From contig RCNN01000027.1 in NCBI GenBank assembly GCA_003667245.1, positions 1 to 64,000 of the forward strand: a stretch of 64,000 bases of DNA, given 5' to 3'. The notes below the pieces were generated by a model, which was not told the origin of the DNA, ran no database searches, and saw only the letters and a list, made by a program, of their open reading frames with translations. This document shows positions 1-64,000 of the stretch, in pieces (the stretch's first letter is position 1; each line of letters begins with the position of its first letter). The DNA comes from Heterostelium multicystogenum (taxonomy: Eukaryota > Evosea > Eumycetozoa > Acytosteliales > Acytosteliaceae). Both the position numbers and the translations under genes were made by a program.

Positions 1-3000
1 TTTTACTTTGTCTTTGAACATCCAATTCTTGATTGATATCATCAACTTCAATGATTGCGCTTGATAGATTGTTGTGATTCCTGCAAATTTTGATGGTTTT
101 TTCAAGTGGTGAATAATCAATTGTGGTTTGTATGAGTGTCGATGTTGTGGCATTTGGTTTGATTGTATAAGTATGTGTTGTAAGAGTATCATTAGTCTTA
201 ATGGAATAATTCCATTGATTTGTGATTACTTCATCGACAATCAAACCAATTGGATCTAATTCTTGGATTGCAATGACATTGAATTTGAAGAGGAATCCAG
301 TTGTTGTCACAACACTTGGTGATGGTGATTTATCGTCTGGAAGCACAACAACACCATCATCGATTTTCGATTCACAGTAGAATCCATTGAATCCATTGAA
401 ACATAGGCATCTTGCATGATAGCACCGGCCATTGTTGTTACACAATGAATTCAATCCACAATCATCACTTGGTGGAACTTGATAATATTACCAAATTAGC
501 TAAATCAATTTAAAATTGATCATAAACGAATTCATTACTTACTAACATTCAAAATCGTATCAAACCCAAATATTAGTTGATATACTGATAATATGTGATT
601 TGATTTCATAACCAGCACGTAATTTACAGAGAATTGTTGTTTCATTGTATTCAGAGATTCCACAAAAATCGTAATCTGTCCTCACTAAAACCAGTGGATT
701 ATAGATATCCTTTCCAAAATTTCCATGAATTGTAATTATTCCACCATTGTTTGTAATATTGGATACTGATGTAACAATTAATTCTATTCGATAACGACTA
801 TTAGTTAGATGAAATACATGTCTTTAGTTGGTATTGGTATTGGTTCAACATACCGTTTGAAGACCATTTTGATACATTTTTGTAAAACATTTGAAAATTG
901 AATCAAGATCTGGTGGTCAGTCGGAGGTATGTAATTAATGATGGTACATTTAATTTCCATGGAGCTATTAGATGAGACAATACATGGATAGCCATCTCCA
1001 GTGACTGTGAATGGGAAATACAAATTTAATGAACCAATAATTTGGAAATCTGTATTATTGGATGTTGTATTTGGAAAAGTCTTTGAACAGAAAATATTAT
1101 CTTTTCAGAGGTAATCAGTTAGTATCAACCTAAACAATAATCGAATAGTAAATACAAACTTTCTTCACCCCAAAATATTTCAAAGGTATACTTGGAATAA
1201 TATGATGAAAAGCTAATATTTGTAGATCCACTATATGTTGTAGGGCTTAACCTGTAAAATTCATGGTTAGATAAAAGTTATGATTGAATACTGCATATCA
1301 TTAGATACATACATAAATAGTTTATTAGGTATTATACAATTGTATCCTCCTAGACTTGAGAAAATTCCCCAACCAAGATTCTCTAATTTTGTTTTAATAA
1401 ATATAATAAGCATTCAGAATCACAGTATTTAAAATTAATACTTACCCCCTGTAAGGTAGATAGTAGGAGTTATTTATTGCTATAATAGAATTGAAATGAA
1501 GTTAATTTTATATGAGCTCCTCAAAAGATTCTGAATATATCATTATCTTACCTTTTGGGAAATGAAATTTTGTTTGATAAAGTTTAATTGCTTGATAGAT
1601 ATAATTGTTAGATATTTTAATGCATAATGAAACAATAGAAAATACTTACGACAATCAAATGTTGAAGTCCAGTTGAAAATATTTGTGGGAAACTCTCCTT
1701 GAATAAAAAAGATCATCTCTATAGCATTTGAAGCAATCAGGAATGGTTGATGATAATACAGTTGATTCATCACCTATATCATATTGAGTAAAACAATTTG
1801 ATGGAAAAAGATCTGTAGAAATCTTATCAAATAAATGTTAAAGACTTTGGTTCTAAAACTCCAAAATCTTTAAAATATCCTGTAGAATTTGTATGATGAA
1901 GACTCCTTTTGAATCAAAGATAAAAGTTAGTATTATTTAAATCAAGTTTAAGTTTAAAATAATTACATAGAAAACCCTTTTTGGAACCATGAAAGTTGTG
2001 GCATTTCACTTTGAGTAGCTATCAATTCACTTTGGAAAAAAAAATATTAGTATAATTAGGATCTATTGTTGATTATTGGTTCTGAACTTACAGACTTATG
2101 AGATTTGAGGCGTTTGTAAATTTTGATGATCCATACGATATATTTCTTCGAATTTGATATAAATTATTAATAATGAAGTATCTTTGGTAATATTGATTAA
2201 ATAATATTTACATGGAAGTTAGATTTCTGAATACTGTAAAGTCTGATATTGCTCCATATTTTACTCCAATAAAAAGTACTATATATAATATTTTTTATTA
2301 ATAGATTAACTAATTTAGTAATATATTAATAACTTACATTCTTTCTAAACTGGGAGCTGATATTAGAGTTAAATTAACATTCATCAAATCTCTAAAAGTA
2401 AATTAATATTTATTAAAAATATCTATCAAATATATTCTAAAAACTTACAGAAATCTTAAGGATGTAGAATCAATAGAAATGTTTTGAGAATAATATGTAA
2501 TAATCTTACTATTTGATATAAATGTAAATAACTATTATTTTAAATAACAGTAACAGAAGATAGTTACATTAGATTAATGTTTGGAAAATTGTTGGAGCTG
2601 AAATTTAGTATTTTTTTGTTGAAAGATAAGACCTGAATCTATAGTTCTTGATGTTTAAGATTAGTTTCGGTCAATATATAGATTATATCTAGATTAGGGA
2701 AGCTTACATATTTTCAAGAACAGGGAATGCCATTGAAGTATCGAATTCCAAAATTTTAGGAGATGAGGGCATGCATTTTATATTAATCGATTTTAAAGTT
2801 GGTAACAAATAGATTTCTAGTAATATTAGTTTCAATATATTGTACCTCATAAGAGCTAAGTGATATTGAAGAATTAGACAGTGTTCATTGTAAAGTTATA
2901 AAATAACATGACTTACAAATTTTCTAGAGGTAAATACTTTGGAAATTGATCTGGAATATTTGTGATATTGGTTAGAATCTCCACAGATTTAATTTGTTTG

Positions 3001-3563
3001 TTGTATTCATTATCAAGAAGTTGTAAAAGATTGTAAGAATCATTCTTGGGAGATTGATTTTGTAACCAAATGCGTCTTAAATATGGTAGGATCAACTTGT
3101 CAATATACTCGGGTTCACCTTTATCTATTGGTGCCGCCATGTCGGGAAGAATTCTACAATCAATTATTATGATTGTATAGATTTGATAAGGAAAGAATCG
3201 AAATGTTTCATCAATTATTTGTTAAAACCAAAAAAAATAAAAGTTAAATCTTACATTTCTATTATACTGTCTTTGCCATCTTTAAGTATACAGTAAACAT
3301 TTGCATATGTAGATAGTTGATTACATCTGTTTCCTAAAATCAACCAATTCAATTTATATTGTTTATTTAACCATTTCAATGCAGTGACTTTAATGAAGAT
3401 GATGAATTCAGATAATAAATAAAATGATCAATCAAATATATTTTCTATAATAAAACAACCTACTTTCATTTGCAGAGAGTGGGTTAACCACTGGTTGAGC
3501 ATCTGAGAAACTCTGAACATATATAATAATAAATATAGATATAATAAACAATCTACTTCTCAT
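1..3563 (-). CDS. ComC-like LRR/EGF membrane protein, copy 1 (C-terminus outside window)
   Basis: Multi-exon gene read on the minus strand. The ATG at 3563 opens a hydrophobic signal peptide (MRSRLFIISIFIIIYVQS) in a short first exon. Later exons give an LRR-N-cap-like segment (ALKWLNKQYKLNWLILGNRC) and a chain of short exons typical of degenerate leucine-rich repeats. Near 370-470 there is a six-Cys EGF-like module (CNNNGRCYHARCLC). The following beta-rich segment is of the type found in dictyostelid ComC-like proteins. The transmembrane end lies beyond base 1. It is paralogous to the gene at 17433-21464, with near-identity across 240-530 (exon plus intron) and strong divergence in the LRR exons. 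Relative to copy 2 there is one extra A/T in a homopolymer near 95-100 that shifts the frame. Role inferred: cell-surface adhesion or recognition protein. Exon borders in the LRR part are not individually resolved. Confidence 0.7.
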
Positions 3564-3868
3564 TTTTTTTAGATAATTTTACAATGATTGCCTGTTCTGA
3601 AACAGATTTTCTATTAACCCTGTAATGTTGTTTAGTTTTTTAAAAGATCACATAATATCTTAAAAATAAAACATAAAAATATCAATTGGGTAAAAAAATA
3701 TCTACAAATTTTAATCAAAATCTATTCCTCAATAGGAATAGGAAATCACCCTAATTTTTGTTTTAAGGTTGTCTATTAATTTTTTTTCTTACAATCTTTA
3801 TTTACATTTAAAATTGACACAGAAATAGTTAAATATAGAACTAAACATTTATCTAAAGACTATTTAGA

Positions 3869-3890
3869 TTTTATATCTATAGATATAAAA
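3869..3890. repeat. 22-bp perfect palindrome
   Basis: Bases 3869-3890 equal their own reverse complement; the centre is CTATAG. It lies 17 bases from a second perfect palindrome in the spacer between the ComC-like gene and PAH. It could be a dimeric transcription factor site or a cruciform. The low-complexity TA composition makes chance less unlikely than for a mixed-base palindrome. Confidence 0.75.
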
Positions 3891-3906
3891 GAAATCAAAA
3901 GTGAAT

Positions 3907-3924
3907 GACTTCTGATCAGAAGTC
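3907..3924. repeat. 18-bp perfect palindrome (GACTTCTGATCAGAAGTC)
   Basis: A perfect 9+9 dyad of mixed base composition in the PAH/ComC-like divergent promoter region. A chance match of this length with balanced bases is unlikely in so small a spacer, so a homodimeric regulator site is a reasonable guess. No known dictyostelid factor is assigned to it here. Confidence 0.75.
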
Positions 3925-4828
3925 AAATACAGATATCTAGAGACTCATTGTTGTACAATAACAACTGTATTAATTATTCAATCCATTTGAATGAATAAAA
4001 GTTGAAGAAGTAAAATGAAAAAATCAATTCAACTTAAATAAACTCTGACTACAACCACAACTATTTATGTGCACTTGCCTGATAACAATCAACATGTAGA
4101 ATTTACAATTGTTTTTTTAAAATGAAAGTTGTAAATTAAATCATTATTTTTGTTGTTCAATTTCGCAGGAAATTAAAAAAACAAGCTAATACCAGGATAG
4201 TGATCATTTGTTGTGTGTGAGTGGTAAAACAAAGAAACAGAAACAAGCACCTATAAGTTCACAACAAGTCTTTCTCGTTAACTGACGATTATCAACCCCT
4301 ATGGGGCAATCAAAATTCCTCTGCGTTGTTTTATATATGTTGTGTGTGTGTCTTTCTCGTTGTATTGACAAAACCATCAACACTACTACTACTATATTTC
4401 CTTTTGATGTATATAGCCAAAAATCTACTTTAAAGAGGATATTTGTTTGTTATATATTTATTTTAAAAGAAAGTCGGTAGTTAGTTTTTTTGATGTTGGG
4501 GTGAAGGAGCATGGAAATTAAAATTTTAATTTCGAATTTTCTTTAAATTTTATTGTTTCTTGTATTATAAATACTCTTTATCCGTACCTCTATTCATTCA
4601 TTACCGCAAAAATCAAATATATAAACATAATTTTATTGTTATTGCTATTCTATTAACATTATTAATTATTATAACTGTTTAATCTTTTTAATATTTGTAT
4701 ATAAATTATTTTCATATCACAATTTTAATTTTCCACTTTTTTTAATAATATTCTAAATATCCATACTACTTACATAAATATTAATTTCTTTAAGAATCAA
4801 TCCAAACAACACTATTGTTTAATTAAAA

Positions 4829-6177
4829 ATGTCATCTGCAATTTCTTCATCCTCAGCTTCTTCGCCAGAATTTATTACCACCACTACCTCCACTCAGTAC
4901 GACTATAAGACAACTATTCTCTTCTCTATCCAGGATAAACTTGGATGCTTGGCTGAATATTTAGTAATCTTCAAACAATATAATATTAATATCACCAGAA
5001 TCGAGTCTCGTCCATCAATGACTGAGAAGTGTGACTACGACTTTTTCTTGGAAATTTCAAGCGAGAGCCATTCTTCAGAATCAATCGTCCAAGCCATTGA
5101 TTGTCTCAGAAAAAAAGGTGTCAAAGTAACTATACTCACAGAAACTGCCCAATCAAACCAATCCATTCCATGGTTCCCAAGAAAACAATCTGACCTGGAC
5201 TTGTTTTGTAACAAGGTCTTGGAGATGGTTCAGAATTGTCTTCTGATCATCCAGGTGCAACTGATCCCGTTTACATCGCAAGAAGAAAGGAAATTGCTAC
5301 CATAGCCGCTACCTACAAGCACGGTGAGAAAATACCAAGAATCGAATATACTGATGATGAAAAGAGAACATGGTGTGTCGTCTACAAGCACTTGAAGGAG
5401 CTGTTTAAGACCAATGCTTGCAAACAACATCGTTATATCTTCCCATTATTGGAGTAAAACTGTGGATACTCCGAAGACAACATTCCACAACTTCAAGACA
5501 TCTCTGAGTTCTTGAAAGATTGCACCGGTTTCCGCTTGCGTCCAGTCCAAGGATTACTCTCGTCTCGTGATTTTTTGAATGGTTTGGCTTTCCGTGTATT
5601 CCATGCCACTCAATATATCAGACACCACAGCAAGCCACTCTACACTCCAGAGCCAGACATCTGCCACGAACTTCTTGGACATGTTCCACTGTTTGCTGAC
5701 CCTGATTTCGCTGACTTTTCACAAGAAATCGGAATGGCCTCGCTCGGAGCATCCGATGAAGATATCGAGAGATTGTCAACCTGTTACTGGTTTACTGTTG
5801 AATTTGGTCTGTGCAAAGAAGACGATGCCATCAAGGCATATGGTGCCGGTCTTCTCTCCTCTTTTGGTGAATTAGAGTATTGCCTCTCCGATAAGCCAGA
5901 AAGAAAGCCATTCGATCCATTTGTTGCCTGCAATCAGAAATACCCAATCACTGAATACCAACCAGTTTACTTTGTTGCTGACAGTTTCCAATCAGCCAAG
6001 GACAAGATGAAGCAATTTGCAGAGTCACTTGACAAGCCATTTAGTCTTCGTTACAATCCATTCACTCAAACCATTGAAATACTCGACTCCAGAGATAAAC
6101 TAGTCAGCCTTTGCAACCAAATCAAAGCACAAACTGCTTCATTAGCATCGGCAATCAACAGAATTCAAAGCTATTAA
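4829..6177 (+). CDS. pah: Phenylalanine 4-hydroxylase (frameshift and in-frame stop)
   Basis: Tetrahydropterin-dependent phenylalanine hydroxylase, converting phenylalanine to tyrosine in the cytosol. An N-terminal Ser/Thr-rich leader is followed by an ACT regulatory domain (about residues 27-105, [18 protein letters not shown]) and the aromatic amino acid hydroxylase catalytic domain. The iron ligands are visible in CHELLGHVP (two His) and in the Glu of FTVEFGL; the pterin/substrate loop [10 protein letters not shown] is also present. One base is missing near 5225-5230 (between VLE and [10 protein letters not shown]). A TAA stop sits at 5455-5457 within [18 protein letters not shown]. Counting one restored base, the length is 450 codons, normal for the family. 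No intron is evident. Either the copy is a very young pseudogene or the assembly has two errors; the otherwise perfect conservation favours errors. Confidence 0.9.
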
Positions 6178-6356
6178 TAACTTTGAATTACTTCACAACC
6201 AAACCAACCAATACCCAAAATGATATAACCAACATTGTAAATAGCCACACAAAAACTTATAATTATTTTAGATTATATATAAAACTGTGCATATCTTATT
6301 TTTTCTTAATGCATCAATAAAAATATTTACTTTTTGTAAAAAAAACAAACTAAAAA

Positions 6357-6507
6357 TTAAATTGTTTTATCCATTATAACAAGATTGTAGATATTCTCAC
6401 CATCTTCGATTTCAACAGGAATTCCTCCTGGAAGGGAACGATTTGCAGACACCTCCGCGTGGTGTTCCCTGGAAACGTCTCTTGCATACAAGAGGGACGG
6501 CCAAGAT
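6357..6507 (-). pseudogene. Orphan terminal exon of an unrecognised minus-strand gene
   Basis: The minus strand shows a convincing splice acceptor (TTACTGATTGTGCAG) just before 6507, followed by an open frame ending SLPGGIPVEIEDGENIYNL and then a TAA at 6357-6359. Its base composition is clearly more GC-rich than the flanks. Upstream on the same strand (about 6540-6840) one frame gives a plausible but interrupted stretch, so the rest of the gene is broken or unresolved. I do not recognise the protein. Confidence 0.3.
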
Positions 6508-6863
6508 CTGCACAATCAGTAAATAAAGTATTATATTACGTGTTGTCCTTTCAATACGTAATATATCTTCAAGAGTTATTAAAATGATCACAATCTGTTT
6601 GCATATCTTCTCAATCCTTCTTGTTCTACTCCTTCTCGTTATCTCCTATCTACTCCCACTCTTCTCTAAAGTAGCAATCTTCATTCTTAGACACTGTTTA
6701 TCAGTCCTCTTAGAAGCTGTGAAGTGTATGAAGACAGAAACTTGAACCAACTTGTTGAAGGAATGAGTAAGTGGTAACATCATCATAGTTATGCACCTTG
6801 TTTCCAAGGCAATATAAACCCTTGAAATGAATGTCAAGGACTAGAGGATCAAGAAGATATTAA

Positions 6864-7257
6864 ATGGACTACGACTCATTCACCACCCAAGTGATCGATA
6901 TGTTGCGCCTCAATCTGAATGCATCCCAAGTCGAGCTCGCACCCTGTGACAAAAAACGGACAAAGGAATGGCCCCGTACCTGCTCCAGACTCAATCTTCA
7001 ATGTGAATGCAGGAGATCATCTCCTCTTGGAGATCATCGATCCCCAAGCTGGTAAGTAATGGTGGCCAGGCCCGTAAGTAATTCAATAACATGGAATTAT
7101 TAGTGCCAAGAATACTAATACGAAACATCTCCAAGAGATCATAAACTACCTAAAGAGACTTCATCCCGATGTCTATGACCAATTCCTTCAGACTCAGGGA
7201 GTTGACCATTCGAATGGTCATATAGTTAAATTTGAAAGAAATGTTTTTATTATCTGA
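6864..7257 (+). CDS. Short uncharacterised protein, probably two exons with a frameshift
   Basis: Starts MDYDSFTTQVIDMLRLNLNA. A one-base shift near 6940-6950 moves the sensible reading into another frame, which continues to GDHLLLEIIDPQAG. A GTAAGTAAT donor follows near 7053. A second coding stretch (HLQEIINYLKRLHPDVYDQF) ends at the TGA at 7255-7257. The second segment is a convincing amphipathic helix-rich sequence. The exon junction phases do not fit without another indel. I do not recognise the family and see no signal peptide or transmembrane segment. It may be a decayed lineage-specific gene. Confidence 0.35.
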
Positions 7258-7487
7258 CATTCTTTACAATAAACTGTGAGCCAAAGATGTGACAAGTTAT
7301 ATAGTCGATTTCAACTATACCTGTTCTTGTGTTTACTTTAAATGTAAAGTGTGTGGATAATATCAACGACTTTGTGGTTAAACTCCATAACATCTTCAAG
7401 TGCTTGCCAATTGAATGTGGCATGCCTATAAGCTTGTCATAGTCGGTGAGCTGGTAGCAGAAGTATTTGATAGGAGCCGATATGATT

Positions 7488-9027
7488 TCATCTGGCTACT
7501 TTTACATAGATTTCTTGTTCAGTTTTAATACGGTTCATGCTGTTCTGAAAACCATTTGTTTTACTACTTGATCTGAATCTCCAGTATCCTTTTCCATTTT
7601 CATAGAATCCACTATATTGGGAAAATATAAGTTTCAATTTGTAATTGTTAGAGTACCTAGATTCCAAGTCGTTGATGATGTTTTGATTGTTATCAATGAA
7701 TTGAACAAGCTTCTCCAGTTCTGATTGATATAAATCCAATTTTAGACTGATTCTCTCAAGGGTTGTGTTTTGTGCCAACTTTTGTGATACCCAAATGAAT
7801 TGATCGAAATTAAGTTGAGAAAGTGTGAGATGTTTGATTGTGTTGATCGATGATATCATTGAAAAGAATGATTCATCAAGAATTCTACATGATATTGATA
7901 ATCTGGTCAGTGTGTTGTTTTGATAAAAGTGATTGTGTAAAGTTGTCTGATACAATCTTCAAATTTGATGAATCTTGTATTTTGTGTTCAGTGCATATGT
8001 TTTTTAACTTCAACTTCTTCAGTGTCTTGTTGGTTGAGAGGCCATCACAAAACTCTGCCCAATCATCGAGTTGACTGTTAAGCTGGACCATCTCTATTTT
8101 TGTATAATCACAATTGAATCTTAGGCAACGGCAATCACAATCTTCGGGAGTAAAGACTTCATCATCACTATCATCACTAATATAATGGCCAAGATGTCCA
8201 AGAATGATCCTTGATCGGAATGATTCAAGATGATCATTGAAAAATCTTTTTCAATTTATCTATATCAGTAAAGTCAAGATTACCAATACTTATTGATTTG
8301 ATTGATTTGATTTTGAAGTGCTTATGGTATGAGAAATGTTCTAATCCACTACTATGACCTCCTTGATCTGTTTCAAAATAGGCATAATTCACTCGCCATC
8401 TGTCAGTTGCTTTATAACTAACATTTTTTAATTCTAATAATAAATCTTCTGTAATGAGATGAACTGATTCAATCACTGATTCATCGATATCTTTTGATCG
8501 ACACTAGTTGATTGGTTTTATCGAAGATTGAGTTGTCAAGGTATAGAGTTAAAATGACCGATTTGTTTTGTGCAATAATCTCTCTTATGAGTGGTTCGTT
8601 AGTCGTCACAATATGTAGTCTTTGAAGGTTGATGCACATGGAAATGAACTGAATCGTTTCAGAAGCACTGACATTTTTCTTTAGTTTTGGGAAGTAGAGA
8701 TGTGTGATGTTTTCGAATCGGAAGAGTGAATATTGATTGGAGAGAGTTTGGATCAGTTTAGGAACCAATGAACTTTGGACAGATAAGATGAAGTGATTAC
8801 AATGATTCTTTGAGATGCTGTTGAACCATTCTTTGCAGACCAATGCAAGATCGATGATATCTTTCCCGAGCTTGATCATGTTATTATATTTTTGAAAAAG
8901 CTACGGTATTCTTTTTGATTAATTCGCATTCCTTTGGAACTGTTCGACCTGCTACAACCAGATCAATGATATGGTATTGTATTAATGTTTGAAGATTAAC
9001 TTTCAAATTATTTGTAGCATGCGACAT
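7488..9027 (-). pseudogene. F-box/LRR-like protein gene broken by several frameshifts
   Basis: Minus-strand pieces join into one protein. A 47-codon opening ORF (9027-8884) is followed by an F-box-like helix (KDIIDLALVCKEWFNSIS, from an ATG at 8879), then leucine-rich stretches such as ITHLYFPKLKKNVSASETIQ and NTLTRLSISCRILDESF, ending at 7488. The reading frame changes near 8500, 8255 (in a T run) and 7940. The architecture is that of the large dictyostelid F-box/LRR-like families, whose members are usually SCF adaptors; that role is inferred only. Such families contain many decayed copies, so real pseudogenisation is plausible here, although homopolymer errors could also explain the breaks. 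Confidence 0.5.
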
Positions 9028-9350
9028 CATCAATAACGACAACCTAAAAATATGTATTGGTAATGATTGCGATCAAGATATGTAGGTCTTTGTCAATTGT
9101 TAAAACCAATTTATCCAAACTTTAAGGAAAAATGTTTTTACAAGAATTAATTAAAAAAAATTAAGTTTTTATATTATATATTTTACTCAGATGTGCTCAA
9201 AGAGTAACATCAAATAACTCGACTAATATCATAATTGAGTGGATAGCAATAAAGAACAAAGACTAATTCATATCAATGCTATCACCTAGTTAAGCTAGAT
9301 GGTTTTTTGTATCTTTATTGTCTCTCCTCATTAACTTATTTGTTTGCTAT
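9028..9350. other. Spacer without recognisable features
   Basis: About 320 bases between two minus-strand genes. No coding, RNA or repeat signal is seen. It should hold the promoter of the F-box/LRR-like gene and the 3' end of the low-complexity gene. Confidence 0.4.
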
Positions 9351-10704
9351 TTACACTCCTCCTGAACTGCTGATACAAAGTGAGCTGTTAGAGTTGAAGA
9401 TAAAGTCGTATTCCATATCTTTGGATGATGTGTCTGAGGTGGTTGGAATTTGGATGTTCTTGATTTCTGTTAACATCTTCTCAAACATGTCATTTTCTTC
9501 TTTGGTTGGTGGACACTCCTCGTTGACTTCGACGATCTTCTCATCGATGTAGATTCTCTCGATGATTTGAGTCGATCGATGAAGTTCTGCTCTTAACTCC
9601 ACTGCTGATACCACTCTCCGAGGTCAACAATGGTGAACGATACACGGCATAGAGTAGCCCAGATTCGTCGTCAATCTCTAAATCAAGTTCATTTAGATTC
9701 TCGTTTTCGAGGTCAAGATCATAGTCACCAATATCGTAAGTGTTGATATAGGATGGAGTGGCAGACGACGATGAAATCATTGTTTTAGTATCATCACATT
9801 CTTCAGTGACTTCTTCAATTACTGAAGTCAACACTCTGGTAGTGATGCTGGAGCTCGATGTCGATAACTCTGACTCACTGAAGCACAAGTTATCCAAACT
9901 GTCCTTAAGTTGATCCAAATATATTGGATCATGAGGCAGACTACTCCACTCATAGTTTACATCATTAAAGTGATGTGGATGCTGTCTATTGTTGTCGTCA
10001 ACAATTGTATCTTCTTCTTGTTGCAGATGATGTTGCTCTCCTTCCTCTGATATACTATTAGACATACCATGGAATTGGTCATGTATCAGTCTGTTTCTGT
10101 TCTTTCTATATCTTCTAAAGTGCTTTTCCATCTCGATTCTCCATTTCCATTTGTACAGATACTTCAGATTGATCTCCCAGTCCTCGGGCTGTCGGAACCA
10201 ATCGTCAATCGACTCCACTCTGGGTCTAGTTTTCAAACTGACACAGAGAGATGTATTGCTGCTGCTGGTGCTGCTGTTGTAAAAGCTCGGTGCTGCTCAG
10301 CTGCTGTATAGGTGGTTCATCGTCGTCTTTCTCCAGAAGCTCCTCCTGGATGTCGAAATGCGATGTTCCGACGTTGACAGTGCCGTTGAGTAGCTCATAG
10401 TAGGAACTGGACTTCTTGATTGGCTTTCTAAATGGACTCGAGTGATTTGGATGGCTATTGAATTTGTTGGTAGATTTTTCTCCATTAATTCCGGAATATT
10501 ATTGGACGATTTGCTCTCTTTCTTTTTCAACTTGTTTTCAAGCTGATGTTGTTTCTTGCCTCGGTGAGGATGAGTTTTGGAAGAAGAAGTAGTGCTATTA
10601 CAGGAAACACAACTATTACTGTGGTTTCCACTATTATTATTATTTACTTTATTTAAAATTAATTTTAGTTTGGATATTATTATTTTCTCCTCCTGATACT
10701 TCAT
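9351..10704 (-). CDS. Uncharacterised acidic, Ser/Asn/Gln-rich protein (frameshifted)
   Basis: The ATG at 10704 begins MKYQEEKIIISKLKLILNKV, followed by Asn/Ser-rich and Lys-rich low-complexity sequence. A poly-Gln stretch (LLQQQHQQQQYISLCQFE) follows, then the most ordered part, a Trp-rich helical segment (WEINLKYLYKWKWRIEMEKH) with a basic tail. The C-terminal half is acidic and Ser-rich (for example LDLENENLNELDLEIDDESG) and ends at 9351. Continuous reading needs frame changes near 10450, 10240 and 9575. No known domain, signal peptide or membrane span is visible. The Trp-rich block may be a small conserved motif worth a profile search. Function unknown. Confidence 0.5.
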
Positions 10705-13700
10705 ATTATAATTTAGTAATTTTTAAAACAAATTATCTAAATTCTAAGAAATAATAATAATAATAATTAAATTATGTTAATATAATAGTTAATTTAAATA
10801 ATAAATAAATAAATAATAAATAATAAGTTGGATTATATTAAAACAACAAATGTTTTCTGGAATGAAAATTAATTACAAATAATATAATAAATATTAACAA
10901 TTTAAAAAAGTAGATTTAATTTGATGTACGATAAGTTATATAATATAATTATAAACAATGTTTTATTATGTAAACAATAAATTAGATAGATTTAATATTA
11001 GAAAATATTAATATTTTTGACAACAATTAATTACAAATATAAATAATTATATTTAAGAATAAATATTATTATATTATATGTTAACGGAAAATGATATTAA
11101 TAAATAACCAGGATACAGTATTAACAACAATTTGAATTTTAATGTTAGGTATATTGGTTTAGATTTTGATATATAATTCAATTTTAAAGAATAAAAATAT
11201 AATTATAACAAATAAAGTAATTGAAATTTAATAATCCAAGATTTGTTATAGTTAAATGAATGTTGAATGGTTTGAGGAGTATTTATATAATAGGGTTTTT
11301 GATTGAATAGATCAGGAAAATGGATTGAGGATAAAGTTAATTTTAATTAATTATTTCTTTGAGAATTATTGCAATCGATTATTATAAAACCATAGCATAC
11401 AGAATGATAATAATGTTAAATTGCTAGAGATATTCAAAAGATGGTGTTTTATTGTGGCTGTTGTTGCTGCTGTTGGTTCATTAATTTAAAATTTTATATC
11501 GATCCTAATTGGATTGTTGTTGATGCCAGTTGTTTTAATATGAAAAGCCATTTATGAAATAAGGTTTGACATTATATCTAATACAACCCAATTATAATGA
11601 ATGAAAATATCTTAAAAAGGGAAGTTTACAAAAATATAAGGTGTCCATTTAAATGAATTTGGAGGAAAACACTGAGCATTCATCACATCATTCATTGGGG
11701 TTTGCCCAAATATCTCTGATGTTTGAATGTTTACTGTAATTATCTTGGAAAGATATCATTTTTTAAAAAAATGACCATTATATAAAACCTCTCCAACTAA
11801 AATAACAATACAGAATAGAAAAAGAAGAAATATTTAGAAATCAAACCATAAATACATGAGAATAGGATGTTAGAGAAGAGTTTATCATAGTAGAGTGGTG
11901 TACATTATGATTTTGGTTATAGTTTAAAGATATAATTGGTTCTCTTTATAGGTAAAACCAATCATCCAATCAACCGATTGTCGATCATCATCATCAAACT
12001 TTACATTATATTGTCTTTTTTCATTCATTCCAAAAGTCTCTTTATCTTTATTGATGATAAATTTTTGAGATGAATAATCAATTTCTAACATTTAAAATGT
12101 GTGTATGTGTGTGTGTCTGTGAGTTTAGTGGGTAATAGATACAGATAAATATGTTGATTATAAAAGTTATTGTAATTTTTGGGGGTTGATGTATGTTTAC
12201 CATCATTGTATTTTTAAAGATGTTTGTTTTTTTGTTATTATTTCATTAAGTCATATTCAGGATGCATACATGCAAATGAATGTTTCTCTTCAAATAAAAT
12301 ACACAACAACTAAATTACTAAATAAATAAAATCCATTGATACATTGATAAAATCAACTAAAAAACAAATTACAAAGTTATCTCTATCTTACTTACATATT
12401 ATGATTATTATATGATTTAATAAAAAATGGTTAATTTTTAATAATATTCTAAGATCTTGATAATATTAATATGAAGTTTAATTAATTGTTAATTTATATC
12501 AAAATATAATAAATTAAAAAACAATGAAGTTGACAACGATTGGATTTATTTTGTTGTTGTTATTGTTGTTTAAGCAATATACAAAAATACTATAGTATGT
12601 ATTATTGTAGGAATAGGATATACAAGTGGTGGTTTTTATAAAATTAATATATATTGCTTTCAATATAAAAGTCAAAATTGAATTGATTCTAAAATTGTTC
12701 GTTTCCTTCCTTTTTGTTGATTCAAATGTATAATCTATCCTTATATTCTTTTTGGTTGTTGTTGTTGTTGTTGTTGTTGTTGTTAATTAAATTTTATTTA
12801 ATATTAAAATGACCCTATTATTAATATAAAATGATTCGTTTTTTAATTATATTTCAATACATTACATGTATAATAGCACCTAGGCACTAGTACCGTTTTA
12901 GGTATTTTCAAATAGATTCGTTGATAGTTTTTGGAGGAAGAGGTGAGTTAATGGTTATTTTCATGACATCTTTGCCATTCACCCCTATGCAAACAAGCCT
13001 ACCTGATTGGATATTAAAAACATGAATTGTATTTTTTTACCAAAATAAGTCCCAACTAATTTTTTTTCATTTTTCATTGAAAATTGATAGTTAACTTACT
13101 ACTTTCATTACATTGCCTGGTTATGAATAAATGATTCCAATATGGGATATTTTAATTATTATTATTATTGTTATATTAATATTAATCAATATTGAAATCA
13201 ATTATATCTTAAATTGAATAAATAATGATTTACTTCAAAAAAATTTCATTTAACATTTGTTTTCCAATTAATCTTTATAATCAAAGATAACTATATAATT
13301 CATAATAATATCTATATGATAATTGGTTTTAATATTAGAAGAAACCTGTGATTTCAATATGAATGGTTTTTATCTACAATCAATATCAAGAAAGTGAAAT
13401 AGAATGTGTGAATATTATATTAAATTGCGTAGTATTAGTGGCTGTTAAAATAATCATTTAGTTATTAAATGCAACTTTTAAATATTGTAACAAATATTTA
13501 AGTAATTGATGTTGTTTAAACATAGAACGTTCCATAAACCCATGTGGAACACCTTTTTTTTCGAAATTGATGATGTAAAAAGGGTAAAATATCGTTGATT
13601 GATAAATTTGGGTTCAAACATGTTTGAGTTTTGTGGTTTGGTCGACCATCATTGATCCTGGTATGAGCCAAAAATGATGTGGAGCATTAATTTTATTGAT

Positions 13701-14037
13701 TTTTGGCAATTTATGATATTATTATTTTAATTTTTTTAAATTAAAATATTTTGCAACTCAAAAATCGCAAATTGCAGATATTGATTCAATTTATAAATAA
13801 ATAGCAGGAATAAGGCTAAAGCCAATAATAGTTGTAAACAATTTACTATTTAATAGTAACAACACCTATCTATCTTCATTCACTCACACCACACCACACA
13901 TATCTCAACTATTAGATATTTACTGTTGTGTTGTATCTGACTTTACTTTTACTCAGTTTTTTAAATATATTTCACACACTTATCATTTCGATCTGATAGA
14001 TAGATATCTTAAATCAAAGATATATATTTATATAACT
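10705..14037. other. 3.3-kb AT-rich intergenic region
   Basis: No ORF with protein-like composition and no tRNA- or snRNA-like structure was recognised. It contains a (GTT)10 microsatellite at 12755-12784, TG-rich tracts near 12100 and a weak GTTCCA/TGGAAC hairpin near 13528-13552. The sequence just upstream of 14038 is CA/CT-rich (CACTCACACCACACCACACA), likely the leader of the SQOR gene. Confidence 0.4.
12755..12784. repeat. (GTT)10 microsatellite
   Basis: Ten uninterrupted GTT units in intergenic DNA. Triplet repeats of this kind (CAA/GTT) are abundant in dictyostelid genomes. Confidence 0.9.
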
Positions 14038-15445
14038 ATGAATTTATTTAAATCATTCCATTTTGCATTCCTCCCAACTATGAGTCTTACACCACAAGAC
14101 AATGCTGGTGGTTCAGCTAAACAAGCTGCTGGAAAAGGCCCAACTAAGATCGTCATTGTTGGTGGTGGAGCTGGTGGTTTGTCAACCGCTTCAATGCTTC
14201 AAAGAAAGTTCCAATCCAATGGAAACATTGTTATTGTTGTAAGTTGAATGATCCTTTCTTCTTTGCTGTGGTCATAACATTGATATTAATGTTGTCATTG
14301 ACTTTCTTAGGAACCATCAGATAAGCATTACTATCAACCATTGTGGACTTTGGTAGGTGGAGGTATTTTCACAAAGGACGTCAGTCAGAAAAATGAAAAG
14401 GATTTGATTCCTCAAGGAACCACCTGGGAGAAGGATGGTGTTGCAACTTTCAAGCCAGAGGAAAACATCGTTGTCACAAAGCAAGGAAAGACTTTGACCT
14501 ACGACTACTTGATCGTTGCCACCGGTATCACTATGTATTGGGATCGTATTAAGGGACTCAAAGAAACTCTTGGAAAGAACGGTGTCACCTCTAACTACTC
14601 ATTCGACTCTGTCGACAAGACCTTTGAGTTTATCAAGAATCTCAAGTCAGGAACTGCTATTTTCACATTCCCCAATACCCCAATCAAATGTGGTGGTGCT
14701 CCACAAAAGATCATGTGGTTGGCTGACTCCTATTTCCGTGACCACGGTGTACGTGACAAAATTAATATTAACTTCAATACTGCTGGTGTCTCAATGTTTG
14801 CTGTCAAGAAGTATTCAGATGCTCTCGATCAAATGACCATCGAAAGAAACGTCACCAAGAACTTCAAGTACAACTTGATTGAGGTCAACGGTGAAAAGAA
14901 AGAGGCTGTCTTTGAGACACCTGAGGGTAACAAGACTGTTGCCTTCGATATGCTCCACGTTGTACCACCAATGGGTCCAATTCCAGAAGTAAAGAACTCT
15001 CCACTTGCCGACCCAGCCACTGGATACGTCACCGTCAACAAAGAAACTCTCCAACATACCAAGTACCCCAATGTTTTTCGCACTCGGAGACTGCAGTAAT
15101 CTCCCAACCTCCAAGACCGCTGCCGCCATCACCAAGCAAGCTCCATGTCTCGTAGCAAACCTTATCAGCCACAAGAATGGACAGCCACTCGAGGCCAAAT
15201 ACGATGGTTACACCTCCTGCCCAATCACCACCAGCTACTCACACATCATGTTGGCTGAATTCAAATATGACAATGTCGTTGCCGAGTCATTCCCATGGGA
15301 TCAATCAAAGCCATCAAGATTCGCCATGTTGCTCAAGAAGCATGTCTTCCCACCCGCTTACTGGCAAGGTGTATTGAACGGACGTTGGTTTGGTCCACGT
15401 ACTGTTTTCAACCCATTCACCATTCCAGATGTAAAATCCCAATAA
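14038..15445 (+). CDS. sqor: Sulfide:quinone oxidoreductase, mitochondrial
   Basis: FAD flavoprotein of the inner mitochondrial membrane that oxidises sulfide and reduces quinone. Two exons (14038-14238 and 14311-15445) join in phase 0. The N-terminus is amphipathic and basic (MNLFKSFHFAF), as expected for import. The dinucleotide fold VGGGAGGLST lies at residues 41-50. Redox cysteines are visible in PIKCGGAPQK and TSCPITTSYS, and the second FAD motif is ALGDCSNLPTSK. One extra T in the run at about 15074-15078 breaks the frame between YPNV and ALGDCSN. Removing one base gives 444 residues, normal for the type II (human SQOR-like) family. The rest is highly conserved, so the gene is probably intact in the organism. 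Confidence 0.93.
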
Positions 15446-15736
15446 ACCACACAAATAAATAAAAACTATTAGTATTATTACCAGGATCGATCCATATCTT
15501 TTATATATTTCATTTCCTACACCCTACCCACTGTTTGTTATGTGTTGAAATTTCGAGTTCTTTATCCTTTGCTTTTTTTACCAGGTTTGGAAGTCAAATC
15601 GACTTCGTTTTTTGTTTTTGTTTTCATTAAATTTTTCATACTGCCTATAAATCTTGGTTGTTGTCTGAGGTTTGTTACTTTTGTTTAATTAGATTAAATT
15701 AGATTAGTTGATTCATCAACAAGTGAAGGCGGAGAA

Positions 15737-17307
15737 ATGTCAAATAGAATGTTTAGCGATGATATTGATGAAGAGGACGAGTTGACAATGTTGGTTTGTC
15801 AATGGTTGGACGAGCGTGGTTACAGAGACACTTTGGAATCATTGCAGACCAACAGTGGCAAAAACTACAACTCTGACCAAATCAAGATGGGTAGTCAATT
15901 AAACTATATCTATAACGAGCACAAGGAACTACAAATCTCAGCTGCTTTCAGTGAAATGGCAATTGACGAAGAAGATCAAGATTTGGTATGTTAATCTCTT
16001 GATAATGTCATCAATATGATTAATAAAGCTAATGACTATTCTACTATACCAACTATATATATATATTAGAATGACGGTGGTAATGGAGTTTACCCAAAGG
16101 CATTGGAGGAACAATTCAATGACATCCACAAGGCTAATATCTTGTCATGCAGATTTATGAATGCACCAAGTAAGTCCGTCTATCCATCTTTTAATCATCT
16201 GCTCGAGAAGTTTAACTTATCATATCTTTAGACTGTAATATACTTGTTACTGGATCAACTGATAAGACCATCAGAGTAACTGATTTCGTTACCAATAAGG
16301 TTTTATACACATTCTCAGAGATTTCACATGCACCTTTCATTTCTATGGATTTCAGTCCAATCGATCCGTATGAATCATCAAATTACTATGCTTATTTGGA
16401 ATTATATTAATATGAAATCTATCAATGCTTGTAGAGAGTTGTTGCTGGCATCATCTGTTGATGGATCTACTTCATTGTTAAGAATAAACAGCAATACTGG
16501 TGAAGGTCAAGTCGTACAGCAATTCAAAGATCACGTTAAATATGTTGTCAGAGTTAGATGGAGTCCAGATGGAAACAGATTTGCAACTTGTTCCTACGAT
16601 AAGACTTTGAAATACTATCAAAGAGATCCACAAGATGCATCTAAATTCGTATTGGTCAACTCTATTGAGTTCCCATTCTCATTGGAATCCTTAATATTTA
16701 CACCTGTAAGGAAGAAACTAAAAGATACAAATTCAATTTACATAATTACTCACTGATACTCTTTACCATTGATCTTTAGGATTCAGAGAGAATCATTACA
16801 GCATGCAGAGAATCAAATTATATTCAATATGTAAGCTTTGAAAATGGATCGATAGAAAAGTTCAATATGAATGCCAATGGTGATGATCATGTTAGTTTCT
16901 CAGCAATGGAGTTTGCCATTTCGCCAAACAAGAAATATCTCTTGGTTTCTACTGATCGTAATCGTTTGATTCTCTTTAAGATCGGTAGTGAAAAGCAACT
17001 TCGTAACTTCTATGGTGCATTCAACGATAACTTCTGTACTACAAGAAACACATTCGATGTAACTGGAAAATATGTATATTCTGTAAGTATCGCCAAGCTG
17101 TAGTTATCAAGAAAGCCACTTACCAATCAATCTTAATTGCAGACTTCACAAGATAATCAAATCTATGTTTGGGATGTAGCTACTCAAAAGATTGTCTCTA
17201 AATTGAAACAACACACTTCGTCGATCAGAGATCTATCAATTCACCCAACATTGAATATTTTAGCATCTTGCTCATTTGACAAATCAGTTTGTGTTTGGAA
17301 AGTATGA
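15737..17307 (+). CDS. LisH and WD40-repeat protein
   Basis: Six exons: 15737-15985, 16070-16169, 16232-16367, 16435-16705, 16780-17082 and 17143-17307. All donors are GT and acceptors AG, and together they give an unbroken 407-residue protein. The N-terminus is acidic and carries a LisH dimerisation motif (MLVCQWLDERGYRDTLESL). WD40 blades follow, recognisable as GSTDKTIRVTDFVTNK, SPDGNRFATCSYDKTLKYY, NQIYVWDVATQKIVSKL and LASCSFDKSVCVWKV. LisH-WD40 proteins usually act as scaffolds in E3 ligase, chromatin or cytoskeletal complexes; I cannot assign which. The gene starts about 290 bases downstream of SQOR and is convergent with the ComC-like gene, whose stop is about 125 bases beyond this one. 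Confidence 0.88.
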
Positions 17308-17432
17308 ACAATGAATACAATTTAACAGAAAATTTGTCAGCAGAACCAAATTATCGATCAATTCCTCTGATTGAATTAATATCATTCCATTTTATTTAAA
17401 ATGTTGTGCCATTATAGATGTTTTATCAACTT

Positions 17433-20400
17433 TTAGTTGTTGGATTCTGATGATTTTAGTTTTTGAAGTTTTTGTTGCATGTTTTTGTATTCTTTTCTTT
17501 GCATTGTTACCTTTTTCTTTAATAATACAACAGTTACGACAGATGCAATCAAGATAACACCCACCACCACAACAACAGTTGCAATGATCCATGATTTACT
17601 CTTTGATTTCGATGAACATGATGTTGGTTCAGCGCTAGTGTCAATCAATAGAGAGAAATCAGGATCAATCAGACATTGATTTTCGCAATATGGAAGATTC
17701 ATTCCAATATAGGTGGTGGTGATTTGATTGAAAGTGGTCATGTTGATCACTCGATTCTCAACAGCAACCGATCTTTGGTCAGTCATTGCAAATGGCAAGA
17801 ATCGACCGTAGAATGACTTATCAGCATAGCTCACTTTGATGAACTTCATGTTGTTTGTGATCGAATCAATTCCAACATCTGATATCGTTTGTTGGTCTTC
17901 ACATTCACCTTTTTGTGACATTGTTGGTTTCAAACTCACTCTCCATGATGACTCTGAGGATATTTACTTTGTCTTTGAACATCCAATTCTTGATTGATAT
18001 CATCAACTTCAATGATTGTGCTTGATAGATTGTTGTGATTCCTGCAAATTTGATGGTTCTTTCAAGTGGTGAATAATCAATTGTGGTTTGTATGAGTGTC
18101 GATGTTGTGGCATTCGGTTTGATTGTATAGATATGTGTTGTAAGAGTATCATTGGTCTTAATGGAATAATTCCATTGCTTTGTGATTACTTCATCGACAA
18201 TCAAACCAATTGGATCTAATTCTTGGATTGCAATGACATTGAATTTGAAGAGGAATCCAGTTGTTGTCACAACACTTGGTGATGGTGATTTATCGTCTGG
18301 AAGCACAACAACACCATCATCGATTTTCGATTCACAGTAGAATCCATTGAATCCATTGAAACATAGGCATCTTGCATGATAGCACCGGCCATTGTTGTTA
18401 CACAATGAATTCAATCCACAATCATCACTTGGTGGAACTTGATAATATTACCAAATTAGCTAAATCAATTTAAATTTGATCATAAACGAATTCATTACTC
18501 ACTAACATTCAAAAATCGTATCATAAACCCAATTATTTGTAGATATACTGATAATATGTGATTTGATTTCATAACCAGCACGTAATTTACAGAGAATTGT
18601 TGTTTCATTGTATTCAGAGATTCCACATAAATCGTAATCTGTCCTCACTAAAACTGTTGGATTATAGATATCCTTTCCAAAATTTCCATGAATTGTAATT
18701 ATTCCACCATTGTTTGTAATATTGGATACTGATGTAATTATTAATTCTATTCGATAACGACTATTAGTTAGATGAAATACATGTCTTTAGTTGGTATTGG
18801 TATTGGTTCAACATACCGTTTGAAGACCATTTTGATACATTTTGTAAAACATTTGAAAATTGAATCAAGATCTGGTGGTCAGTCGGAGGTATGTAATTAA
18901 TGATGGTACATTTTAATTTCCATGGAGCTATTAGATGAGACAATACATGGATAGCCATCTCCAGTGACTGTGAATGGGAAATACAAATTTAATGAACCCA
19001 TAATTTGGAAATCTGTATTATTGGATGTTGTATTTGGAAAAGTCTTTGAATAGTAAATATTATCTTTTCAAAGGTAATCAGTTAGTATCAACATAAACAA
19101 AAAGACATTCAAATAGTAAATACAAACTATCTGTTCCCCAAAATATTTCGAAGGTATACTTTGGATAATTTGATGAAAAACTAATATTTTTGGCTCCATT
19201 GGGAACTGAAGGTTTAAATCTTTTGATTTACAATGTTAGAAATACTACTAATTGATTTCCTAATATAATTTACTTACCTAAATTGTTGGTTTGGTATTAA
19301 ACAATCAAAGGGATTAAAATCTGATGAAATTCCCCAACCAAGATTCTCTTATTTTTTAAATTGTTAGTGATTTCATATATTAAAAATTTTAATTTAATAC
19401 TTACCACCTGTAAGGTTGAAACTGGAATACTTATTGCTAGAATTGATTTAAAATGAATTTAATATCAGAACTATAAAATTATGAATAAAGTTCTTACTTT
19501 TGTAAATAAATTTTGTTTGATAAAGTTTAATTGCTTGATAGATATAATTGTTAGATAATTTTAATGCATAATGAAACAATAGAAAATACTTACGACATTC
19601 AAATGTTGAAGTCCAGTTGAAAATATTTGTGGGAACTCTCCTTGAATAAAAAAGATCATCTCTATAGCATTTGAAGCAATCAGGAATGGTTGATGATAAT
19701 ACAGTTGATTCATAACCGATATCATATTGAGTAAAAACAATTTGATGGAAAGAGATCTGTAGAAATCTTATCTTCAAATTTTATAGACTTTGGTTCTAAA
19801 GCTCCAAAATCATTTAAATATCCGGTGACATTGGTAAGAAGATAGGCTCTATTGTATCATAGATAAAAAGTCATTAGAAATACAAATCAATTGTAAGTTT
19901 TTGAGTATAATTACACGGAAAAGCCTTTTTGGAACCATGAAAGTTGTGGAATTTCACTTTTTGTAATCTCCAATTCACTTTTGAAATATATTAGTTTGAT
20001 TTAGAACTATATTTTTTGGGATTATTTCCACTTACAGATTCTTTAGTTTGGATACTTTTGTTACATTGGCTGATCCCAATGATATTACTCTAAGAGAAAA
20101 AATAATTAATAAAGAATCTTTGTTTTGTATAGAATTAGTATTTACAATGATGTTAGATTTGGGAACACTGTAAAGTCTGATATTGCTCCATAGTTCACAG
20201 ACTTAAATGTACTAAAGAATATCTATTAATATAATTGATGAAAATACTTATTTAATATATTAATAACTTACATGCTTTCTATACTGGGAGATGATATTAG
20301 ATTTAGAGAGGTTCTTATCAAAGATCTAAAAGCAAATAAGTTAATATTTATTAAAAAAAAATATTAAATCTATATTTATACTAACAGAAGTTTTAATGAT

Positions 20401-21464
20401 TTAGAATCAATAGTAACCATATAATTGGGTGCTAGGTTTAGATCACTATTTGAATATTAGATAAATAAAGTAGAATAGGAAAATTATAACTATTTACATT
20501 GATAGAATATTTGGAAAGTTGGAGGAAGTGAAATTTAATTCTGTTGATGAAATTGACACATAACTTGATACAGTTCTTGAGTTGTAAAATTAGTTATGGT
20601 ATTATATTATATTTAGATTATATTAACATACATATTTTCGAGAACAGGGAATGACATTGAAGTATCTAGATCCAAAGTATAGAGAGAATCTCTCTGAGCT
20701 AATATTGTAATCGATTTTAAAGTTGGTACAAATAAGTTTCTTGTAATATTTTGTTGTATTTCAAATACATTAAGAAAACTAGTAGTAGATATTGAAGAAT
20801 TAGACAGTGTTCATTGTAAAGTTATAAAATAACATGACTTACAAAGTTTCTAGAGGCAAATACTTTGGAAATTGATCTGGAATGATTGTGGTATTGACTA
20901 TGATATTTAAAGTTTTAAATTGTTTGTTGTATTCATTATCAAGAAGCTCTAAAAGATTATAAGAATCATTCTTGGGAAAATTGCTTTCTAAAATCATGTT
21001 TTCTAAATTTGGAAGGATTAACTTGTCGATATACTCAGGCTCACCTTTATCTGTTGGTGCATAGTAGTCCATGATATCTCTTCAATATATGTATAATATT
21101 AATAATTACTTCAAATTGAGTGGGATTGATATATCTTACTTACATGCCTGTAATACTATCTTTACCATCTATAAGTAAACACCGAACATTTCCATTTGAA
21201 AGAATATTACTGCATCGATTTCCTAAAATCAACCAGTCTTTTTTATATTGTTTCGCTAACCATTTCAATGCAGTGACTTTTAAGATGTTGGTGATGAAGA
21301 TGATGAATTCCGATTGTGAATAAATTGTTCAATCAAATATATTTTCTCAAATTAAACTACCTACTTTCATTTGTAGATAGTGGTTTAATGATTGGTTGAG
21401 CATCAGCGAAACTCTGAACACATATGATAATAAATATAGATATAATAAACAATCTACTTCTCAT
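17433..21464 (-). CDS. ComC-like LRR/EGF membrane protein, copy 2 (one frameshift)
   Basis: The start at 21464 opens a signal peptide in a short exon, almost identical to that of copy 1. Many short exons follow coding for divergent leucine-rich repeats (for example PTDKGEPEYIDKLILPNLEN), then a six-Cys EGF-like module (LCNNNGRCYHARCLCFNG) and a beta-rich domain (about 17940-18340). The end is a transmembrane helix (WIIATVVVVVGVILIASVVT) and a basic cytoplasmic tail ending at 17433. This is the type I membrane architecture of dictyostelid ComC-like proteins, thought to work in intercellular signalling or adhesion. A run of five A on the coding strand near 17908-17914 is one base short: the frame stops after NNVTKR, while the next frame carries KGECEDQQT. 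Paralogue of the partial gene at the window start. Confidence 0.75.
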
Positions 21465-22219
21465 TTTTTTTAGATAAAATTAAAAATGATTGTCTGTTCT
21501 TAGCTAATTTTTCTATTGGAGAAAAAACAAAAAAAAAAACAGCAACATATCAAAGTAATCAAAAAAAACAAGATTTTTTCTGATATTTTGATTAAAATCT
21601 AGCTACCATATTCCAAAAATAGAAAAGTAAATCAGGTTCAAAAAATAAGAAAATCTATACAAAAGTTCCAGATTTAGTTGAATCTCATAATAGATCTAAA
21701 ATTATTAAAAATGCCAATTTCATTCGGTAGGACTTTGACCGAAACTACATCAAATGAAAATCCATATACTTATGGTTCCTCACAAAAGTATAAATAATGA
21801 ATTGTAATTCAAGATATATAAAAATAATTATCTTAAAGTCAAACAATCTAGGAGTGTCAAAAAATCTTTTATGAACTTACCTTTGTTGTTTTAGATATCA
21901 CAATTCAATTGGTGATCAATACTAATGAAACCAACAATTCAAAGAAATTATTGTATGATTGATTGATACTCTCTCAATCTCTCAATTTCATGATAAGATA
22001 AATATGTTTAAAGGCATCTTATATATTCATAAATTTCCAATTTCAACCTTCCAGTTTTATTTACATATGTAATTGTTTTTTTTTCCTCTAAATTATTTTT
22101 AATCAAAATGAAAAAAACAACTAAATTAAAAACGAAAGATGTGTGTGTTTAAAGTAGACGACCTACACTTAAATCATTATTATAATATATATCATATACT
22201 ATTATTATTATATAAATGA
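21465..22219. promoter_or_regulatory. Divergent promoter region between ComC-like copy 2 and KAT14
   Basis: About 750 bases, no coding potential. It holds a stem TTCGGT/ACCGAA at 21723-21743 with a 9-base loop, flanked by an outer TTTCA/TGAAA pairing (21718-21759). An AT-rich leader lies before 22220. An out-of-frame ATG at 22216 precedes the real start and would open a 13-codon uORF overlapping it. Confidence 0.4.
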
Positions 22220-24461
22220 ATGAATACAAATATAGATACAAATTTAAATACAAATAGTATATCTACAACTATAAATAATAATAATAATAATACTGTAAAT
22301 ACATCTTCATCTACATTGTCGAATAACAATGGTACCACTGTAATACACTCCACTCCTTTGAATACAACCAGTAACAGTACTACGACTACTACTACTTTTC
22401 CTCCTCCTCATGATATTGTTGCACCTACTACTACTACGACTACTTCTACAGACAACACGAAGGTCAATAAAATCTTTGTTCCATATAGTAAATTGACAAC
22501 TCAAGCAGCTTCAACTTATACATCATCATCAACTTCTATACCAACAATAAAAAATGAACCGGTCAAACCGATTTTAAATGTAACTTTGACAAATACTACA
22601 CAATCAGCAGCAACTACTGCTACGACTACTGCAACTGCCGCACCTTCGTCGGTATCATCTACTACGCCAAAACCACCAGCTGTTTCCACATCGAAAGTGG
22701 CATCGACATCTTTGCATGCACCAATATCTGCTCCAACACCAAATACAGCTACAACTACTTCCATTCCCAAGCCAGTAACAACACCTGCTAAACAGCCTAC
22801 AAGCACCCATCAAGCACCAAGTTTAAAGCCTTCGACAAGCACAACCTATACACCAACTGCAGATTTAAAGAGATCTACTCCCCCAGCACAGGACATAGAG
22901 GATGTAAGTAGAATAGCCATCGTTTATCAAAATTCATCATCCTAACATCTATCCATCAAGAAAAAAAGTTATTAAGAAGAAGCGATTGGTTGGACCACTT
23001 ACGATTGCAGAAGAAGATTTTATTGCCAATGCATTCAAGAATGTACCAGACACCAAACTATCTACTGATGTAAAGAGAATCAAAAGAAAATTCTTATTAA
23101 GAGAGGTATGTAGTTGGTAAACAAATGACATCCAACTCGAGAACCAAGTCTCTAACAACGCTTGCATGTACAGCACAAAAGAAGTCTTAATCTTGAAACA
23201 TTTGATTTAGATATAAAAGTACAGCAATATGCATCGCAAATGAAAAAGAAAGATCAAAAGGTGTCAATCTACTTCTCAAAAGAGGAGATTCCAGCAGTCT
23301 TCTCAAAGAAAACCACTTCATTCGCTTGAGAACCTGAATGGTGTGATCGATGAGAAGGTAAATGAACTGGCACATCCACTTCAAGTGTTTTCAACACAGC
23401 TTGAGAAGCAACAACAACAACAACTGGAAAAACAGCAACAGGAGCTCGAAAGGAAACTGCAGCTCGAACGCCAGCAGGAGCTAGAGAGACAACAGCAACT
23501 TGAGAAGTGGAGACGAGAACTCAAGGACACAGCCGTCTACAACGAAGACGGGATTCACTCCATGATTGTACATGCAGAATATTTATTGAACGACAAGAAG
23601 CCAATGAAACCAATACCACCACCCCAACCAAAACCAAAAGTACCAGATACACCTGATGAATCAACACCAGCAGCTACAGCGACGATAAACAACTCTCAAA
23701 CCGATAATGACCTAAAGAAGCATTACCATTGGAGCAGTGGAAACAGTAGCAATGGAAATCAACTTGCATTGCAACCTCAGCAGCAACCTCAGCAGCAACA
23801 ACAGACTATTGTCAAACCATTTCAAATACTCAAAGAAAAGATACTCTATCCCAAGCGTGATTTGGAAACGCTTATCAAGCCACATATCAGTCCACATACA
23901 ACTAGAGAGCTAAAAGCATTTATTAGACGTGATTATGAGACGGTGCCGCAGTGTGTGTCACTGCTGCGCGAACTCTATCAATTCTTTATTGCGAATGGAA
24001 TGGTTGGATACTCACCACTGGCAACAGAGTTCTACCCTATTGACTATCGTTATTTGACACCGGAACTAGTCGACAAAACACAGTGGTTCTTGTGCGAAGA
24101 GTTTTGGCCTGGCATCGACTTGAGCGAAATTTTGGAATATCCTGACTTTACAGTGGTGGCCATGTATCGGTCCATGGTTGTTGGATGTGGGATGATGAAT
24201 CCCGATGGTTACATTATGTATCTAGCTGTAAGACCTGGATGGGAGGGAAAAGGAATTGCATCATTCATGCTATATCACCTTACTCAAACAATGGTGGGTC
24301 GTGATATCACACTGCACGTATCGACCAACAACACTGCCATGATACTCTATCAAAAATTTGGTTTCAAGATCGAAGAGTACATTGTTGGTTTCTATGATAA
24401 ATTCTATTCCAACGAATCTGGAAGATCTAAAAACGCCTATCTCCTCAGACTAAGAAGATAA
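22220..24461 (+). CDS. kat14: KAT14/CSRP2BP-type histone acetyltransferase (ATAC complex subunit)
   Basis: Three exons (22220-22903, 22961-23105 and 23174-24461). The N-terminal exon is Asn/Thr/Ser-rich low complexity. The middle contains a basic conserved block (LVGPLTIAEEDFIANAFKNV) and a Gln/Glu coiled coil. The C-terminal 180 residues are a GNAT acetyltransferase closely resembling human KAT14: YPDFTVVAMYRSMVVGCGMM, then the acetyl-CoA motif RPGWEGKGIASFMLYHL, then TLHVSTNNTAMILYQKFGFK and a final LRLRR. KAT14 binds ADA2A in the ATAC histone acetyltransferase complex. Two one-base excesses, in an A run at 22961-22967 and an A run near 23309, break the frame. Removing both gives 704 residues. 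The paralogue GCN5 is excluded because no bromodomain follows the GNAT domain. Confidence 0.85.
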
Positions 24462-24668
24462 GACAAAAAGCAACCCAAAACAAATGAATGTCAATGTAAC
24501 TAAAGTCGATTGCAATCATCAATCTCTACTGATCGTCACGATTATGATTATTATCTGATTCATTTCTTAATTTACACTTTAAATATTGAAGCACTACTTT
24601 AATTAATTTAATTACGAAATCAATTCAATGAGACAGACACTCTCCCAGCATCAACACTAAATACCCCT

Positions 24669-24854
24669 TCACACCACACCAAGTCCACCACCAGGACCTG
24701 CCTCTTTGAAAGCAAAATGATAATCGTTGTGTTGATTGTTGTTGGTGTTGTGCAAGTGATGTAAATCATGATGCATACCATACCATCTGAATATTACAAT
24801 AACATAACTAATCGTTTGGTTTGGATTTTCCAACAACAACAATAACATTAACAT
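24669..24854 (-). CDS. Possible small protein of 61 residues
   Basis: An ATG-initiated ORF on the opposite strand between KAT14 and VDAC. The hydrophobic start MLMLLLLLENP is followed by a His-rich part (WYGMHHDLHHLHN) and a Gly-rich end (AGPGGGLGVV). A donor/acceptor-like pair (GTTATG..TATTCAG) inside would make a shorter two-exon form. I do not recognise it. It may be a genuine small gene or chance. Confidence 0.3.
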   Translation of the reverse strand: MLMLLLLLENPNQTISYVIVIFRWYGMHHDLHHLHNTNNNQHNDYHFAFKEAGPGGGLGVV

Positions 24855-25241
24855 TTTTTGTGTTTTTTTTATAATTAATTTTCAATTTGGTATGTTTGAA
24901 GGTTGGATCACTAGTTGATCAAAATGAAGTGGCACACACTCACCAAACATCCAAAAGTTCAATATCGGCTACAAAAACCCAAAAAAAAACACATAAATTT
25001 TTGTTGTGTGGGAACTGACAGATTTTTTTAATTTTAGTGAATTTTTATAATTTAATTTAATTTTTTTATGTTTTTTTTCTTTTTTTTTTTAGTTAGTGAA
25101 CAGAGATACACTATCCACCCGCGTTTTACTTTGAAACTTAACATCTTTATTTGTACTTCAAGGTTATCTAACTATCTGTAAGGAATTAATACATATCTAT
25201 CTTTTTCATTACACTATATCATCTAATTCAATCATATGATT

Positions 25242-25317
<76 letters not shown>

Positions 25318-25697
25318 TTATATCTATCAATGAGATTTGATTAAAATATAATATTAATTAATAATAAAAATAATAATAAAACAAACAAAACAAATATGAT
25401 ATAATAATACACACACAACACAACAATCAAAAAATGAAAATCTAATAATTCAGCAATATTTATTTATTTTCAACATCAACTACATCATTATTACATTTAT
25501 CTATCTATTTTACATATTTTTCAGTCTTAATTGTTCATTGTTATTGTTGTGTTATATATAGTTTCATTTAAACTTTATTATTTAACTTCTCTAATATTAT
25601 TTGATATAATAGTAAAAGTAACTAATTTAATCATTTTTCTCTCTTTTTTTTAATTTACATATTCAATAGACATTATTATATACATATTTAATTCACA
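24855..25697. promoter_or_regulatory. Upstream region of VDAC with microsatellite
   Basis: AT-rich, non-coding. It contains poly-T tracts near 25020-25090 and the (AATC)19 tetranucleotide array at 25242-25317, about 380 bases before the VDAC start. The VDAC promoter is presumably here. Confidence 0.4.
25242..25317. repeat. (AATC)19 tetranucleotide microsatellite
   Basis: Nineteen uninterrupted AATC units (76 bases) upstream of VDAC. A perfect array of this length is expected to vary in length between strains. Confidence 0.95.
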
Positions 25698-27037
25698 ATG
25701 TCCAACCCAGGAATCTACGCTGATTTAGTCAAAGTCCCATCTGGTAAGTTAAGATCTAGCATACTTTATTGTCATTTAGTATATCAGTGAATCACTTTAT
25801 ATGGGTCTCATACAGTTAATCATAGTTTGGCTGATTAAGGCTAGCAAGAAATTTCAGCAACAAAAAAAAAAATCAAAAAAAAAGTTAATTTTTCAGTCAA
25901 AAAAATATGATCATCAAACAACCCATTATTAAATGACAACAGAGTAGAGCTAAAGAAAGCGCTTCAATATGCAACAGCTTTATTAATAGCAAAATTTTGA
26001 TTACAATAGATTTGATCAAGAAGGACTACCCAGAGACCCAACAAATCGAAATCACCGAAAACTTGTCTGGTTTCCCAGTCGTATGTAGATAGACACATTT
26101 GTTACCACAATAATAATTGATTATTAACACACTTTTTTTATTATTATTAAATTAGTCAATTGTTGGTACTGTTTCCCGTAAGACCGATGGTTCACTTACC
26201 GCCTCCGTCAACCCAAAGATCAACTTGGACTCACGTTTCAAGAACGCCAAGATCAGTCTTACTGGAGACAACTCCAAGTTCGGTAAGGGTGAAGTCACCT
26301 TCGAGAACCTCGCCCCAGGTTTGAAGGCCATCATCACTGTAAGTGTCGACAAACAACAAATTACATTTTCACATAAATATGGTGCACTGAGTAGTAAACT
26401 TACCTTCTCTAATTCTAAAATTACACCTAAAACTAAAAAATACAACCACAACAACTCAAATCAAACAAACAACAACGATTCGACAACAATATTACAGGCT
26501 GACACCGCTAAGTTGGTTCAATCTGAATTCCAATTCAAGAAGGATAACTTTGCTTTGACTGCTATCCTCCGTTCCAACAAGAAGCTCCTCACCTCCGCTG
26601 TCTTTGGTTTCTCCAACTTTGCTTTGGGTCTCCAAGCCAACGTCAACGGTGAGAAGCAAGAACTCGAGGGTTTGGAAGCTACTTTCTTATACAAGCGTGA
26701 GGGTCTCCTCTTGGCTTTGTCACCAAAGAACAAGGGACAATCATTGGTCTTCTCCGCCTACGACCGTGTCAACGCCAAGTTGGCCGTCGCCGCCGATCTC
26801 GCTGTCGATTTGAAGGCTCCAGAGAAGAACCCACAATTCACCATTGGTTCCCAATACTATGTTGACTCCAAGTCCTTCATCAAGGCTAAGATCAACGGTC
26901 AAGGTAGAATCGGTCTCGGTTACACCGTCCCAGTCAACAACAATGCTAAGCTCTCTGTTGCCTTCAACATCAACGGTAAGGATCTCTCCGCCGAAGGAAA
27001 GCACACCGTTGGTTTCAACCTTGTCCTCAACTTCTAA
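25698..27037 (+). CDS. porA: Mitochondrial outer membrane porin (VDAC)
   Basis: Voltage-dependent anion channel, a beta-barrel of the mitochondrial outer membrane that passes ATP, ADP and other metabolites. Four exons (25698-25743, 26010-26080, 26156-26338, 26498-27037) give an unbroken 279 residues, the usual family length. The start (MSNPGIYADLVKVPSDLIKK) matches the short amphipathic N-helix of eukaryotic porins. Alternating beta-strands follow, including the typical FTIGSQYYVDSKSFIKAKIN and the C-terminal VGFNLVLNF beta-signal. It resembles Dictyostelium PorA. Strongly biased codons (GTC, ATC, AAG, CTC) indicate high expression. Intron 3 (26339-26497) is 159 bases long and has no in-frame stop, so retention would insert 53 residues. 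Confidence 0.92.
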
Positions 27038-30000
27038 ACAGATTATAAAAACATATCTCCGCCACAATACACTTTTTAAAAAGAAAAAGAATAAAACCAA
27101 TAGTATATAATAAAACAAAATAAATTATTCCTTGTTAACATATTAAATTATATTTCAATTGGAATGTCATGTTTATTATCATTCAGTTAGTTACGATATT
27201 AATATGATATATCATCAATGATTGATTCAACCCAGTCAATCGACCTACACAAACATGTTCATTCACAGTTATTCAAATCCATCAATTAATTATTGGATTG
27301 GGCAATCAGCTGACATATGATTTTACCCAGTCCAATCAATTTCATATTAACACAAACGATTTAGGAGATTAAATCATAAAAAAATATTATAAATAAAAGA
27401 TACATTATTTATAAATAATTAATATAATATTAAATTATACAATGATATCATATAAGCATATTCATTAAAATATTAGTTATAATACAAGTACAAATTGATT
27501 CTTGAAATAAATTTCAGGAAATTCAATCTTTAGATTATAATGAATGATTTCATGTCCACTTCACTGTTTTCATTATAATTTAAATTTAATACAATTTAAT
27601 TTGGAATAACTTGCTCCAATGTTAATGAAGTACTTTGTAATTCAGTCTGGTAGTTAACAATCAATATGTGTAGAGATATCAAATAATCTAACCAAATGTA
27701 TCATTTGATATTGGTGTTTTTGAGAGAAGAGAATTAATTTGGAGTGAGAGAAGAAGATTGACTGACCCATTGTTTGCGGTTGACTTAAACTAATATCTGA
27801 TATGTGAAATATGGATATTTAAAATTGATTTGCCAATTACAATTTTATTGATGACATATTACACTTTTGTAAGAAAACAAGATTTAGTTTGCTAATATAA
27901 TGATAGCATTAAGATTGTTGTAGTGATGTGATTATTATTGATTTTATTGGTCAAATACATCTTACAAACAATTTGTATGAGTTTGTCACAAATAGATTGT
28001 AAGACGATCTATGTTTTTCATCATCATCATCAACAACAACAACATCTACCAGCAATATTGTTTAACATCACCAATTTTAAATCTATTGAATTATAAGGTA
28101 ATAATGAAAATATTAAATCTAAATAGTTAAATTTAATTAATTCCCACTTTTAATTTACATTATTATAATGAAATTATTAAGTGACAACTATTATTTAAGG
28201 TTAATTAAATCTCTTAAATTGATGATGATGATGATGATGAATATGATGATAATAGTAGTAGATGTTGAATGGCTTGTTGGTTTTGTTTGTTTTTGTTGAG
28301 TTGACACTTGTTATTGTTTGATGGTGATAATGATGGTTGTCAAATTGATGGTTTCCAAAAATAAGATTAAATTCAACAACTATAAGACAGAAAAGAAGAA
28401 GTAGTTGTGGGTTTGATTTGAAATCATCGCTACCATTTCCATATGGTTTGTCAAATTTTCAATTCAAGGTAATATTTGTTGATTGTTGAACTGACTGATA
28501 GTATAATTCAAACACATCCTACTACTACTATAAATGAAAATTGTATTATAAAATTGTTATTTTCAATTCAAAAATATGTATAAAACAAATCAAATTTAAA
28601 CTTGTCTGATGTTATTGTTATTGTTGTTTGGAGTAGTGCTGTGTGTGGATACTATATATATCTTCCCCACAATCAATCAAATGGAGTATAAAATAAGATA
28701 TATTGTTTATAACACTTCACCAAAACACATCATCACATTGACACACAACACTATCTCACACTACATATAAATACTACATCATCATTTATACTTATTTATA
28801 CATTGTTAATGGATAGAAGCTGCTAAATGTGGTGTGTTCATGTGTGCTTAGGGAAAATTGATTGTGGGGGTTGATGATTTATCACTGATAACAACCCATT
28901 AAATTGATCTTACTGTCAATACATACTTATCATATTAGCAATGCAAAACGTCAGAATAAATAAATATTACTATCAACAACTAAACAAAAAGATATCTCCT
29001 TGACGTTAAAGAACTGAGGGGTTATCATCCACATATTGAATATATTAACACCATGAAGAATGTCAATCCGTAAGGACATCGATTGTCAATATGATTAACA
29101 TTCATTACCATTGAGTGACATTTGGAAATATGCATAGTAATGATCATCATCATCATTAGAAGTATTGAAACAACAAAAACAACATGAAAAAAAACAATTA
29201 AAAAATATTATTACCCAATCTGCAATTGATTCAACTTGGTATTTATGTTATTTTAATAGATGACCAATAAATAAGTTAGATAACACCCAATGTATTGTTT
29301 CACATCAAATATAATGAGAATAGTCTATCTATATATGTTAATATTTGTATGAACTTTCTCTTTTCAAGAGTGGGTGGGAATGTTGGAATTCTTTTAAATC
29401 GATTGTCCATATATTTCCTAATGTACAACCGAGTTATAGACATCATGAAACAACACCACCAACAACAACAACAATATCTATATATGATAATTACCTCTTT
29501 TGAACACATGTGATTACTGTGAGTGAGTTCTGACATATCAATCGAAATGCTATATTCTCTTCAATACATGTCATCCAAACACAAACTCACTTAGTTGGAG
29601 TTGAATAGATATGATATCTAATGATGATTGGATTATATTTTCATCACTAATACCTTATGCCTCAACTTCTCACCTACTCATTTTAGTTTGGTATAGGATG
29701 GCTATTAAAAAAATGTTTTATAATCAAATATGTCCATTCTACCAACTACTCACTCAACAACAAGTCAAACAGACGAAAATACTATCGATGTATAAAGAAA
29801 TTATATCTTTCTTTGCTACAATGTTGTTTAAATAGAATTATTCCTCCAAAAAGTATAAACCACAAACCACGTTCACTCCTAAATACCCATCCATTATCAC
29901 TTTTACATAATATCTTATTTTTTCTGATTGATTGATTAATTTATTGATTCCACACCACCACCACTAACACTACCACAAACTTATATCCACACCCAAATAC

Positions 30001-33000
30001 CAATACACCACAGACAGCCATTACACTACTACAAGTATTTTCATCATTCGTCAACAATTAGATAGTAGAATTATAAACATTTTTTAATCAATTAAACAAT
30101 TAATTTTATAAACCCAGAAGCTAATTTAAATAAGAATTTGTAATCACATGAATTCAATTTGATCATTATCAGTATATTACTAATATTTGACAAACATCAT
30201 TCATTTTCCTAACCTATTAATTTAGAAATATCTATCTATTTTATTTTCTCTTTTCCTCTCCTTCCAACAACATCTTCCCAAACTTGTACTACTATTCTTT
30301 AAATCATTTCCATCAAAATAGAATCAACAATTGTTATTACCAAATACAATAACAACAATCCATACATGTATCACTCCTAAATAATATCTTATCCATATTA
30401 TTATTTAAAAATCTTTTTTAACAACTCTAATAAGTTTTTAAATCAGATTTATGTATTTATAAAATAAATTATTTAATTTATCCAATATATAACAAAATAT
30501 AAATATCCAAAAATATACTTATATTTTTAAAAAATATCTAATAACTAAACATTGGTAAGCATAATCAATAAACTCATCTAATAACCTTCACACACAAACT
30601 ATTTAATTATTATTCTCATAAATTGATTGGAATAATAAATGGATCATCATTGAGGGACCCAACGCAATTTCCCACTTTTTTTAAATACATATCTTTGAAT
30701 TGCTTTTTGCCTCCAAAAATCAAAAAACAGGTTCTAACTCCTGGTCGAAATGAACTGTGTGTGTTAATGAAATTGTGCATTGTAGAAAATATTAAAATCA
30801 TCGTTCTCCCTTTTCTCATGATTTTGTTACTTCAGAGAGTTTTTTGTTTTTGTGTGTTTGATATCTGTTTTTGTACTTAAAGTTTTCACACTGGCAGTTC
30901 ACCCGACAATCAAAAACCACAAGACACCTCCAAAAAAACAACAAAATAAATCAAAATAAATCAAATTTTTAATTATGCGAAATCTCATAAGAACTTTGGC
31001 AAAATCAAACCAAATCCAAAAAGAGTTCACTCGTTTCGTTGTGTATTTTAGTGTAAATCACAGTGGTCAATCAAACATTATCGATAATAGTAGACGTAGA
31101 ACAACACAATACAGATAATAATAAATAGTTATAATTATAATATTCATAACTTCATAGAATAACTTATAACCTTACTTTTCAATAACCAAAGCAAATCAAT
31201 AACTATAATAATAATACACAATATATACAATTAAATACAAATCTATCATTTAATTGTCTATTTCAATAATCATAATAATAAATTACTTAAATTATAATTT
31301 ACCGAATTCCAAATCAACCCAAAAATACATCTTTGATTTCAAACTTTTAATTTTTAGATATGAATATTGTATGTAAACGTTCACTATCTCACTACAAAAT
31401 ATTCAATATATTATTAGTAGAGTGCGTGCGGAATGTTATAAAATCAATCACTTCATTCTTTTATTTCTTATTTTTGGTTTATATCTTACTTTTCCATCCA
31501 TTTTTGATCAATCATAATATTATATTATCCTATATTTATTTGTTTCATTTTATAAGTTGATATCTGGATATCTTCATCACCATAATAATCATAGTTGTTT
31601 TGTTCACAAACAAAATACAAAAAACGATACAAATTTGTATTGTAAATATCTGATTATTTTTATTATTACTTTAAGCTTGACATCATCTCAGATTTTTAAA
31701 AATCAAACAATTCACTTCACTTCCCACTTTTTTGAGCGTTAAAAAAAAATCAGGCGATTCATGACGAAGCTTGAAAGATACAACAATCTCTTTGCTTGGT
31801 TTGTCGAAACTACAACAGTTTCAACTTCACTTTAAATGTCTTTTCTGTCCAAAGTCGTGTGGATAACAAGCACCAAAATAAATTGATTAATGAACAGACA
31901 GAAAGATAGACAAACAAACAAATAGTCATCATCAGATATTTCTACCACCTAAACAATTCAATTTCAAATCCAATCGAATTGGAATATACAATATATGGTG
32001 ATGATCATCACCGACTTCATCATCAACAGCATCATCAGAATCTTCCACATCATTTATAAAATTGTACAAATACAGTAGTAGATCGTTCAATATTCTACAA
32101 ATGTACATAATTACATAACAGAAAGGAGATTCATTTTATTTTAATCAAATACAAAGTCAGTGATTTTATTGAAAGTCCGCTCCACTATTGAAAACAAACA
32201 CTTCTGTATCTTCATACAACACAACCCACACTTTCAAGAACAACACCTCCAACAACAACACTAACCAAAAAATCAATTTACTGATTGGTTGAGAGAATAG
32301 CTAACTCTATTTTATGTTCTGGGTGAAGTGTGTGGTGTGGTGTGTTTTCAATATCCAATTCTCAATATTATGTGTAGATGACGATGATGATGAATGGAGT
32401 GTTAGTCGATTCGATATTACTACCACCATTTTCATTAAACAGCCAACCTGGTTGTTAGAGTGGTTTGTTTGTTATTATAAGTAACAATTACAATATACAT
32501 ATACATATATATTAGTATTGTTATTCTTATTATTTCCTTTTTGCTTTCTAAAATTAAAAGAAACAAAAGTTGGAACGAGAATAATGACATTAATAATATC
32601 AAATTCAATTGTAATTAGTTTATTCCATCATATGGGAAACACTGTGTTAAACATCCAACCTTATGACATGAATAAAGGTGGTTAGTATTTGATGTAGTGG
32701 GAGCAATTGTTATTGGTATTTCTTGTTTTAATATTATAATATCGATCAGAAACCAATTGTTTTTTGAAGATGTACACTTTCTAAGTTAATTATAATTCAC
32801 CCTACTTTTTTCAACTTAACTGCAAGTTGAACAACAAACATCCGATTATCATGTTTGTTGACAAAAACCAGATGTTAACAGACTTATTTTAGTTACATCA
32901 GTACAACAGAATTTTGTTGTTGTTTATTACTTCACCTGAAAATATAGAAATAACAAATAACAAATATATATTATGTAATTAATATAAATATAAATATAAA

Positions 33001-35717
33001 AAAACCACCAAGCTAAATAACCCACCAACAACAAATATCACTTCATACATAATCAGTAAATAAAATATTATCTCTGGCAGCCAAGTGTCTGGATGATTGG
33101 TTGGTTGATTTGTTTATTATTAAAACTCCTAAAAATAATAATATTTGAAACGTTATCGTCCGTGTTAACTTTAGCTAGTTTCAACTTCACCAAATATCAT
33201 TATTCCTCAGTTGACAAATTAGAACATCCAACAACTACTACAACAACATTGAAGATAAAAATAGGAATATTATAGAAAATATTATAATGAACAAAGCTAA
33301 ATTGAATTATTTCCAAACTCAAACTTTTACCCACTCCACATCTTTCAATTAACTCATCATAATTATTACTATTTGACATTGCATCAACAACAGGCATTAC
33401 ACATCTACATTGGTCCTGAAGTTTCACTAAATTATCTTTTGTATTCTTTTGTACACTGTACACTTGTATTTATTTCAAAGGTGTTTAATTCGACCGAATG
33501 TACATATATGAGGTGTTTTTTTAACTTTAACTTCCAGTCTTGACTTTTATAAATTATAATTACAATCCTATCTTTTATTTAACTTCACAACCAATTGACA
33601 AATATTTATTATAATACAAATCTAATATTCTAAAAATAATTTATAAACAATATAGTTAACCTACATTAGACTACAAAGCTCATTTCCAACAAATAGAATT
33701 CCAGAATCACTTGTTGAATTATAAAAATATTCATCCTTAATAAGAAAGACTCAGCAAAAGACATATAGATTTAGCAAGAAAGAAACTTCAACATTGTATT
33801 GCAGTAAGTAGAATATAATAGTAAACGACTGTTTTCAAATGGTCATCCACATCACATCACATCATTTCCTTTTTTGTAAAGTGTATAAACAGTTCAACTG
33901 TAGTTGAAGTCGTTGATTGCAGGTTGACCCAGAGACCATGATATCACAACTACAGTGTTTTAGGTCAACCATCTTTATCAATAACAACATCACGTACAAA
34001 TATATATATTAATAACATCAGCAGCGATCGTACCTGTATGGTCAGAAACAAACACCTGGAAACGAAATTGATATTATACAAGCACAAGCACCATTTATCA
34101 TGTTTTGGGAGCCTAAAATTAGTATTCGTCAGATCTATAGTCGTTGAACCATCATCATCTCACATTTGGATTTTCAATTTCTCATATTTTCCAAACCCAG
34201 ATATTTTTCAATCAATTTTGACCCCAATCAATGCGGGTTCACCATTTATTTGGGAAATTTTCAATTTCAAAAAAATATTTTTGTTTTTGTAACTGACATT
34301 GCCGTTGTGTGGTATTTTGTTTTTGTATGCTATTTTATCAAAGAAAGGATAGCCCTCCATTGCTTTCTGACCAGGGTGATCTGGTTGGGAGTGAGTGGCT
34401 TTCTCAAATTAATCTGATGCACCACAACTCAAAACAACACCACCAACTTTCCATTTTCAATTTTAAAAGTTCATATGAAGCACCATTGAAAGAGTACTAA
34501 AGTAGTGTATCAATTTTCAACTGGCACGAACACACATGATGCTTGTTAGGTTCACACCTCACACATCATACAACCAACCTTCATCAATGCTAGTGCTTTG
34601 AACACAAAGATTGAACTGTTGTTGTTGTTGTTGTTTTTTTAATTGTTATGTTGTTGTTGATGTAGTTGCTGTTGCACTGACAACTTTCAAGAGTTCGTTG
34701 CATTCAAATTGAACAATTCCAAATGATATTCTTAATTTTATTTTATTTTAATTTTATTTCTGAATATTTTTAAGAAGAAGAGAAATAAGATATTTTATCT
34801 AATTTTGTTAGATGGTAAGAGCCTGCGACCACTGATATTAATTCAACCAAAAACTGTTGCTCAAAACCAAAAAAAAAACAAAAAATCAAAAATAATCTTA
34901 TTTCAACTCCAACTTCCAAAACGATTGGATAACTCGCACTCATTAACATACAACTTAACTTGTCGATTTCAGCCTCAACTCACTCATCTATTTTTTAAGA
35001 AAAAATCATTGTTTAATTATTCAAATCTATCATTCATTGTTAGTTTAGTTTGATTCTTTTTCATTTCCCATTTTTTAAAAGAACTCTTTTCAAGTCAGGT
35101 GTTCATCAAAAAAACATACAAATAAATATTTATTGAATGTAATATTACATCATCACAACGACGACAACAATAATAATAACGACAACATCTTCACTTCACT
35201 GCACTGCACTCCACAAATCTATTTATAAATAGTTTGTACATGGATTTTATTTAAGAGATCTATCCAATATTTATAAATTAGTCACACCCACACCTTCAAA
35301 AGCAATTCTTTGTAACAATTACTAATATTTCCGAAAATCATACTAACTTCATAATTATCTCTAATAATTTAGGATTGTATTTCCAAAATACTAAATTCTC
35401 TAATACAACTTGAAAAATTATCCTTTGTATCAATAAGATCAGTAACATTATTTTATAACGTATGTCAGTTAGCTCTATTTCTTTCTTTTATTTCATTGTT
35501 ATACTAATATAAAAATTATCTAATTAAAAACAAATAATAATAATCATATTATTATATTATTATATAATATTTATTTATAGATAAATAATAATTATTTTTT
35601 AAATTAATTATTATTTTATTTGTAAAAAAAACAAAAAAAAGATATAGTTATTTATAACTTCACATTTAAAATTAATTAATAGTAATAATTTATTTATATA
35701 TTATATTAAAATTATAA
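27038..35717. other. 8.7-kb gene-poor region upstream of a probable developmental regulator
   Basis: No ORF here has convincing protein-like composition, and no tRNA, rRNA or transposon signal was recognised. Content: AT-rich sequence with GATGAT/CATCAT tracts (near 28021-28040 and 28220-28260), scattered (GTT)n/(CAA)n, TGTGTG stretches and A-rich tracts. Two-thirds or more of this lies upstream of the plus-strand gene at 35718. A region this long free of genes is unusual in compact dictyostelid genomes and fits either an extended regulatory region or unrecognised ncRNAs. Confidence 0.4.
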
Positions 35718-37390
35718 ATGTGTGATTCCCCAATGTCAAAGCAACACCAACAACCACAGCAACAACAACAACATTGTCAACTCCAAATGATGGATTCCAA
35801 ATATATTAATTTATCATCATGGACCAGATTACAACCACTCTTGGAGAAATTCATCTTGAAGAGTCATATTTCTGGTATGGATAAAGGTTTAGATATTTTG
35901 TTGACATGGTTCGAAATTATTTCAAAGAGTTCTGATAAAATTAATACTTTTTAAAAGTATCGTTGGTTTAAGGTAAATATATCAATGATCTATCCATCTT
36001 TAATATTACTAATTCCTTTTTTCCGTTTGTTGTTGATGTTTGCTAGTCCTGATATGGCAGAAGAAAGAAAACAAAGATTATCATATTCTACAATCTTCAA
36101 TTTCCGATTTAATTGAAAAGAATGAGGACAAAAAGAGAATTGTAAATGAAGATGATATCTATGATTATAGAAATAAACAAGAGAATGAAGGTCTCGCGCG
36201 TCTTTGTGTACTGAAGATATGAATGGTGCCGACTCCAAATCAGATGACGAACAATCAGAGGGAGTTTGAATACGATGAAGAGAATAGTTGTCCAGATAGT
36301 TTCGATAGTCAATCTCCAGAGGATGGTGCCGACGAAATTCGGTGGAAGCGGAGATGAAAACAATTTACAAATCGACGATGAAAACCATCACTCACGTTTG
36401 CTACACGGTCGTCGTGCCTCTGCAAAACGATGCACTCCCATCATTGAAGATGACACATCCACAACAAGCACAACAACTATTAAATCAAAAATCTGCAGTT
36501 GCCGCCGCCGTCGGTGGAATTGCTCATCACCTAAACAACTTATGATTATCCGTGAGAGATGCTAGAGTACATCCAAAAGAATCCAAGTGCATCACGCCCA
36601 AGCTGTATCCAAGTCTGCCAACAACCATCATCTAAAGTTGTGTGGAAGAATCGTCGTCTCGATAACTCCATTCAAAGTCAAGTTGGGATCTCAAGGTTGC
36701 TAGCCAAATGGCCGGTCAAAACCTTCAGATCTCAAATATAGTCGCTCTCGGGATATTGTCACTGACCACAAAGGAAAGCTCCAGATCGACTCTGTTGAAA
36801 ACTTCTCCGAGGCATTCAACGACGGTCAAGGCATGGCTGTTTTCCAAGGATTAAAGATGACCAAGGGTACATGGGGCAAGGAATGGTCCTCACTTTTTCA
36901 TTGCCGTCGCTCGCCCATCAAACTCCTACAATAATTCTGTTGTCCTCTCAGTTTCCCAACCATTTGCTATCGTTGTCAAGACCCGTAAGAATCCACAAAT
37001 CCGTCACAACTACTCTAGTGCCTCCCGCTGTTTGCCAACACGGTGTCATGAACTCTGCCAGCGAGAATTCATCGTCATCACCAGAGGCCATCGCCAACCA
37101 TGGCACCAAAAGAAGAGGACGTATGCCAGCATCCGCCCCAATGATGTCACTTCCAATCACGTGGAGCATCCTTCCCATTCTCAAGGGAGATGACCAGCAT
37201 GAGATCCGTTTCCCACAAGACGACATGCCAGTTTTGCTGTGGCTGCGCCGAAATCAAGCAACGTGAGCACGTCACTGTCGATGGAAGCGTAGAACCAGAG
37301 ATCATCCAACAACATCCACTTTCCCCCAAAAAACAAATACTCGTCAATGATACTAAGTCCCCAAAACAAACTGCAGTATCCACAAGATAA
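35718..37390 (+). CDS. Probable CudA-like transcription factor, heavily frameshifted
   Basis: The plus-strand gene starts [20 protein letters not shown], with a Gln-rich leader and a helical segment ([20 protein letters not shown]). An intron lies near 35973-36046, then an acidic Ser/Asp-rich linker. The core (about 36580-37020) reads, in changing frames, [75 protein letters not shown]. The tail carries [18 protein letters not shown] and ends at the TAA at 37388-37390. This looks like a DNA-binding core of the CudA/STAT-like type known in Dictyostelium and Entamoeba; the family assignment is from impression, not a search. At least seven frame changes occur, more than in any neighbour, so a genuine pseudogene cannot be excluded. 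Confidence 0.4.
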
Positions 37391-38291
37391 TTTAATTTAA
37401 TAGTCTCACCAAATTAATATTATTATTTATATTTATTTATATATATATATAATGGATAATTCTCTGTAATTTTTGTTTTATATCAATCAAACAATATTTT
37501 ATATATAACTAGTAATTATATTCACTTCACGGAAACCACCCAATATAATAATAATATAACCAACAACAACAATAACAATAACACAATCATAATAACCATA
37601 AAAATAGCCTATATATAATATATTTTAGGGACGTCAATATATACATACTACTTCTATATATATTATATTATAATTTCACATGGAACTTTTAATATCTATA
37701 AATATAAATAATCAATCTATTTTATTTATATATATTATCAGCTCCAAACAACAACTAATAACCAAATATAAAAATAACCAAATAATAATAACATGTAGTA
37801 TATTGATATAGTATTTATATTTAACCAAATCAACATCGTCATCACCTCTCAACCATCAACCGTTTTTCCACCACTTTTTTTCCGCTTTCCATTTGATTTA
37901 CCATGATTGGTATCAAAATGGAAAACAATCGAACCTTAAAATCATCACTTCAAACTCCACTCTGGAATTTACCTAACCATGCATGGCAGAATTGACAATC
38001 TCCAACCATAAAAACATCTTATCATCTTGGATTCTGGTGTTCATTTCGCATATCTTTTTTGTACTATTACAATTAAACCATTAAAAAATGAATGACTTAT
38101 AAAACCAATTAACTATGATGACTTCATTATTTAATGGGACCAACCTTTCTTCTACAAACATTCTTTCTACCACCAAATCTCAACAACACAAATCAAACTA
38201 AACTATTCAATACTTTTGGATATAGATTAGAGTACTACTTATAACTTTGATTTATAAAAGAAAATTAAATAAAAAAACAATTAAAAAAAAA
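37391..38291. other. Convergent intergenic region
   Basis: 900 bases between the 3' ends of the probable CudA-like gene and the small secreted-protein gene. Very AT-rich, with TATATA tracts near 37437-37452; nothing else supported. Confidence 0.4.
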
Positions 38292-38954
38292 TTAAAACGA
38301 ATCGTTCTTTATTACATTACTATTATTAGCTCTGAAATATGATTGATTAGTTACTGCATTCCGAAATAACCAGGTCCCTCCTTGGCTACCCTGGAACACA
38401 TTGAGTTCCAAATGGAAGTACGGTACAGTTTCCGGACTGAGAATCTTCGAATAAATTGTCACATGAAGAAATGATTGGTTGACCATTGATACATTTGGTA
38501 CTTCATGTAGTTGATCTCTAAATTGTTGGTAAAAGAAAGTTGTAGAAGTAGTCACCGGAGCAGTCGTAGTCAGAGGTATAAAAAGAACTGGTAGGTAACT
38601 GCATTTTCAGGGAAATTTTGATTCAACGAGACCGAACCAAAGACATCCATATCGAACTCGTTGATACGCTGACACTGGTCTGCTTGGTAAGCATAGCTGC
38701 TGTAATATTGGGTGCAGTTAGGGTCATTGTAGTTGGTGATATTGACAACTGGATTCTCGCCATTGGACAGCACTTCGATGTTGACCCAATAGTCAAACTG
38801 AAAAATTGAAACATTGCTCGACAGGTACAACATATCCCACTCCATGAGCCTCCTTTGCAGTCATCGGTCAACGGTGTAAGTGTGACCCACTGTGGACTGC
38901 AATGAACTACAATCAACAACACCGAAATCAACAAACAAATACTATTTTTAACAT
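38292..38954 (-). CDS. Small secreted protein of unknown function (frameshifted)
   Basis: The ATG at 38954 begins MLKIVFV and, after a one-base shift, runs into the hydrophobic LLISVLLIVVHCSPQW, a clear signal peptide. The mature part has cysteines in TPLTDDCKGG and YNDPNCTQYYSS and several N-glycosylation sequons (NVS, NIT, NQS). It ends with SNVIKNDSF at 38292. Frame changes near 38930, 38845 and 38575 are needed. Composition and length resemble the short, Cys-poor extracellular proteins common in dictyostelids. No known domain is identified. Confidence 0.5.
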
Positions 38955-39913
38955 TATACTTATATCAAACCTCGAGAGAGTGAGCAATTTACAATTGATA
39001 AAATACAACAAAATAGAAGATTAAAAGACTTGTCTGAGACAACTAGAGTCGAATAGAAAGACCCCAATAGATACTTGTTAGGATCCAATCCGATATTAAA
39101 TCAAAACTTTAACTGCTAATACTAAATTATCAAGATATGATATTTGAGGTTTTTTTGGTTTTTTCAAACAACCCTAGCCATGCGACTCATTATATCTAAC
39201 AAAATAACAAACAAAAGAAGAAAGACAAGATACTCATTTCAATCAATCATTTCAAACTTTAATTATAAACTCTAATCAAATTAAACATATTAGATTGACT
39301 TGATATATATAACATGATACTTTTATATAAGTATCATGTACTTAAATATTTCAAAATAATTTAAATAGGTTTAACCTATTAAAAATAGATGAAATCTATA
39401 TTTATAAATATAAGATTATTAATATATTTGATTAATTATTATTATTATGCATACTGAAGTGGCATAATATTATTTATTTGTTTGTTGTTATTTTCGATCA
39501 AACAAATTTGTTATGATAAAATTGAGATTTTGGCGCCACCTTTTCCTGTTTGACTAATGTTACTTTCCAGTGGTATTGTCATGAGCACACTAGTTTTTTT
39601 TTGTGTAAAAATTATTTTTGATAAACTAAAAAAAAATATTATTTCTTTTTCATAAAAAAAAAAAAAAAATCACACTTCACCATTTTTTCAAATCAAATTT
39701 TCTGTTTCAAAAGTTTTAGTTAGTTTAGTTAGTTTTTTAATCATTTATTGTAATTGAAATATTTATTTGCCATTATTTATCTTTCAGTAGCTGTCAGTTT
39801 GGCGTTAGATATCTAGTTCGTTAATAATAACAATCAAATCTACATACTCCTACCTTCTTAAATCAAATCAAATCAAACTCATTCAGCAACCCGCTTTTTT
39901 ATAACCATCAATC
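38955..39913. promoter_or_regulatory. Beta-tubulin upstream region with clustered inverted repeats
   Basis: A divergent spacer of about 960 bases. It holds five consecutive inverted repeats at 39312-39507 (separate entry). Poly-A/T tracts at 39590-39670 and a CT/CA-rich leader (ending near 39913) precede the tubulin start. Confidence 0.45.
39312..39507. repeat. Cluster of five short hairpin-forming inverted repeats
   Basis: Arms in order: 39312-39322 with 39329-39339 (11 bp, perfect); 39364-39370 with 39374-39380 (7 bp); 39385-39390 with 39394-39399 (6 bp); 39444-39450 with 39462-39468 (7 bp); 39476-39484 with 39499-39507 (9 bp, ATTTGTTTG/CAAACAAAT). All arms are exact. The first and last are the least likely by chance. 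No ORF overlaps. It could be a structured non-coding RNA, a replication or boundary element, or AT-rich coincidence. Confidence 0.6.
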
Positions 39914-41544
39914 ATGAGAGAAATCGTACATATCCAAGTTGGTCAATGTGGTAACCAAGTTGGTAATAAATTCTGGGAGGTCATCTCGGGTGAGCACGGT
40001 ATTCAGCCAGACGGTACCCACATGCCAACCAGCGATGAAAAACTCTCAAAGTTGCAATTAGAGAGAATCAATGTATACTATAACGAAGCTAGAGACAAGA
40101 AGTACGTCCCACGTGCTGTCTTGGTCGATTTGGAGCCAGGTACCATGGATTCTATCCGTGCCTCCACCAACGGTTCATTGTTCCGTCCAGACAACTTCAT
40201 CAACGGTCAATCTGGTGCCGGTAAATATCGCCAAACGCAAAACTTCATGATCTTCAACTACAAACTCGTCGAAACTAACAATATCGTCATCTCTTTTATT
40301 CTCTTTGATAATATTATCATTGTTATCATTACTTTATTGTAATTGATAGGTAACAATTGGGCTAAGGGTCATTATACTGAGGGTGTCGAGTTGGTCGACC
40401 AAGTCCTCGACGTCGTTCGTCGTGAAGCTGAGTCATGTGACTGCTTGCAAGGTTTCCAAGTCACTCACTCAATTGGTGGTGGTACTGGTTCTGGTATGGG
40501 TACCCTTTTGATCTCCCGTATTCGTGAAGACTACCCAGATCGTATGATGTGTACCTTCTCTGTTGTCCCATCACCAAAGGTATCACTCGCTGTTACCGAA
40601 CCATATAACGCCACCCTCTCTGTCCATCAATTGGTCGAGAATGCCGACGAGGTTATGTGCATTGACAATGAAGCTTTACATGAAATTTGCTTCCGTACTT
40701 TGAAGCTCAACAACCCAACCTACGGTGATTGAATCATCTTATCTCTTCAGTAATGAGTGGTATCACTTGTTGTCTCCGTTTCCCAGGTCAAGTAAGTAAT
40801 AACTTAACAAACAGCACCGTAGCCAATTACAAACATAATCTAACAATATTCTCTTGTTTTCGTAACAATAGCTTAACAGTGATTTGAGAAAGCTTGCTGT
40901 AAATTTAATTCCATTCCCACGTCTCCATTTCTTCTTGGTTGGTTTTGCTCCACTCCTCAACAAGGTCAACTCTAACTACCAACGTATCTCCGTCACCGAT
41001 TTAACCTCACAAATGTTCGAAGCCAAGAATATGATGGCTGCCTCCGACCCACGTAACGGTAAATACTTGACTGCTTCCGCTGTTTTCAGAGGAAAGTGCC
41101 ACACCAAAGAAAGTCGATGAGCAAATGTATGTACACAATCAATAGACTCGATCACTCATCATATATGCTAACCATATCTTCAATAGGCTTGCCATCCAAT
41201 CTAAAAACTCATCATTCTTCGTCGAGTGGATTCCAAACAACATTAAATCATCAATTTGTGACATCCCACCAAACGGATTGCCAATGTCTGTCACTTTCAT
41301 CGGTAACTCAACAGCCATCCAAGATCTCTTCAAGCGTATTTCCAACCATTTCACTGCTATGTTCAAGCGTAGAGCTTTCCTTCACTGGTACACCCTCGAA
41401 GGTATGGAAGAGTTGGAGTTCACTGAAGCCGAGAGCAACATGAACGATCTTGTATACGAATACCAACAATACAACGACGTCTCCAACGACGACGAGAATG
41501 AGAATGGTAATGAAGAATTGGTTGAAGAAGGTGAAGAAAACTAA
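39914..41544 (+). CDS. tubB: Beta-tubulin
   Basis: Subunit of alpha/beta-tubulin dimers in microtubules. Four exons (39914-40220, 40350-40791, 40872-41126, 41187-41544) total 1362 bases, which is 453 residues. The MREI autoregulation tetrapeptide opens the protein. The GTP-binding tubulin signature GGGTGSGMG, the FRPDNF loop and the [15 protein letters not shown]-terminal helix are present. The acidic tail (about [20 protein letters not shown]) is longer and more Asn-rich than usual. Two indels that cancel each other interrupt the frame: one T is missing at about 40729-40731 (NPTYGD followed by stop) and one base is extra near 41096. Dictyostelids typically rely on very few beta-tubulin genes, so these are likely sequence errors; a divergent paralogue is the alternative. 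Confidence 0.93.
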
Positions 41545-42191
41545 ACCAATCCCAATTCTATGCAAGATAATCAAATAAAATAAACATTTAACATCAATCA
41601 ATTCAATCAAACATTTATTAAAACAAACTGTAACTAGAAATCTTGATAATCATTCATCTAAAACTAAAAATTAAACCATCATGTTGGTTGCTATTTTAAA
41701 GATTATATTTTTGTTGAAATTCACCAATAATAGAAAAATAAAAAGGTAACTTCTGCTTTGACACGTCAAAACCATATAAATTATATAAATTAATAAATTT
41801 ATTTATGAAACATATTGTATCATTAAAAATGTGTAATAAAACATTTTATTATATAATAATAATTAATCCAATTAAATCATTAGTATAATAATTATTCCTA
41901 ATTTATATACCATTATATACTTTATATATTTGCATATCAATTGAATGCAAATATTAATAATTATTATTATATAGGTGTTGCAAGAAATGACAGAGTTAAC
42001 CTATAGAGAGAAAGGATTCTTGTTTTCTTTCTAACACCTCTACTGACGAGTCTGCTGTTATTTTCATTAGGTTTCTTTTTTATCAGAAAAGAAAGTTATT
42101 ACCTACGAGTAAAATACACCATTTCTTTTCTCTCGTAAAAGCAGGTGCTATTCTATCGTCTATATTTATATTGACTGCTTTGTCATCTTGA
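41545..42191. other. Spacer between beta-tubulin and the phosphatase gene
   Basis: About 650 bases, AT-rich; AATAAA-like signals follow the tubulin stop. The part from about 41990 onward may contain unresolved 5' exons of the next gene. Confidence 0.4.
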
Positions 42192-44014
42192 CAGTATATT
42201 GTGGTTGCTCCTGTTATCGTCATACTTTTTCCGTATTTACTTCTTGCCTCTTTAATACATCTCCGTAGTATACCGCAATCTTCTCACATTGCACTTTGCG
42301 ATATTGAGTTGCTGCCTGGCGTCGTCAATTCCGCTGCCAACATCGACAACAACAATTCAGTGGCGTGGAATGAGTTTAGTGGCGACAACGATGACTATGA
42401 CGACTCAAATCCACATGGCGAGCTAAACGACATCGACAACAAGCCTAGTTTTAGAAGCGGGAGCTTGTCGCGGATCAACGACCACGACGAGGATGGAGAT
42501 AGGAGTGACGGTGCTTTTTCCAGCTTAGGGGCCAAGCTCAATCGTGCGGCGAAAAAATGCAGTTTCCATCCGATGGTATCGGCAGCAGCTTTTATTGTCG
42601 CGAGAGGACATAGTCAGATCACCCAAAACATCAGTGTTTCTCATGGTGCTTGTACTGGTGTTTTCAATTGTTATTCCACTTGCTCTTGACAGAGTGTGCG
42701 TGTGTTCGCATCCAATGACGTTTTCAGTTCGATATTCCCGAAGTACCTATTGCTCGAATGACGAGATATGTCACATGTATCTAACTCTCCCCGAAGACCC
42801 TTCGCATTCGATGATACTCCAGTATCACACAAGAGACTATCCTAGTGATTTTTGTGTAACTGTACAGGCACCCACTGGCGAAAACATTACAGTTGAACGA
42901 TCTTTTATTCAGTCGATGGATTCGATCATCAAGGAAGAGGATCGTTACGTATCAACTCATTTTATCAATAATTTGCAACCCAATACGATCTATTCTCTCT
43001 CCGTTTGTTATAAGAAAGGAAAGGTGTGTTCTCCAATCAAACAGTTTAGAACACTCCCAAATGACAAGGATACTCCAATCAGATTTATTACAGGTGGAGA
43101 TATTCAGTTGAATCAGGATTCCAACGACTTGGCTGCCGAGGCCATCAAAAAGAAATATAATCCACTTCACTTTATCGTGATAGGAGGCGATGTTGCATAT
43201 GCTGAAGGAATTCCTGCTTGTTACCAACGGTGGGATCAGAAATTGTCTTTTCTGATAAAATATTTTGGTAGTACGACACCAGAGGGATTAATGCTCCCAT
43301 TCTTGTTTGCTATTGGAAATCATGAGGCTGGATCTTTCTTTCAACCAGCATCGAAAGTACCATTCTTTCTGAAATATGCATCTTTCTCAGAGAAGGATGC
43401 ATATTCTAAAGCTCAGGAAAGATCTACTTATCATATGCACAAATTAAATACATTTGGAAGTTTGGCGATTTTGGATAGTTGTGTACTCAGTTGCTGGGGA
43501 CCGCAAGCTACATGGTTGGATGAGCAGTGGAGTTCGTCAGCCAACTATGTATCCAACAGATTGGTGATATATCACTCACCTATTTATCCTGGTGGTGGTC
43601 AGCCGATGACAGCTAAAATCCCTTCAATGGGACAAGCAGCTATTGTACCTACGTTTGAAAAATTCAATGTATCACTTGTTATGGAGAATCACGAGCACAT
43701 ATTTAAAAGAACCAAACCACTTAAAAATGGAAAAGTAGATGAAGCTAATGGTATTGTTTATGTTGGTGGTGGAGCATTTGGAATAGGTTCTCGTAGTAAA
43801 CCAGGAAACACAACAGATTTACCATGGTACCTTGAAAAAAGAGCAACTACAAAGTAGGTTGAATATGCTTTAAGTATCATTATATTTCAAAAACTAACTT
43901 ATTCTTTATAGTCATTTATGGATTGTAAATATATCCCCAAACTCAACTAAAGCTATTGCTATAGACCCTGATGGGGATATAATTGATGAAACTAGTTGGA
44001 GCATCCACAAGTAA
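42192..44014 (+). CDS. Membrane-anchored purple-acid-phosphatase-like metallophosphoesterase
   Basis: The catalytic part has a fibronectin-like N-terminal beta domain (from about 42720) and the metallophosphatase motifs GGDIQ, GGDVAYAEG, GNHEAG, VIYHSP and ENHEHIFKR, the set used by binuclear purple acid phosphatases. A strong transmembrane helix (VLVLVFSIVIPLAL) precedes it, and further upstream comes an acidic linker (DNDDYDDSN) plus one or two more hydrophobic spans. A second exon (43912-44014, donor after 43853) encodes HLWIVNISPNSTKAIAIDP and ends IHK. The N-terminus is unresolved: no ATG fits, the upstream frame has a TGA at 42189-42191 next to a possible acceptor, and one frame change is needed near 42600. 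Predicted to be anchored in the plasma, endosomal or lysosomal membrane with the enzyme on the lumenal or outer side. Substrate unknown. Confidence 0.75.
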
Positions 44015-44083
44015 ATAAAAATAGCAATATTTATTGTTTCTTGAATGTTTAATAATAGTAGAGTTTGAGTAGTTTGAACCTTA

Positions 44084-46621
44084 TTATAGTTTCTCCAAAG
44101 GAATGTTTAGCACATCAAATTTAACTTTGTAATCAAAATGCCACCATTCTTGTTTATGAGGTAAAAAGTCGTGGTTCATCATGGCTGTAGTCAACAGTTT
44201 CTTGAACCATCTTTGTCTTGATGTTCCTCCATAATAAGATCGGTGAGACCTAACCGAAAATTCATCATATTCACCTTGCATTGGGATGATTTCTTTGGTT
44301 TTCAAATTATATAATGTCAGGTCAACGGCACCTCCTCTGTTATGGACTGATCCTCTGCTTGGAGTGGCAACGTAGACTCCTATGAACTCAGGTTTGACAC
44401 ACTCAGCCATTGCCCAGGTGACATTCCATGGTCTGTATGAATCATAAACGATCAATCCAACACCCCATTGAGCCAACCAATTGTGACAACGAAGCAATGA
44501 CTCTGCTGCTTGACGGTGGAGGAATGCTTTGGCAACTTTATATAATGGAATTCCCAAGAAGTTATCAGTTGTGGCATATTTTACATCGGTCAAAAGTGTT
44601 GGTGAGAGTGTTGAGAGATCAACAAGACTGTGAGTTGCTGGTTGTGGATGTGGACATGGTACACTGTAAGATTTTTCTAAAATGATTTTTGCTTCGTCTG
44701 GTGGGCATACTCCTTCTTGTCTTTCTCCTGGAACAGGTCCAACATGTACATGATAAAAGGGAATCTTTTCTAATTCAAATCTATCTGGAAGTCCATTTGG
44801 TTTGAGATAGAAAACAACTCTTTCGTCATTGTAGAGTGAATCTGGAGAGAATTTAAATTCAACTGAGGTATTTGTTTTTGATATGAATTTAAGTGAGCAG
44901 TGGAGCAAGGTTTCAATACAAATCATTAAGGTTCCACCATAGTCTTCATAGATTATTGCAAGTTGATTTGCCTCATAATGACCAATAAGATTCTTTAAGA
45001 AATCTGGAATTTCCAAAGGAGGTTGTGACACTGGAGGTAGTGGATGGTAAGGTTCATATAATAGATTATTATTCGAAATGTCATTCTGTCTTTTGTATCC
45101 ATCAATTATTATTGTTTTATCTTCATTCATGGATATTTTCAATGGTATGCCAAAAGACATTCTATCATTGGTGGTTAGAGCTCCGTCTGGGAATAGAGGT
45201 GAACCATCTTCAGGTGAAATCCAACAGAGCTTGGTAGTACTGAATATTCTTCTGTATATATTTCCATTATATTCTTCATATATCTTGAAGCGTTGGGTAT
45301 CCTTTTGTGGAACACCCTCCACCTGTTGATAGTAACCCAAGATTGAGTTCTTAATCTCAACAGGAATTGGTTTGCATTTCATTATCGATTTCATTTGATT
45401 TTGAGCATTGACTAAAGCTGTCTTATCATATGGAATCTCTTGGGTGGGTTGGGGGATATTCTGGGAAATGATTAGTTGGAATATATAATCAACCAATTGA
45501 ACAACCAGGGAGTAGTTGCAGTCCAAAGTTGATACAGCATATATACCAACTCCAAGCTCTGGTACAACACGGAATTCACTTGCATAACCATAGAGTGCAC
45601 CACCATGTTTTCCCATTAATAGACCATAAATCTGATTAACTTCTATACCCATTCCATGGGTCATTGATGTTGGGTGGTAGTGGTTGTCATTGTTTGGAGT
45701 TGTAAGAGGATTGTCCAAAGGTTGTGGGGTCATCATCAGTTTGTATGATTGCTCAGATATTAATCCACCTCCATTATTTAAAAATATACGGAGGAAATGG
45801 TTGATTTCAGAAAGGGTACACTTTAATCCACCAGCAGGATTCATCCCCAATTTGATAATTGGTGCCTCTGTGAAAACACTAACATCAGTTGTAGTTTCAT
45901 CCCAGTAATTCCACATATGACCAACTGCCATTCTCATTTCGTCTTCGTTGGAGTATTTGGTGGAGTTCCACATATCCTTTTTAAAAGTACAGTGAGTCAT
46001 TCCAATTGGATCAAGAACGTACTGTTGTACATAGTCTTCAAACAACATTCCGGAAACCACCTGGATGATGTAGCCAACCAGTGCAATAGCAGTATTTGAG
46101 TACTTGAATATTGTTTTTGGTTTGTAGATTAGGGGAGTGTGACAAATAGATTTAACCAGCTCTTCAAGTTCACATTGATTTACATTAAAGCCATTGCCTT
46201 CGGGTGGTTCTCTAACAATTCCTGAGGTATGTCTGATTAAATTAAAAACAGTGATTTGTTTGTAGAGAGGTGGTTCGTTTGGATCACAATCGACAGGATT
46301 CTTTGGTGCAAAGTCGGGTGGCATGTATTTAGTAATTGGGTCAGTGAGAGAAACCTTTCCCTGATCAATCAGCTGGAACAGTGCAACATAGGTAAACAAT
46401 TTTCCAACTGAACCAATATTGAAAAGTGATCGTTCAATAGAAGGGATTGGAGTTCTGATCTCAGGATGATGGTAGACTTTTGTTAGGAGTGTCTTTGATC
46501 TATTGGTAATAGTCAATCCTACTACAGGAATAGCTTTGTCTTTGAATTGATAATCAATCCATTCTCCAATTGGTGATAGAATTGAATCGAGAGAATTAAT
46601 AATTTCATCTTTTTGTATCAT
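44084..46621 (-). CDS. Beta-lactamase-like / VanX-type D-Ala-D-Ala dipeptidase fusion, copy 1 (intact)
   Basis: Uninterrupted, intronless 845-residue ORF. Residues about 15-400 form a class C beta-lactamase/DD-peptidase-like serine hydrolase: SVGK at Ser71-Lys74 (SxxK), YSN at 174-176 and HGG at 339-341 (KTG position). A beta-rich middle follows (about 425-650, GHYEANQLAIIYEDYGGTLM). Residues about 660-845 are a VanX/M15D dipeptidase: VYDSYRPWN (Arg730), SVHNRGGAVD (zinc ligands His760 and Asp767), EWWHFDY (Glu825 base, His828 ligand). The His-Asp, His-Glu and Glu-His spacings (7, 65 and 3) equal those of Enterococcus VanX (His116, Asp123, Glu181, His184). There is no signal peptide, so a cytosolic location or unconventional routing is implied. 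Inferred role: trimming D-Ala-containing muropeptides from ingested bacteria. First of three tandem paralogues on the same strand. Confidence 0.88.
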   Translation of the reverse strand: MIQKDEIINSLDSILSPIGEWIDYQFKDKAIPVVGLTITNRSKTLLTKVYHHPEIRTPIPSIERSLFNIGSVGKLFTYVALFQLIDQGKVSLTDPITKYMPPDFAPKNPVDCDPNEPPLYKQITVFNLIRHTSGIVREPPEGNGFNVNQCELEELVKSICHTPLIYKPKTIFKYSNTAIALVGYIIQVVSGMLFEDYVQQYVLDPIGMTHCTFKKDMWNSTKYSNEDEMRMAVGHMWNYWDETTTDVSVFTEAPIIKLGMNPAGGLKCTLSEINHFLRIFLNNGGGLISEQSYKLMMTPQPLDNPLTTPNNDNHYHPTSMTHGMGIEVNQIYGLLMGKHGGALYGYASEFRVVPELGVGIYAVSTLDCNYSLVVQLVDYIFQLIISQNIPQPTQEIPYDKTALVNAQNQMKSIMKCKPIPVEIKNSILGYYQQVEGVPQKDTQRFKIYEEYNGNIYRRIFSTTKLCWISPEDGSPLFPDGALTTNDRMSFGIPLKISMNEDKTIIIDGYKRQNDISNNNLLYEPYHPLPPVSQPPLEIPDFLKNLIGHYEANQLAIIYEDYGGTLMICIETLLHCSLKFISKTNTSVEFKFSPDSLYNDERVVFYLKPNGLPDRFELEKIPFYHVHVGPVPGERQEGVCPPDEAKIILEKSYSVPCPHPQPATHSLVDLSTLSPTLLTDVKYATTDNFLGIPLYKVAKAFLHRQAAESLLRCHNWLAQWGVGLIVYDSYRPWNVTWAMAECVKPEFIGVYVATPSRGSVHNRGGAVDLTLYNLKTKEIIPMQGEYDEFSVRSHRSYYGGTSRQRWFKKLLTTAMMNHDFLPHKQEWWHFDYKVKFDVLNIPLEKL

Positions 46622-46908
46622 TTTTTAATTTAACAATTTTGATAAAAAAAAGAAAGAATAAATTTATAACTATTTCTTTTTATGATTGAAAATTAATGAA
46701 TAGCAATAACATAAACAAGTTAAGTTTCAATACAATTTGATTAAATGATTAAATGATTAAATGATGGGGTGTGTTTAATTCCCAATGAAAATTCCCAATG
46801 AAAAATCCCCAATGAAATTAAACACTTTGATTTGATTATTTTATTTGGGAAAGTGGGTGAATTATTACTTTATGTTTAAAAGTAGTCAATTTTGGTTGTT
46901 GATTAGTT
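46622..46908. other. Short spacer with tandem repeats between fusion copies 1 and 2
   Basis: Contains about three tandem units of an 8-base repeat (GATTAAAT) at 46738-46764, then three imperfect units of the 13-base ATTCCCAATGAAA at 46778-46817. These are slippage-prone repeats between tandem genes. The promoter of copy 1 must lie here. Confidence 0.7.
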
Positions 46909-49278
46909 CTACTGAGATTCTTTGGGTGAGTTAAGGTACATAAAATTCCACCATTTCTTGGCATTAGGAATAAAATTATGATTCATCATTGCTGTTGTCA
47001 ATAGCTTCTTGAACCATCTTTGTCTTGTTGTACCTCCAAAGTAAGAACGATGGGATTTTATAGAGTTTTCATTGTAAGAACTTTGCATTGTTATTATTTC
47101 TTTTGATTTTAAATCATATAGGGTCAAGTCTACTGAATAGGAATGTCTTTCCAAAATACTAATATCGTAGATCACCATACCAAAAACCCCACTTCTCTAA
47201 CCATTGATTGCATCTAATGAGTATATTAAAAACATTTTTTTCTTTAGTAAATGAAATATTGTTGTTATTTACATTGTAGAAAAGTAAGGTTTTTGATACA
47301 TTTGATAGCTGTAGCAATATAGTACAGTTGTCCAATGAATGGGTTTTTGAATAAATACTATTGAAATTTGATTCAGGAGCCAATTTATTAACTATCTCCA
47401 TAGTATATTTAAAGATTATTCCTGAAAATTCAAACTTAATAGGTGTGCTATCTGTTTTTTAATGTGAAAATGATTCTTTCACCATTGTATCCAGACATTT
47501 GCGGGAATGAAAATACAACTTCATTGTTCTTTTCATATTCAAAAGATAGACTAAGGATATTCAATGAATTAAGAGATAGTTTAAGAGTTCCATTTTCTTC
47601 AAATACAATTGCAATGACATCTGATCCATAAATGACCAATAAGATTTTTCATTATTGTAGATGGAATATTGGGAGGAACAGACACAGGAGGAAGAGGCAA
47701 ATAAGGTTGATATACTAAATTTGAATTTGATATTATATTATCTCTTTGAAAACCTGCAACTTTTATATCTTTTCCATTTTCTTTAATAGAAAAACTAATA
47801 GGTTCATAAGATAATCTTCCATTACACAATAGAGGTCCTGATGATATCATATTGAGTTCATTAATCTGACTTTCGCATTTATATATCTTAAAGTTAAAAT
47901 CTTGAATGATTTTAAATTGAGTGACACCATCTTTGTAAAGGCCAAGTAATTTGTTTGAAAGTTCTTTTGGCATTGCATGAGAATTTTTAATTTGTTGTCG
48001 TGTCCTATTGATTGACAGATGTAAAGAGATATCATTATATGGAATTAATTTGGATTTACTTAAATTTGGAGATATAATTAGCTCAAAACAATATTCAACT
48101 AGTCTATTTACTATGGAGTTAGTGTTATCTAAATTTGAGACTGCATATATTCCGATGCCAATTTCAGGAAGAAATAAAAATTCACTTGAGAAACCATTTA
48201 ATTCACCATTATGACCAGATAAAAGAAGTCCATAAAAGTTATTTATAGCTAAACCAAGACCTTGTGAAAATGGGGATTGATGAAAATGAAAGTCTGATGT
48301 AATATGGTTTGAAAGAGTTTTCAAAGGTTGTGCAGTAATGATTTGTTTGAAAGTAGTTTGATTGATTAAAGGGGATCCTTCATTTAAAAATACTCGCATG
48401 AAATTACTTATTTGTGAAAGGGTACATTTTAACCCTCCAGATACATTCACTCCAGTCATTGAAATTGGTGCTTTTTGGAATACATTTGGGTCAATTGTAG
48501 TTTCATCCCAATATCTCCACATATATCCATCAGTTAATTCAATATCATTGTCGGAATTTGAGAAAATATTTTTGAAACTACAATGATTCATTCCAATTGG
48601 ATTTAGAATATTCTCTTGAACATAATCCTCAAAAGGAATTCCAGAGACAACCTGAATGATGTATCCTAGTAAAGAGGCACCAGCATTAGAGTATTTAAAT
48701 TTTGTTTTTGGAGCATAGATAAGAGTTGTACGACCCATTGCTTCTACTAATTCCTCAAGAGTTACTCTTTGAGAAGAAAATCTGTTCCCAATAGGAGGTT
48801 CAACCTGAAATCCAGAAGAATGACGAATTAAATTAAAAATAGTGATTTCTTTGAACAATTGAGGTTCATTTGGATAACCTATTGGATTTTTTGGAGCAAA
48901 GTCTAATGGCATGTATTTGATAATTGGGTCTGTAAGGGATATTAGTCCTTTCTCAACCAGTTGAAATATTGCCATATTTGTAAATAATTTGCTAACTGAA
49001 GCAACACTAAAAGCACTCTTCTCTACAGAGGGAATTGGGTCTTTAAAATTAGGGTGATGATGGATCTTGGTATAAAGTGATTGATGTTTATTAGTAATAG
49101 TGATGCCAATTATAGGAATGGCTTTATCTTTAATTTGATAGTTAATCCATTCTTCAAATGGATTTACAATTCCATGTTCATCTAAATTCGTAATTTCTTT
49201 AGATAAACAACAAAAACTACTACTCAAGAACAAAGAATTAACTAAAAATATAATACCTATAAATAAATATAAATCCAT
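46909..49278 (-). pseudogene. Fusion copy 2: signal peptide, beta-lactamase-like domain, degenerate dipeptidase remnant
   Basis: The ATG at 49278 begins MDLYLFIGIIFLVNSLFLSS, a strong signal peptide absent from copies 1 and 3. The serine hydrolase domain is open for about 550 codons and keeps SVSK, YSN and HNG. The rest is only recoverable through frame changes near 47640, 47455 and 47180, each beside a homopolymer. The dipeptidase module is truly damaged: the stretch from SYRPWN to HNRGGA of the paralogues is replaced by about ten unrelated residues (ISILERHSYS), and EWWHFDY has become KWWNFMY, so the zinc ligands, Arg and catalytic Glu are lost. It may be a secreted serine hydrolase with a dead tail, or a decaying pseudogene. 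The N-terminal domain looks constrained, which favours the first reading if the frameshifts are errors. Confidence 0.7.
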
Positions 49279-49668
49279 AAATGTATATTAAATATAATGT
49301 ACTTTAAGAATGAATTAATTTTAATATAATATTTGTATATATACATTGTACAGCAGAATTAGATTCAACTTACTATATTTTCAGAACTCTATCTTTAATT
49401 GATCTCTTCATTAACTAGAGAGATTCACTTTCAGATGTTTCCCCATATTTGATAATTGTTATATTTGAGATGATGATCATCAATCATATTATGGAAATTA
49501 ATTTATAAATGAAATTTGGTTGTGTGTTGTAACTTGTACAAATCTAAGTGTATTTTAGAAATTAGATGTTCATCGATCAGATTTAAACCACACAGTGTGT
49601 GATAGATGTGAATATAGAATATTTCAAGCTTATGGTGTTTATTGTTGTTAATTTGACCATTTATTTGA
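49279..49668. promoter_or_regulatory. Spacer upstream of fusion copy 2
   Basis: 390 AT-rich bases between the stop of copy 3 and the start of copy 2. No repeat or ORF is seen; presumably the copy 2 promoter. Confidence 0.4.
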
Positions 49669-52205
49669 TTAGAGATTCTCTAATGGTATATTTAATACAT
49701 CAAAGGAAATTTTATAATCAAAATGCCACCATTCTTGTTCATAAGGTATAAAGTCATGATTCATCATGGCTGTTGTTAATAGCTTCTTGAACCATCTTTG
49801 TCTTGATGTTCCTCCAAAATAAGATCGGTGCGATCTGATTGAAAGCTCATCATATTCACCTTGCATTGGGATGATTTCTTTGGTTTTCAAATCATATAAT
49901 GTCAGGTCAACGGCACCTCCTCTGTTATGGACTGATCCTTTCTTTGGATCAGCAACATAGAGTCCTCTGAACTCAGGTTTGACACTCTCAGACATTGCCC
50001 AGGTGACATTCCATGGTCTGTATGAATCATAAACGATCAATCCAACACCCCATTGAGCCAACCAATTGTGACAACGAAAGCAATGACTCTGCTGCTTGAC
50101 GATGGAGGAATGCTTTGGCAACTTTATATAATGGAATTCCCAAGAAGTTGTCGGTTGTGGCATATTTTACATCGGTCAAAAGTGTTGGTGAGAGTGTTGA
50201 GAGATCAACAAGACTGTGAGTTGCTGGTTGTGGATGTGGACATGGTACACTGTAAGATTTTTCTAAAATAACTTTTCCTTCTTCTGATGAGCATACTCCT
50301 TCTTGTCTTTCTCCTGGGACAGGTCCAATTCTTCTGAAGAAGAAAGGTATACCCGAAAGCTCAAGTCTCTCAGGATGTCCAGAGTTATTGAGATAGAAAA
50401 CAACTCTTTCATCATTGTAGAGTGAATCTGGAGAGAATTTAAATACAACAATGTTTTGTTCTTGGGAAACAAAAGTGAGGGTGTAGATAAATAGCCATTC
50501 AATGCAAATCATCAAAAGTACCATCGTCTTCATAGATGAGGGAAAGATGATCTTTTGCCTCGTAGTGACCAACCAGATTCTTGAGGAATTGAGGTATTTC
50601 GATGGGTGGCTCTGAGACTGGTGGAAGAGGGATATATGGTTGGTAGAACAGATTATTGTCCGACATATCTTTTGCTCTAGTGAATGATTCAATTGCTGTA
50701 TCTTTACCATCACTTGAAGTGTATACCTTGAGTGGAAGAGCAAATGAAAGTCTATCATTCGTGACAAGTGCACCTGTAGGATAGATATCTGAAACTGCCC
50801 ATGAGAGCCTCGATATGAAAGAAGTCCTAAGATATAACTTTTGATTGTACTCTTGATAGATCTTGAAGTGATGAGTATCTTTTTTTGGGTCTCCATTTAC
50901 CAATTTGTAGTAGCCCATATACTGATCACGAATGTCGTTAGGAATGGGCTTACTTTCGAGTACTGATTTCATATTTAGTCTTGCATTCATCAATGCCACT
51001 GGGTCATAAGGAATCTGTGCTGATGGCTTGACGTAATGTGTGAGAATTTGTTGAATAACATATTCAGTAAGCTGTGAACTAAGTGAATTATTGCAGTCGA
51101 GTGTTGCCACAGTATAGACACCTATTCCTAGCTCTGGTAGTGCACGAAAATCACTTGCGAAGCCGTTTATGGCGCCACCATGTCTTGAAACGAGCAATCC
51201 ATAAAGTGAGGAAATCTCTGCCCCTAATCCATGGGTAAGAGTAGTAGGATGATAGTGGTAGTCGCTGTTTGGCTCATCAAGTGGTGCCGAAAATGGCTGA
51301 GGAGTGATCAGAGATCTAAAAGTTTTCTCCTTCAAGAGTGGTGCTCCTCCATTCAAGAAGACCCTGAGGAAATTATTGATCTCGGTAAGGTTGCATTTCA
51401 ATCCACCAGCTGGGTTCATTCCAAAGTGAGTAAGTGGAGCCTCTTTGAAGACACCCACATCTGTGGTTGTTTCATCCCAATATCTCCACATGTGGCCAAC
51501 GGACAAACGCATTTCATCTTCATTCTGGCATCTGGTATTGTTCCAGATATCCTTGAATGTGCAGTGCGACATTCCAATGGGATCAAGCACATACTGCTGT
51601 ACATAGTCCTCAAATGACATTCCTGAAACTACTTGTATGATGTAGCCAACAAGAGCGACTGCAGCATTTGAGTACTTGTGGCATGTGTTTGGCCTGATGA
51701 CAAGAGTCGACCTGCCCATAGACTCGGCCAACTGCTGTAGATTGCATTGCTCATAGTTAAAGTAGTTTCCTTCGAGTGGCTCACGAATCAATCCAGAAGT
51801 GTGGCGAATCAAATTGAATACAGTGATCTGTTTGTAGAGAGGTGGTTCGCTTGGATCACAATCGACAGGATTCTTTGGTGCAAATCCCTCCGGCATGTAC
51901 TTGGTAATAGGGTCACTGAGTGAAACCTTGCCTTGATCTACCAGTTGGAGGAGTGCTACATAAGTAAAGAGCTTACTGACCGAAGCAACATTAAAGAGTG
52001 ACTTGTCCACCGAAGGGATGGGGGTTCTGATATCAGGATGATGGTGGACCTTTGTGTAGAGTGTTTTCTCCCTGTTGGTAATAGTCAAACCAAACACAGG
52101 AACAGCTTTATCCTTGATTTGGTAACGAATCCATTCCTCAATTGGCTTGATAACAGTATCTTGATCCAAAGTTGTTACAACTTCAGACTCTGACTTTTGC
52201 ATCAT
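49669..52205 (-). CDS. Beta-lactamase-like / VanX-type dipeptidase fusion, copy 3 (two homopolymer frameshifts)
   Basis: The first in-frame ATG is at 52205 (MMQKSESEVV). The motifs match copy 1: SVSK, YSN and HGG in the serine hydrolase domain; YDSYRP, SVHNRGGAVD and EWWHFDY in the VanX domain. No signal peptide. The frame breaks at an extra T within TTTT at about 50517-50520 (after EDDGT) and at an extra base in the AAA/TTT run at about 50079-50081 (within ESLL-RCHNW). Copy 1 shows the expected sequence at both points. Discounting two bases gives 844 residues, against 845 in copy 1. All catalytic residues survive, so the gene is probably functional and the breaks are sequence errors or very recent. 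Intronless. The region coding the VanX part is nearly identical in DNA to copy 1, while the N-terminal part has diverged. Confidence 0.82.
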
Positions 52206-53183
52206 TTGATGGTATAAATTTTCCAAAAATTGAACTAAAAATATATGTTTTTGTTGTTTTTTGTTTTTTTGATTTGTTTTTTTGTTGAAACAACAAATAA
52301 CAAACAGATAATCAACAAATAGATAGATAATAGATACTTATAGATAAATCTATATCAGCTTATTGTAAAATAATAATAATATTATTATTTCTCGAGATAT
52401 AATTATAAAAATATGTTATTTTAAATTTTAAATTTTAATTTGATCATCTTATGTGTTAAACAGAAATATATTCCAATTTTGGTATATGCTAAAAGGTAGT
52501 TGGGTTGGTGGTGTTTAAAACACTTTGATCAAAAAGGAGTGTGCAAAACTCATAAGTGAGTAATAGTGTTTTTATTGAATAAAAATATCCAATCAAATCA
52601 ATCATTTTATTATCTTTATTTTAATTGTGGGGTTGAGGTGTACCTTTAGTATCTCTGATAGACTGCAATACAGAGCAAATACATGTATGAAAATACTATA
52701 TGGATATACCGATATATTTGTACTATCATACCCTCTGGATAAATTAGTTTAATACTCATGCCATAACCACATGGGAGGCAGAAAGAGATTAAGCTTTCTA
52801 GAACAGATACTACACTTGATCAAAGCTATTTTGCTTTGAGAAGGGGATTGATCGACACTAGGTCATCCAATCCGAATTCTACTAACCTCAAATACCTCTT
52901 TTTATAATACTGAAACTGTTTCATCTATCATGGTCCAAACCAAATGAACTTTCATCAAACACCCAAATGAGATAAATGAAATTTCAAAAATAAACATACA
53001 CAATTACATTGATGAAAAATTAATAAATAAATAATAAATTATCAATTTAATTTTTAATATAATTGTATAACTTAAATGTAACGTTGTTGTTGTTGCTGCT
53101 GTTTGCTTGCATTCTTTCTTTATGACCTATCTTGTCTTGTCTTTACTTGATTTGACTTGACTTTGCTTGTCTAATATATTATG
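52206..53183. other. Intergenic region between fusion copy 3 and the GARNL3-like gene
   Basis: About 980 bases, no ORF. The part from 52640 to 52900 is less AT-rich than the flanks and contains a perfect TCAAAGC/GCTTTGA hairpin (52820-52839, 6-base loop). A small ncRNA is possible but unsupported. The promoter of copy 3 lies at the left end. Confidence 0.4.
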
Positions 53184-56058
53184 CTATACACTATCTTTGA
53201 TGGATATTTGATGGTTGTTGTTGCTTTGATACTGTTGCTGAATGAAAGCAAGTGGAAGTGTTTGATATTGATGCATTTGCTGAGATTGTTTGATACGAAT
53301 AATACAAGAGGTTCCTTTGTAGGAGGATGCAACATAGATAAATCCATTGTCAATATGTGCCATGTCATTGAAAGTTGTAAAAGAAACTTTGCTTGCAACG
53401 TTTCCTTCATTGACCACTGAGGATGTTGTCTCGGAGCAGTTGTTGTTGTGGCTGCTCGATGACTGGAATGCTGGCAACGACTGAATAATGTTTCCGTTGA
53501 GCAGTGTTCTTACCTCAATGAGCTGTCCCGAGATTCCCAGGACATAGTGTGGCAGCAGAACTATGGACGACGGGATACTGCCCCACTTGATTTCAAAGTT
53601 TCGCGTCTTGACTCCACGCTCGTCCACGAAAAATCCGATATTGTTGAAGCATAGCAGAATCTCAGTGTCGAGCGAGAGTGCCTTGACTGGCTCGCTGTCG
53701 GCTTGCTTGTACAGCTCCTTGATCGTGCCGGTGTACATGTCGATCAGCAGGAACTCTTTGGCTACGCCTATGCACACCATTCCCGGGCCGACATGGCAGA
53801 TCGACTTGACGCTGTCATACACCTGGATATCTTTGGTCTTGATGAACTCACCGTCGTGCCACTCGTACATGATGAAATTCTTTTTGTGTGCAACATAGAG
53901 CAGCGTGATATTGTTGTCGGCACACTCTAGCAGATCCTGCTGCGACCCTGAAGGGAACCGGAGCTGGTGTTCTTGGATATGGCAAACACGGTGCAGCCTT
54001 TGGTGGCTTCGATGCGCTTGGGCTTGGGCTCCTCCAGCTTCGATGCTGCATCGGGCGAGATCTTGGTCATAGTCTTTTGTGTGAAATACTTTAGAAGCTG
54101 TTCCAACTGGAAAACATGCAATCCTTTTGGATTGAGTGCTAGTATACAATGAGCGGATTTGATGACAACCAATCTTGTGACACCCTTCAGTGTTGCCACC
54201 TTCTGGAATGGTGACTCTGTTGTGCTGTTCTTAAATAAATAGATGGAATCCAGTGTGGCAAATATTAAAATACAGTTATGTTCTTCAGATTCTATTACAT
54301 CCAGGCATATTATATTATCAAATGATTTCGAAAACAATATCTCCGTTTCAAACAACTAGATTATAATCCATCATTAAGTTAGATTGGATATGAAAATATG
54401 GAATCGATTAGAATGGAATTGGATATACTTGCATTTCGAGTAAAATCTTTTATTCTTAATTGACTGTTAATTACTAATTCTTTTGCTTTCAATTCCATTC
54501 CTTTTGATATATAAGTTAATGATAATGATCTTCTCTTTGAAATCAACTATAAAACAGCAACAAAAACAACAAAGTTCATATTAGTATAAAAAAGGTTCAA
54601 ACTGGATGTACATTATTATCGATGTATATTTACAGAGGATGAAGTAGGTATATTGGAAGTATACTTTTGGTATATTGACTGAAGTTGTGCTTTAAATGTT
54701 CTTTGTAGTTTTGTTGAAAATGAAGGGGCTGATTGTAATGCTGCTCTTTGTCCATTGACCACTAGTAAAGAAAATATTGTTAGCAATCGCTTCTCTTCAA
54801 AAGTAATTTTTCTTACATTTAGCTAAAAGGAACTGTTTAAATGATTCTCCTTTTCTAAATACCGATGGAAATGGTAACTTTGGTCCAAAAATTAGCAATT
54901 GAATTCTTTACAATAAATTCTAATCTATAACTATCATCATTCTCTGGTTTAACTACAGCAAATATATCTGTGATATTTCCAATAAAACATGCTTGGTTAG
55001 TATGAATCGAATGGTCTAACAAAATTTTAATTAATTACGGTTAAAATTGGAATTAACATGAGATGGATCCCATTTAATAAATTCAGTTGTAGATGGAACA
55101 GATGGATCGATGTCGTAGAATATTAATATAACTATATCGTTTCCAATGTGTCGTTTTACGCTCTATCTGCTGACTATCGCCAGGAGTATGTGGTAACATC
55201 GTAGAAACATGAAACATAATCTGGTAATCCATCCATCTTGTAAAAAGCGAATGAGAACCAGTTGTATTATTATTTACGTCCAGTCCTCCTCTGTATCCTT
55301 TAAAAGACTTTAGTGGCACGGTATCACCCATGATCTTTAAAAACTCTGTATATCTTGGACTTCCTTCATCTATTTAATGTGCTTGGTTAATGAACACAAA
55401 ACTATAAGGATATAATTGTCAACTGTGAATTACGTACTATTACTATAAAATTGATCTTCACTGGATTGACCTTCTTTGGCCAACCAAATTCCAAATTTAT
55501 ATGCCAACTCTGTTTGAGTTGCTTCCAACTCTTTGAAATCCTGCAAGATGTCGGTAGATTCGATTTCTTTCAGCTTCTTAAACTGCAGCTTTGGAGCAGC
55601 TCTCTTTACAATTTCATTCGTAGTCAATGAGTGCCTTGGTTTGCACTGAAACATCTGTCGCTCAACACCACTCCCGGACCAAACTATGATTTTATAAACC
55701 ATTTCGCCACGAGGTGTTTCTTCTTTTTAAATAGATGCTCCAAATACATCGTTTGTATTTTCGTCTATTCCTAAATAATTGTGATGCTCTAACAATTGGC
55801 GATCAATCTAATTAATTACTATTCCTAGTGGAGGCATTCGTCATCCACTCCAAGCACTTTGCAAAGCATACTTTTACCAAGAAAATAATTGAAATACCAT
55901 AAAATACATTCTTCTGGATTTTCAATGACAGGTGTTTCCACTACGAACTCCAAATTGTTAGAATCACTATCAAATGTATCCTGACCATTTTCAGACCTCC
56001 AATTGAATGATGATCTAGTCAAGCCAGACTCTGCACCTTCTGCCATAATATATTCCAT
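53184..56058 (-). CDS. garnl3: RapGAP and CNH domain protein (GARNL3-type)
   Basis: Multi-exon gene from the ATG at 56058 (MEYIMAEGAESGLTRSSFNW). The N-terminal part (LGIDENTNDVF) leads into a Rap/RanGAP domain: KFGIWLAKEGQSSEDQFYSN, FKGYRGGLDVNNNTTGSHSL, IMFHVSTMLPHTPGDSQQIE, GNDIVILIFYDIDPSVPS. A linker (LVVNGQRAALQSAPSFSTKL) is followed by a C-terminal citron homology (CNH) beta-propeller (VTRLVVIKSAHCILALNPKG through GFIYVASSYKGTSCIIRI). Domain order and block spacing match human GARNL3. Predicted to stimulate GTP hydrolysis on Rap-like GTPases, which control adhesion and actin in amoebae. A TAA lies in frame at 55727-55729 just before the exon part KEETPRGEMVYKI. One frame change occurs near 53940 in the CNH domain. 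The catalytic Asn/Asp of the GAP could not be pinned down. Confidence 0.82.
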
Positions 56059-59000
56059 GGTTTGGTTGATTGATCTATCTCTCCACACACAAAACAAGTT
56101 TGCTGTGATTTAGATTGATTGCTTTTTCTTTTTTTCTAATTCTTCTTGCCTGATTGAACTATTTAACTATTTTAACTAAACTTAAACTCTATCAATCTAT
56201 CTATCTATCTTAACCAAACAATTCTTTACTTTAATATCTATCTATAATTTATAAATTGGTTTTAAAAAATATTAATATATTATTAATAGAATCAATCGAA
56301 TCATGAATATATTTGATGTTTGGGCTGGTTTATTAATTTTGTGTCAGCTGAGTAAAGTAATATATAAAGAAGTGTAAATCAAAAAATTAGATCTATCTAA
56401 AAAATGAATAGACCAACAATAAAATTGATTGATTTAATAATAGAGATGGATTGGTGTTGTTTTTGTTGTTTTACAATATTCTCAAAAGAATGAAATTGCT
56501 TGGTGACGCCCAAAATCTCCCAAGCATCCACCTATTACATTTAGAATTACTCCTCACAAAAATCCAATAACATATTCTATTATAAAGAAATTAATAAATT
56601 ATCAACAACCAACCATCCTCCATCAAAGTCAATTTTGATATCCATATCAACTATAATATTCAATAATATTATGTTAATTCAAATCAAACATATAAAATCC
56701 AACCACATCACTGACTTTATATGGTTGTTTTTGTTAGCTCTAATCTAGTTGAGGATAGAATGGATGTATAGTGAGCAAGGTAGTTGAGAATCGGACCTGA
56801 TCTAATTTGGATTGGTTTGGTTGAGTTTGACTTATGGATAAAAATTGTGTGTAACTTATGTCAGTGTCTTAGCTATTTGTATTTATCTGTCTCTTTCTCA
56901 AATTCGAATATCCATTTCCATTAAATTTATATTGTGAATGATATGTGTAATATATAAGCATGTCATAATAAATAGGAGCGCGCTCTTTGTACAAATAGAA
57001 TTGTCATTTGTTCCCACAATGATGTGTTATTCTTGACTTGTGGTTTGTTATATGATATAATGATAGATGGATGTGATGTATTATTATTGTCTGGACAAGT
57101 GAGATTGTTATTTTTTGTTGATGTTGATGTTGGTATTGGTGTTGTTATTTTATTATGTTATCGATACTATCTCAGATCTAGACATGTTTGATTCTGTCAT
57201 TTGCGTAGTAGAGTAATATATTATTATCTGTGTGTGTGTGATTGATTGATTGATATGAACGAATTTTGATTTGGGCAAAATCGTGGAAGAAGGGGAGGGG
57301 TAAGTATGAAGTAAGTGTGGGGTAGGGTTAGGAGGGTTTGTGAGGATTCAATATTGATTGATCAATCACTGGCCGATTATTTTATATATTTTTAAAACAT
57401 ATATATTTTACACTTTTATGCAATCTTATCACTTCTGATCAATTGATTGAGTGATTTGATTGATTATTTGCTAAATTTATTATAGATGAGATGAATTCCG
57501 AGTTGAATGAATGTATGTTTGTTTCTTGACTATTTACTTAATTGATTGATTGAGTGATTCCAACTTGATTTAATAATAAACAAGTTCTTATCCTATCCTA
57601 TAATAATATATAGAAATAGATATATAACGAAGATATATAATGATTTTTGAGTTATTTTACTTTTGATAGTTTTGTAGAGTTTGTTTGCTATTAAAATTAA
57701 ATTAATTATCATAATGGAGAACCCACACTTTTTTAATTTTCAAATTTGGAACATGTTGGTATAAACAAAACAAAATCGCATTGTAATTTTGATCGTTTTT
57801 TGTGTTTTTGTTTTTTTGCAAAACCAAAATCGCTTTGCTTTGTTAGCGAAAATCTAATCAAGTTTTGCTGTTTGGTAAATTCCCTCAATAAATAACAAAT
57901 TTAATTATTTTTGGTACCTTGTTGTGTTGTTGTAAAATGGCTGTTTTTCTTTGCCTCTACTTGTTTTGTTGTTACTGTTGAATGCTGTGATAATTGGATT
58001 GAAATTGAGACAAATGTTATGAACCAATAAATAAATAGAAATGATTCCAACAATAATAATAAAGCGATTAAAGTGATTGGGATGGATAAGTTGTGTTTTA
58101 ATTATTATGAAGCATCATTTGCTGTAAAAATCAAGATAACGAAAAATGACGGGGACATTCGGGTGGTGCTGTTTTCAATTTTATTTGAACAACATAGTTG
58201 TGCAACCTGTCCATGATTGCTGTAGCTATTTTTACGACTTACATATATGTTATTATTGGAATGTATGGTTGCTTGTCGATGTTGGTTGTAATAAAACCTA
58301 AACTCTATTTTATTTCTTTTCTAAACCTAATTTAAAGAGCCTTGGATTTATTTCTTTTGAAAATTCGTAGTTAATTTGTCTAATTCGTTTAGTTGGTTGG
58401 GTTTTACTTTATTGATCAATTGTTTATTGAAAAGATGGAATGAATGTAATCTTTGTTACTTTTTGTTGTTAAAATTTTATTGGTGTTGGGGATGGATTAT
58501 TATTGAAGTTGGCGTAATTGAACCTTGTCTATCAAGCTAAACCTCTGGTATTTATATATATGTATAAAGAGAAGAAGTAAAGAGGGGATAATTATATAAA
58601 AATATAATAATAGGAGGATATAAATTAAATAATTTAAATAAAATCACACTACTAATCTGTAATTTATTATAATATTGATTGATCATATAAATTTGAAATT
58701 GATTGTTGGATGGTTTTGTTTTTTTGGTTAGGAAGGAGGTATTTGGGTTAAAGTAATGTGAAGTCGTAGTTGAATTTGATCGTTTGTTGTTTTGTGATGA
58801 TGAAATAATAATATTAAAAATGAATTATGAAGATAAGAAAAAGAGAGAGAAGGTAAGAATTGATAATAGTTAGTAAGCACGCTTTTATCACACTGCTGCT
58901 GCTGTTGCTGCGCTGCGAATAGTTTTATACAGTGTTTGAAGAAGTAGTAAAAAAAAGTAGATGGGAATTGAATGGAATTGAATTGAATAGAATAGTTTTT

Positions 59001-59989
59001 GATTACTAAAATAGAGTGAATCAGTGACAGGATGTAGGTGAGGGAGTTATAAAAAGAGGAACTGGAAGTAGACCGAAAATGGAAGTGTTGAAGAGCTAAA
59101 TTATTGCTATTATATATATATGATCAGCTTTAAATAACAACTAATGGTGTATTTTGATTATTATTTTTGTCTCAATAAAGTTGATAGACTGAAAGCATAG
59201 CTGACTGCTGGAGAATGACTTGTGGATGAAGTTTTGAATAACATCAACATTGATCATCATGTTATTTATAACTGTGAGATTAGATGATTATTGTTGTTGA
59301 TGCTGATGCTACTGCTGTGCTGTGTGGGTGTGGTGATCGCTACATGTGGTGTGTTCTACTTATTTTAAGTAAAAGAATAGAAGTGCTGTTGGAGTGTTGT
59401 TGCCGTTGATTGGTCGTGGTTTGTGGGTGGGTTGGTTAAGAGTAAAGTGTTTATTTGATCTGCTGGAGATAGGGTAAAGGCGCTGGTTGAAAGTGGGGGA
59501 AGGGGAAATGGGAGTTGTGTTTTGGGTGGAATTTTCAATTTTATCAGATCGAGTCTTTGACCAAGATCGTGTGGGTGTTGGGTGTATTATCGAAGCAAAG
59601 TGGGCAATAGGTGTTGCTCAGGTGGCTTTAATATTGGTTGATATATCGATCAATAGATTGGTGATGTGCTGAAACAGAATCAATAGAACATGTAACACAA
59701 CATTCAAAGCAAAATAGTAATATATAGTGCTGCATTATTATTGATCTGTGATGTCTATTTCCTCAACTTATATAAATACGTCACTGTACAAATCATTCCA
59801 AAATAACAATACTCCTATTGTTTACATATATGAACTTGATCGATTTAACTTCAAAATAGGATAAAACACAACAATGCAACAAACAAGTTAGATTGCTGAG
59901 TTGAAGAGAACAACATTAACAATGTTTTGGTGATTGGTTGTTTCAATTGAATTCCCAAATATAATAATACAATGAACTTCTTCTGAATA
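56059..59989. other. 3.9-kb intergenic region
   Basis: Upstream region of the GARNL3-like gene and downstream of rpb5. No convincing ORF; the 61-codon ORF at 59487-59672 has no protein-like features. Contains ATTG/GATT-rich stretches (57240-57255, 57440-57560), a G-rich patch near 57285-57340 and repeated poly-T tracts. The region 58860-59680 is comparatively GC-rich, with GCTGCTGCTGTTGCTG-type triplets, and could be part of an unrecognised transcript. Confidence 0.4.
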
Positions 59990-60842
59990 CTAAATCCTGT
60001 ATAAAAAACTATTGCAATAGCTGCTGGTTCTACGTACCTGTATGTAATATATCTACCAGCAGTCTCTGATGGTCTAATAATTCTTACTACATTTCCTCTT
60101 CTTAATCCAAAATATCTTGCTACTGGATCATTGATTTGAATACGTGGTAATTGAGTCTCTTTCATTTTGCTGTTGAAACTGATTAGATGACTGATCCGAG
60201 TGGTGGTTTGGTCCGTGTGGAAAAGTAACTTACTATTTTGCTAAAAGCTCTGCCTTTTCTTCCTTTGTCAACAGAGTGTGTTTTGGTACCAATTGGTGAT
60301 GTGTAATATTTACGAGCAACTCTGCTTCGTTAAAGTTCTCCAAAATGATCTCACGATTCTGAGAGAATTCTGCCAATGCCTGTTTGGCGAATGGTGTCAT
60401 AACCTGTTGTACTACGATAATTGCTCTGGTTCCTCCTGTTTCTTTCATTTTTTTTACATATCTATTAAGTGAACCAAGATGATATTGATAAGTTTAGTTC
60501 AAACACAGAGTTAGTCATCTTGATATTCCTTTCCTTTCCTTTACTTTGTTTGTTTGTTTCTTTCTTTCGTTTGATAGATCGATCGAACCAAACAACGATT
60601 CCAGATCCGACTTACTCTTTGATGGGCTTAACTCCGACTTTAGGATCATTTGGGAAGAATATAAAGATTTTATCGGCAGCGTCTTCTCTCTTGGTGAAGA
60701 TGCAATTCATATCCTCACGTGAATTGAATCCTCTGACAAACTCATCCTTGCTCTGCTCCAAATCCGATTGGGTGATCATATATCCACGATCGTGTAACAT
60801 CTGAAGAATGGTCTTTTTTTTGATAGAGTCTTGTGATTTCAT
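59990..60842 (-). CDS. rpb5: DNA-directed RNA polymerases I, II and III subunit RPABC1 (Rpb5)
   Basis: Shared subunit of the three nuclear RNA polymerases, in the jaw region that contacts downstream DNA. Exons 60842-60616, 60461-60234 and 60169-60038 join cleanly. The N-terminal jaw part has [20 protein letters not shown]. The conserved C-terminal domain contains [40 protein letters not shown] and [18 protein letters not shown]. The 3' end is ambiguous: splicing a 41-base intron (60037-59997) to a 7-base last exon gives ITYRI and a stop at 59990 (197 residues), close to family length. Unspliced, the frame would run about 60 residues further, to 59851, with hydrophobic sequence not seen in the family. 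Confidence 0.9.
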
Positions 60843-61692
60843 CCATTCTGTCTGTATATCTATATGTAATATCTTTTATCAATAATGATTGAACCAATGA
60901 AATGAGTGGCAAGCTTCAACGCGTTCTCATCAAATAATCACCAAAACACACCAAAACTTTTAACGAATCGAAATAAATATTTATGAAAAATTTTCGAAAT
61001 TTTTTGAAAAACTCAACTGTTTTATTAAATCTTTTTTGGTTTTGTTTTTTTTTTTTTTGTTATTTTTTAATTTTGTTTGTTTGAAATTGTTTTTTGTTTT
61101 GGCAAAGTCAAATTAAATAATGATATATGTGATTTGCACAAATTAATAATAATTATAAAAAAATGAAGTGCAAAACAAAAACACTTTATGGTTAATGAAT
61201 GAGAGTTGAACAACAAAAATATTTTAATTTTTTTTTGTTATTAATAAAATGTGAACCACTAAAAAAATAAACAAACCAAACCAAACATCAAAAAAAAACA
61301 ACAAAATAAACTTCATTTCCATTAACCAAAAATCAATATCAATTTAATTATTTATTTATATATTTTTCATTAACGTTGTTGTTATTGTTTTTGTTGCTGT
61401 GTTGTTAATTTATTTATAATAATACTATCAGCATCAATCAATTCAATTCAATTATTATTATTATTATTATTTTTAATAGTTATTCTTTCTATTTATCTAC
61501 CTACCTATTTTGTTACTTATCATTTATTATTAAATAACCTAACTTAACCTTGCCTAACCTAATCTAATATACAATTGTAATATAAAATTCATTCCTTCAC
61601 TCTCATTCATTCATTCATAGATACATACATATATAGATATACAAACTAGTTATTCCATTTATAAATTAAAAACAAACATTAAGTAGTAAATC
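60843..61692. promoter_or_regulatory. Divergent promoter region between rpb5 and epsin
   Basis: 850 bases, extremely A/T-rich, with long T and A runs at 61021-61070 and 61260-61310 and an ATT-repeat near 61451-61468. No ORF. Both divergent promoters should be here. Confidence 0.4.
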
Positions 61693-63887
61693 ATGAATAT
61701 TGATTCATTAAAGACTTATGTCAAGAAAGGGTATGTTTTGAGTTGTTTGAATGAAATGTCAATGATTACAATTGATATTAATTGAATTGTTGGGTATGAT
61801 TTTAGAAAAGATGCAGTGTTAAATACACCTGAAATTGAAAGAAAAGTTAAAGATGCTACATCCAATGATAAATGGGGACCAACAGGTACTCAAATGCAGG
61901 AGATTTCCAGAGAATCATATAGATATGAATGTTTCCCAATTATTATGGGTGTCATTTGGAAACGTATTAATGATCCAGGAAAATACTGGAGACATGTTTA
62001 TAAAGTAATTATCACACACGGACAATTGATCATTTCAAACTGGAATAACATATTGATTAATGAATCCTATTTTAGTCATTGCTTTTTGATTGACTATTTG
62101 ATAAAAAATGGATCTGCTCAAGTTATCAGAGATTGCAGACATCATACTATGGAGATCAAAACATTAGTAGAATTCCAATATATCGAGGATGAAAAGGATG
62201 TAGGTTTGAGTGGTATGTATCATACTGCAGAAATAAATCATTTTGCTTTGATATTAATGAAGAATTACGGAATACAGTTCGTGAAAGAGCAAAGCAAGTT
62301 ATCGAATTATTACATGACGACAAGAGAATCAAAGAGGAAAGAGACAAAGCTAAAGCCAACCAAAATAAATATGTAGGTATTGGAAACGACGGTGGTTATG
62401 ATAGCTATGGTGACAGAGGTTATGGTGGTGGCCGTGGAAGTGACAGTCCATATGGACGTGACTCACCCTATGGTGGTAGTGGTCGTGACAGCTATGGTGG
62501 TAACCGTGACTCACCCTATGGTGGAAGCGGTCGTGACAGCTACGGTGGTAGCCGTGATTCACCATATGGTGGAAGTGGACGTGACAGCTATGGTGGTAGT
62601 CGTGATTCACCTTACGGTGGAGGTGCCCGTGACTCACCCTATGGTGGAAGCAGTAACTCACGTGATGATGACTATAACCCATACATTCATGGACATCAAG
62701 AAGATGACAACTCTTTTGGAAATGGTGGACACTCAAGAGACAACGACAGATTTGGTGATCGTGATAACGATCGTTTCGGAAGTAGCAACAACGGAAGAAA
62801 CAGCTCAAGCAACAATAGACAAGACTTTGACGACCAACCAGCACCAACTAAATCAAGGCCAAGAGCTGCTAGCGGTGGAAACCTATCAACCCCACCAACT
62901 AGAGGCGGAAACGAGCCACAGCTCATTGATTTTTCAGAGCCTGCTCCACCAGTAAAGGCAGCAATTATTTTCGACCCAATCATGGACGGTAGCAGTCAAA
63001 ATAATCAATTCAGTCAACAGTCAAATCAATTTGGACAGTTCCAAAATGGATCAAATTCATCATTTGACGCCTTTGGATCTTCACAACAACTACAGTTTGG
63101 TGGACAAAATCAGTTCGGCCAACAAGCTAACCAATTCGGTGGACAAAATCAACAACAGCAACTACAGTTTGGCGGACAAAATCAATTTGGTCAATTCCCA
63201 AAACTCTAAAGATCCATTTGCCAAAGGTAATTTCTATATAATCAAAATATTATTATTATTAATATTAACATACTTTCTAAATCTATAGATGAGTTTGGAG
63301 ATTTTAATACTAGCAATGATTTCAATCCATTCGATCAACCATCTGGCGACTTCCAATCATCGAAAACTAGTTCACAACCACCAGCAAACTCTAATGATCC
63401 ATGGGCAAAGAAAGACCTTTTCGATCTATCTAATCTTGGAAAAGGAAATCAACCAGCTAATCCAATTAACAGTCAAGGTGCCAAGACTAGATCCACACCA
63501 GCTAGAGTTGCCACTGGTCCTATCACATCTGCAGGTTCAACAATTAATCAACAACCAATGATGAACCAAAGACCAATGATGGGTGGAATGAGTCAAGGTG
63601 GAATGATGCAAGGAGGAATGCAAGGTGGAATGATGCAGGGAGGAATGCAAGGTGGTATGATGCAAGGTGGTATGATGCAAGTGGTATGATGCAAGGTGGA
63701 ATGCAAGGAGGCATGATGCAAGGAGGAATGCAAAGGTGGTATGATGCAAGGAGGAATGCAAGGTGGAATGCAAGGAGGAATGAACAGACCAATGGGTAAT
63801 CCACAAATGGGAATGAATCCACAAATGGGAATGAATCCTCAAATGGGAATGGGTAATCCACAGATGGCAGGTGGCTACAGATTTTAA
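61693..63887 (+). CDS. epnA: Epsin (ENTH-domain clathrin adaptor)
   Basis: Endocytic adaptor that binds PtdIns(4,5)P2 through its ENTH domain and recruits clathrin. Five exons: 61693-61730, 61806-62004, 62076-62212, 62278-63226, 63289-63887. ENTH motifs: MNIDSLKTYVKKG, KVKDATSNDKWGPTGTQMQE, VIWKRINDPGKYWRHVYK, LIDYLIKNGSAQVIRDC and SVRERAKQVIELL. A long disordered tail has RDSPYGGSG repeats, a clathrin-box-like LIDFSE, Gln/Gly repeats, NPF (FNPFDQ), DPW (NDPWAK) and Met/Gly/Gln repeats ending AGGYRF. Frame breaks: extra T near 62085, extra C near 63196, missing G near 63684 and extra A near 63732. Correcting for them gives 639 residues. The last two breaks cancel each other. Confidence 0.9.
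62430..62660 (+). repeat. Tandem coding repeats (GRDSYGGSRDSPYGGS units) in epsin
   Basis: About four to five copies of a roughly 48-base unit coding for GRDSYGGSRDSPYGGS-like peptides, with unit-to-unit DNA similarity high enough to suggest recent expansion by unequal crossing over. The minus strand of the same repeat is open and His-rich but is only a shadow. Confidence 0.85.
63595..63790 (+). repeat. MMQGGMQGG coding repeats at the epsin C-terminus
   Basis: Imperfect tandem repeats of GGAATGATGCAA / GGTGGAATGCAA units, coding for Met-Gln-Gly repeats. Two single-base indels inside the array (near 63684 and 63732) shift and then restore the frame, as expected from slippage or sequencing error. 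Confidence 0.85.
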
Positions 63888-64000
63888 ACTCATTAAGATA
63901 AATAATAGCAAAACTCAATACATTTATATACACCACGTCGCATAAATAATTAATTTAACACATTTTACTAAAGAATTATTTAATCTTTTGTAAAAAAAAA
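63888..64000. other. Epsin 3' flank
   Basis: AT-rich sequence after the epsin stop with several AATAA-type polyadenylation-like motifs; the window ends in an A run. Confidence 0.5.

Follow-up and report, generated by a model that had tools for sequence, protein, structure and literature searches.

Among the described proteins closest to the one studied here are the VanX/DdpX peptidases of family M15, represented structurally by VanX (1r44), a stand-alone chain of 202 residues. Lip3 (9sn1), Pab87 (2qmi), DAP (1ei5), SurE and Ulm16 combine the S12 fold with small β-barrels that follow it; DAP is a D-aminopeptidase, Lip3 a DL-peptidase, and SurE and Ulm16 are PBP-type cyclases. We take the chemistry of Pab87, DAP, SurE and Ulm16 to be D-stereospecific. 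That of Lip3 is so described in the available part of PMC13188892.

Dictyostelids themselves possess related enzymes. The LACTB and LACTB-like proteins of Dictyostelium discoideum are of the PBP/β-lactamase type, and the available part of PMC2266909 mentions no dipeptidase domain in them (the word "dipeptidase" occurs there 0 times). The same species has the S13 peptidase pscA, a bacterial-type D-Ala peptidase listed as gained by a dictyostelid. In the extract of its source (PMC3188802), the transfer table holds 16 genes, S13 among them and the S12–VanX fusion absent, and this 2011 table labels DDB_G0271902, a Peptidase S13, as "Dipeptidase/beta-lactamase". The D. discoideum "dipeptidase" cited in the excerpted text of PMC4958254 is unlikely to be the gene described below, since the table label belongs to the S13 gene DDB_G0271902. 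Further, the D-amino-acid oxidase (DAO) of D. discoideum has D-Ala as its best substrate and is expressed most in the unicellular phase; in the portions available, its authors know of no second D-Ala-metabolising enzyme in this species and mention none that would release D-Ala from peptides of the cell wall (PMC5928759).

The window analysed here is a stretch of 64,000 nucleotides from Heterostelium multicystogenum. It contains three tandem paralogues, of which copy A is an intact gene joining an S12 serine hydrolase domain, two β-barrels and a VanX-type M15 domain in one chain (Table 1). Like Lip3, Pab87, DAP, SurE and Ulm16, copy A is predicted to have small barrels after the S12 fold, but the identity to their S12 parts is about 20% or lower and no VanX match is listed for any of them. 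Its catalytic stretches align with those of VanX/DdpX, whereas it carries the VanX domain within a fusion and scores below the VanX and DdpX equivalog cut-offs. It resembles the LACTB-like proteins in its PBP/β-lactamase-type domain and pscA in being a predicted bacterial-type D-Ala peptidase of a dictyostelid, but belongs to the S12–VanX kind rather than S13; an S13 gene occurs in this genome too. The fusion is an apparent bacterial acquisition outside the 16-gene table in the available part of PMC3188802. Copy A is a dictyostelid member of a bacterial bifunctional kind, a two-enzyme family seen in nine named phyla among the best 80 bacterial loci. The sequence-only reading knew of no well-described enzyme of this architecture, and a characterised member was likewise not found in the open-access papers searched.

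Table 1. Coordinates of the three tandem copies and of the domains of copy A within the window.
Feature	Coordinates	Strand	Evidence
Copy A, intact gene for S12 + two-barrel + VanX protein	44084..46621	-	ORF, Pfam, full-length homologues, AF2 model
S12 serine-hydrolase domain, copy A, about residues 8-391	45449..46600	-	S71/K74, Y174-S-N176, H339-G-G341
First β-barrel, copy A, about residues 429-511	45089..45337	-	Matches no Pfam family
Second β-barrel, copy A, about residues 547-625	44747..44983	-	Probably resembles C-terminal barrel of IS11, Ulm16, Pab87, DAP, SurE
VanX-type M15 domain, copy A, residues 664-845	44087..44632	-	PF01427, VanX 1r44 phmmer match, invariant in 70 rows
Copy B S12 (+ barrel) part, open 559 codons, hydrophobic signal-like N-terminus	47599..49278	-	ORF; PF00144 E 2.5e-44
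Copy B decayed VanX part, split over two short ORFs with no open frame into the S12 ORF	46909..47401	-	ORFs; PF01427
Copy C, whole fusion, three overlapping ORFs, two frame breaks	49669..52226	-	ORFs; homology pieces

Domain architecture of copy A

Copy A had been described as a single unbroken ORF of 845 codons with a complete VanX domain, and the ORF list agrees: it begins with ATG, encodes 845 amino acids and has no internal stop. The suggested Pfam check places both domains well over the cut-off of 27 bits, with PF00144 (Beta-lactamase) at residues 27-366 (E 8.8e-47, 160 bits) and PF01427 (Peptidase_M15, D-Ala-D-Ala dipeptidase) at residues 664-831 (E 1.7e-27, 97 bits). The motifs named in that reading, SVGK (S71, K74), YSN (174-176) and HGG (339-341), are present and supply the SxxK, YxN and third (K/H)xG motifs of an S12 domain. 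The VanX-type domain has the SVHNRGGAVD and EWWH stretches and a complete set of R, SxH, D, E and H (R730, S758, H760, D767, E825, H828), whose roles we assume to be those of VanX/DdpX; VanX 1r44 aligns with it in its catalytic stretches (phmmer E 1.3e-19). Zinc-dependent hydrolysis of D-Ala-D-Ala is predicted for this domain. In the AF2 model (mean pLDDT 93.1, pTM 0.91), the two β-barrels sit between the S12 and VanX domains. The nearest protein, PPL_10298 of Heterostelium album, is 76% identical to copy A over 100% of its length, and hence the two-domain match is far beyond chance.

The Pfam names of both domains, together with low-scoring matches to class C β-lactamase models, could bring to mind a resistance or defence enzyme, either a β-lactamase or an enzyme acting like VanX in vancomycin resistance. 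We regard this as very improbable, for the NCBIfam scores disfavour it: among the best 25 of 48 families scored, copy A reaches 42 bits against a cut-off of 415 for the class C β-lactamase NF033085 and 81 against 320 for the VanX equivalog NF033115, and the DdpX equivalog NF007557 is likewise not reached (113 against 176). Moreover, an amoeba has no peptidoglycan target and so, on general grounds, would not benefit.

For the S12 part, the nearest match by both sequence and Foldseek is the esterase IS11, and its structural neighbours include a D-amino-acid amidase and a DL-peptidase. Another reading is that the enzyme detoxifies bacterial lipopeptides containing D-amino acids, as the Paenibacillus DL-peptidase Lip3 does, with cell-wall peptides not being its target; we consider this improbable.

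Conservation of the two active sites

We aligned copy A with 69 of the 87 both-domain proteins from the protein search described below (70 rows). S71, K74, Y174, N176, H339, R730, S758, H760, D767, E825 and H828 are invariant in these rows, and G341 is kept in at least 90% of them. The core proteins of the best 80 bacterial loci showed a difference between the two sites. Ten were left out because of a short match, their length or an X. Of the 70 used, all keep the VanX R, S, H and D, and 69 keep the E and H, the remaining one having a gap. Serine serves as the S12 nucleophile in 65 of the 70, and S71 or K74 is replaced in seven, five of which have alanine in place of the serine. Thus, the S12 domain is probably not always catalytic in the bacterial family, while VanX activity looks like its constant part. 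The five fusions with the serine-to-alanine change (L066, L068, L073, L075, L084) retain an intact VanX site, and their S12 domains are possible pseudo-enzymes.

These replacements, along with the match to IS11, favour a reading in which the VanX part alone acts on D-Ala-D-Ala, with the S12 part merely happening to be attached, be it as an esterase, as an acyl-ester hydrolase or as a non-catalytic binding module. We judge this unlikely for the dictyostelid protein, given that each of the 13 dictyostelid rows and 57 further rows has the full set S71, K74, Y174, N176 and H339, and that the S12 part of copy B has stayed open (dN/dS of 0.26 relative to copy A) though its VanX part has decayed.

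The fusion in bacteria and dictyostelids

The sequence-only reading had taken copy A for a eukaryotic fusion of activities that are separate in bacteria, and had proposed a database search for proteins with both domains. Such a search with copy A confirmed that the fusion is real, but the premise of separate activities in bacteria failed. The search returned 105 proteins, comprising 12 of dictyostelid type, 75 others with both domains and 18 without PF01427. The 75 are 26-40% identical to copy A, with query coverage of at least 90% in 67 of them. A genome scan matched at least 587 stretches, of which at least 572 are relatives; the best 80 of these are the loci studied here, and they match along most of the fusion. 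Hence, the two domains are joined in bacteria, with the collinear order S12, middle region and VanX that copy A also has, and we reject a eukaryotic origin of the fusion. The best 80 loci belong to the Planctomycetota (28), Gemmatimonadota (17), Acidobacteriota (16), Bacteroidota (11) and Ignavibacteriota (2), with one each from the Verrucomicrobiota, Fidelibacterota, Pseudomonadota and Rhodothermota and two unplaced.

Such proteins bear the JGI name "CubicO group peptidase (beta-lactamase class C family)/D-alanyl-D-alanine dipeptidase". They share with copy A the domain order, at the above range of identity, and the same catalytic residues in the aligned rows; they differ in being bacterial where an organism is named and in mostly having a hydrophobic N-terminus (46 of 57). 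A 1350-residue metagenome protein (P0106) combines PF11954, PF01427 and PF00144 and was the top-scoring non-dictyostelid match of the dictyostelid profile among the 7998 candidates scored.

The dictyostelid-type proteins comprise eight with species names, three EukProt rows and one metagenomic sequence; the fusion gene is thus present in eight named dictyostelid species, including D. discoideum AX4. In word-limited searches, one of them covering 7998 candidates, no protein listed was assignable to any other eukaryote, the organism name being missing on most metagenome rows of this survey.

Origin of the dictyostelid gene

That the dictyostelid proteins form one group is well supported: in both quick trees, which were searched without bootstrap, they make up one side of a branch with an SH-aLRT of 100. 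The first tree has 46 rows (15 dictyostelid and 31 non-dictyostelid proteins) and the second 51 rows (nine dictyostelid, 10 proteins and 32 of the best 80 loci). The branching order within the dictyostelid side broadly matches what we take to be the dictyostelid groups. This grouping is consistent with a single old transfer. As both domains are already joined in bacterial proteins and loci, the amoeba most likely took up a ready-made bacterial fusion, once, before the dictyostelids sampled here diverged. The trees are unrooted, and we argue for the direction from bacteria to dictyostelids from the wide range of phyla and from the bacterial nature of the S12 and VanX domain families, which we presume for both.

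Neither of the quick unrooted trees fixes where the dictyostelids attach to the bacteria, or which phylum was the donor. With the VanX portion of the D. discoideum protein as query, 13 proteins were recovered, 11 of dictyostelid type; the other two, from Alteromonas sediminis (39% identity) and a Gemmatimonadaceae MAG, do not join the dictyostelids in the 51-row tree.

A further alternative is that copy A is an artefact of a bacterial contig or of a misjoined assembly. The assembly does hold high-GC bacterial contigs, one of which (C21) has its own VanX-like gene, but the chance of this is vanishingly small: the GC content of the 64-kb window is 27-39%, the genes nearby (those for Rpb5, ENTH, CNH and purple acid phosphatase) belong to a eukaryote and the protein groups with dictyostelid sequences from other records.

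N-terminus and predicted location

The bacterial and dictyostelid proteins are set apart by the stretch before the conserved P32, ahead of the S12 domain. A hydrophobic 10-mer is found there in 46 of 57 non-dictyostelid rows versus none of 13 dictyostelid rows; the hydrophobic N-terminal signal, common but not universal in the bacterial family, is thus absent from the latter. An alternative measure over the first 45 residues separates the two less well (values of at least 1.8 in two of 12 dictyostelid and 74 of 96 other proteins) because its window reaches into the S12 domain. Most bacterial members therefore look exported, and the missing hydrophobic N-terminus suggests that the dictyostelid enzyme has probably moved from export to the cytosol. 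Within the window, copy B is an exception, with a strongly hydrophobic N-terminus unlike those of copies A and C (the best 12-residue hydropathy is 2.5 in B, 1.22 in A and 0.88 in C).

Genes next to the bacterial fusion

Some bacterial copies among the best 80 loci adjoin genes of D-amino-acid or stem-peptide catabolism. An enolase-superfamily (MR_MLE) protein lies within three genes of the fusion in six of the 80, being upstream on the same strand in L012, L032, L052 and L071, and three genes away on the opposite strand in L064 and L084. PF07969 amidohydrolases occur within five genes in six of the 80 (on the opposite strand in L067 and L085), and an S13 D-Ala-D-Ala carboxypeptidase and DUF1611/DgcN in three each. 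These recurring neighbours concern a minority of the best 80 loci, many of which are short, and the counts are raw ones. Neighbours were counted by Pfam, because one 10-locus cluster had merged S13 proteins and amidohydrolases through a single fused protein; L060 has no Pfam match, and L084 has an amidohydrolase below the cut-off only. The core ORF was found in 80 of 80 loci, with seven masked by opposite-strand ORFs when neighbours were clustered.

The fullest such context is that of L071, where an amidohydrolase, a DgcN-like protein, an M19 dipeptidase, an S12 protein and a DgcA/epimerase-like protein precede the fusion in a row. Here, the DgcA and DgcN matches are slightly below the NCBIfam cut-offs (375 against 400 and 465 against 480). 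The available text of PMC12363236 names dgcN as the key gene of a pathway that racemises acidic D-amino acids. The neighbours at L032 and L052 are well below the cut-offs, and that at L012 exceeds the cut-off for o-succinylbenzoate synthase and not that for dipeptide epimerase, so that it is, by its score, better called the former. In L013 (5191-8451), an S13 D-Ala-D-Ala carboxypeptidase is fused to an amidohydrolase immediately downstream of the S12–VanX gene.

D-Ala metabolism in the Heterostelium assembly

Several contigs of the same assembly (C21, C514, C508, C513, C118, C258, C235 and others) are bacterial with a GC of 0.60-0.66 and probably derive from food bacteria, and we therefore sorted matches elsewhere in the assembly by GC. 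DAO matches fell on 12 contigs. Of the nine with a GC value, eight at 0.60-0.66 were excluded and C209 was retained, while C430, C198 and C407 were left out; epimerase, racemase, VanX and S13 matches on high-GC contigs were excluded likewise. The low-GC contigs yielded a homologue of DAO/D-aspartate oxidase (C209, 0.33), the S13 gene (C178, 0.33), a D-Ser dehydratase-like gene (C124) and an epimerase-like gene (C78; 30.8 bits against a Pfam cut-off of 29.4, far below the NCBIfam cut-offs and with no PDB match). DgcN had no matches in the assembly. This gene on C78 (L108, C78:37000-38600, GC 0.32) is a split member of the enolase superfamily with a weak likeness to DgcA and to L-Ala-D/L-Glu epimerase, and it may encode a dictyostelid dipeptide epimerase. 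As for the high-GC contigs, the one with a VanX-like gene is C21. By eye, this VanX-like gene lies near an apparent gene for a peptide-binding protein.

Predicted role

The likeliest role of the fusion, to judge from its active sites, would be to split D-Ala-D-Ala, and short D-Ala peptides derived from ingested bacteria, down to D-Ala. Work on the D-Ala ends of stem peptides in a bacteria-eating amoeba had been proposed from the sequence; the host is indeed a dictyostelid, and with both active sites complete the proposal is plausible. For this role speak these complete sites, the bacterial D-amino-acid neighbours, the D-peptidase-like structural relatives and the DAO homologue; against it speak IS11 as the nearest match, the seven of 70 altered S12 sites, the missed equivalog cut-offs and the absence of DgcN.

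We think it fairly probable that a bacterial two-enzyme fusion was captured by a dictyostelid ancestor, most likely once, and now serves this role as follows. With the N-terminal signal gone, the enzyme would lie in the cytosol and act on small peptides leaving the phagosome. Its VanX domain, with its complete site, would be a zinc D,D-dipeptidase releasing free D-Ala from D-Ala-D-Ala and perhaps other D-Ala dipeptides. The S12 domain, less surely, would be a serine peptidase of D-stereospecific action, trimming short D-Ala stem-peptide fragments and supplying the VanX site. DAO would oxidise the freed D-Ala, a reaction published for D. discoideum. The origin and anatomy of the fusion have good support; its chemistry and the sequence of the two steps we infer.

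A bolder version, which we put forward tentatively, is that an ancestral dictyostelid captured a processor of stem-peptide ends that then lost its export signal, giving a route from S13 in the phagosome to S12–VanX in the cytosol and on to DAO. In the serial scheme suggested by the sequence-only reading, a DD-carboxypeptidase would free D-Ala and not the D-Ala-D-Ala that VanX cuts. In the bolder version, the S12 domain would be a D-peptidase that has escaped recognition and that sets D-Ala-D-Ala free, or makes it ready, for the VanX domain of the same chain. If true, a eukaryotic predator would use the D-Ala of peptidoglycan as food. For the step of freeing D-Ala from cell-wall peptides, which lacks a named enzyme in the available part of PMC5928759, the S12–VanX gene is a direct candidate.

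Tandem copies in the window

Copy A is followed by copies at 46909-49278 (B) and 49669-52226 (C). The VanX part of copy B scores 20.4 bits with PF01427, under the cut-off of 27, and by eye its EWWH has become KWWN and SVHNRGG is lost; with its signal-like N-terminus, copy B may be a secreted S12 enzyme stripped of the VanX part. Copy C is spread over ORFs at 50499-52226, 50027-50896 and 49669-50163, and its VanX part remains above the Pfam cut-off (63.7 bits). As dN/dS relative to copy A is below 1 in each of its pieces (0.15, 0.53 and 0.26), the frame breaks may be recent or may be assembly errors.

Over 251 bases around the start of the VanX part (44492-44742 versus 50078-50328), copies A and C share 96% identity, against 74-87% in their remaining repeats, and dS, close to saturation at 1.89 in the S12 part, falls to 0.32-0.38 in the pieces around the VanX start, which points to probable gene conversion between the two. 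In the 46-row tree, copy C branches off before A, B and H. album separate from one another, and the tandem copies may thus predate the split from H. album.
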